64,000 bases of DNA. Origin: Lentisphaeria bacterium. Its GTDB lineage: Bacteria > Verrucomicrobiota > Lentisphaeria > Victivallales > UBA1829. Positions 1 through 64,000 of this stretch are shown here, piece after piece (position 1 is the stretch's first letter; each line of letters starts with the position of its first letter). The position numbers were made by a program, and so were the translations under genes. The notes beneath the pieces are model-generated. The model was not told where the DNA came from, searched no databases, and saw only the letters and a program-made list of their open reading frames with translations. The stretch lies in contig JAFVTF010000025.1 of assembly GCA_017503375.1 (NCBI GenBank), positions 1 to 64,000 on the forward strand, written 5' to 3'.

Positions 1-23
1 GCAAGGTAAGTCAATACTGCGTT

Positions 24-554
24 ATGAACAAAGTACGCACTCAAGTTATTGCAGAACATGAGTTTGAAAATTTTTATGTAAAACTGTTTGAAAATGATCT
101 TGCTTTGTGCGATGAAAATGGAAATGAAGAGATGGCGATCCGCTATCTTGATATAGAGGAAAATGTAGAGCTGATCGAAAAAAAGCATACTGTAAACAAC
201 ATCATTTTCGGTACATTGGCTACGGTGTTTTTCGGTGCGGCACTTTTCCTTTTCGGCTTTGCAGCGGCTTCCACAATTTATATGGCGGTAAAAGGATTTC
301 TGGATTTGGCAATTATCCTGACCGGCATTGGGTTTATCATTTTCGGTTGTCTGCCTTTGGCTCTGGGCAAATGGTTTGCAGGATTTTGCTGCCGCAACGA
401 GAAATATTATTTCCTTGCAGACCGTGAGCCGGACAGTTGGAACAACAATGCGGCATTGCACATCGGCAAAGAAACCGCTGATGCAAGCTGTTTTATTGAA
501 ACTCTGCAAAAGCTCATTCACACGGCACACCGGAAACAACAGGAGGAAAAATGA
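24..554 (+). CDS. Small two-TM membrane protein of unknown function
   Basis: I do not recognise a family for this 176-residue protein. A soluble N-terminal stretch (about 1-58) is followed by two hydrophobic segments, about 60-82 and 92-116, and a cytosolic-looking C-terminal tail that begins with a Cys-Cys-Arg motif and contains an LQKLIHTAHRK helix. The two helices form a hairpin with a short loop, so both termini are probably on the same side of the inner membrane. Its stop overlaps the ATG of the next gene (ATGA), which implies co-transcription with the lipoprotein, ankyrin and second lipoprotein genes. The upstream region is cut off by the window edge, so promoter and possible earlier operon members are unseen. 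Confidence 0.7.
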   Translation: MNKVRTQVIAEHEFENFYVKLFENDLALCDENGNEEMAIRYLDIEENVELIEKKHTVNNIIFGTLATVFFGAALFLFGFAAASTIYMAVKGFLDLAIILTGIGFIIFGCLPLALGKWFAGFCCRNEKYYFLADREPDSWNNNAALHIGKETADASCFIETLQKLIHTAHRKQQEEK

Positions 555-1342
555 AAAAACTTTTACTTATATTTTCAATATTGATTGCGCTATTGTTGAC
601 GGGCTGTAAAAATAAAACGAATGATATAGCAATAATAAAGTTTTATACGTATAATCATATGGCATATTTGGTGCTGAATGAGCATTTTCTGGGTAAAGAT
701 ACCGATCGTAAGGATAATTTGAAAACTATTCTTTTTGTATTTGAACATTTTTATGATTATTCAGAATGTCCAAAATATTTTTCAAGCTCAGCAAAAGACT
801 TTCTTTCCTCTTTTCGCAACTTGGATTGGGATATGGAGATTGCTGCTCAAAAAAGCAAAGAACTTGAAAAAGAAATGGAAAAGTATTCGCCTTCGATATA
901 TCCCATTTACTTAACCTTGTATCACGATTTTTTTATGTTTCGCGAGGTGCCGAAAATTCTTCCATTGGGAGATGATATGGAAATGCAGAACAGATTTTCA
1001 AAATTTGATAGTCATATCCTGAATTGTTTGGAATATAGTTTTAAAGACCGCAAAATAAATTATTCTTTTCTCAAGCAATCCAGTGATAATATTCCTGAAT
1101 GTATAAGTGCGTTCAATAAAATTGTTTCCCTGGAATATCGCAGAACCGGGAACATGGTATTGTCTCCATGTTTTCTATATTCGGTTGCAATCTTAGCCGG
1201 TTCTTATGACCTGCCAAAGGACTTCTTGAGTTATTTCAGAGGTCAAATCGTGAAAATGATCAGAACGCAAGATGTTAAACATCAAAAGAATATTTTGGAA
1301 GAAATTAATTGCTGTAATCAGTTGTCGGGAAAGAAAAAATGA
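551..1342 (+). CDS. Putative lipoprotein of unknown function
   Basis: The protein has 263 residues and a type II signal peptide: a Lys-Lys start, a hydrophobic core and a lipobox LLTGC ending at Cys19, so it should be lipidated and exported. The mature part is rich in aromatic and charged residues and I see no catalytic motif or known domain. It overlaps both neighbours by the ATGA arrangement, so it belongs to one transcription unit with the two-TM protein before it and the ankyrin protein after it. The gene is noticeably richer in A/T-ending codons than the flanking genes, which could reflect recent acquisition or weak expression. Function unknown. Confidence 0.7.
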   Translation: MKKLLLIFSILIALLLTGCKNKTNDIAIIKFYTYNHMAYLVLNEHFLGKDTDRKDNLKTILFVFEHFYDYSECPKYFSSSAKDFLSSFRNLDWDMEIAAQKSKELEKEMEKYSPSIYPIYLTLYHDFFMFREVPKILPLGDDMEMQNRFSKFDSHILNCLEYSFKDRKINYSFLKQSSDNIPECISAFNKIVSLEYRRTGNMVLSPCFLYSVAILAGSYDLPKDFLSYFRGQIVKMIRTQDVKHQKNILEEINCCNQLSGKKK

Positions 1343-2559
1343 AAAAATTTATTTTAACTTTTATCTTTTGCAGTTCGCTCTTGCTGCCGGTGGCAGACCT
1401 GTATGCACACGGTGATCAGGGAACAGTTCTTTTTGCGCTCGGTTTGAGAAAGGCTTTGGAAACTTTTGCTAAAAAGTTTGAGCTTGCAACCGCCGCTGGA
1501 AAAACACTTACCGTTTATTTTCAAAACGGCGTGGATAGCGAAACGGATATTCTTTATATTGAGCAAAACGGGAAATATTCTGCCGTGGAAATCACGCATT
1601 TACCCGTCGGGATGAATATGGACACTTCAGGCAGAAAATTTTTACTGTTCAACCTTTTACTGACCAATAGCGAAGTCAAAACTGCCGCCATTTTTACCGG
1701 AAAAAACTGGTATGAAATGGATCTGATCGATTTCCCCCGGGATATGGTAACTTTGAATTTGTATGATGGCGAAGAAAAAAGTATGCCTTTTGAACGCTTT
1801 TTCAATGCCCCGTTCCATGCGGAAGAGAGAGCTGACTGGTTGAAAAAATGGAATCGCCGTTACCAAATCAAAACTCCGAATTTCCCGCTGAAAAACGAGG
1901 TCGGAAATTTGGAGCATGAACCGGAAGTCAAAACTGCCAAAGATATTATGCCGGTTTTACGCAACAGTGCAAAAATTGCCAAAGGTCTTGCCGGAGAGTT
2001 GAAAAAATTCCGGAGAACGCCGGAGCCTTTGAAAAAAATTCCGGCGGCAAAGATTGAAGATTGGGCGGATTCAGCAGGAACTTTGGAAGCAAAACTCTAT
2101 AAACTAGCCGCGACTTCCGATGTCGCACAAGCGGAAAAACTGTTGCTGCAACGTGCCGATGTCAATGCCGCATCTCCAAGCGGCAGGACAATCCTGATGG
2201 AAGCCGCATTACACGGAAATATCCCGATGATAAAATTGTTGTTGAAATACAATGCCGACCTTTCAAAAGTCAATTTCAATGGAGAAACCGCGCTTTTTTA
2301 TGCTATATACGGAGAAAGTCAGGAAACTTTGGAGCTTTTGCTCCGCCACAGTTCCCGTCCTTACCAAGTCAACCGTTTCGGAGAAAATCTGTTGATGATC
2401 GCAGTCCGCAAAAATTCTGCCCTCTCCGACTGGCTGCTGAAATTTGAAAAAGAACATTTGAAAACCATTCCATCGTTGTATCAGACACACAAAAATCACG
2501 CCGGAGAAACCGCAGCTGACTATAAAGTGAAATTTGCCACGCAAAGAAAAGGAGAATAA
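1339..2559 (+). CDS. Exported ankyrin-repeat protein
   Basis: A 406-residue protein with a cleavable signal peptide (about 1-24, ending VADLYAHG). The region of about 30-190 has no family I recognise. Residues of about 250-395 carry three to four ankyrin-type repeats, seen as the spaced motifs GRTILMEAALHGN, GETALFYAIYG and GENLLMIAVRK. Ankyrin repeats mediate protein-protein contacts; exported bacterial examples are often envelope-associated or belong to toxin/immunity and defence-type loci, but nothing here fixes a role. It overlaps the lipoprotein gene upstream by 4 bp and is followed after 3 bp by another lipoprotein, so a joint envelope function is a reasonable inference. A second ankyrin lipoprotein occurs at 42264-43403. 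Confidence 0.75.
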   Translation: MKKFILTFIFCSSLLLPVADLYAHGDQGTVLFALGLRKALETFAKKFELATAAGKTLTVYFQNGVDSETDILYIEQNGKYSAVEITHLPVGMNMDTSGRKFLLFNLLLTNSEVKTAAIFTGKNWYEMDLIDFPRDMVTLNLYDGEEKSMPFERFFNAPFHAEERADWLKKWNRRYQIKTPNFPLKNEVGNLEHEPEVKTAKDIMPVLRNSAKIAKGLAGELKKFRRTPEPLKKIPAAKIEDWADSAGTLEAKLYKLAATSDVAQAEKLLLQRADVNAASPSGRTILMEAALHGNIPMIKLLLKYNADLSKVNFNGETALFYAIYGESQETLELLLRHSSRPYQVNRFGENLLMIAVRKNSALSDWLLKFEKEHLKTIPSLYQTHKNHAGETAADYKVKFATQRKGE

Positions 2560-2562
2560 CCG

Positions 2563-3153
2563 GTGAAAAAACTCTATCTTTTCATTATTTCAGGGATTTG
2601 CGGCTGGCTTCTTCCCGGGTGCGTGATTGTCTCCTACACCGAAAAAGCAGATATTTCTGAATTTGTTTTTGAAAAACGCGTTACGGAAAAACACTACTTT
2701 GAACACTTGAAAACCGGTAATAAATTTATCCTGCTTGAAGATTGTTATATCGTCAGGGATTTACCGGAGTTTGAATGGCATATTTTAATTCCGGTATTTT
2801 ATACCGGAGCACCGGATTGTCTCCAACCCCGCGCTGATTTGGAAGAGTGGGAATTGTTAAAGAAAGAATTGCAATCTTTTGAGCAAAAAGGTTCTGTCCG
2901 CTGGTTTTACACCCCGCCTTTAACTTTTGCAATTAACCGGATAAAAGAGAAACTTCCCAAAGGTTCAATTCTGAAAATCCAAGGTTTCTATCGTTCCGGG
3001 CGGTATCTTGACTTTGAAAATGGCGCAAGCAACTATATCTTATTGCAAGATGAAAAGTCCGGCAAAGAATTTTATTTATGGGTGCATGCCGTTGATGACA
3101 CTTACAATAAACGCCATTGGATAAAGCCGTATCATGGGAGGAATGATCTATGA
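2563..3153 (+). CDS. Putative lipoprotein of unknown function, GTG start
   Basis: A 196-residue protein that begins with GTG at 2563, preceded by AAGGAG in the end of the upstream gene, which supports this start. A signal sequence ends in the lipobox LLPGC (Cys19), predicting a lipid-anchored envelope protein. The mature part contains a segment (about 125-165) with KGSILKIQGFYRSGRYLDF that could be a small beta domain binding a ligand, but no family is evident. It is the last gene of the overlapping four-gene set that starts at 24. A weak stem (AACTGAC with GTCAGTT) lies just behind the stop codon and could attenuate transcription before the next promoter. Confidence 0.65.
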   Translation: MKKLYLFIISGICGWLLPGCVIVSYTEKADISEFVFEKRVTEKHYFEHLKTGNKFILLEDCYIVRDLPEFEWHILIPVFYTGAPDCLQPRADLEEWELLKKELQSFEQKGSVRWFYTPPLTFAINRIKEKLPKGSILKIQGFYRSGRYLDFENGASNYILLQDEKSGKEFYLWVHAVDDTYNKRHWIKPYHGRNDL

Positions 3154-3211
3154 AAAAGAAAACTGACAATAATTACTGGCAAAGTCAGTTACCAGCACAA
3201 TCTTCTTTTTC

Positions 3212-3324
3212 AGTCGAAACTTGGTCATTTTTTTGATGAACTTTCGATCAGATGCTTGATTTTTTTCTGTATGCGATGTATATTTTACTCTGAAGTAAGT
3301 CAGAAAATCGATCAAGTTTCGACT
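3212..3324. repeat. 15-bp inverted repeat flanking the DUF4143 ATPase promoter
   Basis: The left arm AGTCGAAACTTGGTC (3212-3226) and the right arm GATCAAGTTTCGACT (3310-3324) are inverted copies with one mismatch. They enclose 83 bp that contain the predicted promoter of the downstream ATPase gene. They could be two operator half-regions for looping, the ends of a small mobile unit, or sites acted on by the ATPase's partner. Confidence 0.7.
3256..3284 (+). promoter_or_regulatory. Predicted promoter of the DUF4143 ATPase
   Basis: TTGATT (3256-3261), 17-bp spacer, TATATT (3279-3284), reading towards the gene at 3342. It lies inside the 3212-3324 inverted repeat. Confidence 0.6.
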
Positions 3325-3341
3325 ATGCGGAGATAGAAGAT

Positions 3342-4631
3342 ATGCAATTCAAACGTGAAAAATACTTAAAACAGTTGATTGAACGTATGCGCAATGGTGA
3401 AATCAAGGTTATTACCGGGATTCGCCGTTGCGGCAAAAGTTATCTGCTGCTCAATTTATTTACCGGCTATCTGCGTTCAACGGGGGTTGATGATGAACAT
3501 ATCATTGCGTTGCCCCTTGATGACGATATAAATGAAAAATATCGTGATCCGCAGGAACTTTCCGCTTTTTTGCGCTCAAAAGTGAAAAACGATTCTGCAA
3601 CTTATTACATTCTTTTGGATGAAATTCAATTTGCCATCTCCAGAGAAGAGTTACGGAATCCGGATAAGCCGGTCAGATTATACAGCGTACTTAATGGGTT
3701 GCTGCGTTTGCCCAATGTTGATATTTATGTTACCGGAAGCAACTCCAAAATGCTTTCCAAAGATATTATGACAGAATTTCGCGGGCGGGGAGATTCTGTT
3801 GAAATCCATCCGCTTTCGTTCAAAGAATTTTTTGAAGCTTTTGGCGGAGATCGGACCACGGCTTTTGAGGAATATGCCGTATACGGCGGTTTGCCGCTGG
3901 TGTGGGCAAAGAAAAGTGATGAAAGCAAGTTCAATTATTTGCAAAATCTTTTCCGGGAAGTTTACTACAAAGATATTCAGGAACGGTATAACATTGAGTT
4001 CCCGGATATTCTGGATGAACTTGTCGATGTGTTGTGTTCTGCAATAGGCTCTCTTACTAATGTATCAAAACTGACCAACACGTTACGCAGTGTAAAAAAC
4101 AGTAAAGTCAGCAACGATACCATTGCAGACTATCTGAAATTCCTGACCGAAGCTTTTTTATTTCATCAGGCAAAAAGATATGATATCAAAGGCAAAAAAT
4201 ATTTTGAATATCCCTCTAAATTCTACTGTGAAGATATTGGTTTGCGTAATATTCACTTGAATTTGCGCCAACAGGAAGAAACGCATATTATGGAAAATAT
4301 TATCTACAATGATTTGCGTATCAAAGGGTATACTGTGGATGTCGGTGTCGTTAAGATCGTTGAAAACGGAGAAGATGGTAAAACGCATCAGAAAAGTTGT
4401 GAAATTGATTTTATCGCCACCAAAGGAATAAAAAAATATTATATTCAGTCAGCATTGACTGTGAGCGACCGGGAAAAGGCTGCACAGGAAACCCGTCCGC
4501 TTCTGGCGGTAAATGATTTTTTCCGGAAAATCATAGTTTCAAAAACTCCAATGAAGCCTTGGGTTGATGAAAATGGAGTACTGCATATCGGATTATATGA
4601 TTTTCTGCTGAATGATGATATCTTTGAATAA
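3342..4631 (+). CDS. AAA-family ATPase with DUF4143 domain
   Basis: A 429-residue member of the AAA_14/DUF4143 family. The N-terminal ATPase shows Walker A as GIRRCGKS (about residues 26-33) and Walker B as YILLDEIQ, followed by the sensor-like VTGSNSKML and the family signature HPLSFKEFFEAFG. The C-terminal half (about 200-420) is the DUF4143 region, with a nuclease-like ending that contains EIDFIATKG and KYYIQSALTV, resembling the E-hxD-xxK pattern of PD-(D/E)xK folds. Members are common and highly duplicated in gut bacteria; their cellular role is not settled. The gene has its own promoter and an inverted repeat around it. It ends with a one-base overlap with the following gene. Confidence 0.92.
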   Translation: MQFKREKYLKQLIERMRNGEIKVITGIRRCGKSYLLLNLFTGYLRSTGVDDEHIIALPLDDDINEKYRDPQELSAFLRSKVKNDSATYYILLDEIQFAISREELRNPDKPVRLYSVLNGLLRLPNVDIYVTGSNSKMLSKDIMTEFRGRGDSVEIHPLSFKEFFEAFGGDRTTAFEEYAVYGGLPLVWAKKSDESKFNYLQNLFREVYYKDIQERYNIEFPDILDELVDVLCSAIGSLTNVSKLTNTLRSVKNSKVSNDTIADYLKFLTEAFLFHQAKRYDIKGKKYFEYPSKFYCEDIGLRNIHLNLRQQEETHIMENIIYNDLRIKGYTVDVGVVKIVENGEDGKTHQKSCEIDFIATKGIKKYYIQSALTVSDREKAAQETRPLLAVNDFFRKIIVSKTPMKPWVDENGVLHIGLYDFLLNDDIFE

Positions 4632-5281
4632 TGCAGAATAAGGATTTTAGTATGTATTTGATAATTATTTTCATACTGGGGACATTGTGTGTCATTTTCA
4701 ATGAAAAGATAGGAGAATTTTTCTCCAGGATCATTGATTTGGATATGATTTTTCTCTCAAAAAAAGAAAAAAAGATCAAACAGCAACAGCTGGCGTTCTT
4801 AAAAGATTCTCCTGAAAAATTGTTTCCGGTATATGAATTTATTTTGCAGAAATATGCCCGTGCATCGGGCAAACGACGCGGAAATGAGCAAATAGAAAAA
4901 TGTTTATCCATTTTACCTGAAACGATTTATGATTTCTTTAAAAAGTATGATCGTATAACTGTTGATACGCAAAAGTTCGTAGATATAAAATCACTGAAAA
5001 TAATAGAGGTAAATGACAAAAGATTTGTCATAATCGGGAAAGATCCGGATTCACACGATTTGTTTATTGTAAATCTTGACAAATACACATCGCAGGATTA
5101 TATTATTTATCAAATATCGGATGAACAACACATTTTATCTGAGATAAAAGATGAAAACAGTTTTGGAACATTTATCAACTTTGTTTGCTTCATGACATCT
5201 CATTATTCTGATTCAGATTTGCTGGATTCAATGGCTCAGAAGGGAAAGAGTCATGTTAATATGAGCAGGAAGAACAGGTGA
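4631..5281 (+). CDS. Membrane-anchored protein, possibly SUKH/SMI1-like
   Basis: A 216-residue protein with an N-terminal hydrophobic segment (about 7-28), a charged lysine-rich stretch and a C-terminal alpha/beta domain. The order LPETIYDFFKKYD, then FVIIGKDPDSHDLFIVNL, then an F-rich final helix recalls SMI1/KNR4 (SUKH) domains, many of which are immunity proteins in polymorphic toxin loci. That assignment is by eye and tentative. The start codon shares one base with the stop of the AAA/DUF4143 gene, so the two are likely translated together, which is notable because the role of DUF4143 ATPases is open. Codon use is A/T-rich compared with the metabolic genes downstream. Confidence 0.6.
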   Translation: MQNKDFSMYLIIIFILGTLCVIFNEKIGEFFSRIIDLDMIFLSKKEKKIKQQQLAFLKDSPEKLFPVYEFILQKYARASGKRRGNEQIEKCLSILPETIYDFFKKYDRITVDTQKFVDIKSLKIIEVNDKRFVIIGKDPDSHDLFIVNLDKYTSQDYIIYQISDEQHILSEIKDENSFGTFINFVCFMTSHYSDSDLLDSMAQKGKSHVNMSRKNR

Positions 5282-5285
5282 TGTT

Positions 5286-5618
5286 ATGTTGGAATTGTTT
5301 ATAACATTTTCCATAATATTTACAGTGCTGTCTTTCAGCAGTATCAGGAAATCAAAATTGATTTCGGTAACTTCTTCCGGAATTTTGATTTGGCAGACAG
5401 TTTGTGTCAGTTTGATCCATACAACAGAAAATGATTTGACTGCAAAGATATGCACTGTGGCAATATTTTTTATAACGATTGCCGGGATTCTGTTTTTTGC
5501 TGCGATCTGTCTTAAAAACTGGAAACGCTATCTTGCAATATCTCTGGCGGGCATTACGTTGCTGCTTGCAGAGTTTTTGTTCTTTTTCCGTTTACTGATC
5601 GCGTCACTTTCTACATAA
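5286..5618 (+). CDS. Small three-TM membrane protein
   Basis: A 110-residue hydrophobic protein with predicted helices at about 2-17, 58-78 and 86-106, plus a possible amphipathic stretch around 28-45. No family recognised. It starts 4 bp after the preceding stop, and no separate promoter is evident, so it is probably part of the unit that begins at 3342. The lack of conserved polar motifs gives no clue to a transport function. Confidence 0.6.
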   Translation: MLELFITFSIIFTVLSFSSIRKSKLISVTSSGILIWQTVCVSLIHTTENDLTAKICTVAIFFITIAGILFFAAICLKNWKRYLAISLAGITLLLAEFLFFFRLLIASLST

Positions 5619-5633
5619 GGAGATATCAGAAAA

Positions 5634-5999
5634 ATGAAAAAACTCTATTTAACCATTGCTGCACTTTTGTTGCCGATTGCCGGACATGGAATTATGGCAA
5701 TAGCTGGAAATGAAGATGCCCGATTTTTTCTTCATTGGAGTATGTTGCTGACTGTTCTGATTGCCTCCGGTGTGGGAATCCTGATTCTGAAGGGAATTGA
5801 CGCTTTGCGGAAAAAACACGATATTACAGAAGATTTATTGTTTTTTACCGTACTCAATTCTTTGATTCAATGGATGATGCCCGCCGTTCAATTCGTTCAC
5901 ATTATCATCGTAGAGTTGATTCTTGCCGGAGCTGTTCTTTCGTCCGTTCTTGCATGGATTCAGCAGAAAATCAATCCGCTGGAAAAGGAGAATGAATGA
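5634..5999 (+). CDS. Small multi-TM membrane protein
   Basis: A 121-residue protein with helices at about 4-22, 32-52, 68-88 and 91-108. An AAGGAG ribosome site (5617-5622) precedes the ATG. No family recognised. Its stop overlaps the start of the next gene by the ATGA arrangement. Three consecutive small membrane proteins after the SUKH-like gene suggest a locally evolving membrane set rather than a known complex. Confidence 0.6.
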   Translation: MKKLYLTIAALLLPIAGHGIMAIAGNEDARFFLHWSMLLTVLIASGVGILILKGIDALRKKHDITEDLLFFTVLNSLIQWMMPAVQFVHIIIVELILAGAVLSSVLAWIQQKINPLEKENE

Positions 6000-6352
6000 A
6001 AAAATACCTGTTTGCATTGGCTGCGGTTTTTGTATGTTTGACTGTCGGATGTTTGGCGTTTTTCTTTTATGAATATCACGCTCAGCCGGAACTTGTCAAA
6101 GAGGTTATCTGTTCTCCGGAATTGCCGGAACTTGCTCCCGGCAGGGCGTTTTATGATAATGAAACCGCAGATAAATTGTTTGAACAGCAGGTAATAAAAC
6201 TGCGTTACAGCAGGGGCCGTCCGATGAGACCTCTGATTTTGCGGGGAAAGAAAATCAAAACTCTTTCCGCAGAAATGTTTTATACCGATAACGTAACATT
6301 TGAACTCATTTCCGGCGATCCGGATACATTTTATTTTTTATTATGTGAGTGA
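5996..6352 (+). CDS. Small membrane-anchored protein of unknown function
   Basis: A 118-residue protein with one N-terminal hydrophobic segment (about 4-26) that ends near a Cys in the context LTVGCLAFFFYEYH. It may be a signal anchor; the Cys is not followed by a clear mature start, so lipidation is uncertain. The rest (30-118) would be periplasmic and contains a short basic patch, RYSRGRPMRPLILRGKK. It overlaps the previous gene by 4 bp and ends the first cluster; 78 bp separate it from zwf. Confidence 0.55.
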   Translation: MKKYLFALAAVFVCLTVGCLAFFFYEYHAQPELVKEVICSPELPELAPGRAFYDNETADKLFEQQVIKLRYSRGRPMRPLILRGKKIKTLSAEMFYTDNVTFELISGDPDTFYFLLCE

Positions 6353-6374
6353 ACGGTACAATAACTTTTTGAGG

Positions 6375-6384
6375 GGAACGTTCC
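6375..6384. promoter_or_regulatory. Palindrome upstream of zwf
   Basis: GGAACGTTCC is a perfect 10-bp palindrome 46 bp before the zwf start. It could be a repressor site; no regulator can be named from sequence alone. Confidence 0.3.
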
Positions 6385-6430
6385 TGTAATGTCAGGTGTC
6401 TGAAAACAGAAAGAGAAAGGTTCTGGAACA

Positions 6431-7936
6431 ATGCAGAATAACGGTCAATACAAATGGCGCGGCGGATTTTGTCTGGAAGTCAATGCGCTGCCCAATACGA
6501 TTGTGATTTTCGGAGCTTCCGGCGATTTGACCGGGAGAAAACTGCTGCCTGCGCTTTACCATCTGGCAAAACGCGGATTGCTTCATGAGCGGTCTCGAAT
6601 CATCGGCTGTGCAAGAACTGTTATGTCCGATGAAGAATACCGGAACTATCTGTTGGAAAACTGGTTTTCTTCCGTTCCGGAACAGGAAAGAGAACCGTTG
6701 AATCAATTTCTGAAGCGTGTTTTCTATCATCATGGAAATTACAGTGACGGTGACTTTTACAGTGGTTTGGACCGGCGTTTGAAGACGTTGGAAGAAGGCT
6801 TGAATCCGGAAATCTCCGGCAGAATTTATTATCTGGCAGTTCCTCCGGTTTTGTGCGAAACTGTGGTCCGGGAGTTGTCTGTTGCCGGATTGCTTGAGGA
6901 AAATCAAAAAGGAACACCCTGGCGCAGAGTGATTCTGGAAAAGCCGTTCGGTTCCGATTATCAATCCGCTTTGGAATTGGATTATTCCCTTCATAAATAC
7001 CTTCAGGAACGGCAGATTTACCGTATCGACCACTATCTGGGAAAAGAAACGGTTCAGAATATCATGGTATTGCGTTTTGCAAATTTGATTTTTGAACCGG
7101 TCTGGAACGCACAATACATTGATTCCGTACAAATCACGGTTGCGGAATCTGTCGGAGTGGAACACAGGGCAGGGTACTTTGATAAAACCGGTTTATTGCG
7201 GGATATGTTTCAGAATCATCTTCTGGAAATGCTTTCACTGGTTGCCATGGAAATTCCCTCCGGTTCCGATGCGGAAGCAATCCGCGATGAAAAATTGAAA
7301 CTGCTGAAATGTATCCGTCCGGTTCAAATGGAAGATGTTATTCGCGGACAATATGAAAATTATTGTCAGGAAAAGGGCGTTGCGCCGGAATCCCGGACGG
7401 AAACTTATGCCGCGATGAAACTTTATATTGACAACTGGCGTTGGCGCGGTGTTCCGTTCTATTTGAGAAGCGGAAAGAAAATGCGGAAAAAGCAGAGTTC
7501 GATTTCAATTCATTTCAAGCAGATCCCCCATTCTGTTTTTCTTCCGGTAAGGGAAGAGGACCTGGCTCCGAATGTTTTGACAATGAACGTTCAGCCGGAA
7601 GAAGGATTATCACTGACGATTCAGGCGAAACAGCCCGGACCGAAATTGTGTATCGGTTCTCTGAACATGGATTTCAAGTATGCCTCAATTCTGGAACCGG
7701 GAGAAACGATTCCGGATTCCTATGAGCGTTTGCTCCTTGACTGTATGCTGGGTGATCAGACTTTGTTCATCCGCAGTGATACGATTCTGGAGGCATGGAA
7801 ATTGCTGACGCCGGTTCTGGAATATTGGCAGGCGCATCCGGAAACGCCGCTTTATTCTTATGCGGAAGGGACCCGCGGCCCGGATGCAGCTGACCGGCTT
7901 CCAAGAGAAAAAAAGACGATTTGGCTGGAACTTTGA
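6431..7936 (+). CDS. zwf: Glucose-6-phosphate 1-dehydrogenase
   Basis: A 501-residue enzyme that oxidises glucose 6-phosphate to 6-phosphogluconolactone with NADP in the oxidative pentose phosphate pathway. The N-terminal Rossmann motif is GASGDLTGRK (about 28-37) and the family signature with the substrate-binding Lys and catalytic His region is RIDHYLGKE (about 198-206). Length is normal. A GAAAGG ribosome site lies 10 bp before the ATG. No 6-phosphogluconolactonase or gnd gene is adjacent, unlike the usual arrangement; transketolase is present far away at 49090. The residues ahead of the Rossmann motif (1-22) are slightly longer than usual, so a start a few codons later cannot be excluded. 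Confidence 0.95.
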   Translation: MQNNGQYKWRGGFCLEVNALPNTIVIFGASGDLTGRKLLPALYHLAKRGLLHERSRIIGCARTVMSDEEYRNYLLENWFSSVPEQEREPLNQFLKRVFYHHGNYSDGDFYSGLDRRLKTLEEGLNPEISGRIYYLAVPPVLCETVVRELSVAGLLEENQKGTPWRRVILEKPFGSDYQSALELDYSLHKYLQERQIYRIDHYLGKETVQNIMVLRFANLIFEPVWNAQYIDSVQITVAESVGVEHRAGYFDKTGLLRDMFQNHLLEMLSLVAMEIPSGSDAEAIRDEKLKLLKCIRPVQMEDVIRGQYENYCQEKGVAPESRTETYAAMKLYIDNWRWRGVPFYLRSGKKMRKKQSSISIHFKQIPHSVFLPVREEDLAPNVLTMNVQPEEGLSLTIQAKQPGPKLCIGSLNMDFKYASILEPGETIPDSYERLLLDCMLGDQTLFIRSDTILEAWKLLTPVLEYWQAHPETPLYSYAEGTRGPDAADRLPREKKTIWLEL

Positions 7937-8009
7937 GCGGTGAAAACGGTCAAAAAAGTAAAAAATGCGTCAGAAATAAAAAAAAACAGAAAAATTTTAC
8001 AAAGTTGAC

Positions 8010-8038
8010 TTGACATATACGCAAATATGTGCTTTTAT
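8010..8038 (+). promoter_or_regulatory. Predicted promoter of the gcvH-like gene
   Basis: TTGACA (8010-8015), 17-bp spacer, TTTTAT (8033-8038). The -35 box is perfect; the -10 box is weak. The GTG at 8029 lies within this promoter, which argues against the longer reading frame starting there. Confidence 0.5.
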
Positions 8039-8133
8039 TGTCAGTAGCAAAACACAGTGAGTGTTTCTCTGTCCGGGTACGTGGGAGAGAGTTTGGAAAA
8101 AAGGTTTTTTTAACGGTGATGGAGGAGTGTGTA

Positions 8134-8511
8134 ATGAAATATTACTCAAAGGAACATGAATGGGTTCAGATTGATGGTGATGATGCCTATGTGGGTGTTT
8201 CCAGATATATTGTTGACCTGCTTGGCGATATCTCTTATGTGGAATTACCTAAAGAAGGTACAGATGTGATCGTTGGCGATGATATCGGAGTCATTGAATC
8301 AATCACGGAATCCGAAGATGTTTATTCTCCTATCAGTGGAACAATTATTGCTGTCAACCATAATATGGATGATGATCCCACCATTCTGAATGAACATTGC
8401 GAAGATAAAAAAGGCTGGCTTTGCAAGCTGGAAAATATTGATTTGGCAGAATTGGATGATCTGATGGATGAAGATGCATACGAACGGTATGTCTCCAAAC
8501 TGCAATCCTGA
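8134..8511 (+). CDS. GcvH-like protein lacking the lipoyl lysine
   Basis: A 125-residue protein with the full lipoyl-domain fold of glycine cleavage H protein: the N-terminal YSKEHEWV, then LLGDISYVELP and the core IESITESEDVYSPISG. In H proteins the core reads ESVKA, with the lipoylated lysine fourth; here that residue is Thr58 (codon ACG, 8305-8307). I chose the ATG at 8134 because it has a GGAGG site 7 bp upstream and matches the family start; a GTG at 8029 would add 35 unrelated residues. No gcvT, gcvP or lipoylation gene is near. The protein cannot carry lipoate at the usual place, so a role in glycine cleavage is doubtful. The fold is certain; the function is not. Confidence 0.85.
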   Translation: MKYYSKEHEWVQIDGDDAYVGVSRYIVDLLGDISYVELPKEGTDVIVGDDIGVIESITESEDVYSPISGTIIAVNHNMDDDPTILNEHCEDKKGWLCKLENIDLAELDDLMDEDAYERYVSKLQS

Positions 8512-8523
8512 TTTCTTTTGAAG

Positions 8524-9354
8524 ATGTTATTCAAGGGGCGCAAGTTCTCTTTTACACCTGAAAATCCGGCGATCATGGGAATTCTGAATGTGACGCCGGA
8601 TTCTTTCAGTGATGGCAGGGTGGATTTCCATTCAAAAATGGAAGCCCTGCTTTCCGAACCGCCGGATATTGTGGACATCGGCGGAGAATCCACCCGTCCC
8701 GGAGCTGTTTGTATTCCTCCGGAAATAGAGTTGGAACGGGTTCTTCCGGCTGTTCGGGAAATCCGCTCCGCTTTTCCTGATATTCTGATCAGCATTGACA
8801 CCCGGAAATCTGCAGTTGCACGCGCTGCGCTTGAGGCTGGCGCTGATATTGTCAACGACGTAAGCTGTCTTCATTTTGATCCCGCATTGGCTGATACCGC
8901 AGCTGAATATTCTGCAGGATTGATTCTTAATCACTCACGCGGGACTCCGGAAACAATGAATTTACCGGAAAATCTCTCTTATCCTGCCGGTTTGCAGGAA
9001 ATGGTCCGGGATGAGCTGAAGGAAGCTGCAGAATTTGCAATCAGCAGAGGGGTCCGGAAAGAATCCATTATCCTTGACCCCGGTTTCGGATTCGGAAAAA
9101 ATACACAGCAGAATATTGCGTTACTGAAAAATCCCGCATTGCTGCTTTCATTGGGATATCCCCTGTTATCAGGACCTTCACGGAAACGTTTTATCGGAGA
9201 GCTGACCGGAGAAGAAGAACCTCTGGAACGGGATTACGGAACCTGCGGGGCTGTGATTGCATCGGTTCTTTCCGGATATTCCATTCTCCGTGTCCATAAT
9301 GTTAAAGCCGCAAAAGATTCGCTGACGGTTTTCCGTGCGTGTTACTGCCGATGA
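8524..9354 (+). CDS. folP: Dihydropteroate synthase
   Basis: Condenses 6-hydroxymethyl-dihydropterin pyrophosphate with p-aminobenzoate in folate synthesis. The pterin-binding signatures are clear: MGILNVTPDSFSDG (about 18-31), DIGGESTRPGA (about 51-61), ISIDTRKSAVA, NDVS, DPGFGFGK and the C-terminal LRVHNV. Length (276 residues) is normal. A TTG at 8518 and an ATG at 8524 are both in frame; neither has a good ribosome site and I prefer the ATG. It starts 12 bp after the gcvH-like gene, so the two are probably co-transcribed; a folate link to one-carbon metabolism would fit a true GcvH, but that protein lacks its lysine. Confidence 0.95.
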   Translation: MLFKGRKFSFTPENPAIMGILNVTPDSFSDGRVDFHSKMEALLSEPPDIVDIGGESTRPGAVCIPPEIELERVLPAVREIRSAFPDILISIDTRKSAVARAALEAGADIVNDVSCLHFDPALADTAAEYSAGLILNHSRGTPETMNLPENLSYPAGLQEMVRDELKEAAEFAISRGVRKESIILDPGFGFGKNTQQNIALLKNPALLLSLGYPLLSGPSRKRFIGELTGEEEPLERDYGTCGAVIASVLSGYSILRVHNVKAAKDSLTVFRACYCR

Positions 9355-9426
9355 TTGATCTGAGAAACTCCCCCGATTCCCGTTTCCGAAAGAATAATTT
9401 CCTTTTTACTTTCCCTGTACGGAATC

Positions 9427-9454
9427 TTGTAATTTTATTTTCCTGTGTTATATT
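9427..9454 (+). promoter_or_regulatory. Predicted promoter upstream of pheA and repeat B1
   Basis: TTGTAA (9427-9432), 16-bp spacer, TATATT (9449-9454). The family B repeat lies between this promoter and pheA, so the repeat would be transcribed in the leader. Confidence 0.5.
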
Positions 9455-9475
9455 ACCTGATTGTCAATAACAAAA

Positions 9476-9677
9476 GCTCTGTTCCCAATAATGGTTGATA
9501 AATCTTTCTGTTATTTTAACCCCGAAAATGGCATTTTGATTTTTGTATCGCAAAAATCAGAATGCCGCAAAAAGGTTTGAAAAAGGATGATGGGGTTCGG
9601 GGAAGAAGGGAAAAACTTTCCTGAAAAGTTTTTCCCTTCTTCCCCGATCACAAATCAACCTTTATTGGGAACAAAGC
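9476..9677. repeat. Family B repeat, copy B1 (complete)
   Basis: Terminal inverted repeats begin GCTCTGTTCCCAATAA on the left and end TTATTGGGAACAAAGC on the right. Inside are hairpin 1 (9530-9566, stem GGCATTTTGATTTTTG) and hairpin 2 (9597-9647), a perfect 23-bp stem with a 5-nt loop CCTGA. The flanks CAAAA and CATAA may be a decayed target duplication. Related copies are at 14065 and 41940. Confidence 0.85.
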
Positions 9678-9694
9678 CATAATAAAAAAGGATA

Positions 9695-10756
9695 ATGACG
9701 ATGGATTTGAAAGAGATGCGGGACAGGATTGATGCCATTGACAGGCAGATCGTTTCTTTATTGAACAGCCGGTATGAAGTTGTCCGGGAAGTGGGAAAAT
9801 GGAAGTTGGAACGCGGTTTGCCGATTTATGTTCCGGAACGTGAAAAAGCTCTTCTGGAAAAATTGGATTCTTTGAATCAGGGACCAATGCTCCGTTCAAC
9901 ACTTCATGCGATTTACCGTGAGATCATGTCCGGAGCCTATCCTCTGGAACGGCAGCTCCGGGTTGCTTATTTCGGTCCGGTTGCGACTTATACCCATCAG
10001 GCGGCAAAACAGCAGTTCGGTGCGAGTGTGGAATATTTTTCCCGTCCGGGAATTGCAGATGTGTTCCGCGATGTTGAGGCGGAAATTGTGGATTACGGCG
10101 TTGTTCCCGTTGAAAATTCCACGGAAGGCGTTGTCAATCATACGCTGGACCTTTTGTTGGAATCATCCGTAAAAGTCTGCGCTGAAATCAACCTGCCGAT
10201 CCATCATGCTCTACTTTCAAAATCAGACCTTTCCGGAATCAGAAAAGTTTACAGTCATCCGCAATCGCTTGCCCAGTGCAGAAATTGGCTGGCAGAACAT
10301 TTGCCCGGAGTGGAACTGGTTGAAGCAAGCAGCAACAGCCGTGCGGCCCAGATGGCTGCAGAAGAAGCCGGAGCTGCTGCAATTTGCAGCGAATTGGCGG
10401 CAACCGTTTATGATTTGAATATCATTGCGGCAAAAATTGAAGATAATCCCCGGAATACAACCCGGTTTTTTGTGATTGGAAAGCAGGAAAATGCACCGTC
10501 CGGAAACGATAAAACTTCCATTTGTTTTGTAGTCAAGGACAGGGTAGGGGCTCTCTATGATTGTCTGCTTCCGTTCAGAGAAGCCGGACTTTCTCTTGCA
10601 ATGATTGAAAGCCGTCCTTCCAAAAAAGAAAATTGGAAATATGTTTTCTATGTGGATCTTATCGGTCACGCCGCAGATCCCCTTGTAAAAACAGCTTTGG
10701 AAAAACTTCAGAATTCAACAAGTCACTTGAAAATACTCGGATCTTATCCACTTTAA
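9695..10756 (+). CDS. pheA: Bifunctional chorismate mutase / prephenate dehydratase
   Basis: The P-protein of phenylalanine synthesis: converts chorismate to prephenate and then to phenylpyruvate. The N-terminal AroQ-type mutase domain (about 1-85) shows MRDRIDAIDRQIVSLLNSR and the later GPMLRSTLHAIYREIMSG. The dehydratase domain (about 88-265) begins VAYFGPVATYTHQAA and contains PVENSTEGVVNHTLDLL and the catalytic-region motif NTTRFFVIG. An ACT domain follows (about 270-350) with the allosteric-site motif ESRPSKKENWKYVFYVD, so feedback inhibition by Phe is expected. An ATG two codons downstream (9701) is an alternative start. The next gene, an ABC ATPase, follows after 21 bp. Confidence 0.95.
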   Translation: MTMDLKEMRDRIDAIDRQIVSLLNSRYEVVREVGKWKLERGLPIYVPEREKALLEKLDSLNQGPMLRSTLHAIYREIMSGAYPLERQLRVAYFGPVATYTHQAAKQQFGASVEYFSRPGIADVFRDVEAEIVDYGVVPVENSTEGVVNHTLDLLLESSVKVCAEINLPIHHALLSKSDLSGIRKVYSHPQSLAQCRNWLAEHLPGVELVEASSNSRAAQMAAEEAGAAAICSELAATVYDLNIIAAKIEDNPRNTTRFFVIGKQENAPSGNDKTSICFVVKDRVGALYDCLLPFREAGLSLAMIESRPSKKENWKYVFYVDLIGHAADPLVKTALEKLQNSTSHLKILGSYPL

Positions 10757-10777
10757 GCAAGAAAAGGTTTTATCATT

Positions 10778-11584
10778 ATGTTTCCTCCTGCAATTGAAAT
10801 CAAAAATGCAACTGTAAAACTTGATGGCTATGAAGCCCTGACAGATTTTTCCTGTACGATCGGACACCGCGAACGCTGGTTCGTGCTGGGGCCAAACGGC
10901 GCAGGAAAAACTACATTTGTTAAACTTCTTCTCGGTCTTGCATGGCCGCTCTGGGGGGCTTCAGTCAAGGTTCTCGGACAGAAATACGGAGAATGCAATA
11001 TCATTGAACTCCGGAAAAAAGTTGCCTGGGTCAGCCCGTTCTTGAACAGCTGGGCTGCGGATTCCACATACAGTCAGCGGTGGAAGGCTCTGGATATCGT
11101 GCTTGGCGGTTTGGATTCCACCATCGGTTTCTTCCGGAAACCCTCCGCCGAAGATTTGGAACAGGCGGAAAAAGCAATGGAAATGATTCACGCCACAAAA
11201 CTGGCTGACCGTTGGTTCGACCGTCTTTCTTCCGGTGAACAGGTGCGTATCCTGATCGCCAGAGCTTTGATCTCCCATCCGGAACTCGTGATTCTGGATG
11301 AAGCCTGTATTTTCCTTGATCTCACCAGCCGGGAAATCCTGCTGAATGCTGTGGATGATCTGGCAGCACGTCCGGATTCTCCCACAATGGTGTTCGTCAC
11401 CCAGCGTATTGAAGAAATTACAGCCTCTTTCGATAAAGGTATGATCATCAAAGACGGTAAGATCATGGCAGCCGGAGACCGGAACGATGTCCTGACGGAA
11501 AAGAATCTTTCAGAAGCATTTGAACTGAATGTCATGCTTGACAGTACAGCCGACGGACGTCTCTGGCCCATTGTGAAAAAATAA
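10778..11584 (+). CDS. ABC transporter ATP-binding protein (ModF/YlmA-like), H-loop variant
   Basis: A 268-residue stand-alone nucleotide-binding domain. Walker A is GPNGAGKT (38-45), the signature LSSGEQ (150-155) and Walker B LVILDEAC (170-177). It most resembles the ModF/YlmA-type ATPases that have no dedicated permease next to them. The switch (H-loop) histidine, normally in a VTHR/VTHH context, is Gln209 here (VFVTQRIEEI; codon CAG at 11402). Loss of that histidine usually reduces ATP hydrolysis, so the protein may be regulatory or a slow ATPase. No permease or binding protein lies nearby. The start 21 bp after pheA suggests they are co-transcribed, without an obvious functional link. 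Confidence 0.85.
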   Translation: MFPPAIEIKNATVKLDGYEALTDFSCTIGHRERWFVLGPNGAGKTTFVKLLLGLAWPLWGASVKVLGQKYGECNIIELRKKVAWVSPFLNSWAADSTYSQRWKALDIVLGGLDSTIGFFRKPSAEDLEQAEKAMEMIHATKLADRWFDRLSSGEQVRILIARALISHPELVILDEACIFLDLTSREILLNAVDDLAARPDSPTMVFVTQRIEEITASFDKGMIIKDGKIMAAGDRNDVLTEKNLSEAFELNVMLDSTADGRLWPIVKK

Positions 11585-11592
11585 GACTTATC

Positions 11593-11668
11593 GAGGCAAT
11601 TTCAAAAGTCTTCAAAAATGTCTGAAAATTCTTGCCGTAATCTGAAAATGGAGCGTTTTCGGTGGTTA
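11593..11668. repeat. Family A element, copy A1 (left half only)
   Basis: Begins GAGGCAATTTCAAAAGTC 8 bp after the ABC ATPase stop and matches the family to GGTGGTTACTC. After that it continues with a TCCTCC...GGAGGA hairpin segment (also seen in copy A2) and then unrelated sequence; the right arm and right TIR are missing. Confidence 0.8.
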
Positions 11669-11749
11669 CTCTTCCTCCTTCGCTGAAGCTACGGAGGACT
11701 AGAAAGTGGTGGAGTTCCGTCTTCGCCTTTCAGGTTGCGCCGTGACAAG

Positions 11750-11832
11750 TTGAGGAGGGGAAAAATGACCTTTCCGGAAAAGGGCTTTTTCCTCTCCTTG
11801 AATAATAACCTTTGCGGAACAGCGCTGATAAA
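11750..11832. repeat. Possible degenerate family B relic
   Basis: A hairpin-rich stretch (GGGGAAAAA pairing with TTTTTCC, with an inner CCTTT/AAAGG) followed by AACCTTTGCGGAACAGCGC, which resembles the right end of family B copies. The match is partial and judged by eye. Confidence 0.35.
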
Positions 11833-11834
11833 AA

Positions 11835-12968
11835 TCAGTCACCCCATGCGGTATTTCCGAAAATTCCATTCTGGAAAAATACAGGTTTATAGCCGAGTTC
11901 CGCCGGAATGCGGCAGGAGGTTTCCAAACGCTTATAATAATCCGGGAGATACATTTCATAGAACGGATAAGCGTACTGTTCGTGTCCGATAGATTCCAGA
12001 ACATCGCTCTGACCTTTTGCATCTTCCGCTCTGATCTTGGCTTCGATTTCTTCAGGTGTATCAATATTGAAACAGAAGAAAGTCCGGGAGAGGAACAGAT
12101 CGAAATCCGCATCATAAAAACAACGTTTTTCCAGCATGTGTCTTGCAACATCCTGTTCATAGAAAAAGCCGATGTCGCAGCCGCCCTGTTCCAACGTTTC
12201 GATTCTGCCGTCAACGATGATCCTGTTTGACATGAATCCGCTGGAAGTGAGGATTTTCAGCCCGCGGCTGCGCATAAAACTGAAATTCCGCGGTTCCAGC
12301 ATTGCCCAGTGAACATTTGTCGGAGGCGTGCAGCATTTTTCTCCTGCAATTCTCCGCAGTTCAGCTGTTGTGGTGTCATAATCATGAGCAAGGCGTTCTG
12401 TTGTACAATGCTGATAAGGGCGGTCAGGAAATTCTGCCCATGCGTGGAATGCAAGATGAAGCCAGTCTGAACATTTTTCAAATTCAGCTCTGTAACAGTC
12501 CGGAACCTGGGAAAGATTTGTTTTTTCCGGATCGTGAGCGTTCTCATAAAAACATTTCAGAATAAATTTTGAACCGTATTTTTCATGAAGATCTTTCAGA
12601 TATTTGAGATAAAAATGGTCAAAGAGAGAATCATACTTATTCCGTACAAGATCCGTAAAAACAAAACTGTTGTCGTCGATACGAACCGTATAACGTTTGA
12701 AAGAGGCTTTATCCCAGACAAGCACGATTGTCTGAGTCCGTTCTCCGAATTTATCTTTTGCAGAGACTGTCACCCGGTTGATTTTTTCCCGCAGGGGAAG
12801 CTGCAGATGAAATTCCCGGTCATTGCGCTCTGCCGGAATTCCGTTCACTTTGACAACACTTTGAACCGAGGCGATACCCCGCAGTTCGATCATGAGTTCT
12901 GTTGCGGTTTCTTTCCCATGTCTGGCACTGAGGATTTCCCCGTTCCGGTGAGAGGTGATTTCAAGCAT
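11835..12968 (-). CDS. Polysaccharide-deacetylase-like protein of unknown specificity
   Basis: A 377-residue cytosolic-looking protein. Residues of about 1-85 look like a beta-sandwich, and the remainder resembles the beta/alpha barrel of the glycoside hydrolase/deacetylase superfamily: RIDDNSFVF (about 96-104) as a possible metal-site strand, HLAFHAWAEFPD (about 170-182) as a second conserved loop, and later GGCDIGFFYEQD. I cannot assign a substrate, and the classical H-x3-H motif is not obvious. It is transcribed divergently from the AraC regulator at 13137, which probably controls it. No signal peptide is seen, so an intracellular sugar-related role is more likely than cell-wall deacetylation. 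Family assignment is tentative. Confidence 0.6.
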   Translation of the reverse strand: MLEITSHRNGEILSARHGKETATELMIELRGIASVQSVVKVNGIPAERNDREFHLQLPLREKINRVTVSAKDKFGERTQTIVLVWDKASFKRYTVRIDDNSFVFTDLVRNKYDSLFDHFYLKYLKDLHEKYGSKFILKCFYENAHDPEKTNLSQVPDCYRAEFEKCSDWLHLAFHAWAEFPDRPYQHCTTERLAHDYDTTTAELRRIAGEKCCTPPTNVHWAMLEPRNFSFMRSRGLKILTSSGFMSNRIIVDGRIETLEQGGCDIGFFYEQDVARHMLEKRCFYDADFDLFLSRTFFCFNIDTPEEIEAKIRAEDAKGQSDVLESIGHEQYAYPFYEMYLPDYYKRLETSCRIPAELGYKPVFFQNGIFGNTAWGD

Positions 12969-12999
12969 GATTATGATCCTTTCAATTTGATTTTTCTAT

Positions 13000-13028
13000 A
13001 TTATAATATTCCGCCTGAATTTTTTCAA
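13000..13028 (-). promoter_or_regulatory. Predicted promoter of the deacetylase-like gene
   Basis: On the minus strand TTGAAA (13028-13023), 17-bp spacer, TATAAT (13005-13000). Good match to a housekeeping promoter; it lies 32 bp before the start codon. Confidence 0.65.
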
Positions 13029-13039
13029 GTGAATAAAAC

Positions 13040-13056
13040 TGCATAATCGTGCATAA
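13040..13056. promoter_or_regulatory. Direct repeat, candidate AraC-type binding site
   Basis: TGCATAA occurs twice with a 10-bp period (13040-13046 and 13050-13056) between the divergent promoters of the deacetylase-like gene and the AraC gene. AraC-family regulators often bind such direct repeats; assignment is inferred. Confidence 0.4.
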
Positions 13057-13092
13057 ATAACTGGATATTTGAGCAATATGAAGTTTCCAAAC

Positions 13093-13121
13093 TTGAATAA
13101 TAAATCTTTTTATGATATATT
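13093..13121 (+). promoter_or_regulatory. Predicted promoter of the AraC-family gene
   Basis: TTGAAT (13093-13098), 17-bp spacer, TATATT (13116-13121), 15 bp ahead of the start codon. The transcript would therefore have a very short leader that carries GGAGGAAG. Confidence 0.6.
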
Positions 13122-13136
13122 AAACCGGAGGAAGAA

Positions 13137-13994
13137 ATGAAGCATAACTTTTTTTACCGCAAGGATGATTTTGCCCGGAATGGCGGACATGTTTTGGAAG
13201 ATTTTTATACGAATCGCAGCGCGGCTCCGGAATCGGGCTGTTTTTTTCATCTGAATCTTTATCTGGAATCTGAATGGGACCGCTATTCCGGGGAAAGTGT
13301 ATGTCAGCCGGAATCTACGGCATTTATCGGTTTGGTTTTGTCCGGAACACAGGAGCGGAAAGGACGTGAAGAGACACTTTATCTGAACTCCGGCGATGTG
13401 ATTATTGACAGGGTTCGTGGAGAACCTTTGAAAATCTCTGCTCTGCCCGGAACGCCTTTGCGCCGGATCGGATTGGAAATCTGCCGCAACAGAACATTTG
13501 AAGCTTTGTGCTGTACGATTTTCCCGGAACGGATCACTGTCATTCATTGTCCTTATCCGGAACGGGTGGAATCTGTTTTGAAAGAGTTGAAAAATGAAAT
13601 TTGTCAATATGGCGGACGTGAAGCGGAAATTTCCATGCTGATTTTCCGTTTGCTTCAGGAACTGAGCAGTCAGCAGGGAGAAAATTCTCTGCCGCTTTCA
13701 TTGCAGAAGGCGCTTGCCTTTATACAGAAGCACGGATACCGGGCTGTTACCAGGGAACAGATCGCTGAAGCTGCAGGGGTATCTGTCAGAAAACTGAATG
13801 ATCTTTTTCTGCAATATTTACACAATACTCCAGGGCGTTATATGATCGATCGCCGTATTGCTTATGCAAAAGAGCTGTTGTCGACTCGCCGTTTCAGTGT
13901 CAGCGAAACAGCTGAACTTGCCGGATTTGCCAGTGTGGAATTCTTTATCCGGGAGTTCCGGCAATATACAGGAAAAACTCCGGGTAAGTATTGA
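13137..13994 (+). CDS. AraC-family transcriptional regulator
   Basis: A 285-residue regulator. The N-terminal half (about 1-165) is the effector or sensing domain and includes a cupin-like stretch (LYLNSGDVIIDRV). The C-terminal half is the two-helix-turn-helix AraC domain: VTREQIAEAAGVSVRKLNDLFLQ (first HTH) and VSETAELAGFASVEFFIREFRQYTGKTPGKY (second HTH with the conserved G-x-P-x-x-Y ending). A strong GGAGGAAG site precedes the ATG. It is divergent from the deacetylase-like gene and convergent with the SGNH-hydrolase gene at 14262; by context it probably responds to a carbohydrate, but the ligand is unknown. Confidence 0.93.
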   Translation: MKHNFFYRKDDFARNGGHVLEDFYTNRSAAPESGCFFHLNLYLESEWDRYSGESVCQPESTAFIGLVLSGTQERKGREETLYLNSGDVIIDRVRGEPLKISALPGTPLRRIGLEICRNRTFEALCCTIFPERITVIHCPYPERVESVLKELKNEICQYGGREAEISMLIFRLLQELSSQQGENSLPLSLQKALAFIQKHGYRAVTREQIAEAAGVSVRKLNDLFLQYLHNTPGRYMIDRRIAYAKELLSTRRFSVSETAELAGFASVEFFIREFRQYTGKTPGKY

Positions 13995-14064
13995 TCTTTT
14001 TATGGGGAACTACGGAAATCACGGAAGTTTCACGGAATTTTTTGAGATAGCATTTTACTTTTCA

Positions 14065-14253
14065 GCTCTGTCCCCCGTAAAGGTTGGTAAATTTAACCTT
14101 AAGATGGCATTTTGATTTTTGCAGTACAAAAATCGGAATGCCGCAAAAAGGTTTGAAAAAGGATGATGGGGTTCGGGGAAGAAGGGAAAAACTTTCCTGA
14201 AAAGTTTTTCCTTTCTTCCCCGATCACAAATCAACCTTTATGAGGAACTGTGC
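14065..14253. repeat. Family B repeat, copy B2
   Basis: Lies between the convergent AraC and SGNH genes. The left end GCTCTGTCCCCCGTAAAGG and the right end CCTTTATGAGGAACTGTGC are diverged TIRs. Both internal hairpins are kept; hairpin 2 has one C-to-T change that leaves a G-T pair in the stem. Confidence 0.8.
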
Positions 14254-14261
14254 TGAAAGGA

Positions 14262-15929
14262 TCAGAAACCGAAGCACTGAATGGTTGTGGTTTCTTTTCC
14301 GGGGAATTTGTTTTTCCGGTCAACAATGATCAGCTGATTCAGAGCTTTTTCCACATTATTGTCGAAAATTGTCGGCATGATGGAATTCAGATGAAAACTG
14401 TTTTTATCCTTGTCGATAATGGAAAGATTGAAACCATAAACATCCAGTTTTCTGATATCAAACGGCGTATAGTTTGTGATATTTCCGGCATAACCGTAAA
14501 GCCATTTGTAGCCGTCTTTGGTACGTTCTCCATCGGAATACATGCAATACTGGAAACGGGGACCCCACCAGGAAAGAGCTTTGAGGGAAAACTGAGGAAC
14601 ATCTCTGGGGGAAATCAGTATCATATTGATATCACGGTCAGGTGTCAAATTACCGAAACGTTCACCCGGACGGAAATCCAGAAGGATGCGGACATTATCT
14701 CTGCCTGTGATCCAGTAGGAATTATGATTGATTTCGCCGTCGTAAACTCTTCCGGAAAGCCAGAGGTTTGCGCCGTCTTCTTTGATTTTAACGGTTCCGA
14801 TGAGGTCGCCTTCGGGGCGTGTTCCTGCATAAGATGTATGCTCGGAATTGAAGTTGGGTTCCCCCTGTTTCGGTTTGACAGGAGCCTTGACTTCAAAATT
14901 GAGTTCGCCGTTGACCGGTTTCACAACGCGGGTGCGGGCAAGGTCAATGAGATAAAAACTCAATTTTCCGTCAGCTGTCTGCAAATCCACAACAGCCTGT
15001 TTCTGATCTCCGACAACCAGTTTGTATGCTTTGTCTGAAGCGGGAAGAGTCCAGCGGATCGTCTGGTTCTTATTGATGGAAAATTCCTTTGAACCGCGTT
15101 CGCCTGCCAGACTCCAGGTCAGTTTGAACTTGCCTTTTTCTTTGCCTTTGAGTTTCAGAACGATTTTATCGCTGTCAGAGTTCAAATAGAAGTTCGCGCG
15201 TTTAACTTCCACCGGGACGGGAGTCGGGACAGGGGAAAGGGTCCGTTTTCCGGTGAGTTTTCCAGCTGCGTTGAGATGCTGCAGAATACTCCATGCGATA
15301 CGGTATTGTGCTTCACCGAAGGGGTGAACCCCGTCGATTCTGGCAAGCTGGTTCGGCCCCAGAGTGTCATCGTATGCTTCCAATTCTTCTGCGACCGGAA
15401 CAACGACGCAATTTTTTGCTTTTCCGATTTCATAGATGACTTTACCGAACTCTTCCAAACCCTTTTTGGTGTACATGGGACTGAAGAACGAGGAGACCCG
15501 TTCATCGGTGAGAGTTGGAGTGAGGAGCAGAACCGTAGCTCCGAGACTCTGGTAGAATGTTACGTGTCTGAGAATATTTTTCCGGTAAGCTTCGACTTTT
15601 TTGGAGAAATCGGGCTTGTGCGGATATTCGTAATGAATGATATTATTCATCCCCAGCATGATGGATACCATGGTGGGTTTTTCTTCTGTTTTGATTTTTG
15701 TTTTGTGTGCAGAATCCACGCCCCAGACAGCTTTATTGACGAATTCAATTTTGTTTTCCGGATGGAAATGGTCAATGATCCGTTTGATGGCAACGCGGTA
15801 AGTATCGGTGTTTGTGATACTGTCACCGGTAAGCATCCAGCGTTCATTGTTTTTGAAATAAGATTCTCCGCCGGCGTGTAATGCGCAGGCAAAAAATACT
15901 CCGGCGGCAAGCAGTAAACTTTTCTTCAT
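14262..15929 (-). CDS. Exported SGNH/GDSL-type esterase with C-terminal beta-sandwich domain
   Basis: A 555-residue protein with a signal peptide (about 1-20). The SGNH hydrolase domain (about 22-230) carries block I GDSIT (nucleophile Ser), a block III-like GMNN and block V DGVHPF with the catalytic Asp-His. It is followed by a linker-like beta domain and a C-terminal region (about 360-540), LWLSGRVYDGEINHN and VRILLDFRP, resembling a CBM9-like carbohydrate-binding fold. It probably removes acyl groups from a polysaccharide outside the cytoplasm. The catalytic motifs are seen directly; substrate is unknown. The gene has a good promoter, faces the AraC regulator, and is not clearly in an operon with the aldo/keto reductase upstream. 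Confidence 0.85.
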   Translation of the reverse strand: MKKSLLLAAGVFFACALHAGGESYFKNNERWMLTGDSITNTDTYRVAIKRIIDHFHPENKIEFVNKAVWGVDSAHKTKIKTEEKPTMVSIMLGMNNIIHYEYPHKPDFSKKVEAYRKNILRHVTFYQSLGATVLLLTPTLTDERVSSFFSPMYTKKGLEEFGKVIYEIGKAKNCVVVPVAEELEAYDDTLGPNQLARIDGVHPFGEAQYRIAWSILQHLNAAGKLTGKRTLSPVPTPVPVEVKRANFYLNSDSDKIVLKLKGKEKGKFKLTWSLAGERGSKEFSINKNQTIRWTLPASDKAYKLVVGDQKQAVVDLQTADGKLSFYLIDLARTRVVKPVNGELNFEVKAPVKPKQGEPNFNSEHTSYAGTRPEGDLIGTVKIKEDGANLWLSGRVYDGEINHNSYWITGRDNVRILLDFRPGERFGNLTPDRDINMILISPRDVPQFSLKALSWWGPRFQYCMYSDGERTKDGYKWLYGYAGNITNYTPFDIRKLDVYGFNLSIIDKDKNSFHLNSIMPTIFDNNVEKALNQLIIVDRKNKFPGKETTTIQCFGF

Positions 15930-15963
15930 AACCCACTCCTTAATGTTTCAGGTTTTCTTGAGT

Positions 15964-15992
15964 AATATAACACTTATAACAAAAAGTTGCAA
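15964..15992 (-). promoter_or_regulatory. Predicted promoter of the SGNH-hydrolase gene
   Basis: Minus strand TTGCAA (15992-15987), 17-bp spacer, TATATT (15969-15964), followed by ACTC. It sits 35 bp before the ATG. Confidence 0.6.
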
Positions 15993-16009
15993 GTGTGGAA
16001 GAGAAAAAA

Positions 16010-17119
16010 TCAGATGCCGTTCCGCTTGACCCAGTTCGCAAGGCGTTCCAGATGTCCGGGAATATCCAGATGCTGCGGACAGACAGCTGTGCAGCATTCG
16101 CATTTTACACAATCGGAAGGTTTGTGTTTTTCCGCATGCCATTTATAGGAGCGGACGACTCCGTCAGCTTTTCCGAAAAGCTGTGCGTTATTCAGGGTAC
16201 TGATATAGCCGGGAATCGGCAGTTCCAGAGGACATGCCGGAACACAATATCTGCATCCGGTACATTCCACAAGCGGTACGCGAGTCAGATAAGCCCGGAG
16301 TTTACCGAGGGCCTTCAGTTCATCATCGCTCAACGGCTGGAAATCTTTCATGGTATTGACATTATCCTGCATCTGTTCCATATTGGAAATCCCGCTGAGA
16401 ACGGTATCGACACCATCCAGTCCGGCTGCAAAACGGATTGCCCAGGAAGCAGTGCTGCGCTCCGGTGAGACTGCACGCAGAATCGCAGTGCCTTCTTCCT
16501 GAAGATTTGCAAGCATTCCGCCTTTGACGGGTTCCATGATCAGAATTTTCTTTCCGTGTTTCCGTGCAGTTTCATAACATTCACGGGAGCGGATGGAAGG
16601 ATTATCCCAGTCAATATAATTGATTTGAAGCTGAACAAAATCAACTTCCGGATATTTTGTCAGAACTTTATCAAGAAGCTCCGGTGTTCCGTGGAAGGAA
16701 AATCCGGTTTCTCTGACCAAGCCTGCGGCTTTCTTTTCAAAGATGAAATCGAAATATCCTTTTTCTTCTGCTGCCGGATAGATTTTTTCCTCCACAGAAT
16801 GCAGGAGATAGCGGTCAAAATATCCGGCTTGAGTGACATCCAGCTGTTTCCGGAAAAACTCTTCCGCAGTCATTCCTTCCGGAATCCGCCAGGAAGTCAG
16901 TTTATCTGCAATTTCAAATGTATCCCGTTTATGCCGTTTGACAATACATTCTCTTACGGCATGTTCGGAACATGTATCATGATAAAGTTCTGCTGTATCG
17001 AATCTGCGGAAACCCTGTTCCAGAAAATAATCCGTCAAACGGTTTGTTTCCTGAAAATCAATTTTTCCGTTATTATCAACGGGCAGACGCATCATGCCCA
17101 AAGCGAGTTCTTTTTTCAT
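16010..17119 (-). CDS. Aldo/keto reductase with C-terminal 4Fe-4S domain
   Basis: A 369-residue fusion. Residues of about 1-270 form an aldo/keto reductase barrel, with FDTAELYHD supplying the catalytic Asp and Tyr and LLHSVEE the His region. The C-terminal part (about 280-360) is a ferredoxin-like module with CTGCRYCVPACP and CVKCECCTAVCP, enough Cys for two 4Fe-4S clusters. This architecture is common in anaerobes; the electron partner and substrate are not known. It lies 29 bp downstream of trpB on the same strand, so the two are probably co-transcribed. Confidence 0.9.
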   Translation of the reverse strand: MKKELALGMMRLPVDNNGKIDFQETNRLTDYFLEQGFRRFDTAELYHDTCSEHAVRECIVKRHKRDTFEIADKLTSWRIPEGMTAEEFFRKQLDVTQAGYFDRYLLHSVEEKIYPAAEEKGYFDFIFEKKAAGLVRETGFSFHGTPELLDKVLTKYPEVDFVQLQINYIDWDNPSIRSRECYETARKHGKKILIMEPVKGGMLANLQEEGTAILRAVSPERSTASWAIRFAAGLDGVDTVLSGISNMEQMQDNVNTMKDFQPLSDDELKALGKLRAYLTRVPLVECTGCRYCVPACPLELPIPGYISTLNNAQLFGKADGVVRSYKWHAEKHKPSDCVKCECCTAVCPQHLDIPGHLERLANWVKRNGI

Positions 17120-17148
17120 GATACAGATCCTCGGTATTTATGCGGTGA

Positions 17149-18366
17149 TCAGTAGTTTCTGTCGTCACCGTAACCGTAATGTTCGACAACATAATCCACA
17201 TCCTTATCTCCTCTGCCGGAGCAGGTGGCAAGGATGGAACCATAGGGATGTTCTTTAGCCCATTTGATTGCGTATGCAATGGCGTGGGAACTTTCCAGTG
17301 CGGGGATGATTCCTTCATAGCGGGAAAGCATGAAGAATGCATCGACAGCTTCTTCATCGGATGCGGTTACGTACTGAACTCTGCCGAGATCGTGCCAGAA
17401 TGCATGTTCGGGGCCGACTGCCTGATAATCCAATCCGCTTGCAATGGAGTAAACCGGATCTGCTTCGCCCTTATCATCGGCGAGAACGTAGGAATGGAAT
17501 CCGTGAAGATCGCCCGGTTTTCCATAATTGATCGTTGCGGCATGATCGCCTTTTTCTTTGCCGCGTCCGAGGGGTTCCACACCGAAAATATCAACGGGAT
17601 CATTGAGATAAGCGCAGAAGGATCCGGCAGAGTTGGAACCTCCGCCGACACATGCGCAAACAGCATCGGGCAGGTGGCCGGTCATTTCAAGGAACTGCTG
17701 ACGGGATTCATCACCGATACAAGCCTGGAAATCGCGGACCATCAGCGGGAAGGGATGCGGACCGGCTGCAGTTCCGATGCAGTAGATGGAATCTTTGTAA
17801 TTTTTTGCATAGGATTCAAAAGCGGAGTCAACAGCTTCTTTCAGAGTCTTCTGTCCATGGGAAACAGGAATGACTTTTGCGCCCAGGATTTTCATTCTTG
17901 TGACGTTGGGAGCCTGTTTTACGATATCGACTTCACCCATGTGGATTTCACATTCCAGACCAAAATACGCTGCGGCTGTTGCGAGAGCAACTCCATGCTG
18001 TCCGGCTCCGGTTTCAGCGATGATCCGTTTTTTGCCCATATATTTGGCGAGGAGACCTTCGCCCATGCAGTGATTGAGTTTATGGGCTCCGGTATGGTTC
18101 AAATCTTCCCGTTTCAGATAGATCTGGCAGTTTCCGATTTTACGGGAAAGTCTGTCGCAATGATAAACAGGGGTAGGCCGGCCCTGAAATTCTTTGCGGA
18201 TGCGGCGGAGTTCATTGATAAACTGAGCCGACTGGCAGATCGCCTGATATGCGGTATTGATTTCTTCAAAAGCTTCTTTCAGTTCCGGTGTAAGCTGAGC
18301 ACCGCCATAAGGTCCGAAAAATCCATCCGGTGTCGGATAATCGCGGAAATAACGGGAAAAATCCAT
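17149..18366 (-). CDS. trpB: Tryptophan synthase beta chain
   Basis: A 405-residue pyridoxal-phosphate enzyme that joins indole and serine to give tryptophan. The PLP lysine is in [11 protein letters not shown] (about 86-96), the substrate loop in ETGAGQHG (about 115-122) and the phosphate-binding loop in GGGSNS (about 236-241); the late HAIAYA and CSGRGDKD are also typical. This is the TrpB1 type. No trpA or other trp gene adjoins it; the downstream partner is the aldo/keto reductase. A GGAGG site lies 5 bp before the ATG and a good promoter upstream. It may work with a distant trpA, or salvage indole on its own. Confidence 0.95.
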
Positions 18367-18403
18367 GGTAAACCTCCATTATTGTTATCTTTATTATTCG
18401 AGT

Positions 18404-18432
18404 AATATATCATTATGCACATTTATTTTCAA
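18404..18432 (-). promoter_or_regulatory. Predicted trpB promoter
   Basis: Minus strand TTGAAA (18432-18427), 17-bp spacer, TATATT (18409-18404), 37 bp before the start codon. Confidence 0.65.
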
Positions 18433-18731
18433 ACAGAAAAAAGAGTTTTTTTTGAAAAAACAATTGGAATTCACAGATATCCCATAATTTTTCAAAAAAC
18501 GGGTATTTTTACACTTTTTGAGCGGGAGAAAATTGATTTTTAAAAAAGTGATTTTGTCAAATACAGCAAACAGGAGCTATCGGAGAGGCAATGGTTCTGG
18601 AAAGAAAAATCATTCAAACAGCACTTTGACTATCCGTAAGAGTTTGTTCATTCAATGAAGGCAGTTTGTCAAGAATAAATATAACAGTTGTTATGGATTA
18701 ATTCCAGTCATTTTGGCTGAAATATAAAAGA

Positions 18732-18927
18732 GCGGCAATTTCAAAAGTCTTCAAAACTGTCTGAAAATTCTTGCCGTGATCTGAAAATGGAGCGTTTTTC
18801 GGTGGTTACTCTTCCTCCTTTGCTGAAGCTATGGAGGACAAGTTGAGCAGCCACACTCAAACTGCCATTTCAATTTCATCAGCAATCTCTTTTCAGCCAA
18901 ATTTTGCCGGACTTTTGAAATTACCTC
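18732..18927. repeat. Family A element, copy A2 (with 30-bp internal insertion)
   Basis: Full-length copy with a slightly diverged left end (AGCGGCAATTTCAAAAGTC) and intact right end (GACTTTTGAAATTACCTC). Between GTTACTC and GTTGAG it has about 30 extra bases forming a TCCTCC...GGAGGA hairpin, shared with copy A1 and absent from A3, A4 and A6. Confidence 0.85.
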
Positions 18928-19121
18928 TTGCATATTCAGTAATGAACTATCAAAAAATTCAGTGATTCTGTACAGACCTTGGATTTTTATGGGATATCTG
19001 TGGTAATTTAGCTGAAATGTTCAAACTTTGTCACTCATAATGGTGATTTGTGTTCAGGAAAGCAAGACCAAACTTTACAGGTTTTCATTTTCTTCACAGA
19101 ACACCATCATCACCTCTTGTT

Positions 19122-20108
19122 TCAGAATTTTAATTCCAGATGCGGCCGATAATACTCAATTCCGGATTTATGCGCAAAAACCTGGTCCCAGAACATTTCC
19201 CAATCCCAGCTCCAGGAGGGAAACTCCTGTCCTGGCTGGTTCGACCATACAGTATTATAGGCTCCTACTTTATCCATGTCCGGCAGATTCGGGAAAAATA
19301 CCCGTATCCGTTCACAGAATTCGTAAAGCGGATTGTCCCCCCGGGCAAAAATTGCCGTGGGCGGCGATTCCCGGAACAGGCGTGCGATGCAGTTCGGCCG
19401 GTTATGGAAGTCCTTGCAGGAACACCAATTGAATTCCGGCGTTTCAAACTCCAGCCCAACTCTTTTTCCGGCTTCCGTCATTTGACGCCGTTTATATTCC
19501 CTGATCTCCGGGTCATGACTTACAAATAAAATACGTTTGTGTCCGCGATTCAGAAAATAACGGAGCGTTTGTTCGGTGATATAGTCCCAATCGGTCAGAA
19601 CCGCTGATTCCGGTTCTGCTTCCAGCCATTCAAAACGGTTGCAGAATATCAGATGATAACCGCTGGTCAGACGTTTGATTTCCGGATAGGAAAGTTCTTT
19701 TCCTCCGCCGTCGATATAAATTCGGACTGGTTGTTTTTCGATCATGCTTTCGATGGTTCCCGGAATCAGGGGCAATGTCATTGAAATACAGTTTGCTGCG
19801 CTGCAGGATTTGAGAAATGATTCGTAATAGTGTTCCATGTTTCCGATACTGATTCCGGAGATAAAGGCGCAGAGTTCGCTTTGCTTTTTTTTGAAAGGGA
19901 TAAAGAGACCGGATCTGGCACTGCGGTGGATCAGACCCATTTTTTCCAATTTTTCGCATGCCTGATAGAGGACCATGGTGCTGACTTGGTATTGTTTGCC
20001 CAGGGTTCGCATGGAAGGTAGTTTTTCACCGGGTTTGTATTTCCCGGAACGGATGGATTTTGCAAGGTCTTCTGTTACGATCGCTGTTTTAGATATTTTT
20101 TCTGTCAT
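19122..20108 (-). CDS. GntR-type winged-helix regulator with periplasmic-binding-like domain
   Basis: A 328-residue regulator. The N-terminal winged helix (about 1-70) has SGKYKPGEKLPSMRTLGKQYQVSTMVLYQACEKLEKMGLI, a GntR-type HTH. The rest resembles the LacI-type sugar-binding core, as in AraR-like GntR/LacI hybrids: YIDGGGKEL, GHKRILFVSHDPE and AIFARGDNPLYEF. I set the start at the internal ATG (20108), because residues before it do not belong to the GntR domain; an ATG at 20147 would add 13 residues. The predicted promoter and a 29-bp inverted repeat (20127-20155) overlap, suggesting autoregulation. The target genes and sugar are unknown. Confidence 0.88.
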   Translation of the reverse strand: MTEKISKTAIVTEDLAKSIRSGKYKPGEKLPSMRTLGKQYQVSTMVLYQACEKLEKMGLIHRSARSGLFIPFKKKQSELCAFISGISIGNMEHYYESFLKSCSAANCISMTLPLIPGTIESMIEKQPVRIYIDGGGKELSYPEIKRLTSGYHLIFCNRFEWLEAEPESAVLTDWDYITEQTLRYFLNRGHKRILFVSHDPEIREYKRRQMTEAGKRVGLEFETPEFNWCSCKDFHNRPNCIARLFRESPPTAIFARGDNPLYEFCERIRVFFPNLPDMDKVGAYNTVWSNQPGQEFPSWSWDWEMFWDQVFAHKSGIEYYRPHLELKF

Positions 20109-20126
20109 ATTATAAGTTCCGTTCTT

Positions 20127-20155
20127 GTTATATTTTATGTAGAGCATAATATAAC
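20127..20155. promoter_or_regulatory. Inverted repeat, candidate autoregulatory operator
   Basis: Arms GTTATATT (20127-20134) and AATATAAC (20148-20155) are perfect inverted copies 13 bp apart and cover the -10 box of the GntR-type gene. The central bases TTATG/CATAA extend the symmetry partly. Confidence 0.45.
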
Positions 20156-20175
20156 AGTGGTTTTAGCAATGTCAA
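20148..20175 (-). promoter_or_regulatory. Predicted promoter of the GntR-type gene
   Basis: Minus strand TTGACA (20175-20170), 16-bp spacer, TATATT (20153-20148). An 18-bp spacer to TATTAT is the alternative. Confidence 0.55.
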
Positions 20176-20203
20176 GAATGTCATAACTTGATTCGGTAAA
20201 AAA

Positions 20204-20229
20204 CTTGACAGGAAAATTGAACTGTCAAG
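20204..20229. promoter_or_regulatory. Perfect inverted repeat upstream of the hsp20 genes
   Basis: CTTGACAG (20204-20211) and CTGTCAAG (20222-20229) form perfect 8-bp arms with a 10-bp centre. It does not match the CIRCE sequence. It could be a heat-shock repressor site for the genes at 20362 and 20832; unproven. Confidence 0.4.
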
Positions 20230-20361
20230 CAAATATACGTTGTTTTCGGGGGAGTGTCGGTTGGATATAACAAAAATATATCAGAAGAGAATCATGATAA
20301 CAGAAACGGGTGTCTAATGGAATGAACCCGTCCGAGTGAGGACATAACAAGGGAGGTGTTT

Positions 20362-20814
20362 ATGGGTTTTCTTACAAAGAGGAATGATCGGGGGATTGTT
20401 TCGGGAGGAGTCATGTTTCATGATCTGGTACGGAATTGGTTTCCGGATTTGACGGATGTGCTTTGGAAGGATATGATTCCGGAGTCACGGATGAGCGTCA
20501 TGGTTGAGGAGGATTTTGTTAAAGTCATGTTTGCTTTCGCCGGGTGTAAAGCTTCTGATTTTGATGTGGAATCTTCCGGAATGTTCCTGACGGTTCGTGT
20601 CGCCCGCCGTACCAAATATCCGGCAGAGGAGGGGGATAAGCATTATACCTGCAATGAAAGGTGCTGGAATGAGTATCAGGAAAGCGTAAAATTACCTGTT
20701 CCGGTAATTCCGGCAGAGGCAAAAGCCAAGTACAAGGATGGTGTTTTGGAGATTCATCTTCCCCGCTGTACGAAGGGAAAATGTGATGCAAAACGAGTGA
20801 AAGTCAACGCATAA
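20362..20814 (+). CDS. Hsp20/alpha-crystallin small heat-shock protein, Cys-rich variant
   Basis: A 150-residue ATP-independent holdase. The alpha-crystallin domain spans about 40-145, with the typical order VMVEEDFVKVMFAFAG, then VKLPVPVIPAEAKAKYKDGVLEIHLPR, which contains the A-x-x-x-n-G-v-L motif. I chose the ATG at 20362, 5 bp after GGGAGG; a GTG at 20356 overlaps that site. Unlike most Hsp20 proteins it has six cysteines, including CNERC (in the middle loop) and CTKGKC near the C-terminus, so metal binding or redox control is conceivable. It is followed after 17 bp by a second, Cys-free hsp20. Confidence 0.88.
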   Translation: MGFLTKRNDRGIVSGGVMFHDLVRNWFPDLTDVLWKDMIPESRMSVMVEEDFVKVMFAFAGCKASDFDVESSGMFLTVRVARRTKYPAEEGDKHYTCNERCWNEYQESVKLPVPVIPAEAKAKYKDGVLEIHLPRCTKGKCDAKRVKVNA

Positions 20815-20831
20815 AATAAGGAGAAATGAAG

Positions 20832-21155
20832 ATGAATAATGAACAGAAAAAGATGTTTACAGAAATTACTCCGGTGGCAGATATTATTGAGGAAAATGAA
20901 AAAGCAACTGTCTATTTTGAGATTCCGGGGGCATCAGCCGGGAATGTCAAAGTTGAAGTGAAAAATTCCACATTAACGATTGAAGCTGAAAGTTATCTGG
21001 AACGTCATGGAAAAAAGGTCTTGTTCAAACGGTCCTTTGAATTGTCCGATGCAGTGGATATTGACAATATCAAAGCGAAGACTCAGGATGGCGTTTTGAC
21101 TTTGACACTTCCGAAAGCGGAATCTGCTCAAGTGAAAAAGATCGCTGTTGAGTAA
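20832..21155 (+). CDS. Hsp20/alpha-crystallin small heat-shock protein
   Basis: A 107-residue small heat-shock protein formed almost entirely of the alpha-crystallin domain: ITPVADIIEENEKATVYFEIPGA, LTIEAES and the end IKAKTQDGVLTLTLPKAE with the A-x-x-x-n-G-v-L motif. The ATG at 20832 is 8 bp after AAGGAG; an ATG at 20826 is only 2 bp from it. It is the second gene of a two-gene hsp20 unit that ends at a strong bidirectional terminator. The two paralogues are dissimilar enough to suggest hetero-oligomers or separate clients. Confidence 0.93.
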   Translation: MNNEQKKMFTEITPVADIIEENEKATVYFEIPGASAGNVKVEVKNSTLTIEAESYLERHGKKVLFKRSFELSDAVDIDNIKAKTQDGVLTLTLPKAESAQVKKIAVE

Positions 21156-21159
21156 AAAA

Positions 21160-21210
21160 AACTCCTTCCGGCGGAATTGTTGAGATTCTTCCGGGAGGAG
21201 TTATTTTTTT
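21160..21210. terminator. Bidirectional terminator between hsp20 and fumC
   Basis: AACTCCTTCCGG (21160-21171) pairs with CCGGGAGGAGTT (21191-21202) with one mismatch; T-rich on the right and A-rich on the left, so it can stop transcription from both sides. Confidence 0.85.
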
Positions 21211-21219
21211 CAGAAAAAA

Positions 21220-22599
21220 TCAGACCATCTTTTCGGGTCTGACAGCTTTATCGAATTCTTCGGCGGAGAGAAAACCGAGTTTGACACATGCTTCTTTGAG
21301 CGTCAAATTTTCTTTGTGTGCGGTTTTTGCGATTTTTGCAGCGTTATCATATCCGATCACGGGGCTGAGCGCGGTGACGAGCATCAGCGATTTGGAAAGA
21401 AGCTCTGCAATCCGGGATTCATCAGCTTTGAGTCCGGCGAGAGCATATTTCAGGAATGATTTTGATGCATCCGTGAGGAGTCTGACTTCTTCAAGCAGGT
21501 CATAAATCATGACAGGTTTGAAGACGTTCAGTTCAAAATTACCCTGGGTTCCGGCCATAGCGACGGCGGTATCAAGGCCTATGATCTGAATGCAGACCAT
21601 TGTCATTGCTTCACACTGAGTGGGATTGACTTTTCCTGGCATGATGGATGAACCGGGTTCATTTTCGGGAAGAATCAATTCTCCCAGGCCGCAGCGGGGA
21701 CCGGAAGCGAGCCAGCGGATATCGTTGGCGATTTTCATCATGGCACAAGCTGCTGTTCTGACAGCTCCGGATGCCGCAACAATGGCATCGTGCGCTGCGA
21801 GGACCGCAAATTTATTGGGCGCGCTGCGGAACGGGAGTTTCGTGTATTCTGCGATTTTTTCGGCGGCAGCTTCCGCAAATCCTGCCGGAGCATTCAATCC
21901 TGTACCGACAGCAGTTCCTCCGAGAGCCAGGTCATAGAGTTCGGGCAGGGCGGCTTCAATTCTTTTGATTGCAGCATCCAGCTGGGCTGCATAGCCGGAA
22001 AATTCCTGACCGAGGGTAAGGGGAACCGCATCCTGCAGGTGGGTTCTTCCGGTTTTTACGATATCTTTGAATGCTTCCTGTTTTTCAAGGAGACCTTTAT
22101 GAAAATCTTTGAGGACAGGGAGGAGTTTTTCCTTGATTTCCTGGGCGGCTGCGATGTGCATTGCCGCCGGGAACGTATCGTTGGAGGACTGGGACATGTT
22201 GACATGGTCGTTGGGGTGAACCGGTTTTTTTGTTCCCTTTTCAAAGCCGAGAATTTCATTTGCCCGGTTTGAAATGACCTCATTGACATTCATATTGCTC
22301 TGTGTACCGCTTCCGGTCATCCACACCTTGAGGGGAAATTGGGTGTCATAATCGCCATTGAGAATTTCATCACAAGCGGCGATCATTGCGTTAGCCAGAG
22401 CTTTATCCAGTTTTCCGGAGGCTGTATTGACAGCAGCGGCAGCCTTTTTGATAAGGACGAGACCGCGAACAACTTCGATAGGGATGAGTTCGTTTCCGAT
22501 ATTGAAGTGGATAATGGAGCGCTGGGTTTGCGCTCCCCAGTATTTTTCAGCAGGGACCTCCAGCGGTCCCATGCTGTCAGTTTCAATTCTGAAAGACAT
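21220..22599 (-). CDS. fumC: Fumarate hydratase, class II
   Basis: A 459-residue iron-independent fumarase that interconverts fumarate and malate. Recognisable blocks are [18 protein letters not shown] (about 98-115), [17 protein letters not shown] (about 185-200) and the superfamily signature [15 protein letters not shown] (about 316-330), whose Ser is the catalytic base. Length is standard. It is the last gene of the nrdJ-mraY-fumC unit (14 bp from mraY). The window also encodes a two-subunit class I-type hydratase (38758-40280), which is more likely a tartrate- or hydroxyacid-type dehydratase than a second fumarase. Confidence 0.96.
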
Positions 22600-22613
22600 A
22601 AAAAATCACCTGA

Positions 22614-23792
22614 TTAATGCAGTTTTAATGTAGCCAGACCGAGAAGTGCGCAGAGACCTGCCAAGATCCAGAATCTGGTAACAATTTGAGTTTCAACCCA
22701 TCCTTTCATTTCAAAATGATGATGGATGGGAGCACAAAGGAAAATCCGTTTTTTCCGGAGTTTATAACTGGTTACCTGAAGCATAACGGAAACCGCTTCC
22801 ATGACGAAGACAAAGCCTACGATAAGCAGAAGCAGCTGCTGTCCTATGAGAACTGCAATCAAACCGATCACACCACCCAGGGGCAGACTTCCGGTATCTC
22901 CCATGAAAACGGAAGCCGGTTTGCAGTTGTACCAGAGGAATCCGATACAGGCACCGGCAACGGCACATGCGAAAACACTGACTTCCCTTGCGCTGGGAAC
23001 CAGCGGGATTGCCAGATATTTTGCAAATACCGCATGACTGCACATGTAGGCAAACACCGCAAACGACAGGGCACAGGAAATCATGCAGCCGGCTGCCAGA
23101 CCGTCTTTTCCGTCAGTGAGGTTCACCGCATTGGAAGTTCCCGTGACAACGAAACCATTGAACAGAAGCATGAGACCGACGAAGAGACTGGTCCATGCAA
23201 TTCCCAAGGTGATAAGCGGCTGCTTTGAGAACGGTGTCATCAGGAAAACCTGAGCTGTATCATTATCGGGCAGGGCAATGACAGGCTCCTTGAAGAAGGG
23301 AATATAGAGCTGCATTGTGACAGCTTCCGGTGTTTTATAAAGGAGATAGGCAGCGGAAAGAGAAATGAAAAATTGAACAATCATTTTGACTTTTCCCGGA
23401 ACTCCGTCTTTAATATCCCGTTTATAACGGATTTTAATGAGATCATCCACAAAACCGAGCGCTCCGAGAGAACAGAGAACGCAGAGGAAAATGATCAGCA
23501 TTCTGTTCATCACACCCCAGAGCAGGGTCGAGATGAGAATTGCCGCAACAATGAGGATCCCCCCCATAGTCGGTGTTTTTTTCTTGAGATTTTCATCTTC
23601 CTGTTCGTTCAGGAGATTTTCATATCTCCAGTTGGCGACACAGAATTTTTTCAGAAGAGCGATGACCGGTTTTCCGAAAAGAATGACGATAAACATTGCA
23701 GTAAACAACGCTCCGCCTGCGCGAAACGTAACGTATTCGAACAGGCGGAAGGGGCCGAATATACTGCGTAAACCTTCGAGGTAGTACAGCAT
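22614..23792 (-). CDS. mraY: Phospho-N-acetylmuramoyl-pentapeptide-transferase
   Basis: An integral membrane enzyme (392 residues, about ten helices) that transfers phospho-MurNAc-pentapeptide to undecaprenyl phosphate to form lipid I. The family motifs are complete: KKKTPTMGG, the aspartate pair GFVDDLIK, NLTDGKDGLA, the catalytic FMGDTGSLPLGG and APIHHHFEMKGW near the C-terminus. It stands outside the usual dcw cluster, between nrdJ (23 bp) and fumC (14 bp). Peptidoglycan synthesis in the host is therefore expected, which matters because peptidoglycan was long disputed in parts of the PVC group. Confidence 0.97.
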   Translation of the reverse strand: MLYYLEGLRSIFGPFRLFEYVTFRAGGALFTAMFIVILFGKPVIALLKKFCVANWRYENLLNEQEDENLKKKTPTMGGILIVAAILISTLLWGVMNRMLIIFLCVLCSLGALGFVDDLIKIRYKRDIKDGVPGKVKMIVQFFISLSAAYLLYKTPEAVTMQLYIPFFKEPVIALPDNDTAQVFLMTPFSKQPLITLGIAWTSLFVGLMLLFNGFVVTGTSNAVNLTDGKDGLAAGCMISCALSFAVFAYMCSHAVFAKYLAIPLVPSAREVSVFACAVAGACIGFLWYNCKPASVFMGDTGSLPLGGVIGLIAVLIGQQLLLLIVGFVFVMEAVSVMLQVTSYKLRKKRIFLCAPIHHHFEMKGWVETQIVTRFWILAGLCALLGLATLKLH

Positions 23793-23815
23793 GTTGAGTC
23801 AACTCCGGCAAAATA

Positions 23816-26128
23816 TCAGGAACATTTACCGTAGCCGCAGCTCAGGCATTTCATGCAATTTTCCTGCATGACGAGTTTCTTTTCATTGCACTGAGGGCAG
23901 ATCAGCATGTTGCTGTTGTCTTTCTGGGCAGTTTCCTTTTTTTCCGTCGGAGCAGGCGCCGCATGAGCGGGCTTCTGTCCGTGAATAATACCGATCTTGG
24001 CAAGGTGGCGTTCGATGGTACGTCCGATGTCAGCTGCGAGACTGGGGATATAGGAACCTTCGCTGAAGTAACCTCCGTTGGGATCGTAGATGCTCTTGAG
24101 CTCTTCCACAAGGAAGATCGGTGCAGGATCGTGACGGAATACAGCGGAAATCAGACGGGTCATTGCAACGATCCAGCTGAAGTACTGAAGGTTTTTGGTA
24201 TTGATAAAAACTTCGTAGGGATGACGGCGTCCATCTTCTTCGATCACATCGTTGATGGTGACATAAAGGGCATCTGCAGCCAGCGGAGTCTTGATCTTGT
24301 ATGTTGTTCCTTCCAGTTCTTTCGGACGGCGCATGGGGGTGGGGCGGACAATGACAGTTTCCACCTTCTTGACTTCTGCGGGAGCTTCTTCCTTCTTTTT
24401 ATCTTCTTCTTTCTTATCTTCTTTTTTCACGAGGACTCCGGAGAAGAATTCGGAAGGACGGAATGTTGTACATCCTTTCAGACCTTTTTCAGCAGCTTTC
24501 ATATAGATCTGCTTGAAGTCTTCGTAGGGATAATCTGCGGGGATGTTAATTGTCTTGGAGATGGAGCTGTCGACAAATTCCTGAAGAGCAGCCTGGATAT
24601 TGAGGTGTTCATCAGCGGAGATCGCAGAACTTTCCACGAAATAATCGGGAAGTTTTTCCTGATCTTTGAATTTGCGGATGTATTCTGCATAAGCATAATC
24701 TGCAACATCGAATTCGGAAATTCCGTCTGCATCAGTACCATTGCGGACTTTTCTGGTGTAGCTGAATGCGAAAACCGGTTCCAGACCGCTGGAGACGTTT
24801 CCTGCCAGAAGACTGATCGTTCCGGTGGGAGCTATGCTTGTGAGGTGAGAGTTGCGGAGACCGTATTTACGGATATCTTCGCGAATATCTTCGGGCAGGG
24901 TTTTGATAAAGTTGCCTTCGCAATATTTTTCCGCATCAAACATCTTGAAAACGCCTTTTTCTTTTCCAAGTTCGATACTGGAGCGGTAGGCTGCATGGGT
25001 GATGGTTTTCATAACCTTGCGTGCAAGTTCGATGGATTCATCGGAACCGTAACGTATTTTCAGGAAAAGGAACATATCAGCGAGACCGGTGATACCGATT
25101 CCCATACGGCGTTTCGACATTGCTTCCTTCTTCTGAGCTTCCAGCGGATAACGGCTGATATCAATGATGTTGTCAAGCAGACGGACTGCTGTTGTAACAA
25201 CATCTTTGAGGAGGTCAAAGTCAACTTCTGCATTATCTTCAAACGGATTTTTAACGAAACGAGTGAGGTTGACGGAACCGAGGAGACATGCTCCGTACGG
25301 GGGCAGGGGCTGCTCACCGCATGGATTTGTTGCCCGGATATCTTCGCAGTACCAGAGGTTGTTCATGCGGTTGATCCGGTCAAAAAGGATGAATCCGGGT
25401 TCAGCGTAATTGTAGGTGGACTTCATGATGAGTTCCCAGAGATCCTGAGCCTTGATGGTCTTGTAAACTTTACCATCAAATTTCAGCTGCCAGTCAGTCC
25501 CTTCACGGACTGCTTTGAGAAAGTCATCAGAGGTGGCTACGGAAAGATTGAACATCTGAAGCTGCGCATTTTCACGCTTGGCTGTAATAAATTCTTCAAT
25601 ATCCGGATGGTCGCAGCGCATGATTCCCATCTGAGCACCGCGGCGCTGTCCTGCGCTCATGATGGTACGGCATGTGGAGTCGAGCACCTGCATGAAGCTC
25701 AGCGGACCGGATGCTGCTGCTTCACAGCCTTTGATGGAATTTCCTTTAGGACGGATCGTTGAGAAATCAAAACCTACGCCTCCTCCCTGTTTCTGGGTGA
25801 GAGCTGATTCTTTGACTGTTTCAAAGATTCCTTCGATGGAATCGGGAATTCTGTTCATTACGAAACAGTTGAACATCGTGACTTCAGAACGGGAAGTTCC
25901 GGCGTTTGCAATGATTCTTCCTCCGGGAAGGAATTTATAATCCTTCATTGCTTCATAAAATTTTTCTTCCCAGTAAGTTTTGTTAGCTTCTTTGGATGCC
26001 GCTGCCTTTGCAACACGGCGGAAGCTGTCATCGGGTGTGATATCTGCCGGAATTTCAGCTGATCCATGATATTTGTACTTCCGGTTCCAGATTTCGCCAG
26101 CAATGTCGTAGATTTGACGTTCTCCCAT
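23816..26128 (-). CDS. nrdJ: Adenosylcobalamin-dependent ribonucleotide reductase (class II)
   Basis: A 770-residue enzyme that reduces ribonucleotides using B12. The 10-stranded barrel holds FNCFVMN, KQGGGVGFDFS, NPCGEQPLPPYGACLLGSVN with the active-site Cys-x-Glu, and ATGTISLLA-like APTGTISLLAG. A lysine/glutamate-rich linker (about 570-592) leads to a C-terminal region with CPQCNEKK and CLSCGYGKCS, the redox-active Cys tail and zinc-ribbon-like motif of the long NrdJ type. It needs no oxygen, consistent with an anaerobe. The predicted promoter lies upstream of a family A element that separates it from the start codon, so the mRNA leader should contain the element. No cobalamin riboswitch motif was found. 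Confidence 0.95.
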   Translation of the reverse strand: MGERQIYDIAGEIWNRKYKYHGSAEIPADITPDDSFRRVAKAAASKEANKTYWEEKFYEAMKDYKFLPGGRIIANAGTSRSEVTMFNCFVMNRIPDSIEGIFETVKESALTQKQGGGVGFDFSTIRPKGNSIKGCEAAASGPLSFMQVLDSTCRTIMSAGQRRGAQMGIMRCDHPDIEEFITAKRENAQLQMFNLSVATSDDFLKAVREGTDWQLKFDGKVYKTIKAQDLWELIMKSTYNYAEPGFILFDRINRMNNLWYCEDIRATNPCGEQPLPPYGACLLGSVNLTRFVKNPFEDNAEVDFDLLKDVVTTAVRLLDNIIDISRYPLEAQKKEAMSKRRMGIGITGLADMFLFLKIRYGSDESIELARKVMKTITHAAYRSSIELGKEKGVFKMFDAEKYCEGNFIKTLPEDIREDIRKYGLRNSHLTSIAPTGTISLLAGNVSSGLEPVFAFSYTRKVRNGTDADGISEFDVADYAYAEYIRKFKDQEKLPDYFVESSAISADEHLNIQAALQEFVDSSISKTINIPADYPYEDFKQIYMKAAEKGLKGCTTFRPSEFFSGVLVKKEDKKEEDKKKEEAPAEVKKVETVIVRPTPMRRPKELEGTTYKIKTPLAADALYVTINDVIEEDGRRHPYEVFINTKNLQYFSWIVAMTRLISAVFRHDPAPIFLVEELKSIYDPNGGYFSEGSYIPSLAADIGRTIERHLAKIGIIHGQKPAHAAPAPTEKKETAQKDNSNMLICPQCNEKKLVMQENCMKCLSCGYGKCS

Positions 26129-26158
26129 TTCGCCTTTCCTCTGTTTTTTCAGATTATT

Positions 26159-26323
26159 GAGGCAATTTCAAAAGTCTTCAAAAATGTCTGAAAATTCTTG
26201 CCGTGATCTGAAAATGGAGCGTTTTCGGTGGTTACTCGTTGAGTAGCCACGCTCAAACTGCCTTTTTCATCTCATCAGCAATCTCCTTTCAGCCAAATTT
26301 TGCCGGACTTTTGAAGTTACCTC
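26159..26323. repeat. Family A element, copy A3 (complete, in nrdJ leader)
   Basis: 165 bp from GAGGCAATTTCAAAAGTC to GGACTTTTGAAGTTACCTC, with the central GGTGGTTACTC / GAGTAGCCAC palindrome. Flanks are TATT and TGTT, a possible 4-bp target duplication with one mismatch. Starts 30 bp upstream of the nrdJ ATG. Confidence 0.9.
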
Positions 26324-26359
26324 TGTTGATATAAAAAAATTATTACTTTCAGTGAGGAA

Positions 26360-26388
26360 CAATATAAGCCATAATTCCCGGAAAAGCA
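26360..26388 (-). promoter_or_regulatory. Predicted nrdJ promoter
   Basis: Minus strand TTGCTT (26388-26383), 17-bp spacer, TATATT (26365-26360). It lies outside repeat A3, so transcription would run through the repeat. Confidence 0.55.
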
Positions 26389-26510
26389 AGGCGTTTTCTA
26401 AAAAAAAAAGGCACTCTTTTTTTGACTTTTTTTTGAAAAGGGACTTGACACCGTATAATCTCTGTTGAAAGCTCTCTTTTTTTTTAGTTTTTTTGAAAAG
26501 CTCTCAAGAC

Positions 26511-26540
26511 AAAAAAATCCCCGGCTGTAATAAACCGGGG
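26511..26540 (-). terminator. Terminator of the TPR-protein gene
   Basis: CCCCGG (26519-26524) pairs with CCGGGG (26535-26540); on the minus strand the stem is followed by a run of seven T. Confidence 0.88.
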
Positions 26541-26556
26541 ATAAATATCAACTGAT

Positions 26557-27960
26557 TCAAGCGTTCTGTTTTTCTGCCCGCTTTTTGGCATAATAATCAT
26601 CAATGCGCTTTCCAACGTCTTCATAACCGACGTTGACGGCATAGATATCCTTAAAGCAGGAAAGAGCTTTATCGGATTCCCCGATGGCATCGTATGTAAC
26701 TCCGAGGTGATAAACTGTTTCCATTTTGAGATCATCCATTGTCGGCATTTCCTTGACAGCTTTTTCAAACTGTTCGACAGCCATATCGTACTGCTCTTTT
26801 GCAGCGAAACAGCGTCCGAGATAAGCAATTGCAGAGAGACGTTTATGCGGGTTTCTCTGAGCCAGCTGGAACTGTTCCAGAGCTTTTTCCACATTTCCGA
26901 GATCCCAGTAAACAACGGCTGCTTCGTAACGGATAAGCGTATCGTTGGGGTAAGTTTTGATACGGTCTTCCGCACGTTCCAGACGGTATGCATTGATTTC
27001 GGTTGTGATGGCATCAATCTGATCCTGTGAAGCATTTTCCGCTTTGAGTTTTTCGATTTTCTGTTTCATAAGAGAAATCGTACAGAATTCGATTGCTTTG
27101 TCAATGTTCGGGTCAAGAGTTCCCAGACGTTCCACGATCCATTTGTAGGTGTCAATGGTCTTCTGGAATTCAGAAACACGCTGATAGAATTCTGCCAGTT
27201 TACGGCGGTTATCAATAGAGGTATCCCCGTTGGCGATCAAACCTTCATAGTATTCGATCATCTTACGGATATCTTCTTCAGAACGGACAATTCTGTCATC
27301 ACGCAGCAGATCGGACGTGGCATCTGTTTTCTTGTACATTCCGCCTCTGCCATTACGGGCATTGGCCTTATTCTGTTCCATTGAGGCAAGAGCAGCAGCT
27401 GCACGGAGATTTGCCTGTGCTTCCAATGAATCCGGATGTTTCGCTGCGATCATCTGACGGATTCGCAGCACTTTTGCTCCTTCTCCGTTTGCTTCATAAA
27501 CTTCCGCAAGCGTTTTCATATTTGCTTCATTCTTATCATCCAGTTCAACGATCCCTTCCAGACCTTCCATCTGAATAAAGGGGGCTTCACATGCTTTTCC
27601 TGCATCCACCAGCAGCATCAAAGGACCTCTTGCAAGAAAATTGTGTGCCAGAGCTTCTTCTGCATAAGCCAACGCAAGTTCCGGATTCTTCTTCAGAACA
27701 GAACGGCCTTTGGTTACCCATGGTATTTGTTTGAAACTTGCGATAAAACGGGCAAAACCTCCGAGAGAAGCGGAATATCTGCGTTCTGCATCTCTCAACA
27801 TATTGCGGGCTTCGATGAAACCGGGTTCTTTTTGAACAACACTTTTCAAAAGTTCAATCGCATATTCGACACTGTTTTTCGCAAAAACAGAAGCCGCTTT
27901 CTGGTACACATTACGTGCTCCGGCAGAGACTTCTGCAACAGTTTTCTTTTCGATAGCCAT
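26557..27960 (-). CDS. Tetratricopeptide-repeat protein
   Basis: A 467-residue, largely helical protein with several TPR units: ARNVYQKAASVFAKNSVEYAIELLKSVVQKEPGFIEARNMLRDAE near the N-terminus, a mid block around LRIRQMIAAKHPDSLEAQANL, and at least three units after residue 300 (for example AYLGRCFAAKEQYDMAVEQFEKAV). No signal peptide or transmembrane helix, so it is cytosolic. TPRs act as scaffolds; there is no catalytic domain. It has a clear promoter, an AGGAGA ribosome site and its own terminator, so it is monocistronic. Similar TPR proteins are frequent in planctomycetes and lentisphaeres, but the partner here is unknown. Confidence 0.88.
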   Translation of the reverse strand: MAIEKKTVAEVSAGARNVYQKAASVFAKNSVEYAIELLKSVVQKEPGFIEARNMLRDAERRYSASLGGFARFIASFKQIPWVTKGRSVLKKNPELALAYAEEALAHNFLARGPLMLLVDAGKACEAPFIQMEGLEGIVELDDKNEANMKTLAEVYEANGEGAKVLRIRQMIAAKHPDSLEAQANLRAAAALASMEQNKANARNGRGGMYKKTDATSDLLRDDRIVRSEEDIRKMIEYYEGLIANGDTSIDNRRKLAEFYQRVSEFQKTIDTYKWIVERLGTLDPNIDKAIEFCTISLMKQKIEKLKAENASQDQIDAITTEINAYRLERAEDRIKTYPNDTLIRYEAAVVYWDLGNVEKALEQFQLAQRNPHKRLSAIAYLGRCFAAKEQYDMAVEQFEKAVKEMPTMDDLKMETVYHLGVTYDAIGESDKALSCFKDIYAVNVGYEDVGKRIDDYYAKKRAEKQNA

Positions 27961-28012
27961 ATTTGCCTTCTCCTGTTAGGCTGTTTTTTGCTTTCCACAA
28001 TAAACCACTAAG

Positions 28013-28040
28013 AATATACCATAAATATACGGAAAATCAA
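28013..28040 (-). promoter_or_regulatory. Predicted promoter of the TPR gene
   Basis: Minus strand TTGATT (28040-28035), 16-bp spacer, TATATT (28018-28013). Confidence 0.6.
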
Positions 28041-28253
28041 GTTGTTTATTGATTTTCTTTAAAAGAATTTTCTTAACCTGAGGCTCCGGGAGCATACATG
28101 AAGGTTTTTTTTTCAAAAGAGTGACTGAAGAAAAGGATACTGTTAACGGTCAACAGTCTGAAACAACAGCTCTGCCGGGCGTTTGATTGTTGTTCCATTC
28201 AAATGCAGATCATTCATCCCCCCGAATTACCATATTCCAATTACTCAAATATC

Positions 28254-28303
28254 CCGTAAAAATAATAAGGGTTATTGCAAATTTGAGTTTTGCAACAACC
28301 CTT
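28254..28303 (-). terminator. Terminator of argC
   Basis: A long stem, AAGGGTTATTGCAAA (28267-28281) against TTTTGCAACAACCCTT (28288-28303), with one mismatch; on the minus strand it is followed by TTATTATTTTTA. Confidence 0.8.
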
Positions 28304-28325
28304 TTACAGTATAACATGGAAAGGA

Positions 28326-29261
28326 TCAGAGATCCAATCCGGTTTCCGGAGCTTGTTTCATGACGATATTCATACATTCCACTGCTGCGCCGGAGGCTCC
28401 TTTTCCCAGATTGTCATAACGGGCAATTAGAAGAATACGGTCTTCATTCCCTTCAACCATGATCTGCATGGAATCTTTTCCACTCATAGCATTTCCGGAA
28501 AGCAAGCCGCCTTCAGAAGCATTTTCAGCATAGAATACCATATTCCCGTTGTAAAGATTACGGTAAACTTCACGGATGTTTTCTACGGTCGCACCATTGT
28601 TAAGCTGAGATTTGAAGACAGGTACTGTCACCAGCATACCACTGTAATAGTCTGCAACGATGGGACAGAAGATCGGAGCTGTTGTGCTGCCGGTGATCTT
28701 GACCATTTCTTTCAGATGTTTATGCTGCTGAGTCAATCCGTATTGACGGGGTGCATCAAAGAGCTGAGGACGGTTTGCATCAGCATATTCGGCAATCATT
28801 TTCTTGCCGCCGCCGCTGTAACCTGTCAGAGAGTGGCAAGTCAGCAATGCGTCTGCAGAAAGAATTCCTGCATCAATCAGAGGGCGGACTAGAGCAATGA
28901 ATCCGCTGGCATGACAGCCGGGAACTGCGATTCGCTTGGATGTTGTGATCTTCTGGAAGAATGCGGGGGAGAGTTCCGGGAAACCGTAAGCCCAGTCATC
29001 ACAGGTTCTGTGGGCTGTTGAAGTGTCAAGCACTACAACTTCAGGATTTTCAATCATTGCCACAGCTTCGCGTGATGCATCATCCGGCAGGCAGAGAAAT
29101 GCAATGTCGCAAGTGTTGAGCATTTCCTTACGGCATTCCGGTTTTTTCCGGTCTTCTTCCGAAAGTGTCATCAGCTGAATATCATTTCTGAGCTGAAGAC
29201 GTTCATAAATACGAAGTCCGGTTGTTCCGGCCTTCCCGTCAATAAATACTTTTGTTGTCAT
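28326..29261 (-). CDS. argC: N-acetyl-gamma-glutamyl-phosphate reductase, short type
   Basis: A 311-residue NADP-dependent dehydrogenase of arginine synthesis. The N-terminal nucleotide site is VFIDGKAGTTGLRIYERL, the active-site Cys lies in VPGCHASGFIALVRPL (about 114-129), and the catalytic His region includes QHKHLKEM. This is the shorter, ArgC type 2 (about 310 residues) with TCHSLTGYSGGGKKMI. I start at the ATG at 29261, preceded by GATGGA; a frame open to 29369 adds 36 residues not found in the family. No other arg genes adjoin; the upstream M20 amidohydrolase might be related (acyl-amino-acid deacylation) but has a separate promoter relation. Confidence 0.93.
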   Translation of the reverse strand: MTTKVFIDGKAGTTGLRIYERLQLRNDIQLMTLSEEDRKKPECRKEMLNTCDIAFLCLPDDASREAVAMIENPEVVVLDTSTAHRTCDDWAYGFPELSPAFFQKITTSKRIAVPGCHASGFIALVRPLIDAGILSADALLTCHSLTGYSGGGKKMIAEYADANRPQLFDAPRQYGLTQQHKHLKEMVKITGSTTAPIFCPIVADYYSGMLVTVPVFKSQLNNGATVENIREVYRNLYNGNMVFYAENASEGGLLSGNAMSGKDSMQIMVEGNEDRILLIARYDNLGKGASGAAVECMNIVMKQAPETGLDL

Positions 29262-29340
29262 TTTTTTCCATCTTTTGTTGAATTGAACTCGGCATTTCTG
29301 CCATGGAATCACAGGAGACTTCGATCCTGTCAGAAAGGGT

Positions 29341-29369
29341 AATATACTACTGTTTTCCGTTTTTCGCAA
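29341..29369 (-). promoter_or_regulatory. Predicted argC promoter
   Basis: Minus strand TTGCGA (29369-29364), 17-bp spacer, TATATT (29346-29341), followed by ACCC. Located 80 bp before the start codon. Confidence 0.55.
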
Positions 29370-29406
29370 ATGAAAAATGCAAAATCTTTCAGTTTTTTCA
29401 GAAGTT

Positions 29407-29439
29407 CCGGGAATACCGGTACTAGAATGGTACTCCCGG
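29407..29439. repeat. Hairpin between argC and the M20 gene
   Basis: CCGGGAATACC (29407-29417) pairs with GGTACTCCCGG (29429-29439) with one mismatch and is followed on the plus strand by TTTTTTT. The T-run is on the wrong side for the minus-strand genes, so it would act as a terminator only for plus-strand transcripts. Confidence 0.5.
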
Positions 29440-29447
29440 ATGTTTTT

Positions 29448-30758
29448 TTACAGATCCTTACTGGAAAGAGTTCTGTTGATCCTGTCGATGATCCGGATAT
29501 ATTCCGGAATCGGAAGAAGATCTTTCTTCTGTTCTGCAATTTTTCTGGCGGGTTCCGCATCACCGTAAAGCAGTTTCACGGCTGTACATGCATTCAGAAG
29601 AGAGCTGTTGACATATGCATCTGTTTGATCTGCAATTCCGTAATCAATGCCGTGTCCGGTTCCGCAACAGCCGCGGGCATAACCGTGGACAGCCGGAATC
29701 ACTGTTGCAATGTCTCCCATATCGGTGCAGCTCGCGAAAAATGTCTGATTGTAATCATAAGTGATTCCGGGGAACAGTTCTTCAGCGGTCTGACCGAGAA
29801 TTGCTCCGAGATCATGATTATCCAGCAGCGGCATGTAACCGTTCAATGTTTCGACGGTCGCTTCACATTCCGCCGCTTTGGCTGCATACATAACTGCTTT
29901 ATCGAAACGGTCATTCAGATTCAGAATCTTATCCAGTGAGGGCGCGCGGAGCATGTAATCCATTGTGATTTTATCCGGAATGATATTCACTGAGTCTCCG
30001 CCGTTTGTGATGATTCCATGAATCCGTATATGAGGATCGCTGCTGTAAGATTCCCGGAGCATGGCAACTGCATTGAGTGCCAGTGTCGCAGCATTCAACG
30101 CATTTTTTCCCTGATCCGGTCTTGCCCCGTGTGAACTTTTTCCGTGGAACGTGATCTTTTTGTTGACGCATCCGTTGTGATCATTATAACCATATCTGCT
30201 GCTGAGATGATGCATGTAAGAGAGATCAACATCATCGAATACACCTTCCCGGAGCAGCTGGGATTTTCCAGCAATGGAGCCGATTTTCCCCTGCTTGATC
30301 AGATCGGTACGGTAATCCATTTCGATTCCCTCTTCAGCTGGAGTGGCGATGAAGGCGATTTTTCCGCACATGGAGTCCAATGCCCCGGATTTTTTCAACG
30401 CAAGAGCTGCACCATAGAGATTTGCACAGCTTGAATTGTGACCGCAAGCGTGAACAGCTCCGGTCTTTTTATCACATTCCGGATGGTTCGGAAGAATCAG
30501 AGAGTCCAGTTCTCCGAGAATCGCCAGAACAGGGCCGGGTTTTCCCGTATCAAGATCTGCACGGAATCCTGTCATGGCAAGTCCGCGTTTGACTGTCATT
30601 CCCAAAGATTCAAATTTTCCGGCAAGATAGTCTGATGTCTTGACTTCTCTGTATCCCGGTTCAGGATTTTTCCAGATGTGATCGCCAACTTCTATAATAT
30701 CGGCGGCATGTTGCTCAATGATTCGTTTTACAGATGATAAAACCTCTTTTTGTTCCAT
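29448..30758 (-). CDS. M20-family amidohydrolase (AbgB-like)
   Basis: A 436-residue peptidase M20 family member. The metal-binding motifs are CGHNSSCANLYGAAL (about 106-120), TPAEEGIEMDYRTD (about 138-152, Glu-Glu) and the late GTGHGIDYG (about 381-389). The dimerisation domain contains FHGKSSHGARPDQGKNALNA. It resembles AbgB, the aminobenzoyl-glutamate hydrolase subunit, and related N-acyl-amino-acid hydrolases; exact substrate cannot be read. It may hydrolyse acyl-amino acids or dipeptides in the cytosol. The region upstream has a candidate TTGCTA-N17-TATTTT promoter and AGGTATC before the ATG. Confidence 0.88.
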   Translation of the reverse strand: MEQKEVLSSVKRIIEQHAADIIEVGDHIWKNPEPGYREVKTSDYLAGKFESLGMTVKRGLAMTGFRADLDTGKPGPVLAILGELDSLILPNHPECDKKTGAVHACGHNSSCANLYGAALALKKSGALDSMCGKIAFIATPAEEGIEMDYRTDLIKQGKIGSIAGKSQLLREGVFDDVDLSYMHHLSSRYGYNDHNGCVNKKITFHGKSSHGARPDQGKNALNAATLALNAVAMLRESYSSDPHIRIHGIITNGGDSVNIIPDKITMDYMLRAPSLDKILNLNDRFDKAVMYAAKAAECEATVETLNGYMPLLDNHDLGAILGQTAEELFPGITYDYNQTFFASCTDMGDIATVIPAVHGYARGCCGTGHGIDYGIADQTDAYVNSSLLNACTAVKLLYGDAEPARKIAEQKKDLLPIPEYIRIIDRINRTLSSKDL

Positions 30759-30889
30759 AAAGATACCTCGCTGTTTTGTAAGATTCTCAGATGATAATTT
30801 TTTCTAAAATAACATCATAAAACAGAAATAGCAAGTTGAAAACACCTGTTTTGCTGAAAAAAAGAGCAGATACCGATATTTTTTCTTGA

Positions 30890-31054
30890 GAGGCAATTTC
30901 AAAAGTCTTCAAAAATGTCTGAAAATTCTTGCCGTGATCTGAAAATGGAGCGTTTTCGGTGGTTACTCTTTGAGTAGCCACACTCAAACTACCATTTCCA
31001 TCTCATCAGCAATCTCTTTTCAGCCAAATTTTGCCGGACTTTTGAAATTACCTC
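30890..31054. repeat. Family A element, copy A4 (complete, TSD TTGA)
   Basis: 165 bp with TIRs GAGGCAATTTCAAAAGTC and GGACTTTTGAAATTACCTC. Directly flanked by TTGA on both sides (30886-30889 and 31055-31058), a perfect 4-bp target-site duplication. Confidence 0.92.
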
Positions 31055-31083
31055 TTGAAATAAAGAGTTTGTAATGGTATATT
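31055..31083 (+). promoter_or_regulatory. Predicted promoter of the SBF-like transporter, abutting repeat A4
   Basis: TTGAAA (31055-31060), 17-bp spacer, TATATT (31078-31083). The first four bases of the -35 box are the target duplication of the neighbouring repeat. Confidence 0.65.
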
Positions 31084-31123
31084 ATTACTGAATTTTATAC
31101 ACTATTCAAGATATGGAGATTTT

Positions 31124-32047
31124 ATGTTTAAAAAGCTGTTTTTACCGGTAGGAATGGTTCTTGCCATTGTAATATCATTTCTTTATCCGCCCATCGGGAT
31201 ATGGATGAAAAAAGTAATCGGTTCCAATCCGTTTATCGTAATTATCTTTTTAATTTGCGGATGGCGGACGAAGTTCGGGGAAATGAATTTTGACAGGAAA
31301 TTTCTCGTTAATTTTATCGTTTGCGGGGTGATTTCGTTGATCGTTGCACCATTGATCGGGCTTGGTTTGGGACATGCTCTGCGTCTGGACCAGATGGCGA
31401 TTCTCGGTTTGATCATCATTTCCTGCGTTCCTGCAACCCTTTCCAGCGGGATTGTTATGGCAGAAACTGCAGGGGGGAATGTTCTTCTGGCAATGATGAT
31501 GACCGTGATTTACAATCTGGTCGGTGTGGTTTCCATGCCGTTGGTGATCTCCTGGTGCGTTCCGGGAAATGCGGATGTTGATACCAATCCTCTGAAAATG
31601 TTCTGCGATTTGCTTTTGCTGGTTCTTCTGCCGTTTTTTATCGGCTGGGCTGTACAGAAGTTTGCCAAGCTCAAACCGCCTGCATGGACCGGATATTTGC
31701 CGTCTGCTTGTGTGATCCTGTTGATCCTCGGATTCTTTTCCGGTGCGCGGGATAAGTTTCTCTCTTATGATTTGAAACTGCTGGCGATTGCGATCGGGGC
31801 AGGGGTTCTGCTGCGGGTGATTTTCCTTGCAATCTTCTATTGGGGCGGTTTGCTGCTGAAGATGAAACGAGACGACCGTGTGGCTGCAATGTTTACCGCC
31901 GGTTCAAAATCATTGACGATTGCATTGACCATGCTGGCGATCATCGGCGCCGGGAACAGTACCGCGATCATTCCGTGTATGGTATTTTATGCATTACAGG
32001 CGATGATTGACTCTGTTCTTGCTGCAAAGCTGAAACCTGCTGAGTAA
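31124..32047 (+). CDS. Bile acid:sodium symporter (SBF)-like transporter
   Basis: A 307-residue membrane protein with nine to ten predicted helices. Family features are FLICGWRTKFGEM, the polar SCVPATLSSGIVMAETAGGN in the middle of the fold (about 104-123) and FTAGSKSLTIALTM near the C-terminus, matching the SBF-like branch (PF13593 type) whose substrates are mostly unknown and need not be bile acids. A GGAG site precedes the ATG by 8 bp. It is monocistronic by spacing, with a predicted promoter whose -35 box abuts a family A repeat. In a gut bacterium uptake of an organic anion with sodium is plausible; direction and substrate are not shown by sequence. Confidence 0.88.
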   Translation: MFKKLFLPVGMVLAIVISFLYPPIGIWMKKVIGSNPFIVIIFLICGWRTKFGEMNFDRKFLVNFIVCGVISLIVAPLIGLGLGHALRLDQMAILGLIIISCVPATLSSGIVMAETAGGNVLLAMMMTVIYNLVGVVSMPLVISWCVPGNADVDTNPLKMFCDLLLLVLLPFFIGWAVQKFAKLKPPAWTGYLPSACVILLILGFFSGARDKFLSYDLKLLAIAIGAGVLLRVIFLAIFYWGGLLLKMKRDDRVAAMFTAGSKSLTIALTMLAIIGAGNSTAIIPCMVFYALQAMIDSVLAAKLKPAE

Positions 32048-32089
32048 GAATTTGTCTCCATTTTCCGTGAAAAAACATTGCTTTTCTGT

Positions 32090-32117
32090 TTGAAAATGGG
32101 AAAGCGTGTGCTATTTT
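32090..32117 (+). promoter_or_regulatory. Predicted promoter of the FAD reductase operon
   Basis: TTGAAA (32090-32095), 16-bp spacer, TATTTT (32112-32117), 43 bp before the start codon. Confidence 0.5.
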
Positions 32118-32160
32118 ACACATTAAAGAGACTTATCAGTTCAGTCATGGAGGGTCATAG

Positions 32161-33147
32161 ATGAGCAGAACGATTATTGCCGGATGCGGAATTGCCGGAG
32201 CAACAGCAGCTTGCGCTTTGAAAGAAATGCTGCCGGAAGAAGAAGTTATTTTGATTGATCATGAAAACTGCGGTTTATATTCCCGAATCCGGATTCCGGA
32301 GGTTATGGCCGGAAAACTTCCGGAAGAGAAACTTGTATTGTCCTCCCCCTGTTCTCTGGAAGAGAAAGGTGTTAAAACTCTTTTTTGTACAAAAGTGGAA
32401 TCTCTTGATACAGAGAAGAAAACCGTATTCTATACAGGCGGGAGCATGTCTTATGACCGGTTTGTTTTTGCCACGGGGGCGGAGCCGTCACTTCCGCCGA
32501 TTCCGGGTTTGGAACAGAATATGACATTACGGAATCTGAACGATCTTCACCGGTTGGAATCTGTAATTCCGCACGCCGAAAATGCATTGGTGATCGGCGG
32601 CGGTCTGCTTGGGCTGGAAATTGCGGAATCCCTCAAAGTGAAAGGTTTGAATATCACTGTTTCAGAAATTGCGGACCGTTTGCTTCCGGCAATTCTGAAT
32701 GAAAAAGAATCCGCCTGGCTGAAAAATTATTTCAGTGAAATGGGCTGGAATGTTCTGACCTCTTCTTCCGTTCAGAAAGTTTCTGCTGCTGATGGAAAAT
32801 ATCAGGTTGAGATGAATGGAAAAACGGAAATCTTTGATATTGTTCTTGTATCTGCCGGAATCCGTCCGAATATTGAGATTGCCAAAGCTGCCGGAATCAA
32901 AACCGGAAAGGGAATCTGTATCAACAACCGCTTTGAAACATCAGCGGCAGATGTCTATGCAATCGGAGATTGTGCCGAACTGGATGGAAGAGTTTACGGT
33001 TTATGGATGGCATCGAAGGGGCAGGGAACTGCTTTGGCATCGGTGCTTTCGGGTAAGATGGAATCTTATACCCCGCCTGTTTTTTTACCTGTGCCGAAAC
33101 TTCCGGGAATCTCCCTGAAGGTACTGAAAGAAAAAGCAGGTGCTTGA
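32161..33147 (+). CDS. FAD-dependent NAD(P)-disulfide-type oxidoreductase
   Basis: A 328-residue flavoprotein of the pyridine nucleotide-disulfide family, closest to nitrite-reductase/rubredoxin-reductase-like flavin domains. The N-terminal FAD site is IIAGCGIAGATAACAL, the NAD(P) site VIGGGLLGLEIAESL (about 143-157), and the second FAD motif is YAIGDCAEL (about 262-270). It lacks the CxxxxC redox disulfide and the C-terminal dimerisation domain of glutathione reductases. A likely role is electron transfer from NAD(P)H to a rubredoxin, ferredoxin or small acceptor. It heads a five-gene set that ends with the double PilT ATPase. Confidence 0.88.
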   Translation: MSRTIIAGCGIAGATAACALKEMLPEEEVILIDHENCGLYSRIRIPEVMAGKLPEEKLVLSSPCSLEEKGVKTLFCTKVESLDTEKKTVFYTGGSMSYDRFVFATGAEPSLPPIPGLEQNMTLRNLNDLHRLESVIPHAENALVIGGGLLGLEIAESLKVKGLNITVSEIADRLLPAILNEKESAWLKNYFSEMGWNVLTSSSVQKVSAADGKYQVEMNGKTEIFDIVLVSAGIRPNIEIAKAAGIKTGKGICINNRFETSAADVYAIGDCAELDGRVYGLWMASKGQGTALASVLSGKMESYTPPVFLPVPKLPGISLKVLKEKAGA

Positions 33148-33149
33148 GT

Positions 33150-33614
33150 ATGCCTCTGGAAATCGAACGGAAGTTTCTTGTATTGAATTCTGATTGGAAG
33201 AAAAATGCTTCTGATCCTGTCCGCTTGTGTCAGAAATATGTTCCGCTTGGAGCAGAGTTGAAAGGCGTTATCAGAATCCGCATTGCCGGAGAAAAAGCGT
33301 TTCTGACCTTGAAGACACCTCAATCCGGCTGTGTGCGCGGAGAATATGAATATGAAATTCCGCTTACAGATGCAGACGAATTGATGAAAGAATTCTGTCC
33401 GTCCGGCGGAGTTGATAAATTTCGTTATCTTGTTGAATATGAGGGGAAACGCTGGGAAATCGATGAGTTTCTCGGGAATCATGCCGGATTGGTGATCGCA
33501 GAAATTGAATTGACATCAGCCGATGAGACCTTTGCATTTCCTCCGTGGCTTGGAAAAGAAGTCTCCGGTGATTTTCATTACAGTAATTCTTATCTGGCAG
33601 GGCTGGCGAAATGA
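33150..33614 (+). CDS. CYTH-domain protein (triphosphate tunnel family)
   Basis: A 154-residue protein starting PLEIERKFLV, the diagnostic ExExK motif of the CYTH superfamily (adenylate cyclase CyaB / thiamine triphosphatase). Further basic and acidic tunnel residues are in IRIRIAGEKAFLTLKTP, RGEYEYEIP, KFRYLVEYEGKRWEIDEF and IAEIEL. Members hydrolyse triphosphates such as inorganic tripolyphosphate or bind nucleotides. I start at the ATG at 33150, just after the previous stop (TGAGTATG); a TTG at 33144 is the alternative. The stop overlaps the rarA start. Confidence 0.93.
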   Translation: MPLEIERKFLVLNSDWKKNASDPVRLCQKYVPLGAELKGVIRIRIAGEKAFLTLKTPQSGCVRGEYEYEIPLTDADELMKEFCPSGGVDKFRYLVEYEGKRWEIDEFLGNHAGLVIAEIELTSADETFAFPPWLGKEVSGDFHYSNSYLAGLAK

Positions 33615-34909
33615 TGGAAGACAGTTTGTTTTCAAATTTAGCCGGCAGACCGTTGGCGGACCGGATGAGACCCGGAGAACTGGATGGAATCGTAGGTCAG
33701 GAACATTTGCTTGGTCCGGATGGTCCTTTGCGCCGGATGATTGATTCCGGTAAACTTTCCAGTTTCATATTGTGGGGTCCTCCCGGATGCGGAAAAACAA
33801 CCGCCGCCCGGATCATGGCGAACAATACCAGCTTGCATTTTACAGCTCTTTCCGCTGTCTTTTCCGGAATTGCTGATTTGAGAAAGGCATTTGATGAAGC
33901 CGCAAGACGCAGAATGGCAGGGGAGGGAACTCTGCTGTTTGTGGATGAAATCCACCGTTTCAACAGGGCGCAGCAGGATGGTTTTCTCCCGTATGTGGAA
34001 AACGGAACTGTGGTGCTTGTCGGTGCGACAACAGAAAATCCCTCTTTCGAGCTGAACAGCGCATTGCTCTCCCGGTGTAAAGTTTTTGTGATGAATCCCC
34101 TTGATGATGGAGCTCTGGAAAAAATCATCCAGCGTGCGGAGTCTGTTGTCGGGCGTGCTTTGCCTGTTACTCCGGAGGCCCGTGCAGAATTGCGGAAGAT
34201 GGCAGATGGTGACGGAAGATATTGTGTGAATCTGATTGAATCTGTGTTTGATTCTGTCCGTCCGGATGAAATTTTAGATGTGGAAACGCTGGGGAAAATC
34301 ATTCAGCACCGGGCTCCGATGTATGATAAGGACAAGGAAGGCCATTATAATCTGATCAGTGCGCTTCACAAATCTCTGCGCGGTTCGGATGTGGATGCCG
34401 CGCTTTACTGGGCGGCCCGGATGGTCAAAGGCGGAGAAGATCCGCTTTACATATTGCGGAGATTGACCCGTTTTGCCATGGAAGATGTGAGTCTGGCGGA
34501 TCCGGATGCTCTGCAGGTGGCTGTCAATGCGTGGGATACGTATGAACGGCTGGGTTCTCCGGAAGGAGATATTGCGATAGCGGAACTGGTGATTTATCTG
34601 GCAACTGCGCCGAAGTCCAACAGTGCGGAAGTTGCCTGGGATAATGCATTGCGTGCGGCAGACCGTTTTTCATCGTTGACCCCGCCCGCTCATATTCTGA
34701 ATGCGCCGACAAAACTGATGTCGCAGCTTGGATATGGCAAAGGGTATATTTACGACCATGATACAAAAGAGGGTTTCTCCGGACAGAACTATTTTCCGGA
34801 AGGGATGCCCCGGATGAAACTTTATAAGCCCACAGACAGAGGTTTTGAAAGCGAGATCCGGCGCCGTCTGGACTGGTGGGAAAGCCTGCGGAGAAAGAAA
34901 AATTCATGA
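33611..34909 (+). CDS. rarA: Replication-associated recombination protein A
   Basis: A 432-residue AAA+ ATPase related to clamp-loader and RuvB proteins, acting at stalled replication forks. Walker A is GPPGCGKTT (about 56-64), Walker B LLFVDEIHRFN (about 109-119), sensor 1 VGATTENPSFELN, and the RarA-specific C-terminal tetramerisation region holds HKSLRGSDVDAALYWAARM and LMSQLGYGKGYIYDHD. It overlaps the CYTH gene and the membrane-protein gene by ATGA arrangements. This is distinct from ruvB at 47937. Confidence 0.95.
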   Translation: MMEDSLFSNLAGRPLADRMRPGELDGIVGQEHLLGPDGPLRRMIDSGKLSSFILWGPPGCGKTTAARIMANNTSLHFTALSAVFSGIADLRKAFDEAARRRMAGEGTLLFVDEIHRFNRAQQDGFLPYVENGTVVLVGATTENPSFELNSALLSRCKVFVMNPLDDGALEKIIQRAESVVGRALPVTPEARAELRKMADGDGRYCVNLIESVFDSVRPDEILDVETLGKIIQHRAPMYDKDKEGHYNLISALHKSLRGSDVDAALYWAARMVKGGEDPLYILRRLTRFAMEDVSLADPDALQVAVNAWDTYERLGSPEGDIAIAELVIYLATAPKSNSAEVAWDNALRAADRFSSLTPPAHILNAPTKLMSQLGYGKGYIYDHDTKEGFSGQNYFPEGMPRMKLYKPTDRGFESEIRRRLDWWESLRRKKNS

Positions 34910-35538
34910 ATCCGGATTACACACATTCAACTGCGGAAAAAATGAAAGAGACGTGCTGTCATGTTCTCTTTTTTGCAGTTTTGATTTCCGGTGTGCTGCT
35001 GGCATATCAGGCATTTTCAAAAGGACAGATGGGATATCTGATTTTCGGAGTGCTGCCGTGTGGATTGCTTGCGGCTGCCCTTTTCATAAAATTTTATCTT
35101 CCGAAAATCGGTGAGTGGTTCAGTTTCAGTCTGCTGTTTCCGCGGAAATTTCTGAAAAAGGCCCCGGTTGTTTTATCTCCGTTTATCGGACTTTTGACGA
35201 ATGAAAAATATCAGGAGGCATTTTCCGGATTGCAGCCATTGGCTCAGCAGTATCCGGAAAATCCGGATGTGGTTCTGCTGTTTGCTCAGTCCTGTATGAA
35301 ACTGCATGGTACTGAAGAAATTGGTTTTACTGTGATGGAACAGCATTTTGCATTGGATGACCGGAGTGCATCGAAGAACCATTTGAAGCTGTTGTTTTTC
35401 TATGCAGATAAAGCAATGGAGTATCAATATACGGATTCCCTGATTCCGGTTTTGACCAGGGAAAGAGAAAAAGAGTTTTATACAGATTCTGAACGGAAAG
35501 CGATCCGGATCCGTTTGGATTCTCTCAGGAGGATGTGA
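34906..35538 (+). CDS. Two-TM membrane protein of unknown function
   Basis: A 210-residue protein that starts at the ATG overlapping the rarA stop; a start 30 bases upstream inside rarA is less likely. Two hydrophobic segments (about 18-38 and 44-64) form a hairpin, and the cytosolic C-terminal part (about 90-210) looks helical, with FSGLQPLAQQYPENPDVVLLFAQ resembling a TPR-like motif. No family recognised. Its stop region carries the AGGAGG that serves the following double PilT gene. Because it is translationally linked to that ATPase, it could be its membrane anchor or a pilus-machine component; that is inference. Confidence 0.65.
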   Translation: MNPDYTHSTAEKMKETCCHVLFFAVLISGVLLAYQAFSKGQMGYLIFGVLPCGLLAAALFIKFYLPKIGEWFSFSLLFPRKFLKKAPVVLSPFIGLLTNEKYQEAFSGLQPLAQQYPENPDVVLLFAQSCMKLHGTEEIGFTVMEQHFALDDRSASKNHLKLLFFYADKAMEYQYTDSLIPVLTREREKEFYTDSERKAIRIRLDSLRRM

Positions 35539-35540
35539 AT

Positions 35541-37742
35541 ATGTCAATCGAACTGTTTCTGATGAAAGCTGTCAGCGGAGGATATTCAGATTTTCTGGCT
35601 GCCGCAGGAAAAAGTCCTTCCTATCGTCTCAGAGGTGAAGTGATTCATGATAAAAACGTGATTTGTTCCGATGAGGAGGTCACGACATTCCGCCGGGAGG
35701 TTCTTTCTCCGGAGATGGAGGAGATGTATCTGAAAAACGGTTCGGTTGATGCATCCTATTCCCTTGGAGATTCCCGGTTCCGTATCAATTTTTACGATAC
35801 ACTTTCCGGTTCAGCCATGGCAGTCCGTCCGATTCATTCCGGCAACAAACTGTTTTTCAGAAAGCTGAATCTTCCTGAAAAGCTCCGCGAAATCTGTGAA
35901 GCCCCCAGAGGATTGATTCTGATTGCCGGAACAACGGGATGCGGAAAATCCACCACGATGGCAGCAATGATCAATCATATCAATCAGAGTAAAGCCAGAC
36001 ATATATTAACGCTGGAAGACCCCATTGAATTTCTGCATGAAGATGTGAACAGCTACATTTCTCAGCGTGAAATCAATACGGATACCGGCAGTTTTTCTAC
36101 GGCGTTGCGAAGTGCTATGCGGGAAAATCCGGACGTGATCGTTGTCGGTGAAATGCGGGATATGGAAACAATGCAGACCGCTGTCAATGCCGCATTGACC
36201 GGACATCTGGTGATCTCAACCGTTCATACAGCGGACACTGTTCTTGCTGTTGAACGGATCGTGAATATGTTTCCGGAAAACCAGCGGAGTCAGGCCGCAA
36301 TAGATCTGGGATTGTCGCTGAATGCAATCATCGCACAACGACTGGTTCCTGCTGTTGACGGAAAAGGTTCCATTCCGGCTGTTGAAATTCTGACAGCCAC
36401 TCCGACAGTCAGAAAGCTTATCGGAGAGATGGATTACAGTTCTCTGGAAGATGTCCTGCATCAGAACAGCGGGTTGGGGATGATGCAGTTCAACCGGGCA
36501 TTGTATCAGCTGTACAAACTCGGCAGGATCACTCTGACTTCCGCAAGGGAGGCTTCCACTTCCAAAGAAGAACTGGATTTGCTTGTCAAGGGAATGGAAA
36601 GCGGTGCCGATACATTCCGGAACCGTTACGGAGATCCGGCAGATGAGGAAGAGAGCGGTTTGATGGTGGATATGCGCCGTCTGCTGCGGACCGCATTGGC
36701 AAATCAGGCAAGTGACCTGCATCTTTCCTGCGGTGTCAGCCCCGTTTTGCGTATTCACGGAACATTGCGGAAAATGGAATTGCCTCCTTTGACACGCATG
36801 GATATTCAGCGTTTGCTTTACAGTATTCTGAATCAGCATCAGCGGGTGGAGCTGGAAGAAAAGAAAGAATTGGATTTTGCGCTTTCCGTAATATTGAACC
36901 GTAATGAGTTCGGAGAAGAAAAGGAATCCGCAAGATTCCGCGTGAATGCTTTTTACCAGAGAGGCAGCCTTGGTGTTGTCTGCCGGGTCGTCAATACCGC
37001 TATTCCGAGTCCGGATGTTTTGACTTTGCCGCCGCAGCTTGTCAGGATGGCATTCAAACAGCAGGGGTTGATTCTGATCACCGGACCGACAGGCAGCGGA
37101 AAATCAACCACTCTTGCCAGTTTGATCAACCAGATCAATCTTCATTCCGCAAAACATATCATAACATTGGAAGACCCCATCGAATATGTTCATGGAAATA
37201 TCAATTCTGTCATTGAACAGCGGGAACTTCATGAGGATACTTTAAGTTTTGCCACAGCTTTGCGTTTTGCCCTGCGTCAGGACCCGGATGTGATCATGGT
37301 CGGTGAAATGCGCGATAAAGAAACCATGGCTGCAACGCTGACAGCCGCCGAAACCGGACACCTTGTGTTTGCCACAATTCATACAAATAATGCACCGCAG
37401 ACGATTGACCGTATCGTGGATTCATTCCCCACCGATCAGCAGAATCAGATCCGGCTGCAGCTGGCAGGTGTCCTGCTCGGAGTCCTTTCTCAAAGATTGC
37501 TTCCCAGAATAGACGGGGCAGGGCGCGTGGCAGCGTTTGAACTGATGGCAGGAACACCGCCTGTTCTGGCTCTGGTCAGAGACGGCAGAACCCATCAGCT
37601 GCAATCAGTGATCGAAACCAGTCATAAAGACGGAATGTGTACATTGGAAAAATCACTGGAAGAACTGTATCTGCAAGGTCTTATCACTGAAGATCAGAAG
37701 ATGTCCTACCGGGCGGATTATCAGCAGACGAACAGTTTTTGA
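35541..37742 (+). CDS. Tandem PilT-PilT twitching-motility ATPase fusion
   Basis: A 733-residue protein with two complete retraction-ATPase modules, each normally a separate protein of about 350-380 residues. Module 1 (about 1-345) has Walker A GTTGCGKST (130-138), DPIEF, Walker B VIVVGEMRD (199-207) and the His box STVHTADT. Module 2 (about 376-733) starts with the typical ASDLHL..G..P..R..G N-terminal domain and has GPTGSGKST (515-523), DPIEYVH, VIMVGEMRD (584-592) and ATIHTNNAP. Module 1 has only a degenerate N-terminal domain (SDFLAAAG). I chose the ATG at 35541, 8 bp after AGGAGG. PilT and PilU drive type IV pilus retraction together; this may be both in one chain. No other pil genes are adjacent. 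Confidence 0.92.
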   Translation: MSIELFLMKAVSGGYSDFLAAAGKSPSYRLRGEVIHDKNVICSDEEVTTFRREVLSPEMEEMYLKNGSVDASYSLGDSRFRINFYDTLSGSAMAVRPIHSGNKLFFRKLNLPEKLREICEAPRGLILIAGTTGCGKSTTMAAMINHINQSKARHILTLEDPIEFLHEDVNSYISQREINTDTGSFSTALRSAMRENPDVIVVGEMRDMETMQTAVNAALTGHLVISTVHTADTVLAVERIVNMFPENQRSQAAIDLGLSLNAIIAQRLVPAVDGKGSIPAVEILTATPTVRKLIGEMDYSSLEDVLHQNSGLGMMQFNRALYQLYKLGRITLTSAREASTSKEELDLLVKGMESGADTFRNRYGDPADEEESGLMVDMRRLLRTALANQASDLHLSCGVSPVLRIHGTLRKMELPPLTRMDIQRLLYSILNQHQRVELEEKKELDFALSVILNRNEFGEEKESARFRVNAFYQRGSLGVVCRVVNTAIPSPDVLTLPPQLVRMAFKQQGLILITGPTGSGKSTTLASLINQINLHSAKHIITLEDPIEYVHGNINSVIEQRELHEDTLSFATALRFALRQDPDVIMVGEMRDKETMAATLTAAETGHLVFATIHTNNAPQTIDRIVDSFPTDQQNQIRLQLAGVLLGVLSQRLLPRIDGAGRVAAFELMAGTPPVLALVRDGRTHQLQSVIETSHKDGMCTLEKSLEELYLQGLITEDQKMSYRADYQQTNSF

Positions 37743-38630
37743 TCAGAGTTCCGGACCGGGGAGAAAACGGATAAACTTCTGCAATGCTTCGTTTGTATTA
37801 TCCTGCGCCCATACTGCGGCAATATCCACGGAAGGCAGTTCGGATTCAATCTCTCTGACAATGAGATTGTTGTCAGTTCCTCTGCAGCAGGATTCCGGTA
37901 CCAGGGCACAGCCGAACCCGGCTTGAACCATTGCCAGCATGGAACTTTTGTTCCGCGCATCCTGCCGGAACCGGGGAGGCGGCAAACCGTTAACAGTCAA
38001 TGCAGTCACAAGCTGATCGTAAATTTCCGGATTCACATCTCTGGCAAAAAGGATGATATCTTTTCCTGCCAGATGTTCAATCGTGATATGTTTCAACTGT
38101 GTAAGTTCATGATCCTGCGGCATGACCAGAACATATTTCTCCCGGAAAATCAGCTGTGTGGTCAAACCGGATATTTCCGTACTGAACGGACGCAGAAAGC
38201 CGATGTCCAATAATCCTTTTTTCAGAAGGTCATATTGTTCAGCCGTTTCCAATTCTCTCAGCTGCAGCCGGAGGGAAGATTCTTCTGTCCGCACTTGAGA
38301 AAGAATTGCTGGAAGAAAACTGTGGATAGCCGGTTCATTATAGCCGATTGCCAGCTGTCCGGTCTTGCCGGACAGAAATTCCGTCAACCGCTTTTGAGCC
38401 TGTTCCGCCCTGTTTAAAATGGCTTCAGCCTCCGTTAAAAAAAACATTCCGGCATCGGTCAGTTCCACAACGCGGCTTGTGCGTTTAAACAGTTTGCATC
38501 CCAATTCATCTTCCAGTTTTTTGACTGCGGCACTCAAAGGCGCCTGAGTGATATTCAATTTCGCCGCAGCCCTCCGGAAATGAAGCTCCCGGGCAACTGT
38601 CACAAAATAGCGTAAAGGCGTCAACTCCAT
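37743..38630 (-). CDS. LysR-family transcriptional regulator
   Basis: A 295-residue regulator. The N-terminal winged helix reads LRYFVTVARELHFRRAAAKLNITQAPLSAAVKKLEDELGCKLFKRTSR, a textbook LysR HTH; the remainder is the effector-binding domain (GYNEPAIHSFLPAIL, GFLRPFS). It is transcribed divergently from the dehydratase/AtuA operon at 38758, the usual arrangement for a regulator of that operon, so an organic acid or its product is the probable inducer. Its stop codon lies directly next to the stop of the PilT fusion. Two direct repeats overlap its start (38629-38662). Confidence 0.94.
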   Translation of the reverse strand: MELTPLRYFVTVARELHFRRAAAKLNITQAPLSAAVKKLEDELGCKLFKRTSRVVELTDAGMFFLTEAEAILNRAEQAQKRLTEFLSGKTGQLAIGYNEPAIHSFLPAILSQVRTEESSLRLQLRELETAEQYDLLKKGLLDIGFLRPFSTEISGLTTQLIFREKYVLVMPQDHELTQLKHITIEHLAGKDIILFARDVNPEIYDQLVTALTVNGLPPPRFRQDARNKSSMLAMVQAGFGCALVPESCCRGTDNNLIVREIESELPSVDIAAVWAQDNTNEALQKFIRFLPGPEL

Positions 38631-38662
38631 TGATTTTTATTTCCTTCTATTGATTCTTATTT
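38629..38662. promoter_or_regulatory. Direct repeats between LysR gene and dehydratase operon
   Basis: ATTGATTTTTATTT (38629-38642) and ATTGATTCTTATTT (38649-38662) are 13/14 identical and 20 bp apart, about two helical turns. They are candidate LysR-binding sites that would allow autoregulation because the first covers the LysR start codon. Confidence 0.45.
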
Positions 38663-38757
38663 TGATATAATAAATATATATTGTTTTGTTGAAAAAATCA
38701 AATGGAGACGGTATATTTTTTCAAAACCGGAAAATTTTAACGATGGAAGGGACCATT

Positions 38758-39660
38758 ATGCTGACAAAAAAAACGATTACGGAAGCGATGTACCATGCGA
38801 TCAAGTTCGGGGCAACCAAGATGCCGCCGGATATCCGCGCTGCATTGCAAAAGGCTCTTGAAGAAGAAACCGATCCAATGGCAAAGAAGCATTTGGAAAT
38901 CAGTTTGCAGAACGCTGATATGTCTGAAAAAGGAAACGGACTTGTCTGTGCTGATACCGGATTTCCCATGTTTTTTGTTCATGCCGGAAGTAAAACCGAA
39001 GTGGAGGGCGGATTCAACAGTTTGCTGGAATGTGCTCAGGCTGCAACAGCCCGTGCTACTGCGGAATGTTTTCTGCGTCCTACAATGGTTCATCCGCTGA
39101 CCCGGAAGAATCCCGGAGATAACGTCGGCCCCGGAATGCCGAAATTGGAACTGGTCTTTGACCGTGACGATGACGGAATGGAAATTCTTGCAGCACCCAA
39201 AGGCGGCGGCTCTGAAATTTTCGGAACCTTTTACCGTATGATGTTCCCGGCAGATGGGGAAGCCGGAATCAAGAAATTTGTGATTGAGTGCATCAAAGAT
39301 GCCTGCTATGCCGGTAAAGTTTGTCCTCCTGCGATCATCGGAGTTGGAATCGGCGGAACAGCAGACCTCTGTATGAGTATGGCAAAGAAAGCGGCTCTCC
39401 TCCGTCCCATCGGAAAGCACCATCCGGACCCGGAAGTTGCCCGGCTGGAAAAAGAGTTGTATGAAGCAGCCCGTCAGCTTGGAATCGGTCCCATGGGGTC
39501 CCGCGGAATCAATGCTGTGCTTGCAATCAATCTGGATGCCGCAGTTACTCACACCGCTGCTCTTCCCGTGGCTGTCAACGCTCAGTGTCTGGTCGGACGC
39601 CGCTGGATCGCCCGTATTGACGGAGCCGGAAATATTGATTATACAGGAGTTGTAGAATGA
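38758..39660 (+). CDS. Class I fumarase / tartrate-dehydratase-type hydratase, alpha subunit
   Basis: The iron-sulfur subunit (300 residues) of a two-subunit hydro-lyase (FumA N-terminal/TtdA family). Cys ligands for the 4Fe-4S cluster are expected in CADTGFPMFF, CIKDACYAGKVCPP and neighbouring positions; GIGGTADLCMSMAKKA is the conserved glycine-rich block. I take the ATG at 38758 after GGAAGGG; frames open to 38686 add residues not in the family. The beta subunit overlaps by 4 bp. A separate fumC exists in the window and the operon carries AtuA and DUF4387, so the substrate is more likely a tartrate-like or other hydroxyacid than malate/fumarate. Confidence 0.92.
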   Translation: MLTKKTITEAMYHAIKFGATKMPPDIRAALQKALEEETDPMAKKHLEISLQNADMSEKGNGLVCADTGFPMFFVHAGSKTEVEGGFNSLLECAQAATARATAECFLRPTMVHPLTRKNPGDNVGPGMPKLELVFDRDDDGMEILAAPKGGGSEIFGTFYRMMFPADGEAGIKKFVIECIKDACYAGKVCPPAIIGVGIGGTADLCMSMAKKAALLRPIGKHHPDPEVARLEKELYEAARQLGIGPMGSRGINAVLAINLDAAVTHTAALPVAVNAQCLVGRRWIARIDGAGNIDYTGVVE

Positions 39661-40280
39661 GAAATATCACTTTGCCTTTGTCAGAAAACGATGCCGAAAG
39701 TCTGAAACTCGGAGAAATGGTAACGGTCAGCGGTTTGCTTTTCACCGGCCGCAGCAGATTCCATATCCGCGCGATTGAAGATAATGTTTATCCGCCCATT
39801 GATTATGAAAAAATCAACTGTTTCTTCCATGTCGGTCCCGTGATGCGGCAGACAGATGACGGATGGGAAGTTGTCAGCTGTGAACCTACCAGTTCAATCC
39901 GTTTTGAACGTTACGGCGCAGATGTTGTGCGGAAATTCCGTTTACGGACTCTGATCGGAAAAACAACAATGGGGCCTGCAACAGCTCAAGCTCTGAAAGA
40001 AGTCCGCGGCATTTATCTTTCCAAAATCGGATTGAGCGGAAATGCCTTGCGTGGTCAGGTGAAAAAAGTTCATGATGTTTATTTCCTGGACGAACTGGGA
40101 AAAACGGAATGTACATGGATTTATGAAGTGGAAAATTTCGGACCTTTCTTTGTTGCAATGGATGCCAATGGAAGAAACTATTTTGAAGAACTTTCCGCAG
40201 AAGCCAATGCCCGGATGCCGGAAATCGAAAAAGCATTGAACATTCCTGCTGATTATCAGTATACAGAGGTCAACGGATGA
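39657..40280 (+). CDS. Class I fumarase / tartrate-dehydratase-type hydratase, beta subunit
   Basis: A 207-residue partner of the alpha subunit (Fumerase_C/TtdB type). Typical blocks are LKLGEMVTVSGLLFTGRSRFH at the start, VGPVMRQ, the substrate loop containing PTSSIRFE and KTTMGPATAQALKEVRGIYLSKIG with the GPAT-like loop. It overlaps both neighbours by 4 bp, so alpha, beta, AtuA-like and DUF4387 proteins are made from one message. The combination suggests dehydration of a hydroxyacid followed by further processing. Confidence 0.92.
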   Translation: MRNITLPLSENDAESLKLGEMVTVSGLLFTGRSRFHIRAIEDNVYPPIDYEKINCFFHVGPVMRQTDDGWEVVSCEPTSSIRFERYGADVVRKFRLRTLIGKTTMGPATAQALKEVRGIYLSKIGLSGNALRGQVKKVHDVYFLDELGKTECTWIYEVENFGPFFVAMDANGRNYFEELSAEANARMPEIEKALNIPADYQYTEVNG

Positions 40281-41629
40281 AAGAATCAATACGTTATCTT
40301 TCCCTGTGCGGACTTCTGGGGTATGGCTATGCTCCTGTCAGCCTGAAAAATGCTCTTTCCGGTGATCTGGATTTTGTGGGAGTCGATGCCGGTTCCACTG
40401 ACCCCGGACCTTATTATCTGGGCAGCGGAAAAGGCTTCGTGAAACGCCTTCAGGTCAAACGGGACCTTGAGTTGATTCTGCCCGTTATCAAAGAGAAAAA
40501 AATTCCTCTCATCATCGGCAGTACCGGCGGTTCCGGTGCGAAACCTCACGTGGAAAGCGTGCTGGAGATCATGGCAGAAATCGCCAAAGAAAAAGGTTTG
40601 CAGTTCAAGACAGCTGTCATTTATTCCGACTTGAGCCGTGACTTTCTGAAGGAAGCTGCTCAGGGACATCTTACCGGATGCGGCGGAGCACCGGATTTCA
40701 ACCCGGACAATGTGGATTTTCTCTGCAATCCGGTGGCGCAATTCGGAACGGAACCTATTATAGCTGCGCTGAAGCAGGATGTTGATGTGATTGTCGCCGG
40801 AAGATGCTGTGATACAGCTGTTTTTGCTGCTTATCCGATCCTGCACGGTTTCCCTGCCGGGTTGGCTCTTCATGCAGCTAAAATTGCGGAATGCGGTGCT
40901 TTGTGTGCAAGACCTGTCGGTGCCAATGATTCGCTGGTCGTGGAAATGTTTAAGGATCACTTTACAGTGGAACCTCCCAATCCGCAGCGCGCCTGTACTC
41001 CGGATTCTGTGGCGGCTCATTCCCTGTATGAACAGCCCGACCCCAACTGTTTCTATGAACCGGAAGGAAAAATTGATTTGAGCAACTGTACCTTTGAGGC
41101 TCTCAGTGACCGGAAGGTGAAAGTCTCCGGAAGTCGGTTGGTTCCTGCAGAAAAAGTTACCACAAAGCTGGAAGGAACCCGGCTTGCCGGATACCGTTCC
41201 ATCACCATCGCCGGATTACGGGATCCGTCTGCAATCAGACATCTTTCAGAGATTGAATCCGGCGTCCGCAATGCCGTGGCAGAATCCGCCAATTTTGTGA
41301 AAGAGAATGAATATTCTCTGCGTTTCCTGCGATACGGCCTTGATGCTGTCATGGGAAAACTGGAATCTTCCGATTATCCTTTGCCGCAGGAGGTCGGTCT
41401 GGTGATTGAAGCGATTGCTCCGACACAGGAAAAGGCTGATGCACTGATCGGTCTTGCCCGGTCCAAAGCTTTGCATCAGGGTTTCCCCGACCGGAAAGCT
41501 ACGGCAGGAAATCTGGCGTTTCCGTTTTCTCCGTCAGATTTTTCCGGTGGAGCAGTTTATGAGTTTGCGCTCTATCACATCACTGATTTGAGTTTGGAAT
41601 TTATGCCGGAAATCAAGGTGATACAATGA
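40277..41629 (+). CDS. AtuA/DUF1446-family protein
   Basis: A 450-residue member of the acyclic-terpene-utilisation AtuA (DUF1446) family. Diagnostic segments are GYGYAPVSLKNAL near the N-terminus, VDAGSTDPGPYYLGSG (about 35-50), IIGSTGGSGAKPHV and IVAGRCCDTAVFAAYPI. AtuA proteins have no established reaction; they often occur with a DUF4387 protein that corresponds to the C-terminal part of longer AtuA homologues, as here. The association with a class I hydratase pair and a LysR regulator points to catabolism of an organic acid. The protein is cytosolic. Family certain, activity unknown. Confidence 0.9.
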   Translation: MKESIRYLSLCGLLGYGYAPVSLKNALSGDLDFVGVDAGSTDPGPYYLGSGKGFVKRLQVKRDLELILPVIKEKKIPLIIGSTGGSGAKPHVESVLEIMAEIAKEKGLQFKTAVIYSDLSRDFLKEAAQGHLTGCGGAPDFNPDNVDFLCNPVAQFGTEPIIAALKQDVDVIVAGRCCDTAVFAAYPILHGFPAGLALHAAKIAECGALCARPVGANDSLVVEMFKDHFTVEPPNPQRACTPDSVAAHSLYEQPDPNCFYEPEGKIDLSNCTFEALSDRKVKVSGSRLVPAEKVTTKLEGTRLAGYRSITIAGLRDPSAIRHLSEIESGVRNAVAESANFVKENEYSLRFLRYGLDAVMGKLESSDYPLPQEVGLVIEAIAPTQEKADALIGLARSKALHQGFPDRKATAGNLAFPFSPSDFSGGAVYEFALYHITDLSLEFMPEIKVIQ

Positions 41630-41931
41630 AGTTATATGATTTGGCTATGGTTTGCCGCAGTAAAAATGCAGGTCCTTTTCAGGTTACGATTGATTTGATG
41701 TTTGATTCTGCTGAACGTTATCAGACAGTTTTGAATTCACCCGCTTTCACGGTTGAGACAATCGGTAATCTTTATCAGACGGATCCGGAAAAAGTGGCAA
41801 TCAAACCCTTTGAACGGATTTTGACAATCAAAGTTGTTCTGGCGCGAAGCTGTTCTTCCGGTTCTCCATTGGATTCGGATGTTTATGGAAGTCAACAGCA
41901 TTTCCCGCTGGGAAACCTGGAGATTGAATAA
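41626..41931 (+). CDS. DUF4387 protein, AtuA partner
   Basis: A 101-residue protein with the DUF4387 pattern: VCRSKNAGPFQVTIDLMF near the N-terminus, a central FTVETIGNLYQ and SGSPLDSDVYGSQQHFPL at the C-terminus. In longer AtuA homologues this forms a C-terminal domain; here it is a separate subunit whose ATG overlaps the AtuA stop. It likely binds the AtuA-like protein. Its stop is followed directly by family B copy B3 and family A copy A5, which may act as the operon's 3' end. Confidence 0.88.
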   Translation: MKLYDLAMVCRSKNAGPFQVTIDLMFDSAERYQTVLNSPAFTVETIGNLYQTDPEKVAIKPFERILTIKVVLARSCSSGSPLDSDVYGSQQHFPLGNLEIE

Positions 41932-41939
41932 AACAAATA

Positions 41940-42102
41940 TTTTAACTTTAAGATGGCATTTCGATTTTTACATCGTAAAAATCGGAATGCCGCAAAAAGG
42001 TTTGAAAAAGGAAGATGGGGTTCGGGGAAGAAGGGAAAAACTTTTGAGGAAAGTTTTTCCCTTCTTCCCCGATCTCAAATCAACCATTATTGGGAACAGA
42101 GC
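41940..42102. repeat. Family B repeat, copy B3 (left end truncated)
   Basis: Keeps both hairpins and the right TIR (ends CCATTATTGGGAACAGAGC), whose 24 bases are the exact inverse of the left TIR of copy B1. Hairpin 1 differs from B1 at two paired positions in a compensatory way (G-C to A-T at the loop end, T-A to C-G in the stem). Confidence 0.85.
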
Positions 42103-42132
42103 GAATTGAAATCAGACTTGGGTCTGTTTCTG

Positions 42133-42255
42133 GAGGCAATTTCAAAAGTCTTCAAAAATGTCTGAAAATTCTTGCCGTGATTTGAAAACGCTCCATTTCC
42201 ATCTCATCAGCAATCTCTTTTCAGCCAAAGTTTACCGGACTTTTGAGATTAGCTC
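42133..42255. repeat. Family A element, copy A5 (internal deletion, TSD TCTG)
   Basis: Has the left TIR GAGGCAATTTCAAAAGTC and a diverged right end (GGACTTTTGAGATTAGCTC) but lacks the central palindrome. Flanked on both sides by TCTG (42129-42132 and 42256-42259), a perfect 4-bp target duplication. Confidence 0.88.
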
Positions 42256-42263
42256 TCTGAACA

Positions 42264-43403
42264 TCACTGAATATCAAAGATAGATGCCCGTTTGATGGAT
42301 GTATCTTTTTCGATAACAAGCCCGCTTGTTTTCTTCTTGTTTTCCAGACGGGCTGTATACCATTCCTTCGTCAGCTTTTTGATTGTCGCAGAAGTTGCAC
42401 TGTCTTTTGCATAAGCCATTGCTTTCTGTCCTTCATTATTTTCAATCATCGGATTTGCGCCGGAATAGACCAACAGCTTTATCATATCAACTCTGCCGAA
42501 AATGCAAGCATACATCAAAGGGGTATAACGCTTATCAATGACATCATTTCTTGCTGCAAGTTTATAAACCCCTTTCACATCAATCTTTTTGACAAATTTA
42601 TAATAGAACGGCTCGTTATAGTTCAGTTCCACCTTTTTGTCAATCAATGCTTTCAGGAGATCAATGCGGTTGTGAGCAATGGCGTAATAAACAGCCAGTC
42701 TTCCAATTTCTTTCATTCTGCGGTCAGCATTGAGGTTCTGCATTTTCGGGAGAAGATACAATGCAGCTTCCACACGGTCAAAGAACAATGCTCTGAGAAA
42801 CGGCGAACCCATAAGTTCTGTGTTTTGTACATCTGCTTTGATACCATTCTTTTCGAGATACTTCAATTGTTCTATTGCTTTCACCGGAGCTGTTGCGGCA
42901 TACGCTGCAAGACCGGCTGTGTTATCGTCAACAGCGTTGATATCGCAGCCTTTCTCCAATAAATATTTCAGCATATCGAAATGACCGAGTCTGGCAGCCT
43001 CCATCGCAGGTGTTTTTCCGTTTCTGCCGCGGACTTTTACGGATGCACCTTTTGAAATCAGCAGGTCCAGAAGTTTTCTGTTGTTGTTGGAAACTGCCGG
43101 GAAAACAGCTGTCTCTCCATCCGGGTCGGCAGCATTGACATCTGCCCCGCGGTCCAGAAGCATTTTGACATGTTCCATTTTATTCAATGCGACAGCTTTG
43201 ACCAATGCAGGTACACCGTATTTATCCTTGAAGTTCGGGTCTCCGCCGCGATCCAGAGTGAGTTTCAATCGGGCAGTTCCGGGATATTCAAGAGCGTAAA
43301 TCAAGCGTCTGTTATTCAGCTCCTGAGCCTTTTTTTCTTCTGTGGAAACACAGCCGGAGAACAGGACTGCCGCCAGCATCGGAAAAAGAATTTTTTTCAT
43401 CAT
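42264..43403 (-). CDS. Ankyrin-repeat lipoprotein
   Basis: A 379-residue protein with a lipoprotein signal (FSGC lipobox, Cys about 17) and a long ankyrin array from about 40 to 360; repeats include GVPALVKAVALNKMEHVKMLLDRGADVNAADPDGETAVFPAV, GKTPAMEAARLGHFDMLKYLLEKGCDINA and YTPLMYACIFGRVDMIKLLVYSGANP in order. It should sit in the periplasm or at the outer membrane as a protein-binding scaffold. The start at 43403 overlaps the rlmN stop (ATGA) and has AGGAGA 7 bp upstream. It is the last gene of the hldD operon. Confidence 0.9.
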   Translation of the reverse strand: MMKKILFPMLAAVLFSGCVSTEEKKAQELNNRRLIYALEYPGTARLKLTLDRGGDPNFKDKYGVPALVKAVALNKMEHVKMLLDRGADVNAADPDGETAVFPAVSNNNRKLLDLLISKGASVKVRGRNGKTPAMEAARLGHFDMLKYLLEKGCDINAVDDNTAGLAAYAATAPVKAIEQLKYLEKNGIKADVQNTELMGSPFLRALFFDRVEAALYLLPKMQNLNADRRMKEIGRLAVYYAIAHNRIDLLKALIDKKVELNYNEPFYYKFVKKIDVKGVYKLAARNDVIDKRYTPLMYACIFGRVDMIKLLVYSGANPMIENNEGQKAMAYAKDSATSATIKKLTKEWYTARLENKKKTSGLVIEKDTSIKRASIFDIQ

Positions 43404-44452
43404 GATAATTTCTCCTGTTGTTTTTTTCTTGCCGAAGCGCGCAGCTGACCGCAAGCACCGGTGGTTTCAGAACCTTTTTCCACTCTGACAGTTACTTGAA
43501 CACCGACCGTTTTCAGGCGGTTTTCAAAACGTTTGATAACCTCGGGGGCAGGGCGGGTGAATGCTCCGTTTGCTTTATTGTATGGAATAAGGTTGACTTT
43601 TGCATGAGCTTCCTTTGCAATTTCGCCAAGTTTTGCAGCCTGTTCCACAGAATCATTGATATTTTCCAGCATGACATATTCAAAAGTCAGCATCCGTGTG
43701 GTTGCTGCCCGATGCAATGCACAAGCCTGAAGAATTTCCTTGATATCTCTGCGGAAGCGGGTGGGAATCAGCAGAGATCTGGTTTTATCATCCGGCGCAT
43801 GAAGCGAAACTGCCAGATTCCACTGTCTGCCGTGTTTTGCAAGCTGTTTGATTCCGGGAGTCCAGCCGCTGGTTGAGATTGTAACTCTTCTTGCCGCAAG
43901 AGCGATCCGGTCCGGATCACAAATCCGTTCCAATGCCGCAATCAGATTATCGCAGTTGAGAAGAGGTTCTCCGATTCCCATAATGACGACATTATCGGGG
44001 AGTCTGCCCAACTCTTCACATGCGGCAAAAAACTGTTCCACGATTTCACCATCTTCCAGATTGCGGACGAAACCGGAGGCACCGCTTGCACAGAATGCAC
44101 AATGTACCGGACATCCGACCTGAGTACTGAGACAGAATGTAAACCGTTTATCTTCCGCCGGAATGATTGCACATTCAATGGTTTCTCCGTCGGAAAGTTT
44201 CAGCAGAAGCTTTCTCAATCCATCCGGAGCAGAGAAGACCTGTTCTGTGACCACCTCATTGCAGCGGAAATTTTCTGCCAGTTTTTCCCGCAGATCTTTG
44301 GGAATGTTCTTCATATTTTCCAATTTGGAAGTGAGCTGTTTTGAGAGCCAGTTTTCAATCTGTCCGGCACGGTAAGAGGGAATTCCTGATTTTTTCGCAA
44401 ATTGTTCCAGCTCTTTCTCTGTTGCCATACAGAGCCAGGGTTTGTTATTCAT
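43400..44452 (-). CDS. rlmN: 23S rRNA/tRNA adenine-C2 methyltransferase (radical SAM)
   Basis: A 350-residue radical-SAM enzyme that methylates C2 of A2503 in 23S rRNA and A37 in some tRNAs. The SAM-binding cluster motif CPVHCAFC (CxxxCxxC, about 113-120) and the second essential Cys in TTGACGQLR (about 337) are both present, as are GIGEPLLN and STSGWTPGI. The family usually has GMGEP; here it is GIGEP. It overlaps the glycosyltransferase gene by 8 bp and the ankyrin gene by 4 bp. A role in translation within an envelope operon is odd but the overlaps are clear. Confidence 0.95.
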   Translation of the reverse strand: MNNKPWLCMATEKELEQFAKKSGIPSYRAGQIENWLSKQLTSKLENMKNIPKDLREKLAENFRCNEVVTEQVFSAPDGLRKLLLKLSDGETIECAIIPAEDKRFTFCLSTQVGCPVHCAFCASGASGFVRNLEDGEIVEQFFAACEELGRLPDNVVIMGIGEPLLNCDNLIAALERICDPDRIALAARRVTISTSGWTPGIKQLAKHGRQWNLAVSLHAPDDKTRSLLIPTRFRRDIKEILQACALHRAATTRMLTFEYVMLENINDSVEQAAKLGEIAKEAHAKVNLIPYNKANGAFTRPAPEVIKRFENRLKTVGVQVTVRVEKGSETTGACGQLRASARKKQQEKLS

Positions 44453-46073
44453 AATCTTCCTCCGTTTTCAATTTTCCTCGCCATAATTCAATATGTCTGT
44501 TTTTGTGAGATGTATAATAAAGCCGTTTCCATATCCGGTCCGGAGCTGAGGGAACAACAGCAGAGAAGACATACACCACAGCTTTCCCTGCCGGCAGTTC
44601 AGCTGCAGAACCGATTGTTTTCAGCTTGATATCGAAATAATGCATTTCGCTGTAAAGGGGCGGAATGTCATACATTCTGTAAACAACTTCCGGCAAAGGC
44701 TTTTCCGGAATTGCTTTCCGGAATGTCGTGCCGACAAATTCTTTTTGTTTATTCAAATTCTGATAGGGAATAATGACTCCCCTGTATGGCAGAATCAAGG
44801 CTCCGGATAAAACCGTAACGGTCAGCCAGACTCTTGCACCGGAAAGACTCATGAAAAATGCTGCTGCAGCCAGCACGCACCCCGCCGCAGAACAGAAAAT
44901 TCCCAGATTCCGGAACGGAGAACTTTCCATACTCTGCAGGTGCGCTGTTATCCATTCCAACTGATATTCTCCGGGAATAATCAGATAACACAGCGCAGCG
45001 GCACAGCTGATACAAAGGATGATTGATAAGATTTCAAACAGTCTCAACAGTTTCCAGCCATATCTGCGGACCACGATCCAGTAGTTCAATCCAACGAGAA
45101 GCGCCAGCGGCGGAAGCATGAAAAAGATATCTCTGCTCTGAGTCTCCGGAGAAAGCCAGAGAACAACAAAAGAACCGAGAAAAACGGTTCTCAAATATCT
45201 GGATAACAATGGACTTTCATCCAGCGGGAGGATTGCCGGACAGAACGGAGCCCATACAAAGAGTGTCCACGGCATAAAACGGATTGCCGCATCAAAGGGA
45301 AAGGTCAATATGTGAGAGAAGTATTTTCCGATTCCGGGTATAAACACAACCGTCCGTTCCCATGCAGGAGCTTCTGCTGCTGTCCAGCGGGGTATTCCCC
45401 ATAACAGAAAATAAAAAATCAGAATGGCAACCCCTGCAAGAAACGCTTTTCCTCTGGGTTTTGTCCAAACCATCAGCGGACGGCGATGGAACAGCATTGG
45501 AAATATAATCAGCCAGAGTCCTTTGAACCCTATCGTGTAAAAGGTCAATCCGGCAATAAAAAAGGTCAGAATCCAGGTCAATTTCCATTGGTTGCGCCAG
45601 ATCCCCATGGTATACCACACGATCCATGAAGAAAAAACGCCCAGCGTGCCAAGCAAAACCGGATTGCCGTCTGAAAATTTTTCAATGGTCAGAAAGTTGA
45701 TTGTCAATGCCGCAACGCTGACAATTCCTGCAGTCAGATCTTTAGCTCTCCACGCAATCAGAAAAATAATTCCGGCAATCAGGTAAAGACAAACACAGGG
45801 AATGAGTCTCAATGCAACAATCATCGGAACTCCTGCATTCATCAGCAAGCGGATCAAGTATGGATAAAAGGGATAGCCTCCGTATCCGACATCACCCTGT
45901 ATTTTCATGAGCGGCAGAGAGTGATCCATTTCTCTTGCAGCTGCAAGATATAACCCTTCATCGGAGAACAGTTCCTGCATATTCAAAAAGGCAGGTGCAA
46001 ACAAAATTGCCAGTAACAATACGGCAAGAATGATACAGGTCTTGTTATAAGATTTCTTTTCTTCATATATCAT
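44445..46073 (-). CDS. GT39/ArnT-like polytopic glycosyltransferase
   Basis: A 542-residue membrane protein with about ten to twelve helices, of the dolichyl/undecaprenyl-phosphate-sugar-dependent type (PMT/ArnT-like). The family's catalytic acidic motif after helix 1 is FSDEGLYLAAAREM (about 36-49, Asp-Glu). The C-terminal soluble part (about 455-542) would be periplasmic. It probably transfers a sugar from an undecaprenyl carrier onto lipid A, a glycan or protein; with hldD upstream a lipopolysaccharide role is most likely. It overlaps the chagasin-like gene by 4 bp. Confidence 0.85.
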   Translation of the reverse strand: MIYEEKKSYNKTCIILAVLLLAILFAPAFLNMQELFSDEGLYLAAAREMDHSLPLMKIQGDVGYGGYPFYPYLIRLLMNAGVPMIVALRLIPCVCLYLIAGIIFLIAWRAKDLTAGIVSVAALTINFLTIEKFSDGNPVLLGTLGVFSSWIVWYTMGIWRNQWKLTWILTFFIAGLTFYTIGFKGLWLIIFPMLFHRRPLMVWTKPRGKAFLAGVAILIFYFLLWGIPRWTAAEAPAWERTVVFIPGIGKYFSHILTFPFDAAIRFMPWTLFVWAPFCPAILPLDESPLLSRYLRTVFLGSFVVLWLSPETQSRDIFFMLPPLALLVGLNYWIVVRRYGWKLLRLFEILSIILCISCAAALCYLIIPGEYQLEWITAHLQSMESSPFRNLGIFCSAAGCVLAAAAFFMSLSGARVWLTVTVLSGALILPYRGVIIPYQNLNKQKEFVGTTFRKAIPEKPLPEVVYRMYDIPPLYSEMHYFDIKLKTIGSAAELPAGKAVVYVFSAVVPSAPDRIWKRLYYTSHKNRHIELWRGKLKTEEDYE

Positions 46074-46570
46074 TTATATGAACCTTCCATCAATGCAGGG
46101 GCAACTCTTCCTTTGGAATCAACCCTTTTCAGTGGTTCTTTGCTTCGATCCAACCTGTCCAGAAATGAGGTTTCCGGTTTGATGACAATCCGCAGCTGAA
46201 ATGTTGAAACCGGCAATTTCTTTTCCCATGGACGTTTATAACTCAGCCGGATTCCTGTTTCTCCGGAACCGACAGCTTTATAGATGAACTCCATGAGCCC
46301 CGGCGCACCGGAGAGATTTTTTCCCTGTGCTGTATTGAGAAATTGTTTGGAGACAAGACGGATCACATCAGAATCAGGTCTGCCATCCTCTGCCCAGAAA
46401 TATCCGGTGGAGGGATTGCTCTCAAGAACAATACGCACCGTATCTCCGGTTTTGAGATTCAGAGTATTTCCCGCATCTCTTATTGTGAGATCATACGAGA
46501 AATCTCTGCCGGTTCTGCATCCGGCAGTAAAAAGCAAAAGAATAATCAGGATGGAACAGATCCGGATCAT
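46070..46570 (-). CDS. Chagasin-family (I42) cysteine-peptidase inhibitor, lipoprotein
   Basis: A 166-residue protein with a lipobox (FTAGC, Cys18) and one chagasin domain. The three inhibitory loops of the I42 family are present: NPSTGYFW (52-59, consensus NPTTGY), a GAPG loop (88-91, at the place of GxGG) and RPWE (113-116). Chagasins block papain-like cysteine peptidases, so this anchored protein could protect the envelope from host or its own C1-type peptidases. It lies between hldD and a glycosyltransferase with 4-bp overlaps on both sides. A basic tail of about 30 residues follows the domain. Confidence 0.85.
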   Translation of the reverse strand: MIRICSILIILLLFTAGCRTGRDFSYDLTIRDAGNTLNLKTGDTVRIVLESNPSTGYFWAEDGRPDSDVIRLVSKQFLNTAQGKNLSGAPGLMEFIYKAVGSGETGIRLSYKRPWEKKLPVSTFQLRIVIKPETSFLDRLDRSKEPLKRVDSKGRVAPALMEGSYK

Positions 46571-47553
46571 TGTAAATCTCCATATTTTTCCAAACCGGCA
46601 TTCAGAACAGTCACATAATCCGCAGCAGCCTGTTCCAGTGATCTTGCTTTGATCCCCGTTCCGACAGCATCAAATTTCGTCATATCCGCACAGGTATAAT
46701 ACTGATATTTCGGACGCAGGCTTTCCGGCATTTCGATATATTCGATCTGAACAGGTTTGCCCATTGCCTTGAAAACTGCTGTTGCCAAGGCGTTCCAGGT
46801 TTCCGCTCTGCCGCTGCCGATATTGTAGATCCCGACAGCTTTCTTTTCCAAAAGTCCCAGCACCATATTTGCAGCATCTTCCACATAAATGAAATCCCGC
46901 TGCTGTCCGCCGTCGGAATATTCCGGCTTATATGACTTGAAAAGACAAACCTTTCCGGTTTCCCGGATTTGTTCAAAGGAACGGATCACCATGCTCCGCA
47001 TATTGTTTTTGTGTTTTTCGTAAGGTCCGAACACATTGGTGAACTTCACTCCGGTGATCCTGCTCAAATAACCGTTCCGTTTCGCCCAAAGATCAAAAAG
47101 CTGTTTGGAATAGCCGTACATGTTCAGCGGACGGAGCTCTTCAATGGCAGATTCATCATCTTTGTACCCGCATTCGCCGCCGCCATAAGTTGCAGCACTG
47201 GAGGCATACAGGAACTGTATGCCGTTCTTTACGCAGAATTCAGCCATCTCTTTGGTGTAGTTGTAATTGTTGTCAATGTGATAGGATGCATCGGTTTCAG
47301 TTGTGGAGGAACAAGCACCCATGTGGATCATGACATCGGCAGATACGGCATCATCTTTGACGGCTTTCCGGAATTCTTCCCGTTCCATGTAATCTGCGAA
47401 TTGAGATTCCCGGAGATTTTTCCATTTTTCAGAGGTGGAAAGATGATCGACTGTGAGGATATCGGAAATTCCTCTGCGGTTCAATTCTCTGACGATTGCG
47501 CCTCCGATCAAACCTGCGGCACCTGTGACGATATATTGATAATGATTTTTCAT
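46567..47553 (-). CDS. hldD: ADP-L-glycero-D-manno-heptose 6-epimerase
   Basis: A 328-residue short-chain dehydrogenase-type epimerase that makes ADP-L-glycero-D-manno-heptose for the lipopolysaccharide inner core. The nucleotide site is TGAAGLIGG, the family-specific block MGACSSTTETD (about 76-86), the catalytic Ser in YASSAATYG and Tyr-Lys in YGYSK. This indicates a Gram-negative, LPS-bearing cell. It is the first gene of an overlapping operon with the chagasin-like protein, GT39-like transferase, rlmN and the ankyrin lipoprotein. A promoter lies about 40 bp upstream. Confidence 0.95.
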   Translation of the reverse strand: MKNHYQYIVTGAAGLIGGAIVRELNRRGISDILTVDHLSTSEKWKNLRESQFADYMEREEFRKAVKDDAVSADVMIHMGACSSTTETDASYHIDNNYNYTKEMAEFCVKNGIQFLYASSAATYGGGECGYKDDESAIEELRPLNMYGYSKQLFDLWAKRNGYLSRITGVKFTNVFGPYEKHKNNMRSMVIRSFEQIRETGKVCLFKSYKPEYSDGGQQRDFIYVEDAANMVLGLLEKKAVGIYNIGSGRAETWNALATAVFKAMGKPVQIEYIEMPESLRPKYQYYTCADMTKFDAVGTGIKARSLEQAAADYVTVLNAGLEKYGDLQ

Positions 47554-47936
47554 GCTTTTACTCCGTAAAAAAGGTTATTTTTCAACATGGGGTACAATAG
47601 CATGATTTTGCTGATTTTTCAACCGGTTTTTTAAAGTTTTTGAGAAAAGTTCAGCGATATCCCCGGCGAAGCCGATGGGCGGAGATGTCTCTCCAAAGGA
47701 CTGACCGGGGAGGTACGGAGTGTACTGAGAGAACAGAGTGTACGGAGTTTGTGCCGGGGGGGACGATGACCTGCCTGGCGAAAAAGACTTTGCCCGCATT
47801 TTTTTGCAAAGCGGTCAATCATTCACGAAAAAGCCACCGTACACTCGGTACACTCTGTTCACTCCGTTCCAAAAGCTTTCTTTGTATGCTCCCGGCATTC
47901 TTCGTGTTTCCGGACCCGGGAGGGACAGCGGCCGGA
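47554..47936. other. Intergenic region hldD - ruvB with GTGTAC repeats
   Basis: 383 bp. It contains the hldD promoter (47594-47622) and a set of GTGTAC-type words arranged as an imperfect inverted repeat (47713-47747 and 47838-47870). Reading frames here look non-coding. Confidence 0.55.
47594..47622 (-). promoter_or_regulatory. Predicted hldD-operon promoter
   Basis: Minus strand TTGAAA (47622-47617), 17-bp spacer, TATTGT (47599-47594). Confidence 0.5.
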
Positions 47937-48986
47937 TTAAAACAAATCCGGCTGGGAATCTTTCTTTTTCCCCCGTTTCAAACCTTCAATAGGCTTTGTC
48001 AAACCGAGGATTGCCCATGCTTTGTCAGCAGCAACACGTCCTTGGGGTGTCCGGAGCAAGTAACCTTCCTGAATCAAATAGGGTTCGTAAACATCTTCAA
48101 TGGTATCAGCTTCTTCGCCGACAGCCACCGCCAGAGAATTGATCCCGACAGGACCTCCCCGGAATTTCATCGTAATGGTTTCCAGAATCCGTTTGTCCAT
48201 CTCATCCAGACCGGAATCGTCGATATCCAGCATGGTCAATGCTTCCGATGCCACCTCTTTTGTGATGGCTCCGGCGTGGCGTACCTGTGCGAAATCCCGT
48301 GTCCAGCGCAGAAGATTGTTGGCAATACGGGGAGTCCCGCGGCTGCGGGCGGCGATTTCCAAAGCCCCTTCCGGTTCGATTTCCGTATCAAGAATTCCGG
48401 CGGAACGCTGAACGATCGCCTGAAGATCTTCTGCTGCATAGTAATCGAGTCTTAGAGCGAGTTCAAAACGTGACCGCAGCGGAGAGGAAAGCAAACCCTG
48501 TCTGGTTGTAGCACCGACAAGTGTGAATTTCGGGATGTTCAGCCGGACGGAACGGGCACCGGGGCCCTGGTCGATCATGATATCAATGAAGAAATCTTCC
48601 ATTGCGCTGTAAAGATATTCTTCGACTGTGATATTCAGACGGTGGATTTCATCGATAAAAAGGATGTCGCCTTCTTCGAGGGAAGTGAGCAATCCGGCGA
48701 GATCTCCGGGTTTTTCGATGACTGGGCCGCTGGTTGTTTTGATATTCGCCCCTTTTTCTTTTGCGATGATGTAAGCAAGAGTGGTTTTTCCCAATCCCGG
48801 AGGTCCGCTGAGAAGCAGATGTCCGAGAGGTTCTCCGCGCCGTTTTGCGGCTTCTACATAGATTTCCAGACGGTCTTTTGTCTTTTTCTGTCCGGGAAAA
48901 GACTGAAAAGACTGCGGTCTCAAGGTTTCTTCCGCCTCAAAATCGCGTTTATTCATAGTAGAAGTTAAAAATCTTTCATTAGGCAT
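47937..48986 (-). CDS. ruvB: Holliday junction branch-migration helicase RuvB
   Basis: A 349-residue AAA+ motor that, with RuvA, drives branch migration during recombinational repair. It begins with [12 protein letters not shown]; Walker A is GPPGLGKTT (about 60-68), Walker [10 protein letters not shown] (about 108-116), sensor 1 [18 protein letters not shown], the arginine finger region RGTPRIAN, and the C-terminal winged helix has [16 protein letters not shown]. ruvA and ruvC are not adjacent. An in-frame ATG ten codons in is a possible alternative start. It is divergent from tkt. Confidence 0.96.
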
Positions 48987-49011
48987 TTTGCATTTTCCAC
49001 AGTTTGGTGTT

Positions 49012-49028
49012 ATATTATGTCATAATAT
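49012..49028. promoter_or_regulatory. 17-bp palindrome between ruvB and tkt
   Basis: ATATTATG-T-CATAATAT has perfect 8-bp arms around one central base. It lies between the divergent starts and could be an operator or part of overlapping promoters. Confidence 0.4.
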
Positions 49029-49089
49029 TAAGTAAAGTATATCTTTTCCGTGAAAAGTCAACCTCTAAACAAAAATTTAAGGAGAGAAA

Positions 49090-51084
49090 ATGTCTTGTAG
49101 CAAGTCATTGAAGCTGGCAGCAGACACAGTCCGCCTGCTTTCCGCAGAATGTGTGCAGAAAGCAAAATCCGGTCATCCCGGTATGCCTATGGGAACCGCA
49201 GATGTTGCGTTCACCCTCTGGTACAACCACATGAAACACAATCCGAAGAACCCCCAGTGGCTCGGCCGCGACCGCTTTGTCCTCTCTGCAGGACATGGTT
49301 CTATGCTGATCTACAGCCTTCTTCACCTCTTCGGCTATGGTTTGACCATGGACGATCTGAAGCAGTTCCGTCAGTGGGAAAGCTTGACCCCCGGACATCC
49401 GGAATATGGTCACACACGCGGTGTTGAAGTCACCACCGGTCCCCTCGGAACAGGTTTTGCTTCCGGTATCGGTATGGCTGTCGCTGCAAAACGTTTCGGC
49501 GCAGTGACCGGTCTTGCTGATGCAGGTCTTCTCGATGGCAAAATCTACATCATCGCCGGTGACGGCTGTATGATGGAAGGTGTTACCCACGAAGCAGCAT
49601 CCTTCGCCGGCAACCAGAAACTCGACAACGTCGTTGTTTTCTATGATGACAACCGCATCTCTATTGAAGGCGACACCGCTATCACCTTCACCGAAAACAC
49701 CGCTCTCCGCTTTGAAGCATATGGCTGGCGCGTCCTCCGCATCAAAAATGCAAACGATGTTGCAGAAGTTGATGCAGTTCTTGCACAGGCTAAAGTTTCT
49801 GACGGCAGACCGACATTCGTTGTTTGCACAAGCGTCATCGGATTCGGTTCTCCCGCTAAGGCTGGTAAAGCAAACTCCCATGGTGAACCCCTCGGAGTTG
49901 ATGAACTCGCAGCCACCAAGAAGAACCTCGGTTTCCCCGAAACAGAATTCTACATCCCCGCAGAAGTTTCCGAAATGGTCAACGCCCGCGTTGCTGAACT
50001 GGAAAAAGAAGCAGCTGCATGGGATGCAAAATATCAGGCATTCATCGAAGCAAACCCCGAAAAGGCAAAGCTCATCGCAGCTCTGCTGAACAAAGAACTC
50101 CCCGCAGACCTGGAAGCACAGCTCGCTGCTGCAGCTCCTGTCGAAAAGCCGGTCGCAACCCGCGCTTCCAGCGGAACGGTTCTCCAGAAACTCGCAGAAC
50201 TCATGCCCTCTCTCTTCGGCGGATCTGCTGACCTTTCTCCCTCCACCAAGACCGATATCAAGAATGCAGGCAGCTTCTCCGCTGAAAACCGCGAAGGCCG
50301 CAACCTCCATTACGGTGTCCGTGAAATGGCTATGGGATGCATGGGCAACGGTATCGCTCTCTATGGCGGATTCGTTCCCTACACCAGCACATTCTTCGTG
50401 TTCTCCGACTTCATGAAACCTGCCGTCCGTCTGGCATGTCTCCAGAAGATCCCCTCAATCTACGTCTTCACTCACGACAGCTTCTATGTCGGCGAAGATG
50501 GACCCACCCACGAACCCATCGAACAGCTCGCTATGCTCCGCACAATCCCCGGCATGACCGTTCTCCGTCCTGCTGAAGCAAATGAATGTGCTGCTGCATG
50601 GGCTTATGCTGCACGTGCAACCACACCGGTCGCTCTGATCCTGACCCGTCAGGACCTCGCTCCGTACTCCGCAGAAACTGCAAAACGCATCGACATCTCC
50701 AAGGGTGCTTATGTTGTTGATTGTGAAGATGGTTTTGAATACGTCCTCATCGCAACCGGTTCTGAAGTCAACCTGGCTCTCGAAGCAGCAAAACTGCTCC
50801 GTGCAGAAGGCAAGAAAGTCCGCGTTGTTTCCATGCCCTCCAGAGAACTCTTCCTGGCTCAGAGCAAGGAATATCAGGAATCCGTCATTCCGACATGCCC
50901 CTGCAAGAAGCGCGTGACCATCGAAGCCGCTTCCACCTTCGGCTGGGAAAAATTTGCCGGCGACAATGGTCTCTGCATCGGTCTGGATCACTTCGGTGCA
51001 TCTGCTCCGTACAAAGTCCTTGCTGAAAAATTCGGTTTCACACCGCAGGCTGTCGCTGACAAGATCAAAGCATTCTTTGCTTAA
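49090..51084 (+). CDS. tkt: Transketolase
   Basis: A 664-residue thiamine-diphosphate enzyme of the non-oxidative pentose phosphate pathway that transfers two-carbon units. Key blocks are [10 protein letters not shown] at the N-terminus, the ThDP-binding [19 protein letters not shown] (GDG...N, about 158-176), the pyrimidine-domain [19 protein letters not shown] and [19 protein letters not shown]. An AAGGAG site precedes the start. The gene uses C-ending codons (CTC, CCC, ATC, GCA) far more than its neighbours, which suggests translational selection for high expression. A strong terminator follows at once. Confidence 0.97.
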
Positions 51085-51107
51085 TCTGCTGTCGGTTTCG
51101 ACATTCA

Positions 51108-51143
51108 ACACCCCGTGGCATCTGTTCCGGGGTGTTTTTTTTT
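51108..51143 (+). terminator. Terminator of tkt
   Basis: ACACCCCG (51108-51115) pairs with CGGGGTGT (51128-51135) and is followed by nine T. Confidence 0.9.
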
Positions 51144-51173
51144 AATTTATTTTTGTTTCAGCCTTACTCTCTT

Positions 51174-51201
51174 TTGAAATTTTATAAAACTGTGCTATAT
51201 T
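51174..51201 (+). promoter_or_regulatory. Predicted glnN promoter
   Basis: TTGAAA (51174-51179), 16-bp spacer, TATATT (51196-51201), 45 bp before the ATG. No PII or NtrC-type site was seen. Confidence 0.6.
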
Positions 51202-51246
51202 TATGAAGTATATAAATATTCAGGTGTTATTTACAGGAGCCCCATT

Positions 51247-53385
51247 ATGTTTGAAACACGTAAAGACGCTATCGCAGCTGTTGCAGCGCGTCCCGCCCTG
51301 AAATCCGGGGATGCTGTCCCCTTTGATCTGGAAACTTATGCTTCTGATGTCTTCGGCATTGATTGTATGCGCGAACGCCTGCCTAAAGGCGTTTTTCAGA
51401 AACTTTACAAGACCATCACCGAGAAATCTCCATTGGACCCCACCATTGCCGATGATGTCGCCAATGCCATGAAACGCTGGGCCATTGAAAAAGGTGCAAC
51501 CCACTTTACTCACTGGTTTCAGCCGCTGACCGGATCAACAGCAGAAAAGCATGATTCTTTTGTGGAACCGGATTCAGACGGAAAAGCAATCACTGTTTTT
51601 TCCGGAAAAAATCTGACCGTCAGTGAACCGGATGCCTCCAGTTTTCCTTCCGGCGGTTTGCGCGCAACGTTTGAAGCCCGCGGTTATACAGCATGGGACC
51701 CCACCAGTCCGGCGTTTATCAAACATCATCCGAATGGTGCAACTCTTTGTATCCCGACAGTTTTCTGTTCTTATACAGGCGAGGCTCTTGACCGGAAAAC
51801 TCCATTGCTGAAATCAATCAACGTAATCAAAAATTCTGTTGCAAGATTGATGAAATGTTTCGGCGAAGAAGGAAATGAAATCGTGACTGTCACCCTCGGT
51901 GCAGAACAGGAATATTTTCTGATCGACCGCCAGTTTTATCTTGCAAGACCGGATTTGGTTCAGGCAGGCAGAACTCTTTTCGGTGCCGCGCCTCCGAAAC
52001 ATCAGCAGCTGGATGACCATTATTTCGGTACGATTCATCCCCGTGTGCTTGCGTTCATGGGGGATGTGGAACATTCTCTCTGGAAACTTGGAATTCCGGC
52101 AAAAACCCGTCATAACGAAGCCGCTCCCGCCCAGTATGAACTTGCTCCTCTGTTTGAAGATTTGAACCTGGCATGTGATCATAACATGCTGGTTATGGAT
52201 GTGCTGAAGCAAAAGGCCTCCGAATACGGTTTTGTCTGTCTGCTTCACGAAAAACCGTTTTCCGGCGTTAACGGTTCCGGAAAACATGTGAACTGGTCCG
52301 TGAATTACGGGGATTTGAATTTGCTGAATCCGGGGTCTGACCCCCATCAGAATGCAATCTTCCTGACCACGCTCTGCGCTGTGATTCAGGCTGTTGATAA
52401 ACACGCTGACTTACTGAGAGCAACAACAGCTTCTGCCGGAAATGATCACCGTCTGGGAGCTGCTGAAGCTCCTCCGGCAATCATTTCCATCTTCCTGGGC
52501 GAACAGTTGACAGATGTGATCGAGCAGATCGAAAAAGGAAACCTCAAATCCTCCAAACATGCCGGTTTGATGAAAATCGGTGTTGACACTCTTCCGCCGC
52601 TCCCGAAAGATGCTACCGACAGAAACAGAACCAGTCCCTTTGCGTTTACCGGAAACAAGTTTGAATTCCGTGCACCTGGTTCCAGTCAGGCTTGTGCCGG
52701 GGCAAACGTGATCCTCAATACAATCGTTGCTGAAGCAATGGATGATATTTCTGCTCAGCTGGAAAAAGCCGGACGGGAAAATTTCAACGAAAAACTGCAG
52801 AAAGTTCTCCAGTCTGTCATCAAGAAACACAAGCGGGTGATTTTCAATGGTGATAACTACACAAATGACTGGCGGAAAGAAGCCGCAAGACGCGGATTGC
52901 CGAATGCTGTTTCCACTCCCGAAGCGCTGGATGCGTTCCTTGATAAAAAGAACGAACTGCTCATGGCAAAATATGGTGTTTTCACCAAAGAAGAACTCCG
53001 TTCCAGACATGATGTGTTCGTGGAAGAATATCTCCGGAAGGTGAAAATAGAAGGAGAACTTTCTCTGAATCTTGCCCGGACACTGTTCCTTCCCGCCGCC
53101 TCCAAACAGCTTGGAGCATTGGCGGAAACCATTGCCAATATGAAACAGGCCGGTTTGAAGAAAGGATGCAAGACGAATATCGCTGTTGCTGAACGGATCG
53201 GTGAATTGGCTGATGCTATTGAAGAAAGTTCAATCCGATTGGAAAAACAGATTTCTGATAATAATTGTGCAGGAATTCTGGATGAAATGCATGAGATGCG
53301 CTTGAGTGTGGATGCGCTCGAAAAACAGGTCGACGATGATTTGTGGCCTCTGCCCAAATACAGAGAAATGCTTTTCATACTTTAA
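51247..53385 (+). CDS. glnN: Glutamine synthetase type III
   Basis: A 712-residue enzyme that makes glutamine from glutamate and ammonia. The large size and sequence blocks are those of GSIII, typical of Bacteroides and other anaerobes: [18 protein letters not shown] near residue 85, [29 protein letters not shown] (catalytic Glu), [14 protein letters not shown], and the N-H-R-like [23 protein letters not shown] lies 8 bp before the start. It is followed after 15 bp by a stand-alone receiver protein and recO, so the three may form one unit. GSIII is not adenylylated like type I; control is probably transcriptional. Confidence 0.96.
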
Positions 53386-53400
53386 TAAAGGGGAATGAAA

Positions 53401-53820
53401 ATGGAAGAACGGGAAAACAGACGGATGCAGCTGCCGGGCGGAACCGAAACGATTCTGATCGTGGATGACCAGGAGACTGTTTGGGATTTTCTGATCGAAG
53501 CTCTGCAGAAATTGGGGTACTCTGTCCTTCTTGCTGAGAATGGATTGGATGCCGTTGAAATTTATGAAAATAATCCCGGTCAGATTGATCTGGTGCTGCT
53601 TGATATGATCATGCCGAAACAGGGCGGACATTCCACGTTCCATAAATTGAAAGAGCTTGATCCGAACGTCAAGGTCCTGCTTTCCAGCGGGTTCGTTTCT
53701 CTGGAAGAAGTGGATGATCTTCTGAAAAACGGTGCTGCCGGATTCCTTCCGAAACCGCACCGTATCAGAGATATGGCAACGGAAATCCGCCGGATTCTGG
53801 ATGCCGGGAAAAATCAGTGA
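53401..53820 (+). CDS. Stand-alone response-regulator receiver protein
   Basis: A 139-residue protein that consists only of a CheY-like receiver domain. The acidic pocket is VDDQ, the phospho-acceptor Asp is in LVLLDMIMPKQGG (about residue 62), the Ser in VLLSSGF and the Lys in FLPKPH. The lead-in LPGGTETILIVDDQ resembles receiver domains attached to hybrid histidine kinases, so this may be a detached kinase receiver. It has no output domain. The ATG at 53401 is 8 bp after AAGGGG. It is placed between glnN and recO, overlapping the latter by 4 bp; a nitrogen-related role is only suggested by position. Confidence 0.92.
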   Translation: MEERENRRMQLPGGTETILIVDDQETVWDFLIEALQKLGYSVLLAENGLDAVEIYENNPGQIDLVLLDMIMPKQGGHSTFHKLKELDPNVKVLLSSGFVSLEEVDDLLKNGAAGFLPKPHRIRDMATEIRRILDAGKNQ

Positions 53821-54413
53821 TGAATGAAACGGATTATATCATCCTCAGAAAAACTCCGTTCAGAGAATCCAGTTTGATCGTTTCCGGAATCACTCCGGAA
53901 TTCGGCAGACTGGATTTTATTATGCGCGGATATTCTTCCGGAAAATCCGGAAAGTTCTCCGTCGCTGGATTGTTCCGGGAACTTCATATTGAATTCAAAA
54001 CAAAAAATGATGATTTCAGCGGATTGCTCTCTGCCGGAAAAATTGAACTCGTAACCAATTATGATTCCATTGCAGAAAATGTTCCCGGTTATTTATCTGC
54101 CTGCAATCTCTCACCAATGCTTTTGGCTAATACGGCTCCGATGATCCCGGTTCCGGATACCTATAAAGCGTTAAAACTTTTTTTGAACTCCATTCAGAAT
54201 GGAAAGGCACCGGAACCTTATGAATCACTGGTCTGGCTGATGCTGCTGTTTGAATCCGGGGAATTGCCCGTTCAGGAGGATAAGGCCGGTGCTTTCCTGA
54301 ATCGTCTGCTTTCCAATGTTGCATCCGGTGGAGATATCCCGGAAGATATCCCGCAATCCTATTGGAATAAATTGACAGAATGGCGGAAAGTTGTCTGCCG
54401 GAAACTCTGCTGA
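53817..54413 (+). CDS. recO: RecO-like DNA repair protein, short
   Basis: A 198-residue protein whose N-terminal part matches the RecO OB fold: ETDYIILRKTPFRESSLIVSGITPEFGRLDFIMRG. The middle helical segment (LAANTAPMIPVPDTYKALKLFLNSI) fits the RecO C-terminal domain. Typical RecO has about 240 residues and often a zinc-binding Cys set; this one is shorter and has no such cluster. RecO loads RecA on SSB-coated DNA with RecR. The ATG overlaps the receiver's stop codon. Assignment is probable, not certain. Confidence 0.75.
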   Translation: MMNETDYIILRKTPFRESSLIVSGITPEFGRLDFIMRGYSSGKSGKFSVAGLFRELHIEFKTKNDDFSGLLSAGKIELVTNYDSIAENVPGYLSACNLSPMLLANTAPMIPVPDTYKALKLFLNSIQNGKAPEPYESLVWLMLLFESGELPVQEDKAGAFLNRLLSNVASGGDIPEDIPQSYWNKLTEWRKVVCRKLC

Positions 54414-54416
54414 ATA

Positions 54417-55823
54417 TTAATCATCCAGAAGTTTGATTTTTTTCCATGCTCCGGTTTTACGCCGCCACAGCATGAGAAGTGCATCTGTTGCAATATAACA
54501 GGTGAGCAGAAGCCAGACTGCTTGAATTGTGGAATGGAAGTACATCACCAGTAAAACTGTTCCGGGCATCTGAATTCCCCATGCTGTTCCGATTCCGATG
54601 AACAACGGAACTTTTGTATCACCGGCTCCGCGCAATGCTCCCATCAGAAGAAAACGGAGTGCATCAAAAAAGTTGAAAACTGTTGCCAGCAGCAGGATGT
54701 AACGGACGATTCTGATTGTTTCCCCCATATTGATTTTTCCGGTGGAATCATTGGAGCCGAACAGATCGATCAGGAATTCCGGCTCAAAGATATAAAGAAT
54801 TCCTGTGATTGTGAGCCACGGAACCAGCATCCGGAATGATTTCGCAAAAATGGATTCTGCGGTATTCAGATCTTTTTTCCCGATATATTGTCCGGTAAGA
54901 ATTCCTGTGGCATCTGCCATTCCGAAAATCGGCATGTTTCCGACCATGTTGATACAGAGAGCGATACTTGTGGCAGCCAGCGCTTCATTTCCCAATCTTC
55001 CGATCATCATCACAACGATTGCAAAACCGATATTTCTGAGAAATCCCTGAAAACCTGCCGGAGTTCCGAAAAACAGTAACTTTTTCACAATTTCCCACCG
55101 GAATTCTTTATGAGTACGGGTTGGGTATTCGGATTGATTCACCAGTAAGAAACAAGTCAGGATCGTAAGAAACGAACAGCTGTTTGCCAGACTGTTCGCC
55201 AAACCCGCACCGAGAATTCCCAGCTCCGGGATCCCGCATTTTCCAAAAACCAGAACATAATTCAATGGCACACAAAGCAGACAGCTTGATGCTTTGATCA
55301 TTGCAAGGATTTTTGTTTTTCCCCGCCCGGTAAAGAACGCGAAAAGCGGTGTTTCCAGACAGGAAAACGCAGCACATGGAGCAACCGATAAGAAATATTC
55401 CAATTCCAGTTTTGCGATTGCCGGATCATGTCCGTTTTTGGAAAAAATCATTGGTCCCAGAAGCGGAAAGAGAAAACAAAGCAGAAATGAAATCCCGGCA
55501 CTGAAATAGAATCCGTTCCAGGATGCCCGGATGCAATTGAGTTTATCTCCGGCTCCGTGATACTGTGCCACGATCGTTGCCGTAAAACCTGTCGTGATAA
55601 GAAACAGGATCATGAAAGTGAAAAACAATTGTCCGGCGGGCATGGATGCTGCCATTTCTGCGGAGGAATGTTTGGAAAGAAAAATCCGGTTTGTGACCAT
55701 CATGACAGTGTTTGCTGCATTCAGAATGATGAATGGCCACGCAATGTGCCAGATTTCTGCATATCCGCCTTTCCCCAAAAAAGCGTCTCTGCTGAACCAC
55801 CCCTTGACAATATCTTTGAACAT
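54417..55823 (-). CDS. MATE-family efflux transporter
   Basis: A 468-residue integral membrane protein with about twelve helices in two similar halves. Family features are IWHIAWPFIILNAANTVMMVTNRIF at the start and, in the second half, LGNEALAATSIALCINMVGNMPIFGMADATGILTGQYIGKKD. MATE proteins export drugs or metabolites using sodium or proton gradients. It converges on recO with 3 bp between the stops and is divergent from rex. No linked regulator except possibly Rex. Confidence 0.92.
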   Translation of the reverse strand: MFKDIVKGWFSRDAFLGKGGYAEIWHIAWPFIILNAANTVMMVTNRIFLSKHSSAEMAASMPAGQLFFTFMILFLITTGFTATIVAQYHGAGDKLNCIRASWNGFYFSAGISFLLCFLFPLLGPMIFSKNGHDPAIAKLELEYFLSVAPCAAFSCLETPLFAFFTGRGKTKILAMIKASSCLLCVPLNYVLVFGKCGIPELGILGAGLANSLANSCSFLTILTCFLLVNQSEYPTRTHKEFRWEIVKKLLFFGTPAGFQGFLRNIGFAIVVMMIGRLGNEALAATSIALCINMVGNMPIFGMADATGILTGQYIGKKDLNTAESIFAKSFRMLVPWLTITGILYIFEPEFLIDLFGSNDSTGKINMGETIRIVRYILLLATVFNFFDALRFLLMGALRGAGDTKVPLFIGIGTAWGIQMPGTVLLVMYFHSTIQAVWLLLTCYIATDALLMLWRRKTGAWKKIKLLDD

Positions 55824-55866
55824 GATGAAAAATCCTTTTAGGCTGTCAAATATCTATGAGGCATGT

Positions 55867-55894
55867 AATGTACAGCTTTTTTTGCTTTTTTCAA
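55867..55894 (-). promoter_or_regulatory. Predicted promoter of the MATE gene
   Basis: Minus strand TTGAAA (55894-55889), 16-bp spacer, TACATT (55872-55867). Confidence 0.45.
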
Positions 55895-55925
55895 TCTCTG
55901 AAGATGATTTTTTTCTAAAAAAACA

Positions 55926-55954
55926 TTTGACTTTTCTGCAAAATGGGAGTAAAG
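55926..55954 (+). promoter_or_regulatory. Predicted rex promoter
   Basis: TTGACT (55926-55931), 17-bp spacer, TAAAGT (55949-55954). No TTGTGA-type Rex operator was seen in the gap. Confidence 0.45.
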
Positions 55955-56067
55955 TATGGCATACCGGAATTGGTCTTTTCTGACAGTAGATTGCGAGTTT
56001 ATAAAAATATGAGTTTTTCTGCCGGAGAAAGCAATGCGGTTCAACCCGGATAAAGGATGATAATGAG

Positions 56068-56715
56068 ATGAAAATTCAAAATACACCAACGATGCGCAGA
56101 ATGCCTACGTATCTGCATAAATTGTTTCAGATGCGGATGGATGGTGCGACCTCTGTTTCCTGTACAGATCTGGCGCAATACATGGGGATCGAACCGATTG
56201 TAACCCGGAAAGATATTGCAGCCACCGGATTGAAAGGGCATCGCGGTTACGGGTATCTGATCAATGAATTGATTGATGCAATTCTGGTTTACATCGGCTG
56301 GGATAAAAAAATGTCAGCGACTCTGATCGGGGCAGGGGCTCTCGGTTCCGCTCTGCTCGGTTATTCTGATTTCATTGATTACAATCTGCGGATTGAGTCT
56401 GTTTTTGATTCCGACCCGAATAAAATCGGAAGAGAAATTCACGGTCACGAAGTGTTCGATATGGAAACATTGGAACGTCGCTTGAAGAATCATCCTCCGA
56501 AGATCGGAATTCTTTGTGTTTCCAGTGTCGCTGCTCAGAAGACAGCTGATGCACTGGTCGCATTGGGGGTTCGTTATCTCTGGAACTTTGCCAATGTCTG
56601 TCTGCAGGTTCCGGAAGGTGTGATTGTTCAACGGGAAGTGATTGCCGGCGGTCTGGCTGTGCTTTCCGCTAAAATCAAAGCTCTGGAATCCGGGGAACCG
56701 ATCTCCGGAGAATAA
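56068..56715 (+). CDS. rex: Redox-sensing transcriptional repressor Rex
   Basis: A 215-residue NADH-responsive repressor. The N-terminal winged helix (about 9-75) shows MRRMPTYLHKLFQM and VSCTDLAQYMGIEPIVTRKDIA, and the Rossmann domain has LIGAGALGSALLGY (family GAGNLG), then FDSDPNKIGREIHG. Rex senses the NADH/NAD ratio and controls fermentation and respiration genes in low-oxygen organisms. Here Pro-Ile-Val-Thr-Arg-Lys-Asp replaces the more usual SPAQVRKDLA recognition-helix context. The protein is monocistronic. Confidence 0.94.
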   Translation: MKIQNTPTMRRMPTYLHKLFQMRMDGATSVSCTDLAQYMGIEPIVTRKDIAATGLKGHRGYGYLINELIDAILVYIGWDKKMSATLIGAGALGSALLGYSDFIDYNLRIESVFDSDPNKIGREIHGHEVFDMETLERRLKNHPPKIGILCVSSVAAQKTADALVALGVRYLWNFANVCLQVPEGVIVQREVIAGGLAVLSAKIKALESGEPISGE

Positions 56716-56761
56716 TGGAATCGGAAGTCTTTCCGGTATTTTTTTTGAAATAATCTCAATA

Positions 56762-56926
56762 GAGGCAATTTCAAAAGTCCAGCAAATTTTGACTGAAAAA
56801 GGATTGTTGATGAGATGAAAAAGGTAGTTTGAGTGTGGCTACTCGCAGAGTAACCACCGAAAACGCTCTATTTTCAGATCGCAACAAGAATTTTCAGGCA
56901 TTTTTGAAGACTTTTGAAATTGCCTC
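56762..56926. repeat. Family A element, copy A6 (complete, inverted, TSD AATA)
   Basis: 165 bp in the opposite orientation to the other copies, from GAGGCAATTTCAAAAGTC to GACTTTTGAAATTGCCTC, so both ends are perfect inverses over 18 bp. Flanked by AATA on both sides (56758-56761 and 56927-56930). Confidence 0.92.
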
Positions 56927-56974
56927 AATAACGGTTGTAAATTTCTCAAAATACAAAAAGGAGAGAATGATAAA

Positions 56975-57883
56975 ATGGAAAGACTTCAAGGAATCGTTCC
57001 GCCGGTTGTTACTCCGCTGAATCAATATGGAAATCTTGATTGCGATGCCCTGAAAAAACATCATGAATATCTGCTGAAACATGGAGTTTCCGGACTTTTT
57101 GTTCTTGGAACTACAGGAGAGGGTCCCGCTCTTCCTAAACGCATCAAAGAAGAGATGATCGCCCGAACGGTGGAGATTTGCAACGGAAGAGTTCCCGTCC
57201 TCGCGGGAATCAGTGCTGATGGATTGGAAGATTATTTGACCGTTGCTGATTTTGCCGCACGTCACGGAGCTTCCGGCGTTGTTGCGGCACCGCCAAGTTA
57301 CTTCCCTTATGAGCCGTGTGAATTACTGGAATTTTTCCGGATTCTTACTTTGGAACAGCCGCTTCCGGTTTATATTTACAACATGCCGGCAATGACAAAA
57401 ATCAATATGCAGCCGGATCTTCTGCTTCAGATTGCAGCTCTTCCGGGCGTGGCTGGTTATAAAGACAGTGCAGGGGATTTGAATAACTTCATTAGCGTGG
57501 CAAACGAACTGAAAAAACGTGAAGATTTCTCCCTGTTCATGGGACCCGATACGTTGTTGGGTGATGCTCTTGCCAATGGTGCATGCGGTGGTGTCAACAG
57601 CGGTGCAAATCTTGCGCCTCAGCTTTATGTCGGCAGATATCAGGCACACCTTGCCGGAGATACTGCAAAAATGCAGATGTATCAGAGTTGGATCGAAAAA
57701 TTGCAGCAGGTTTATCAATTCCGTGAAAATATCTGCTGCGGTGTGGCGGCTGGATTGAAATATGCTCTTTCCAAGCTCGATATCGTTGATAAACATTTGT
57801 GCCGTCCGGCAGTTCCAATTGATTCCGAACCTGTGATTGACCGGTTTGTAAAAGAATTTCAGCAGGAATTTTCCGCTGAATAA
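56975..57883 (+). CDS. Dihydrodipicolinate synthase / N-acetylneuraminate lyase family protein
   Basis: A 302-residue class I aldolase barrel. The pyruvate-binding motif is GTTGEGPAL (about 45-53), the catalytic Tyr lies in YIYNMPA (about 132) and the Schiff-base Lys in GYKDSAGD (about 161). The family contains DHDPS (dapA), N-acetylneuraminate lyase (nanA) and sugar-acid aldolases, which cannot be separated with confidence by eye; the neighbouring sialidase-like gene makes an NAL-type or 2-keto-sugar-acid role plausible. A family A repeat ends 48 bp upstream. It converges with the sialidase-like gene over a bidirectional terminator. Confidence 0.9.
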   Translation: MERLQGIVPPVVTPLNQYGNLDCDALKKHHEYLLKHGVSGLFVLGTTGEGPALPKRIKEEMIARTVEICNGRVPVLAGISADGLEDYLTVADFAARHGASGVVAAPPSYFPYEPCELLEFFRILTLEQPLPVYIYNMPAMTKINMQPDLLLQIAALPGVAGYKDSAGDLNNFISVANELKKREDFSLFMGPDTLLGDALANGACGGVNSGANLAPQLYVGRYQAHLAGDTAKMQMYQSWIEKLQQVYQFRENICCGVAAGLKYALSKLDIVDKHLCRPAVPIDSEPVIDRFVKEFQQEFSAE

Positions 57884-57900
57884 TGTTCAATAAACAGAAA

Positions 57901-57940
57901 AAAGCCTTGCCGGAGATCGTTTCAGGCAAGGCTTTTTTTT
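57901..57940. terminator. Bidirectional terminator
   Basis: AAAGCCTTGCC (57901-57911) pairs with GGCAAGGCTTT (57925-57935); followed by T on the right and preceded by A on the left, serving both convergent genes. Confidence 0.92.
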
Positions 57941-57953
57941 CTGAAAGTTCGGA

Positions 57954-59144
57954 TCAAAGTCCGGATTCTTCGATCAGATCACGGAAATTTTTGATCCGGT
58001 GTAAGGTGATGAGATTATTGTCATGCTCGTTTTTCGCATGTTCATCACCGGAACGGACAGCAATCAGAAGATCTTCACCGCAGAATGCCATCTGCGGATA
58101 ATTTCTTGCACCTTTCTCGCATGGCCCGAATGCAATTGTTCCCAGCGGCTGCCAGCTGACGGCATCCAGAGAACACCAGAGCATCAATTTTCTGCGGTTT
58201 GCACGTTCTCCGGCACCGCCGAACGCCGAACGCGGCTGGTTGGCTGCCAGAAAATACATTCCTGACACTTCATCGTAAAGGGGATGGAATTTGAGCGATG
58301 CACCGGGATAAGGTATATTGAAGAGAGAAATCTCTTTTCTCCGACCGGGGAACAAACCGATTTCAAGGGTTCCATCCGGATTTTCCCATCCTTTCAGAAT
58401 TGCACCCTGCTGCAGACCGTGAGAGTTGTAACGGCAGGGAATCAGAAAAGAGTTTTCACCCTCGGTGTAAAGGTGACCGCAATTCGGGGAAATGGGCAGC
58501 AGATGCGCTTCAAAAATCCCAGGGGTTCCTGTCGGTTTCAGATCGGAAAGTGCCCGGGATATGGCTGCAATCGGATCTCCGTTGAACGCTTCGGAAAAGG
58601 TCCAGTTTTCCGGCTTGCACAAGTCTGCATTTTCCGGTGCAGACATAAGGTACTGCATAATATTTGGCCACCAGTTTCCGGCGGGATTGTACTGTTCATA
58701 AATCAGATAAATCCTGCCGTTCCGATAGACCGGAGTTGTGGAACTCTGATGCCATGAACGTTTGGCATCACCGCGGAGGACAGCCGGATCACTCCATGTT
58801 TCTCCGTTATCATCACTGCGGCTGATGACCAGTTCCGGAGCGTTTCCCATGGCATAAAGACTTTTTCCTGCACGGAACAGAATCTCATGGCGCATGGGCA
58901 GGCGGGACGATGATTCCCGCCAGCATTTTCCGTTATCATCGCTGAGAAGCAGCCGAACCTGATTTCCTGCACCGTCACCGCTTCTGCTTTTTGGACCATC
59001 AAGAGCAGGCGTTCCGATGCCGCCCAGGTCCACCCCGACGATAATGCGGTTATTATCGCCGATCAGGATCGCCGGGGTATAGCAGAAAATGGTTTCCGGA
59101 TCCGGTGACGTGTACAGAATTTGTTCATCAGCAATCAGTTTCAT
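57954..59144 (-). CDS. BNR-repeat sialidase-like protein
   Basis: A 396-residue protein of the sialidase superfamily beta-propeller. Two Asp-box (BNR) motifs are visible, SDDNGKCW (about 71-78) and SDDNGETW (about 110-117), together with acidic loops such as IYLIYEQYNPAGNWWP. It lacks a clear signal peptide, so it may act inside the cell or be exported another way. I use the ATG at 59144; a TTG at 59165 would extend it by seven residues and overlap the upstream gene. Many such proteins in PVC bacteria are exo-sialidases or other glycosidases; the catalytic Arg triad is not certain from inspection. Confidence 0.82.
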   Translation of the reverse strand: MKLIADEQILYTSPDPETIFCYTPAILIGDNNRIIVGVDLGGIGTPALDGPKSRSGDGAGNQVRLLLSDDNGKCWRESSSRLPMRHEILFRAGKSLYAMGNAPELVISRSDDNGETWSDPAVLRGDAKRSWHQSSTTPVYRNGRIYLIYEQYNPAGNWWPNIMQYLMSAPENADLCKPENWTFSEAFNGDPIAAISRALSDLKPTGTPGIFEAHLLPISPNCGHLYTEGENSFLIPCRYNSHGLQQGAILKGWENPDGTLEIGLFPGRRKEISLFNIPYPGASLKFHPLYDEVSGMYFLAANQPRSAFGGAGERANRRKLMLWCSLDAVSWQPLGTIAFGPCEKGARNYPQMAFCGEDLLIAVRSGDEHAKNEHDNNLITLHRIKNFRDLIEESGL

Positions 59145-59154
59145 TTTTCGTTTC

Positions 59155-61158
59155 TCAGTCTTCAATCAGCACATCATAGTCGATGTTGTCGGAAGCGAAT
59201 TTCCAGGTTCCTTTTCCAGTTTTGACAGCTTTATTGCGGAGAGATTTGTATTTCTTTCTGTCGGGCAGTTCAAAGAATGCTTCCACAGCTTTCGGTTCGA
59301 TGGAAACCAGAAGGACAGCTTCTTTTCCGTTGTCAGCAATGAAACGTTTTCCGCGAACAATGTTTTTTCTGTTGATGATCTTCAATTCCGGAGCATTTTT
59401 ATCACTGAGAATGTAAGGGGTGAGCATTTTCAGCAGTTTTCCGGATTCTGCCACGCGGGGCCACATTTTTGCAGGGTGTGCCGGATCAACTTTCTTTGCT
59501 TTTTCAAAGATTCCATGATAGGAGAAATAATAGAATCCTTTTGTGCCGTAGATAGCACCGAGCAGTGTCAATGCGGAAAGCTGGCGTTCTTCCGGCATTT
59601 TTTCATTGGTTTTGCCGCGATAGATCCCGCGGTCGTATGCCTGACCGCAAAGCCACCAGGGGATTCTCATATCTTGCAGCATCCGGAACGATTCATCTGC
59701 GCTCAGGAGGTTGTTTTCGCCGGGATCGTGACCAGCTCTTGCACCGAAGGGGTAAATATCATAGACAAGGACATCGGCGGTAGGAGCAAACACGGTGAAG
59801 TTTTCGGAATTGTTGGTCAGAGTCAGAGAAATGTGGTTGGGGTCGACTGCTGCGAGGAGTTCCCGGTTTGCTCTGACATCGGGAAGTTCCAGACGGGGAT
59901 TTTCATCAGAAAGGTAGTATGCGAGCAGGTTTGGATGATCTTTCAGTGTTTCCCCCACAAGCCTGACGATCCCCTTTGCAGTTGTTTCGTTTCCGAACAC
60001 TTTTTCATACTGACGGCGGAGTTTTTCTTTTCCGGGGACCATCTGAACCAGCTGGAGGATTCCCTGCAAATCATATTTTTTCAGCAGGTCAAGCATGGCA
60101 CGCAGCTTTTCCGGGGAGTTTGAGCTGACGCTCTGCAAGTTTCGGAAGTTGATCCCGAAAGAGACGAAGTTGAATCCGGCAGCAGAAATGCGTTTATAGT
60201 CCTCTTCTCCCATAAACTGATAGGTGAAAAATCCGATGGGAAGGACTTTTTTTCCGTTCAGAATGGTTCTTCCTTTTTCATCCAGACGGGTTCCGACCTT
60301 ATTTGACTTCGGAACTGTAGAGAAACGGCAGGTATGTTCTGCCAGGATCTCTTTTTTCGCTGAATCCAGCAGTTTCACCGTGACAGGGAAGTAGGTTTGA
60401 GCCGGGGGCGTGATTTGAGTTTCAAACCGCAGATTTTTGTCGGCAGAAACGATCCGTTCAGAACCATTGATGTTCATGTAAAGTTTTAAATCTTTATATG
60501 ACGGATGATCTTTCGTGTAGAAATAGGTTTGGAACGCAATTTTTCCATCTTTCCCCAAAGCGGAGTTGTAAGGTTTGACGGGGATGATCGCTGAATTCAT
60601 ATCTGCGGATTCCACCAGAATTTCATCGTACCAGACTTCTCCGGTATGCCACCAGTCGAAATTGAATTTCAAGAGAGCATCTTCTTTGATATTATCGGGC
60701 ATTTTGATGGTTGTATAAAACTTCTGCCAGCTTTCGGAGGCATTGAATTTTGTATCTCTGAAATGCTTGTGTGCTTTTTTTCCGGAGTTATCAGTATAAC
60801 CGATTGAGCAGGGAAAAATACTCATTCTGTTCTTTGTTTTGTCTTTCAGCTGAAAGTTTTTGACACGGTACTGGAAAGAGATCCGGTAAGTTGCTCCGGG
60901 TTTGATTTTGATTGGAAAAACAGCGGACGGAATACTGTTTTTTTTGCTGACTCCATGGAGCGCAGCGGTTCCGAGGATTCCGTCTTTATTGTTGACAGAG
61001 AACTCTTTCGGGAGTTTCCATCCGGGCGCGCCGGAGTTGAAGTTTTCAGAGCAGAGAGCTGCGAAATCATTCTGTTTGTACCCTTTCAGCAGAGCGGATC
61101 CTGCGAAGAGGGAAAATGATGCTGTAACGGTTGCTGCAATCAACATAAATTTGTTCAT
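59155..61158 (-). CDS. Large exported glycoside-hydrolase-like protein
   Basis: A 667-residue secreted protein with a signal peptide (about 1-20, ending SLFAGSALL). The first 200 residues look like a carbohydrate-binding beta-sandwich (VKNFQLKDKTKN, LKFNFDWWHTGEVWYDEILVES). Residues of about 290-600 resemble a TIM-barrel hydrolase: ILNGKKVLPIGFFTYQFMGEEDYKRISAAGFNFVSFG, then YYLSDENPRLELPDVR with a likely catalytic acid, and later YDIYPFGARAG and GFYYFSYHG. I cannot name the CAZy family. The start at 61158 has GGAG 9 bp upstream. It is downstream of the prepilin-like gene in a four-gene operon. Confidence 0.75.
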   Translation of the reverse strand: MNKFMLIAATVTASFSLFAGSALLKGYKQNDFAALCSENFNSGAPGWKLPKEFSVNNKDGILGTAALHGVSKKNSIPSAVFPIKIKPGATYRISFQYRVKNFQLKDKTKNRMSIFPCSIGYTDNSGKKAHKHFRDTKFNASESWQKFYTTIKMPDNIKEDALLKFNFDWWHTGEVWYDEILVESADMNSAIIPVKPYNSALGKDGKIAFQTYFYTKDHPSYKDLKLYMNINGSERIVSADKNLRFETQITPPAQTYFPVTVKLLDSAKKEILAEHTCRFSTVPKSNKVGTRLDEKGRTILNGKKVLPIGFFTYQFMGEEDYKRISAAGFNFVSFGINFRNLQSVSSNSPEKLRAMLDLLKKYDLQGILQLVQMVPGKEKLRRQYEKVFGNETTAKGIVRLVGETLKDHPNLLAYYLSDENPRLELPDVRANRELLAAVDPNHISLTLTNNSENFTVFAPTADVLVYDIYPFGARAGHDPGENNLLSADESFRMLQDMRIPWWLCGQAYDRGIYRGKTNEKMPEERQLSALTLLGAIYGTKGFYYFSYHGIFEKAKKVDPAHPAKMWPRVAESGKLLKMLTPYILSDKNAPELKIINRKNIVRGKRFIADNGKEAVLLVSIEPKAVEAFFELPDRKKYKSLRNKAVKTGKGTWKFASDNIDYDVLIED

Positions 61159-61184
61159 AGTTGTAATCTCCTTGCGTTCTGTTA

Positions 61185-62015
61185 TCAATCCGGTTTCCAT
61201 CCGCGCCAGTAGGTGTTCAACCCATAGGTAGCGACATGACCGTCTTTAAAGATGAAGTTTGCGGAATTATTATGTTTTGTAAAGTCGATCTTGTAAGAAT
61301 AGTTCTTAGATGTCCGATCCTGATTCTGATAAGTATTTGTCAAAGCATTGGATGTCTGGGTGTAATATGCCAACTTGTTTCCTGCACTGAACTCGGAATA
61401 TTCAACTTCAACCATGATAACAGTTCCATCAGCAATTTTATTGAGTTTGCGCGGGTCATATCCGTAATGAACAGAAGACGCTGCATTTTTACTCCAACCG
61501 GGAGCCAGAGAACCATCAGAACTGTCCGGAGCAAAAGTCGGACGATAAGTCGGACTTTTCACGATCGGAGCTGTCGCGGTTCCTTTTTTGCGGTCGAATC
61601 CGTAAACATCCCTCTGTGCAGGACAGATAAATACGGGGTTCATGGGGAATGACTGAAGCTGCGCTTCAAAGGTCGGTTCTTCTGTTTCGCCCGGTTTCAG
61701 AATGTAGGGCAGCCCCAGTTCTTTTGCGATATGAACACTGTGAGTATTCCGTCCATATTTTTCTTTGGCGTAAGAGGTGGGAGGCATGAAATCATCATTA
61801 TTCCCGGCATAAAAAGCTGCTCCTGAACTGATTTGTTTCAGGTTGTTGATGCAAGATGATTTCTGTCCGGCAGCACGTGCATTGTTGAGTGCCGGCAGCA
61901 GCATTCCTGCGAGAATCGCAATAATTGCAATTACAACAAGCAGTTCGATCAAGGTGAAGCACGCGTGCTTCATGCCTGTGCACAGGCATGAATGTTTGTT
62001 AGTGGACTTTTTCAT
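61185..62015 (-). CDS. Prepilin-type N-terminal methylation protein with H-x9-DG signature
   Basis: A 276-residue pseudopilin-like protein. The class III signal is [19 protein letters not shown], with Cys at -1 (Cys19) instead of the usual Gly and Glu5 of the mature chain conserved. The mature part is a DUF1559-like domain that ends with [12 protein letters not shown], the H-x9-DG motif of planctomycete and lentisphaere proteins. These proteins are highly duplicated in Lentisphaerota and often sit next to glycoside hydrolases, as here (22 bp from the GH42-like gene, 26 bp from the large hydrolase). A second ATG (codon 15) gives a shorter leader of four residues before the cleavage site. Role in surface display or secretion is inferred. 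Confidence 0.9.
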
Positions 62016-62037
62016 AAGTAGCCTCCTGTTTTATTTA

Positions 62038-63885
62038 TTATTTCTGTATTAATTCAAAGAGAAGTGTTTCCGGTCCGGTTGTTTGCCAGACCATTTTGTT
62101 TTGTCCTGCTTCAAATTCTTTTCCGGAGTACAGTTCTTTTCCGAAGAAAAATCCTTCCGGCAAACTCAAATTCAAAACCTGAGCATCCTTACAGTGAACA
62201 GCCATAAAACGGTTGTTTGCATAAACGGGACATTCAGCATCGGTATAAATATGAACGCCTGCTTTGAGTGCCAGTTCTTTGAGATCTGATACCTGTAAAT
62301 CATTCGGATTCCGGATAAAGGCTGACTTCCAGCCGTTCATGGAATGAATTTCAAGACCAGCCGCATCCTGCAGCGGTTTCCCGATCCATTTTTCACAGCG
62401 GGATTCATCAAGTGTTGTTCCGTCACTCAAGCCGGGAGCGTAAAGCCACAGTATAACACGGTTACTGTTCAGCAGATATCTTTTGAGCATGGCTTCTTTT
62501 TCCGGTGTGATTTCCCACGGGCAAGCCATGATTACAAATTTGATTTTATCCAGATTCGGGATTTTCGGAATATCGTCCAGACAATAACATTCAAAAGGCA
62601 TTCCGGTCCGATTCAGTTTGAGCCGTGTATTGCAAGCAAACGCTCCCTGCCATTTCCAGTCTGTACCGTGAGCAATATAATAACTTGCATCGGGATCAAC
62701 AACCATGATCGTTTCTTCCACGGGAAGGACTGGCAGTTCGACTTTTTCTGTATAAATCTGCTTCATCTTAGCGAAATAATCAAAAAGCTCCTGTTCCTGA
62801 TAGAAGCCACCCCACATATCGAACCACCACAGGGAGGATTGATTGATCAACGCAAGAGCAAACTCCCGTTTGATTCCAGCCAGATCTTCTTCATGATTCT
62901 TCCATGAAGGAACATTAAAGCTCACGTAGGGCGATAAATAACGATTGTAGGTGTGAGTTCTCTGATCACATTCGTGCATATGAATTTTTCCGGCGAGTTT
63001 TTCAGTTCCGGCACAGCTCTGCCAACCGCTTCCGCCTCCCATTTCACGGTCATCATAAGACCCCGGAGAGATCATGAAATCAATGTCCGGACAGTTTGCA
63101 ACTTTTTCATAGTCGAGATGAGTGCTTTCTGCAGCTTCTTTGCGGTCAACAACATAGCCGTAAAAAACGCCGATTTCCACATCTTTCCGGATACGTTTCC
63201 TGGTTTCTGCGGCAAATTCACAGATGGAATCTCCTACCAGTTCATTACAGAATTTGCGGTAATCAAAAACATCGGAAGATTTTTCCGGATCGAGTAGGAA
63301 TTCATCATAAGCCGCTTTACAGAGCCGCAGGGCTGAGGGCGGTTCGCCGTAAGGAAGACCTTTCTTTTTCCGCCATTCCACATATTTCAGAGCTTTCGGC
63401 AACCCGCAGAGATCATTGTTGTGATCGAACCATTCATCAGTGTGACCACATGCAACAACATAAGCCACGATGGAGTCCGCATGATATTTTTCCGTATGTT
63501 CCAGAAACGCGGCAAGATACTCCATTGTCGGTTCTTTCCAGTGGATATTGGCAAGAGAATCGGTCAGATGGGTGAAGCTGTCTCCTGTTTCCCGGTAAAG
63601 ACTCATGCGTCTTGCAAGCCATTCCGGACAGTTCAAGTCGATCATACAGATCAATTTGATATCTTCCTTGATCTTCTTCAAGTCTCTGATCTGCTGATCC
63701 AGAGAATCGAAATTATACTTTCCGTACCAGCACCAGGTGGGCAGATATTTTGCATAGGGCAGCCCCATAGAATTATTGGAGTGTCCCGGAAAGAAACAGA
63801 TGGTATCCAAACCGATATCGACGAAACGCTTCATCGTCTCAAATTCCGGATTGAATGATCTGTAAGCAAAATAGTGTCGATTCAT
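62038..63885 (-). CDS. GH42-like beta-galactosidase-type glycoside hydrolase
   Basis: A 615-residue protein without an obvious signal peptide. Residues of about 1-370 appear to be a TIM barrel (DIGLDTICFFPGHSNNS, MIDLNCPEWLARR, VACGHTDEWFDHN with an acidic residue at the catalytic-acid position, FMISPGSYDDREMG, LWWFDMWGGFY), followed by a Rossmann-like domain (about 390-560, IMVVDPDASYYI, FVIMACPWEITPEKEAMLKRYL) like the trimerisation domain of GH42 enzymes and a small beta C-terminal domain. Substrate unknown. Its ATG overlaps the stop of the gene upstream (right edge), so the operon continues beyond the window. Confidence 0.75.
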   Translation of the reverse strand: MNRHYFAYRSFNPEFETMKRFVDIGLDTICFFPGHSNNSMGLPYAKYLPTWCWYGKYNFDSLDQQIRDLKKIKEDIKLICMIDLNCPEWLARRMSLYRETGDSFTHLTDSLANIHWKEPTMEYLAAFLEHTEKYHADSIVAYVVACGHTDEWFDHNNDLCGLPKALKYVEWRKKKGLPYGEPPSALRLCKAAYDEFLLDPEKSSDVFDYRKFCNELVGDSICEFAAETRKRIRKDVEIGVFYGYVVDRKEAAESTHLDYEKVANCPDIDFMISPGSYDDREMGGGSGWQSCAGTEKLAGKIHMHECDQRTHTYNRYLSPYVSFNVPSWKNHEEDLAGIKREFALALINQSSLWWFDMWGGFYQEQELFDYFAKMKQIYTEKVELPVLPVEETIMVVDPDASYYIAHGTDWKWQGAFACNTRLKLNRTGMPFECYCLDDIPKIPNLDKIKFVIMACPWEITPEKEAMLKRYLLNSNRVILWLYAPGLSDGTTLDESRCEKWIGKPLQDAAGLEIHSMNGWKSAFIRNPNDLQVSDLKELALKAGVHIYTDAECPVYANNRFMAVHCKDAQVLNLSLPEGFFFGKELYSGKEFEAGQNKMVWQTTGPETLLFELIQK

Positions 63886-64000
63886 TTTTTCGTTATTTCC
63901 TTTTTAACTGATTTCAATATTACTGTTTTGCCCGGTTCAATTTTCAGCATGAACTCTTCTCCGGCAATTCTGACCTTTTGTATTTTTTCACTGTAATGTT
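63882..64000 (-). CDS. C-terminal end of an unknown protein (partial)
   Basis: The last 38 residues of a minus-strand gene run from the window edge to the stop at 63882, including KVRIAGEEFMLKIEPGKTV. The stop overlaps the next gene's start (ATGA), which supports it as real coding sequence. The fragment is short, but its beta-rich pattern would suit the C-terminal domain of another glycoside-hydrolase-like protein. The remainder lies outside the window. Confidence 0.7.
   Translation of the reverse strand, partial: HYSEKIQKVRIAGEEFMLKIEPGKTVILKSVKKEITKK

Follow-up and report, generated by a model that had tools for sequence, protein, structure and literature searches.

A conserved single-chain fusion of a PilU-side and a PilT-side ATPase module in Lentisphaeria and two further bacterial phyla

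The window, a stretch of 64,000 nucleotides from the genome of a Lentisphaeria bacterium, encodes on its forward strand a fused PilU-side/PilT-side retraction ATPase (35541..37742; 733 amino acids plus stop). The frame is uninterrupted from the ATG at 35541 to the stop codon ending at 37742, giving a single chain. This ATG is the likely start codon, with a GTG at 35535 as the other candidate, because a Shine-Dalgarno sequence (AGGAGG) lies just 5' of it and the preceding gene on the same strand (34876..35538, about 200-220 amino acids) stops 2 bases before it. The chain comprises a PilU-side PilT-family ATPase module (module 1, residues 1-350; 35541..36590, + strand); a linker (residues 351-376; 36591..36668, + strand) in which a GMESG..FR..Y-like conserved segment is followed by an acidic variable part; and a PilT-side ATPase module with the full motif set (module 2, residues 377-733; 36669..37739, + strand).

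Membership of the PilT/PilU family was judged by the NCBIfam model TIGR01420 (pilT_fam), whose curated cut-off is 319.1 bits. A search with the full chain returned two pilT_fam stretches, and the modules taken separately score 374 bits (module 1) and 442 bits (module 2), both above the cut-off; they are 43% identical to each other over 254 residues. The Walker A lysine, Asp-box glutamate, Walker B glutamate and His-box histidine are intact in both (Lys136, Glu163, Glu204, His222 and His229 in module 1, where leucine replaces Glu219; Lys521, Glu548, Glu589, Glu604, His607 and His614 in module 2). An AlphaFold2 monomer model (58 fused sequences) predicts two confident PilT folds (mean pLDDT 87.5), each with a PAS-like N-terminal and a RecA-like C-terminal domain, on either side of a linker with low-confidence stretches (355-360 and 369-372); its pTM is 0.53, and the relative orientation of the modules is uncertain. 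The top Foldseek matches of the model are PilT4 (6ojx; TM 0.92, target-normalised) and its relatives, with PilU 9n32 also high. The initial annotation had read two full PilT-type ATPase modules with intact Walker A and B motifs in this frame, as these results confirm. It had also described the N-terminal domain of module 1 as degenerate; that description is not clearly borne out, since the domain aligns to PilT from residue 6 with a pLDDT of about 84-91 and is, by sequence and model, divergent but complete. Module 2 shares fold, motifs and tree side (see below) with known PilT proteins (Geobacter metallireducens PilT4, 6OJX; Pseudomonas aeruginosa PilT, 3JVV). Those consist of a single module of about 350 amino acids, as is typical of the TIGR01420 family, whereas here the PilT side is the C-terminal half of a 733-amino-acid chain with two modules in one open reading frame.

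The same two-module gene is found in many other genomes, many of those compared being metagenome-assembled (MAGs). All 61 of the nearest genomes have some match, in most cases a full-length two-module match at 44-79% identity. Among the 388 genomes of the window's phylum that were examined, the fusion is present in about 88 of the 132 from the class Lentisphaeria (a hand count from the listing that includes 2 partial matches) and in none of the 256 from other classes. Outside the phylum, it is carried by two MAGs titled Myxococcota, by 5 of 5 genomes in the phylum in which the genome set places one of these, and by 37 of 237 genomes from the phylum to which a Proteobacteria-titled MAG belongs (E<=1e-145). 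It was found in none of 199 genomes that share their phylum with a Planctomycetota MAG. Another 249, from the phylum that includes a Pseudomonadales MAG, yielded two matches, both of them in-frame read-through of a TGA and not fusions. A contig scan with peptide patterns derived from the query alone missed most of this distribution. More than 100 other genomes carry the gene at full length and without a break, so a frameshift or assembly artefact is excluded and the proposed head-to-tail fusion is genuine. The architecture, which had been considered in relation to Lentisphaerota, is indeed widespread in Lentisphaeria, but its presence in two further phyla means that it is not restricted to Lentisphaerota. 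No published report of it was found in the open-access literature.

Several related proteins differ in architecture. In both Myxococcota-titled MAGs the fusion is extended at its N-terminus, and in one of them (locus L043; the other is L044) the added part is DUF4388 by Pfam. In another class of the window's phylum, one genome has two adjacent, separate PilT-family genes that share a frame and are divided by a single TGA (L133, G298:C30), and a genome of the same class encodes a very divergent two-module PilT-family protein of 721 amino acids with changed active-site motifs (L134, G132:C84). A match on an Acetobacter plasmid covers most of the query and is a long protein annotated as PilT/PilU-family, in which only one PilT module is above threshold.

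In phylogenetic trees, module 1 forms one clade (100/99) and module 2 another (96/88). Because both clades split Lentisphaeria from the rows of other phyla, the sequences point to a single fusion event. A topology with the two modules as sisters is rejected (p=0.003), which rules out a recent internal (tandem) duplication. When the tree is rooted with PilB/GspE, module 1 falls in a clade with PilU, Thermus thermophilus PilT2 and unfused proteins of Planctomycetota and Lentisphaeria (100/98), and module 2 takes its place among PilTs that have been characterised (2ewv and 5zfq, together with a Pseudomonadales PilT); the deep nodes of the latter half are weak (80/73), as is the monophyly of module 2 once the outgroup is added (50/9). 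The chain order is therefore PilU-side, then PilT-side. Module 1 is thus comparable to PilU (P. aeruginosa 9N32; Vibrio cholerae PilU structures), differing in being covalently joined to a PilT-side partner and in not being resolved as the sister of PilU: a clade of module 1 and PilU is neither preferred nor rejected (p=0.36). The suggestion that module 1 is PilU-like is accordingly upheld as to its side of the rooted tree, but orthology to PilU is not demonstrated. T. thermophilus PilT2 (5FL3) and the unfused PilT-like proteins that Planctomycetota and Lentisphaeria contribute to the PilU-side clade are, unlike the fusion, separate single-module proteins, and several unfused proteins share a C-terminal tail like NP.EL.L..KG. 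That the fusion is real, ancient and common to many bacteria is well supported by these comparisons.

Conservation was counted over 103 distinct, aligned fused proteins. The catalytic residues of module 1 are kept almost throughout (Lys136 and Glu163 in 103/103, Glu204 and His222 in 102/103, His229 in 98/103), and the matching sites of module 2 are invariant except for one Walker A lysine. The glutamate of the AETGH motif, always present in module 2 and kept by PilU 9n32, occurs in module 1 of none of the 103 proteins; its position (Glu219) is taken by leucine in 87, methionine in 13, and isoleucine, glutamine and arginine in one each, and the outgroup PilB/GspE proteins also carry leucine there. 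In P. aeruginosa PilT the equivalent residue, Glu219, belongs to the interface of the packing unit (PMC6858323). R81, R194 and R239, also interface residues, are nearly always retained in both modules. Mean pairwise identity is 47% for module 1 and 58% for module 2, with module 2 the higher in 5209 of 5253 pairs; module 1 thus evolves faster. Some second copies (L154, L156, L157 and L159) show further losses in module 1, with Asp-box or His-box residues gone in some of these paralogues. The GMESG..FR..Y stretch at the start of the linker is conserved across phyla, and the linker spans 16-24 residues in the part measured. The K36-D366 salt bridge reported in V. cholerae could not be followed in the fusion, the position that we matched to PilT Lys36 not being conserved in module 2.

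The gene upstream of the fusion (34876..35538) encodes two long N-terminal hydrophobic helices followed by a helical, TPR-like part (fold of low confidence) and has no Pfam match. A homologue lies directly 5' of the fusion in five other Lentisphaeria loci (six loci counting the window), and the two genes are likely to be cotranscribed. Among the compared loci this gene alone, in those six, is a fixed operon partner; the other phyla that carry the fusion have no common neighbours around it. Certain loci with a second copy (L156, at 409-3969, L154 and L159; genomes G209, G282 and G299) encode a large protein two genes 5' of the fused paralogue; that of L156 (1187 amino acids) unites in a single chain a zinc-ribbon-like start, a Ser/Thr kinase domain, a stretch of low complexity and an ATPase of the GspE/PilB type. 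At L158, a downstream protein of 1062 amino acids has a start similar to that of the L156 protein and a divergent, ATPase-like end.

The fusion gene is in no pil operon. A separate pilT (369-374 amino acids) lies within a pilB-pilB-pilT-pilC run on another contig of the same genome, C32, where both PilB proteins carry MshEN. Besides the fusion and this PilT, no further PilT-family protein was found in the genome, which is 93.6% complete; thus, of the separate pilT and pilU genes that the initial annotation had in mind, pilT is present and pilU was not found. Further T2SSE/T2SSF sets are located on contigs C63, C97 and C7, the other T2SSE genes of the genome including GspE-like and, as read from the sequence, TadA/CpaF-like ones, and PilC-type T2SSF domains are also present. 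Two TadA/CpaF-like ATPases, on C97 and C7 (L005 and L006), have an apparent FHA-like start on the same reading. The type IV pilin N-methylation motif (PF07963) is matched 135 times over many contigs of the genome, which amounts to a very large repertoire of pilin-like proteins.

PilT and PilU each assemble into a homohexamer of their own, and the two interact (PMC6821130). In an AlphaFold model the C-terminal domain of PilU contacts the N-terminal domains of two adjacent PilT subunits (PMC13142100), a cryo-ET study, as cited in that paper, places PilU-like density directly under PilT, and the C-terminal tail of PilU has been suggested to stabilise the contact (PMC12607626). We consider it about an even chance (probability roughly 0.5) that the fused protein is a permanently coupled two-ring type IV pilus retraction motor, in which the PilU-side and PilT-side modules are covalently linked. 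In the ring arrangement that we infer, six chains would form two stacked hexameric rings: module 2 would be the PilT ring next to the membrane, engaging PilC and driving the removal of pilins, and module 1 a PilU-like ring below it, with its C-terminal face against the N-terminal face of module 2. The linker would stand in for the non-covalent contact between PilU tail and PilT, so that the rings would move together at a fixed 1:1 stoichiometry and could pull under higher load. If, as in models of 2025-26, the C-terminal face of PilU stacks on the N-terminal face of PilT, such an arrangement needs a PilU-side C-terminus joined to a PilT-side N-terminus, whereas a linker between modules in the opposite order would need to reach across the two rings; this argument is geometric and not a measurement. 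The module 1 ring may differ from that of PilT, given the hydrophobic residue at the Glu219 position and the degradation of module 1 in some paralogues. A pilus motor is consistent with the PilB, PilC and pilin-type proteins encoded in the genome. The fusion probably serves the type IV pilus machine of C32, adding to the separate PilT a second retraction motor for high loads, but which pilus it serves is less certain because the gene is in no pil operon.

Against stacked rings stands, besides the uncertain orientation of the modules in the AlphaFold2 model, the fact that the linker could equally connect adjacent subunits of a mixed ring. Three chains might then build a single pseudo-hexamer of alternating modules 1 and 2, an arrangement that the linker length allows, that agrees with the altered position 219 in module 1, and that could fix the alternating OCOCOC C3 states in which PilT crystallises (PMC6858323). 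We think this unlikely, since separate PilT and PilU form homohexamers independently of each other (PMC6821130) and both modules of the fusion retain R81, R194 and R239, although the comparison of interface residues is not decisive between stacked and mixed rings. It is likewise doubtful that module 2 is the working PilT ring and that module 1, with little ATPase work of its own, chiefly regulates or anchors: the faster evolution of module 1, its consistent lack of Glu219, the loss of Asp-box or His-box residues in some paralogues and the weak in vitro ATPase activity of PilU alone (PMC13142100) would fit such a role, but retention of Lys136, Glu163, Glu204 and His229 across phyla in most members suggests selection for ATP hydrolysis. 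Service to another filament system (T2SS-like or Tad-like) instead of a type IV pilus, to which the additional T2SSE/T2SSF sets and the lack of a pil operon around the fusion might point, is very improbable, as both modules are PilT-family by the curated model and the loci on C63, C97 and C7 already encode GspE-like or TadA/CpaF-like ATPases of their own.

The manner in which PilT and PilU cooperate is an open question; AlphaFold models and one cryo-ET study have led to the proposal of stacked rings, for which the literature calls for experiments to validate orientation and stoichiometry (PMC12607626, PMC13142100). We suggest, tentatively and with slightly less than even confidence, that the fusion is an ancient, widely kept single-chain dual motor with 12 ATPase sites in one obligatory assembly, whose order of PilU side before PilT side is natural evidence for a double ring with PilU under PilT. 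A naturally occurring fusion whose linker is conserved and whose order is fixed offers independent evolutionary support for stacked PilU-PilT rings. It is also a convenient construct for cryo-EM and for measuring force, since a single polypeptide should give both rings in a 1:1 ratio.
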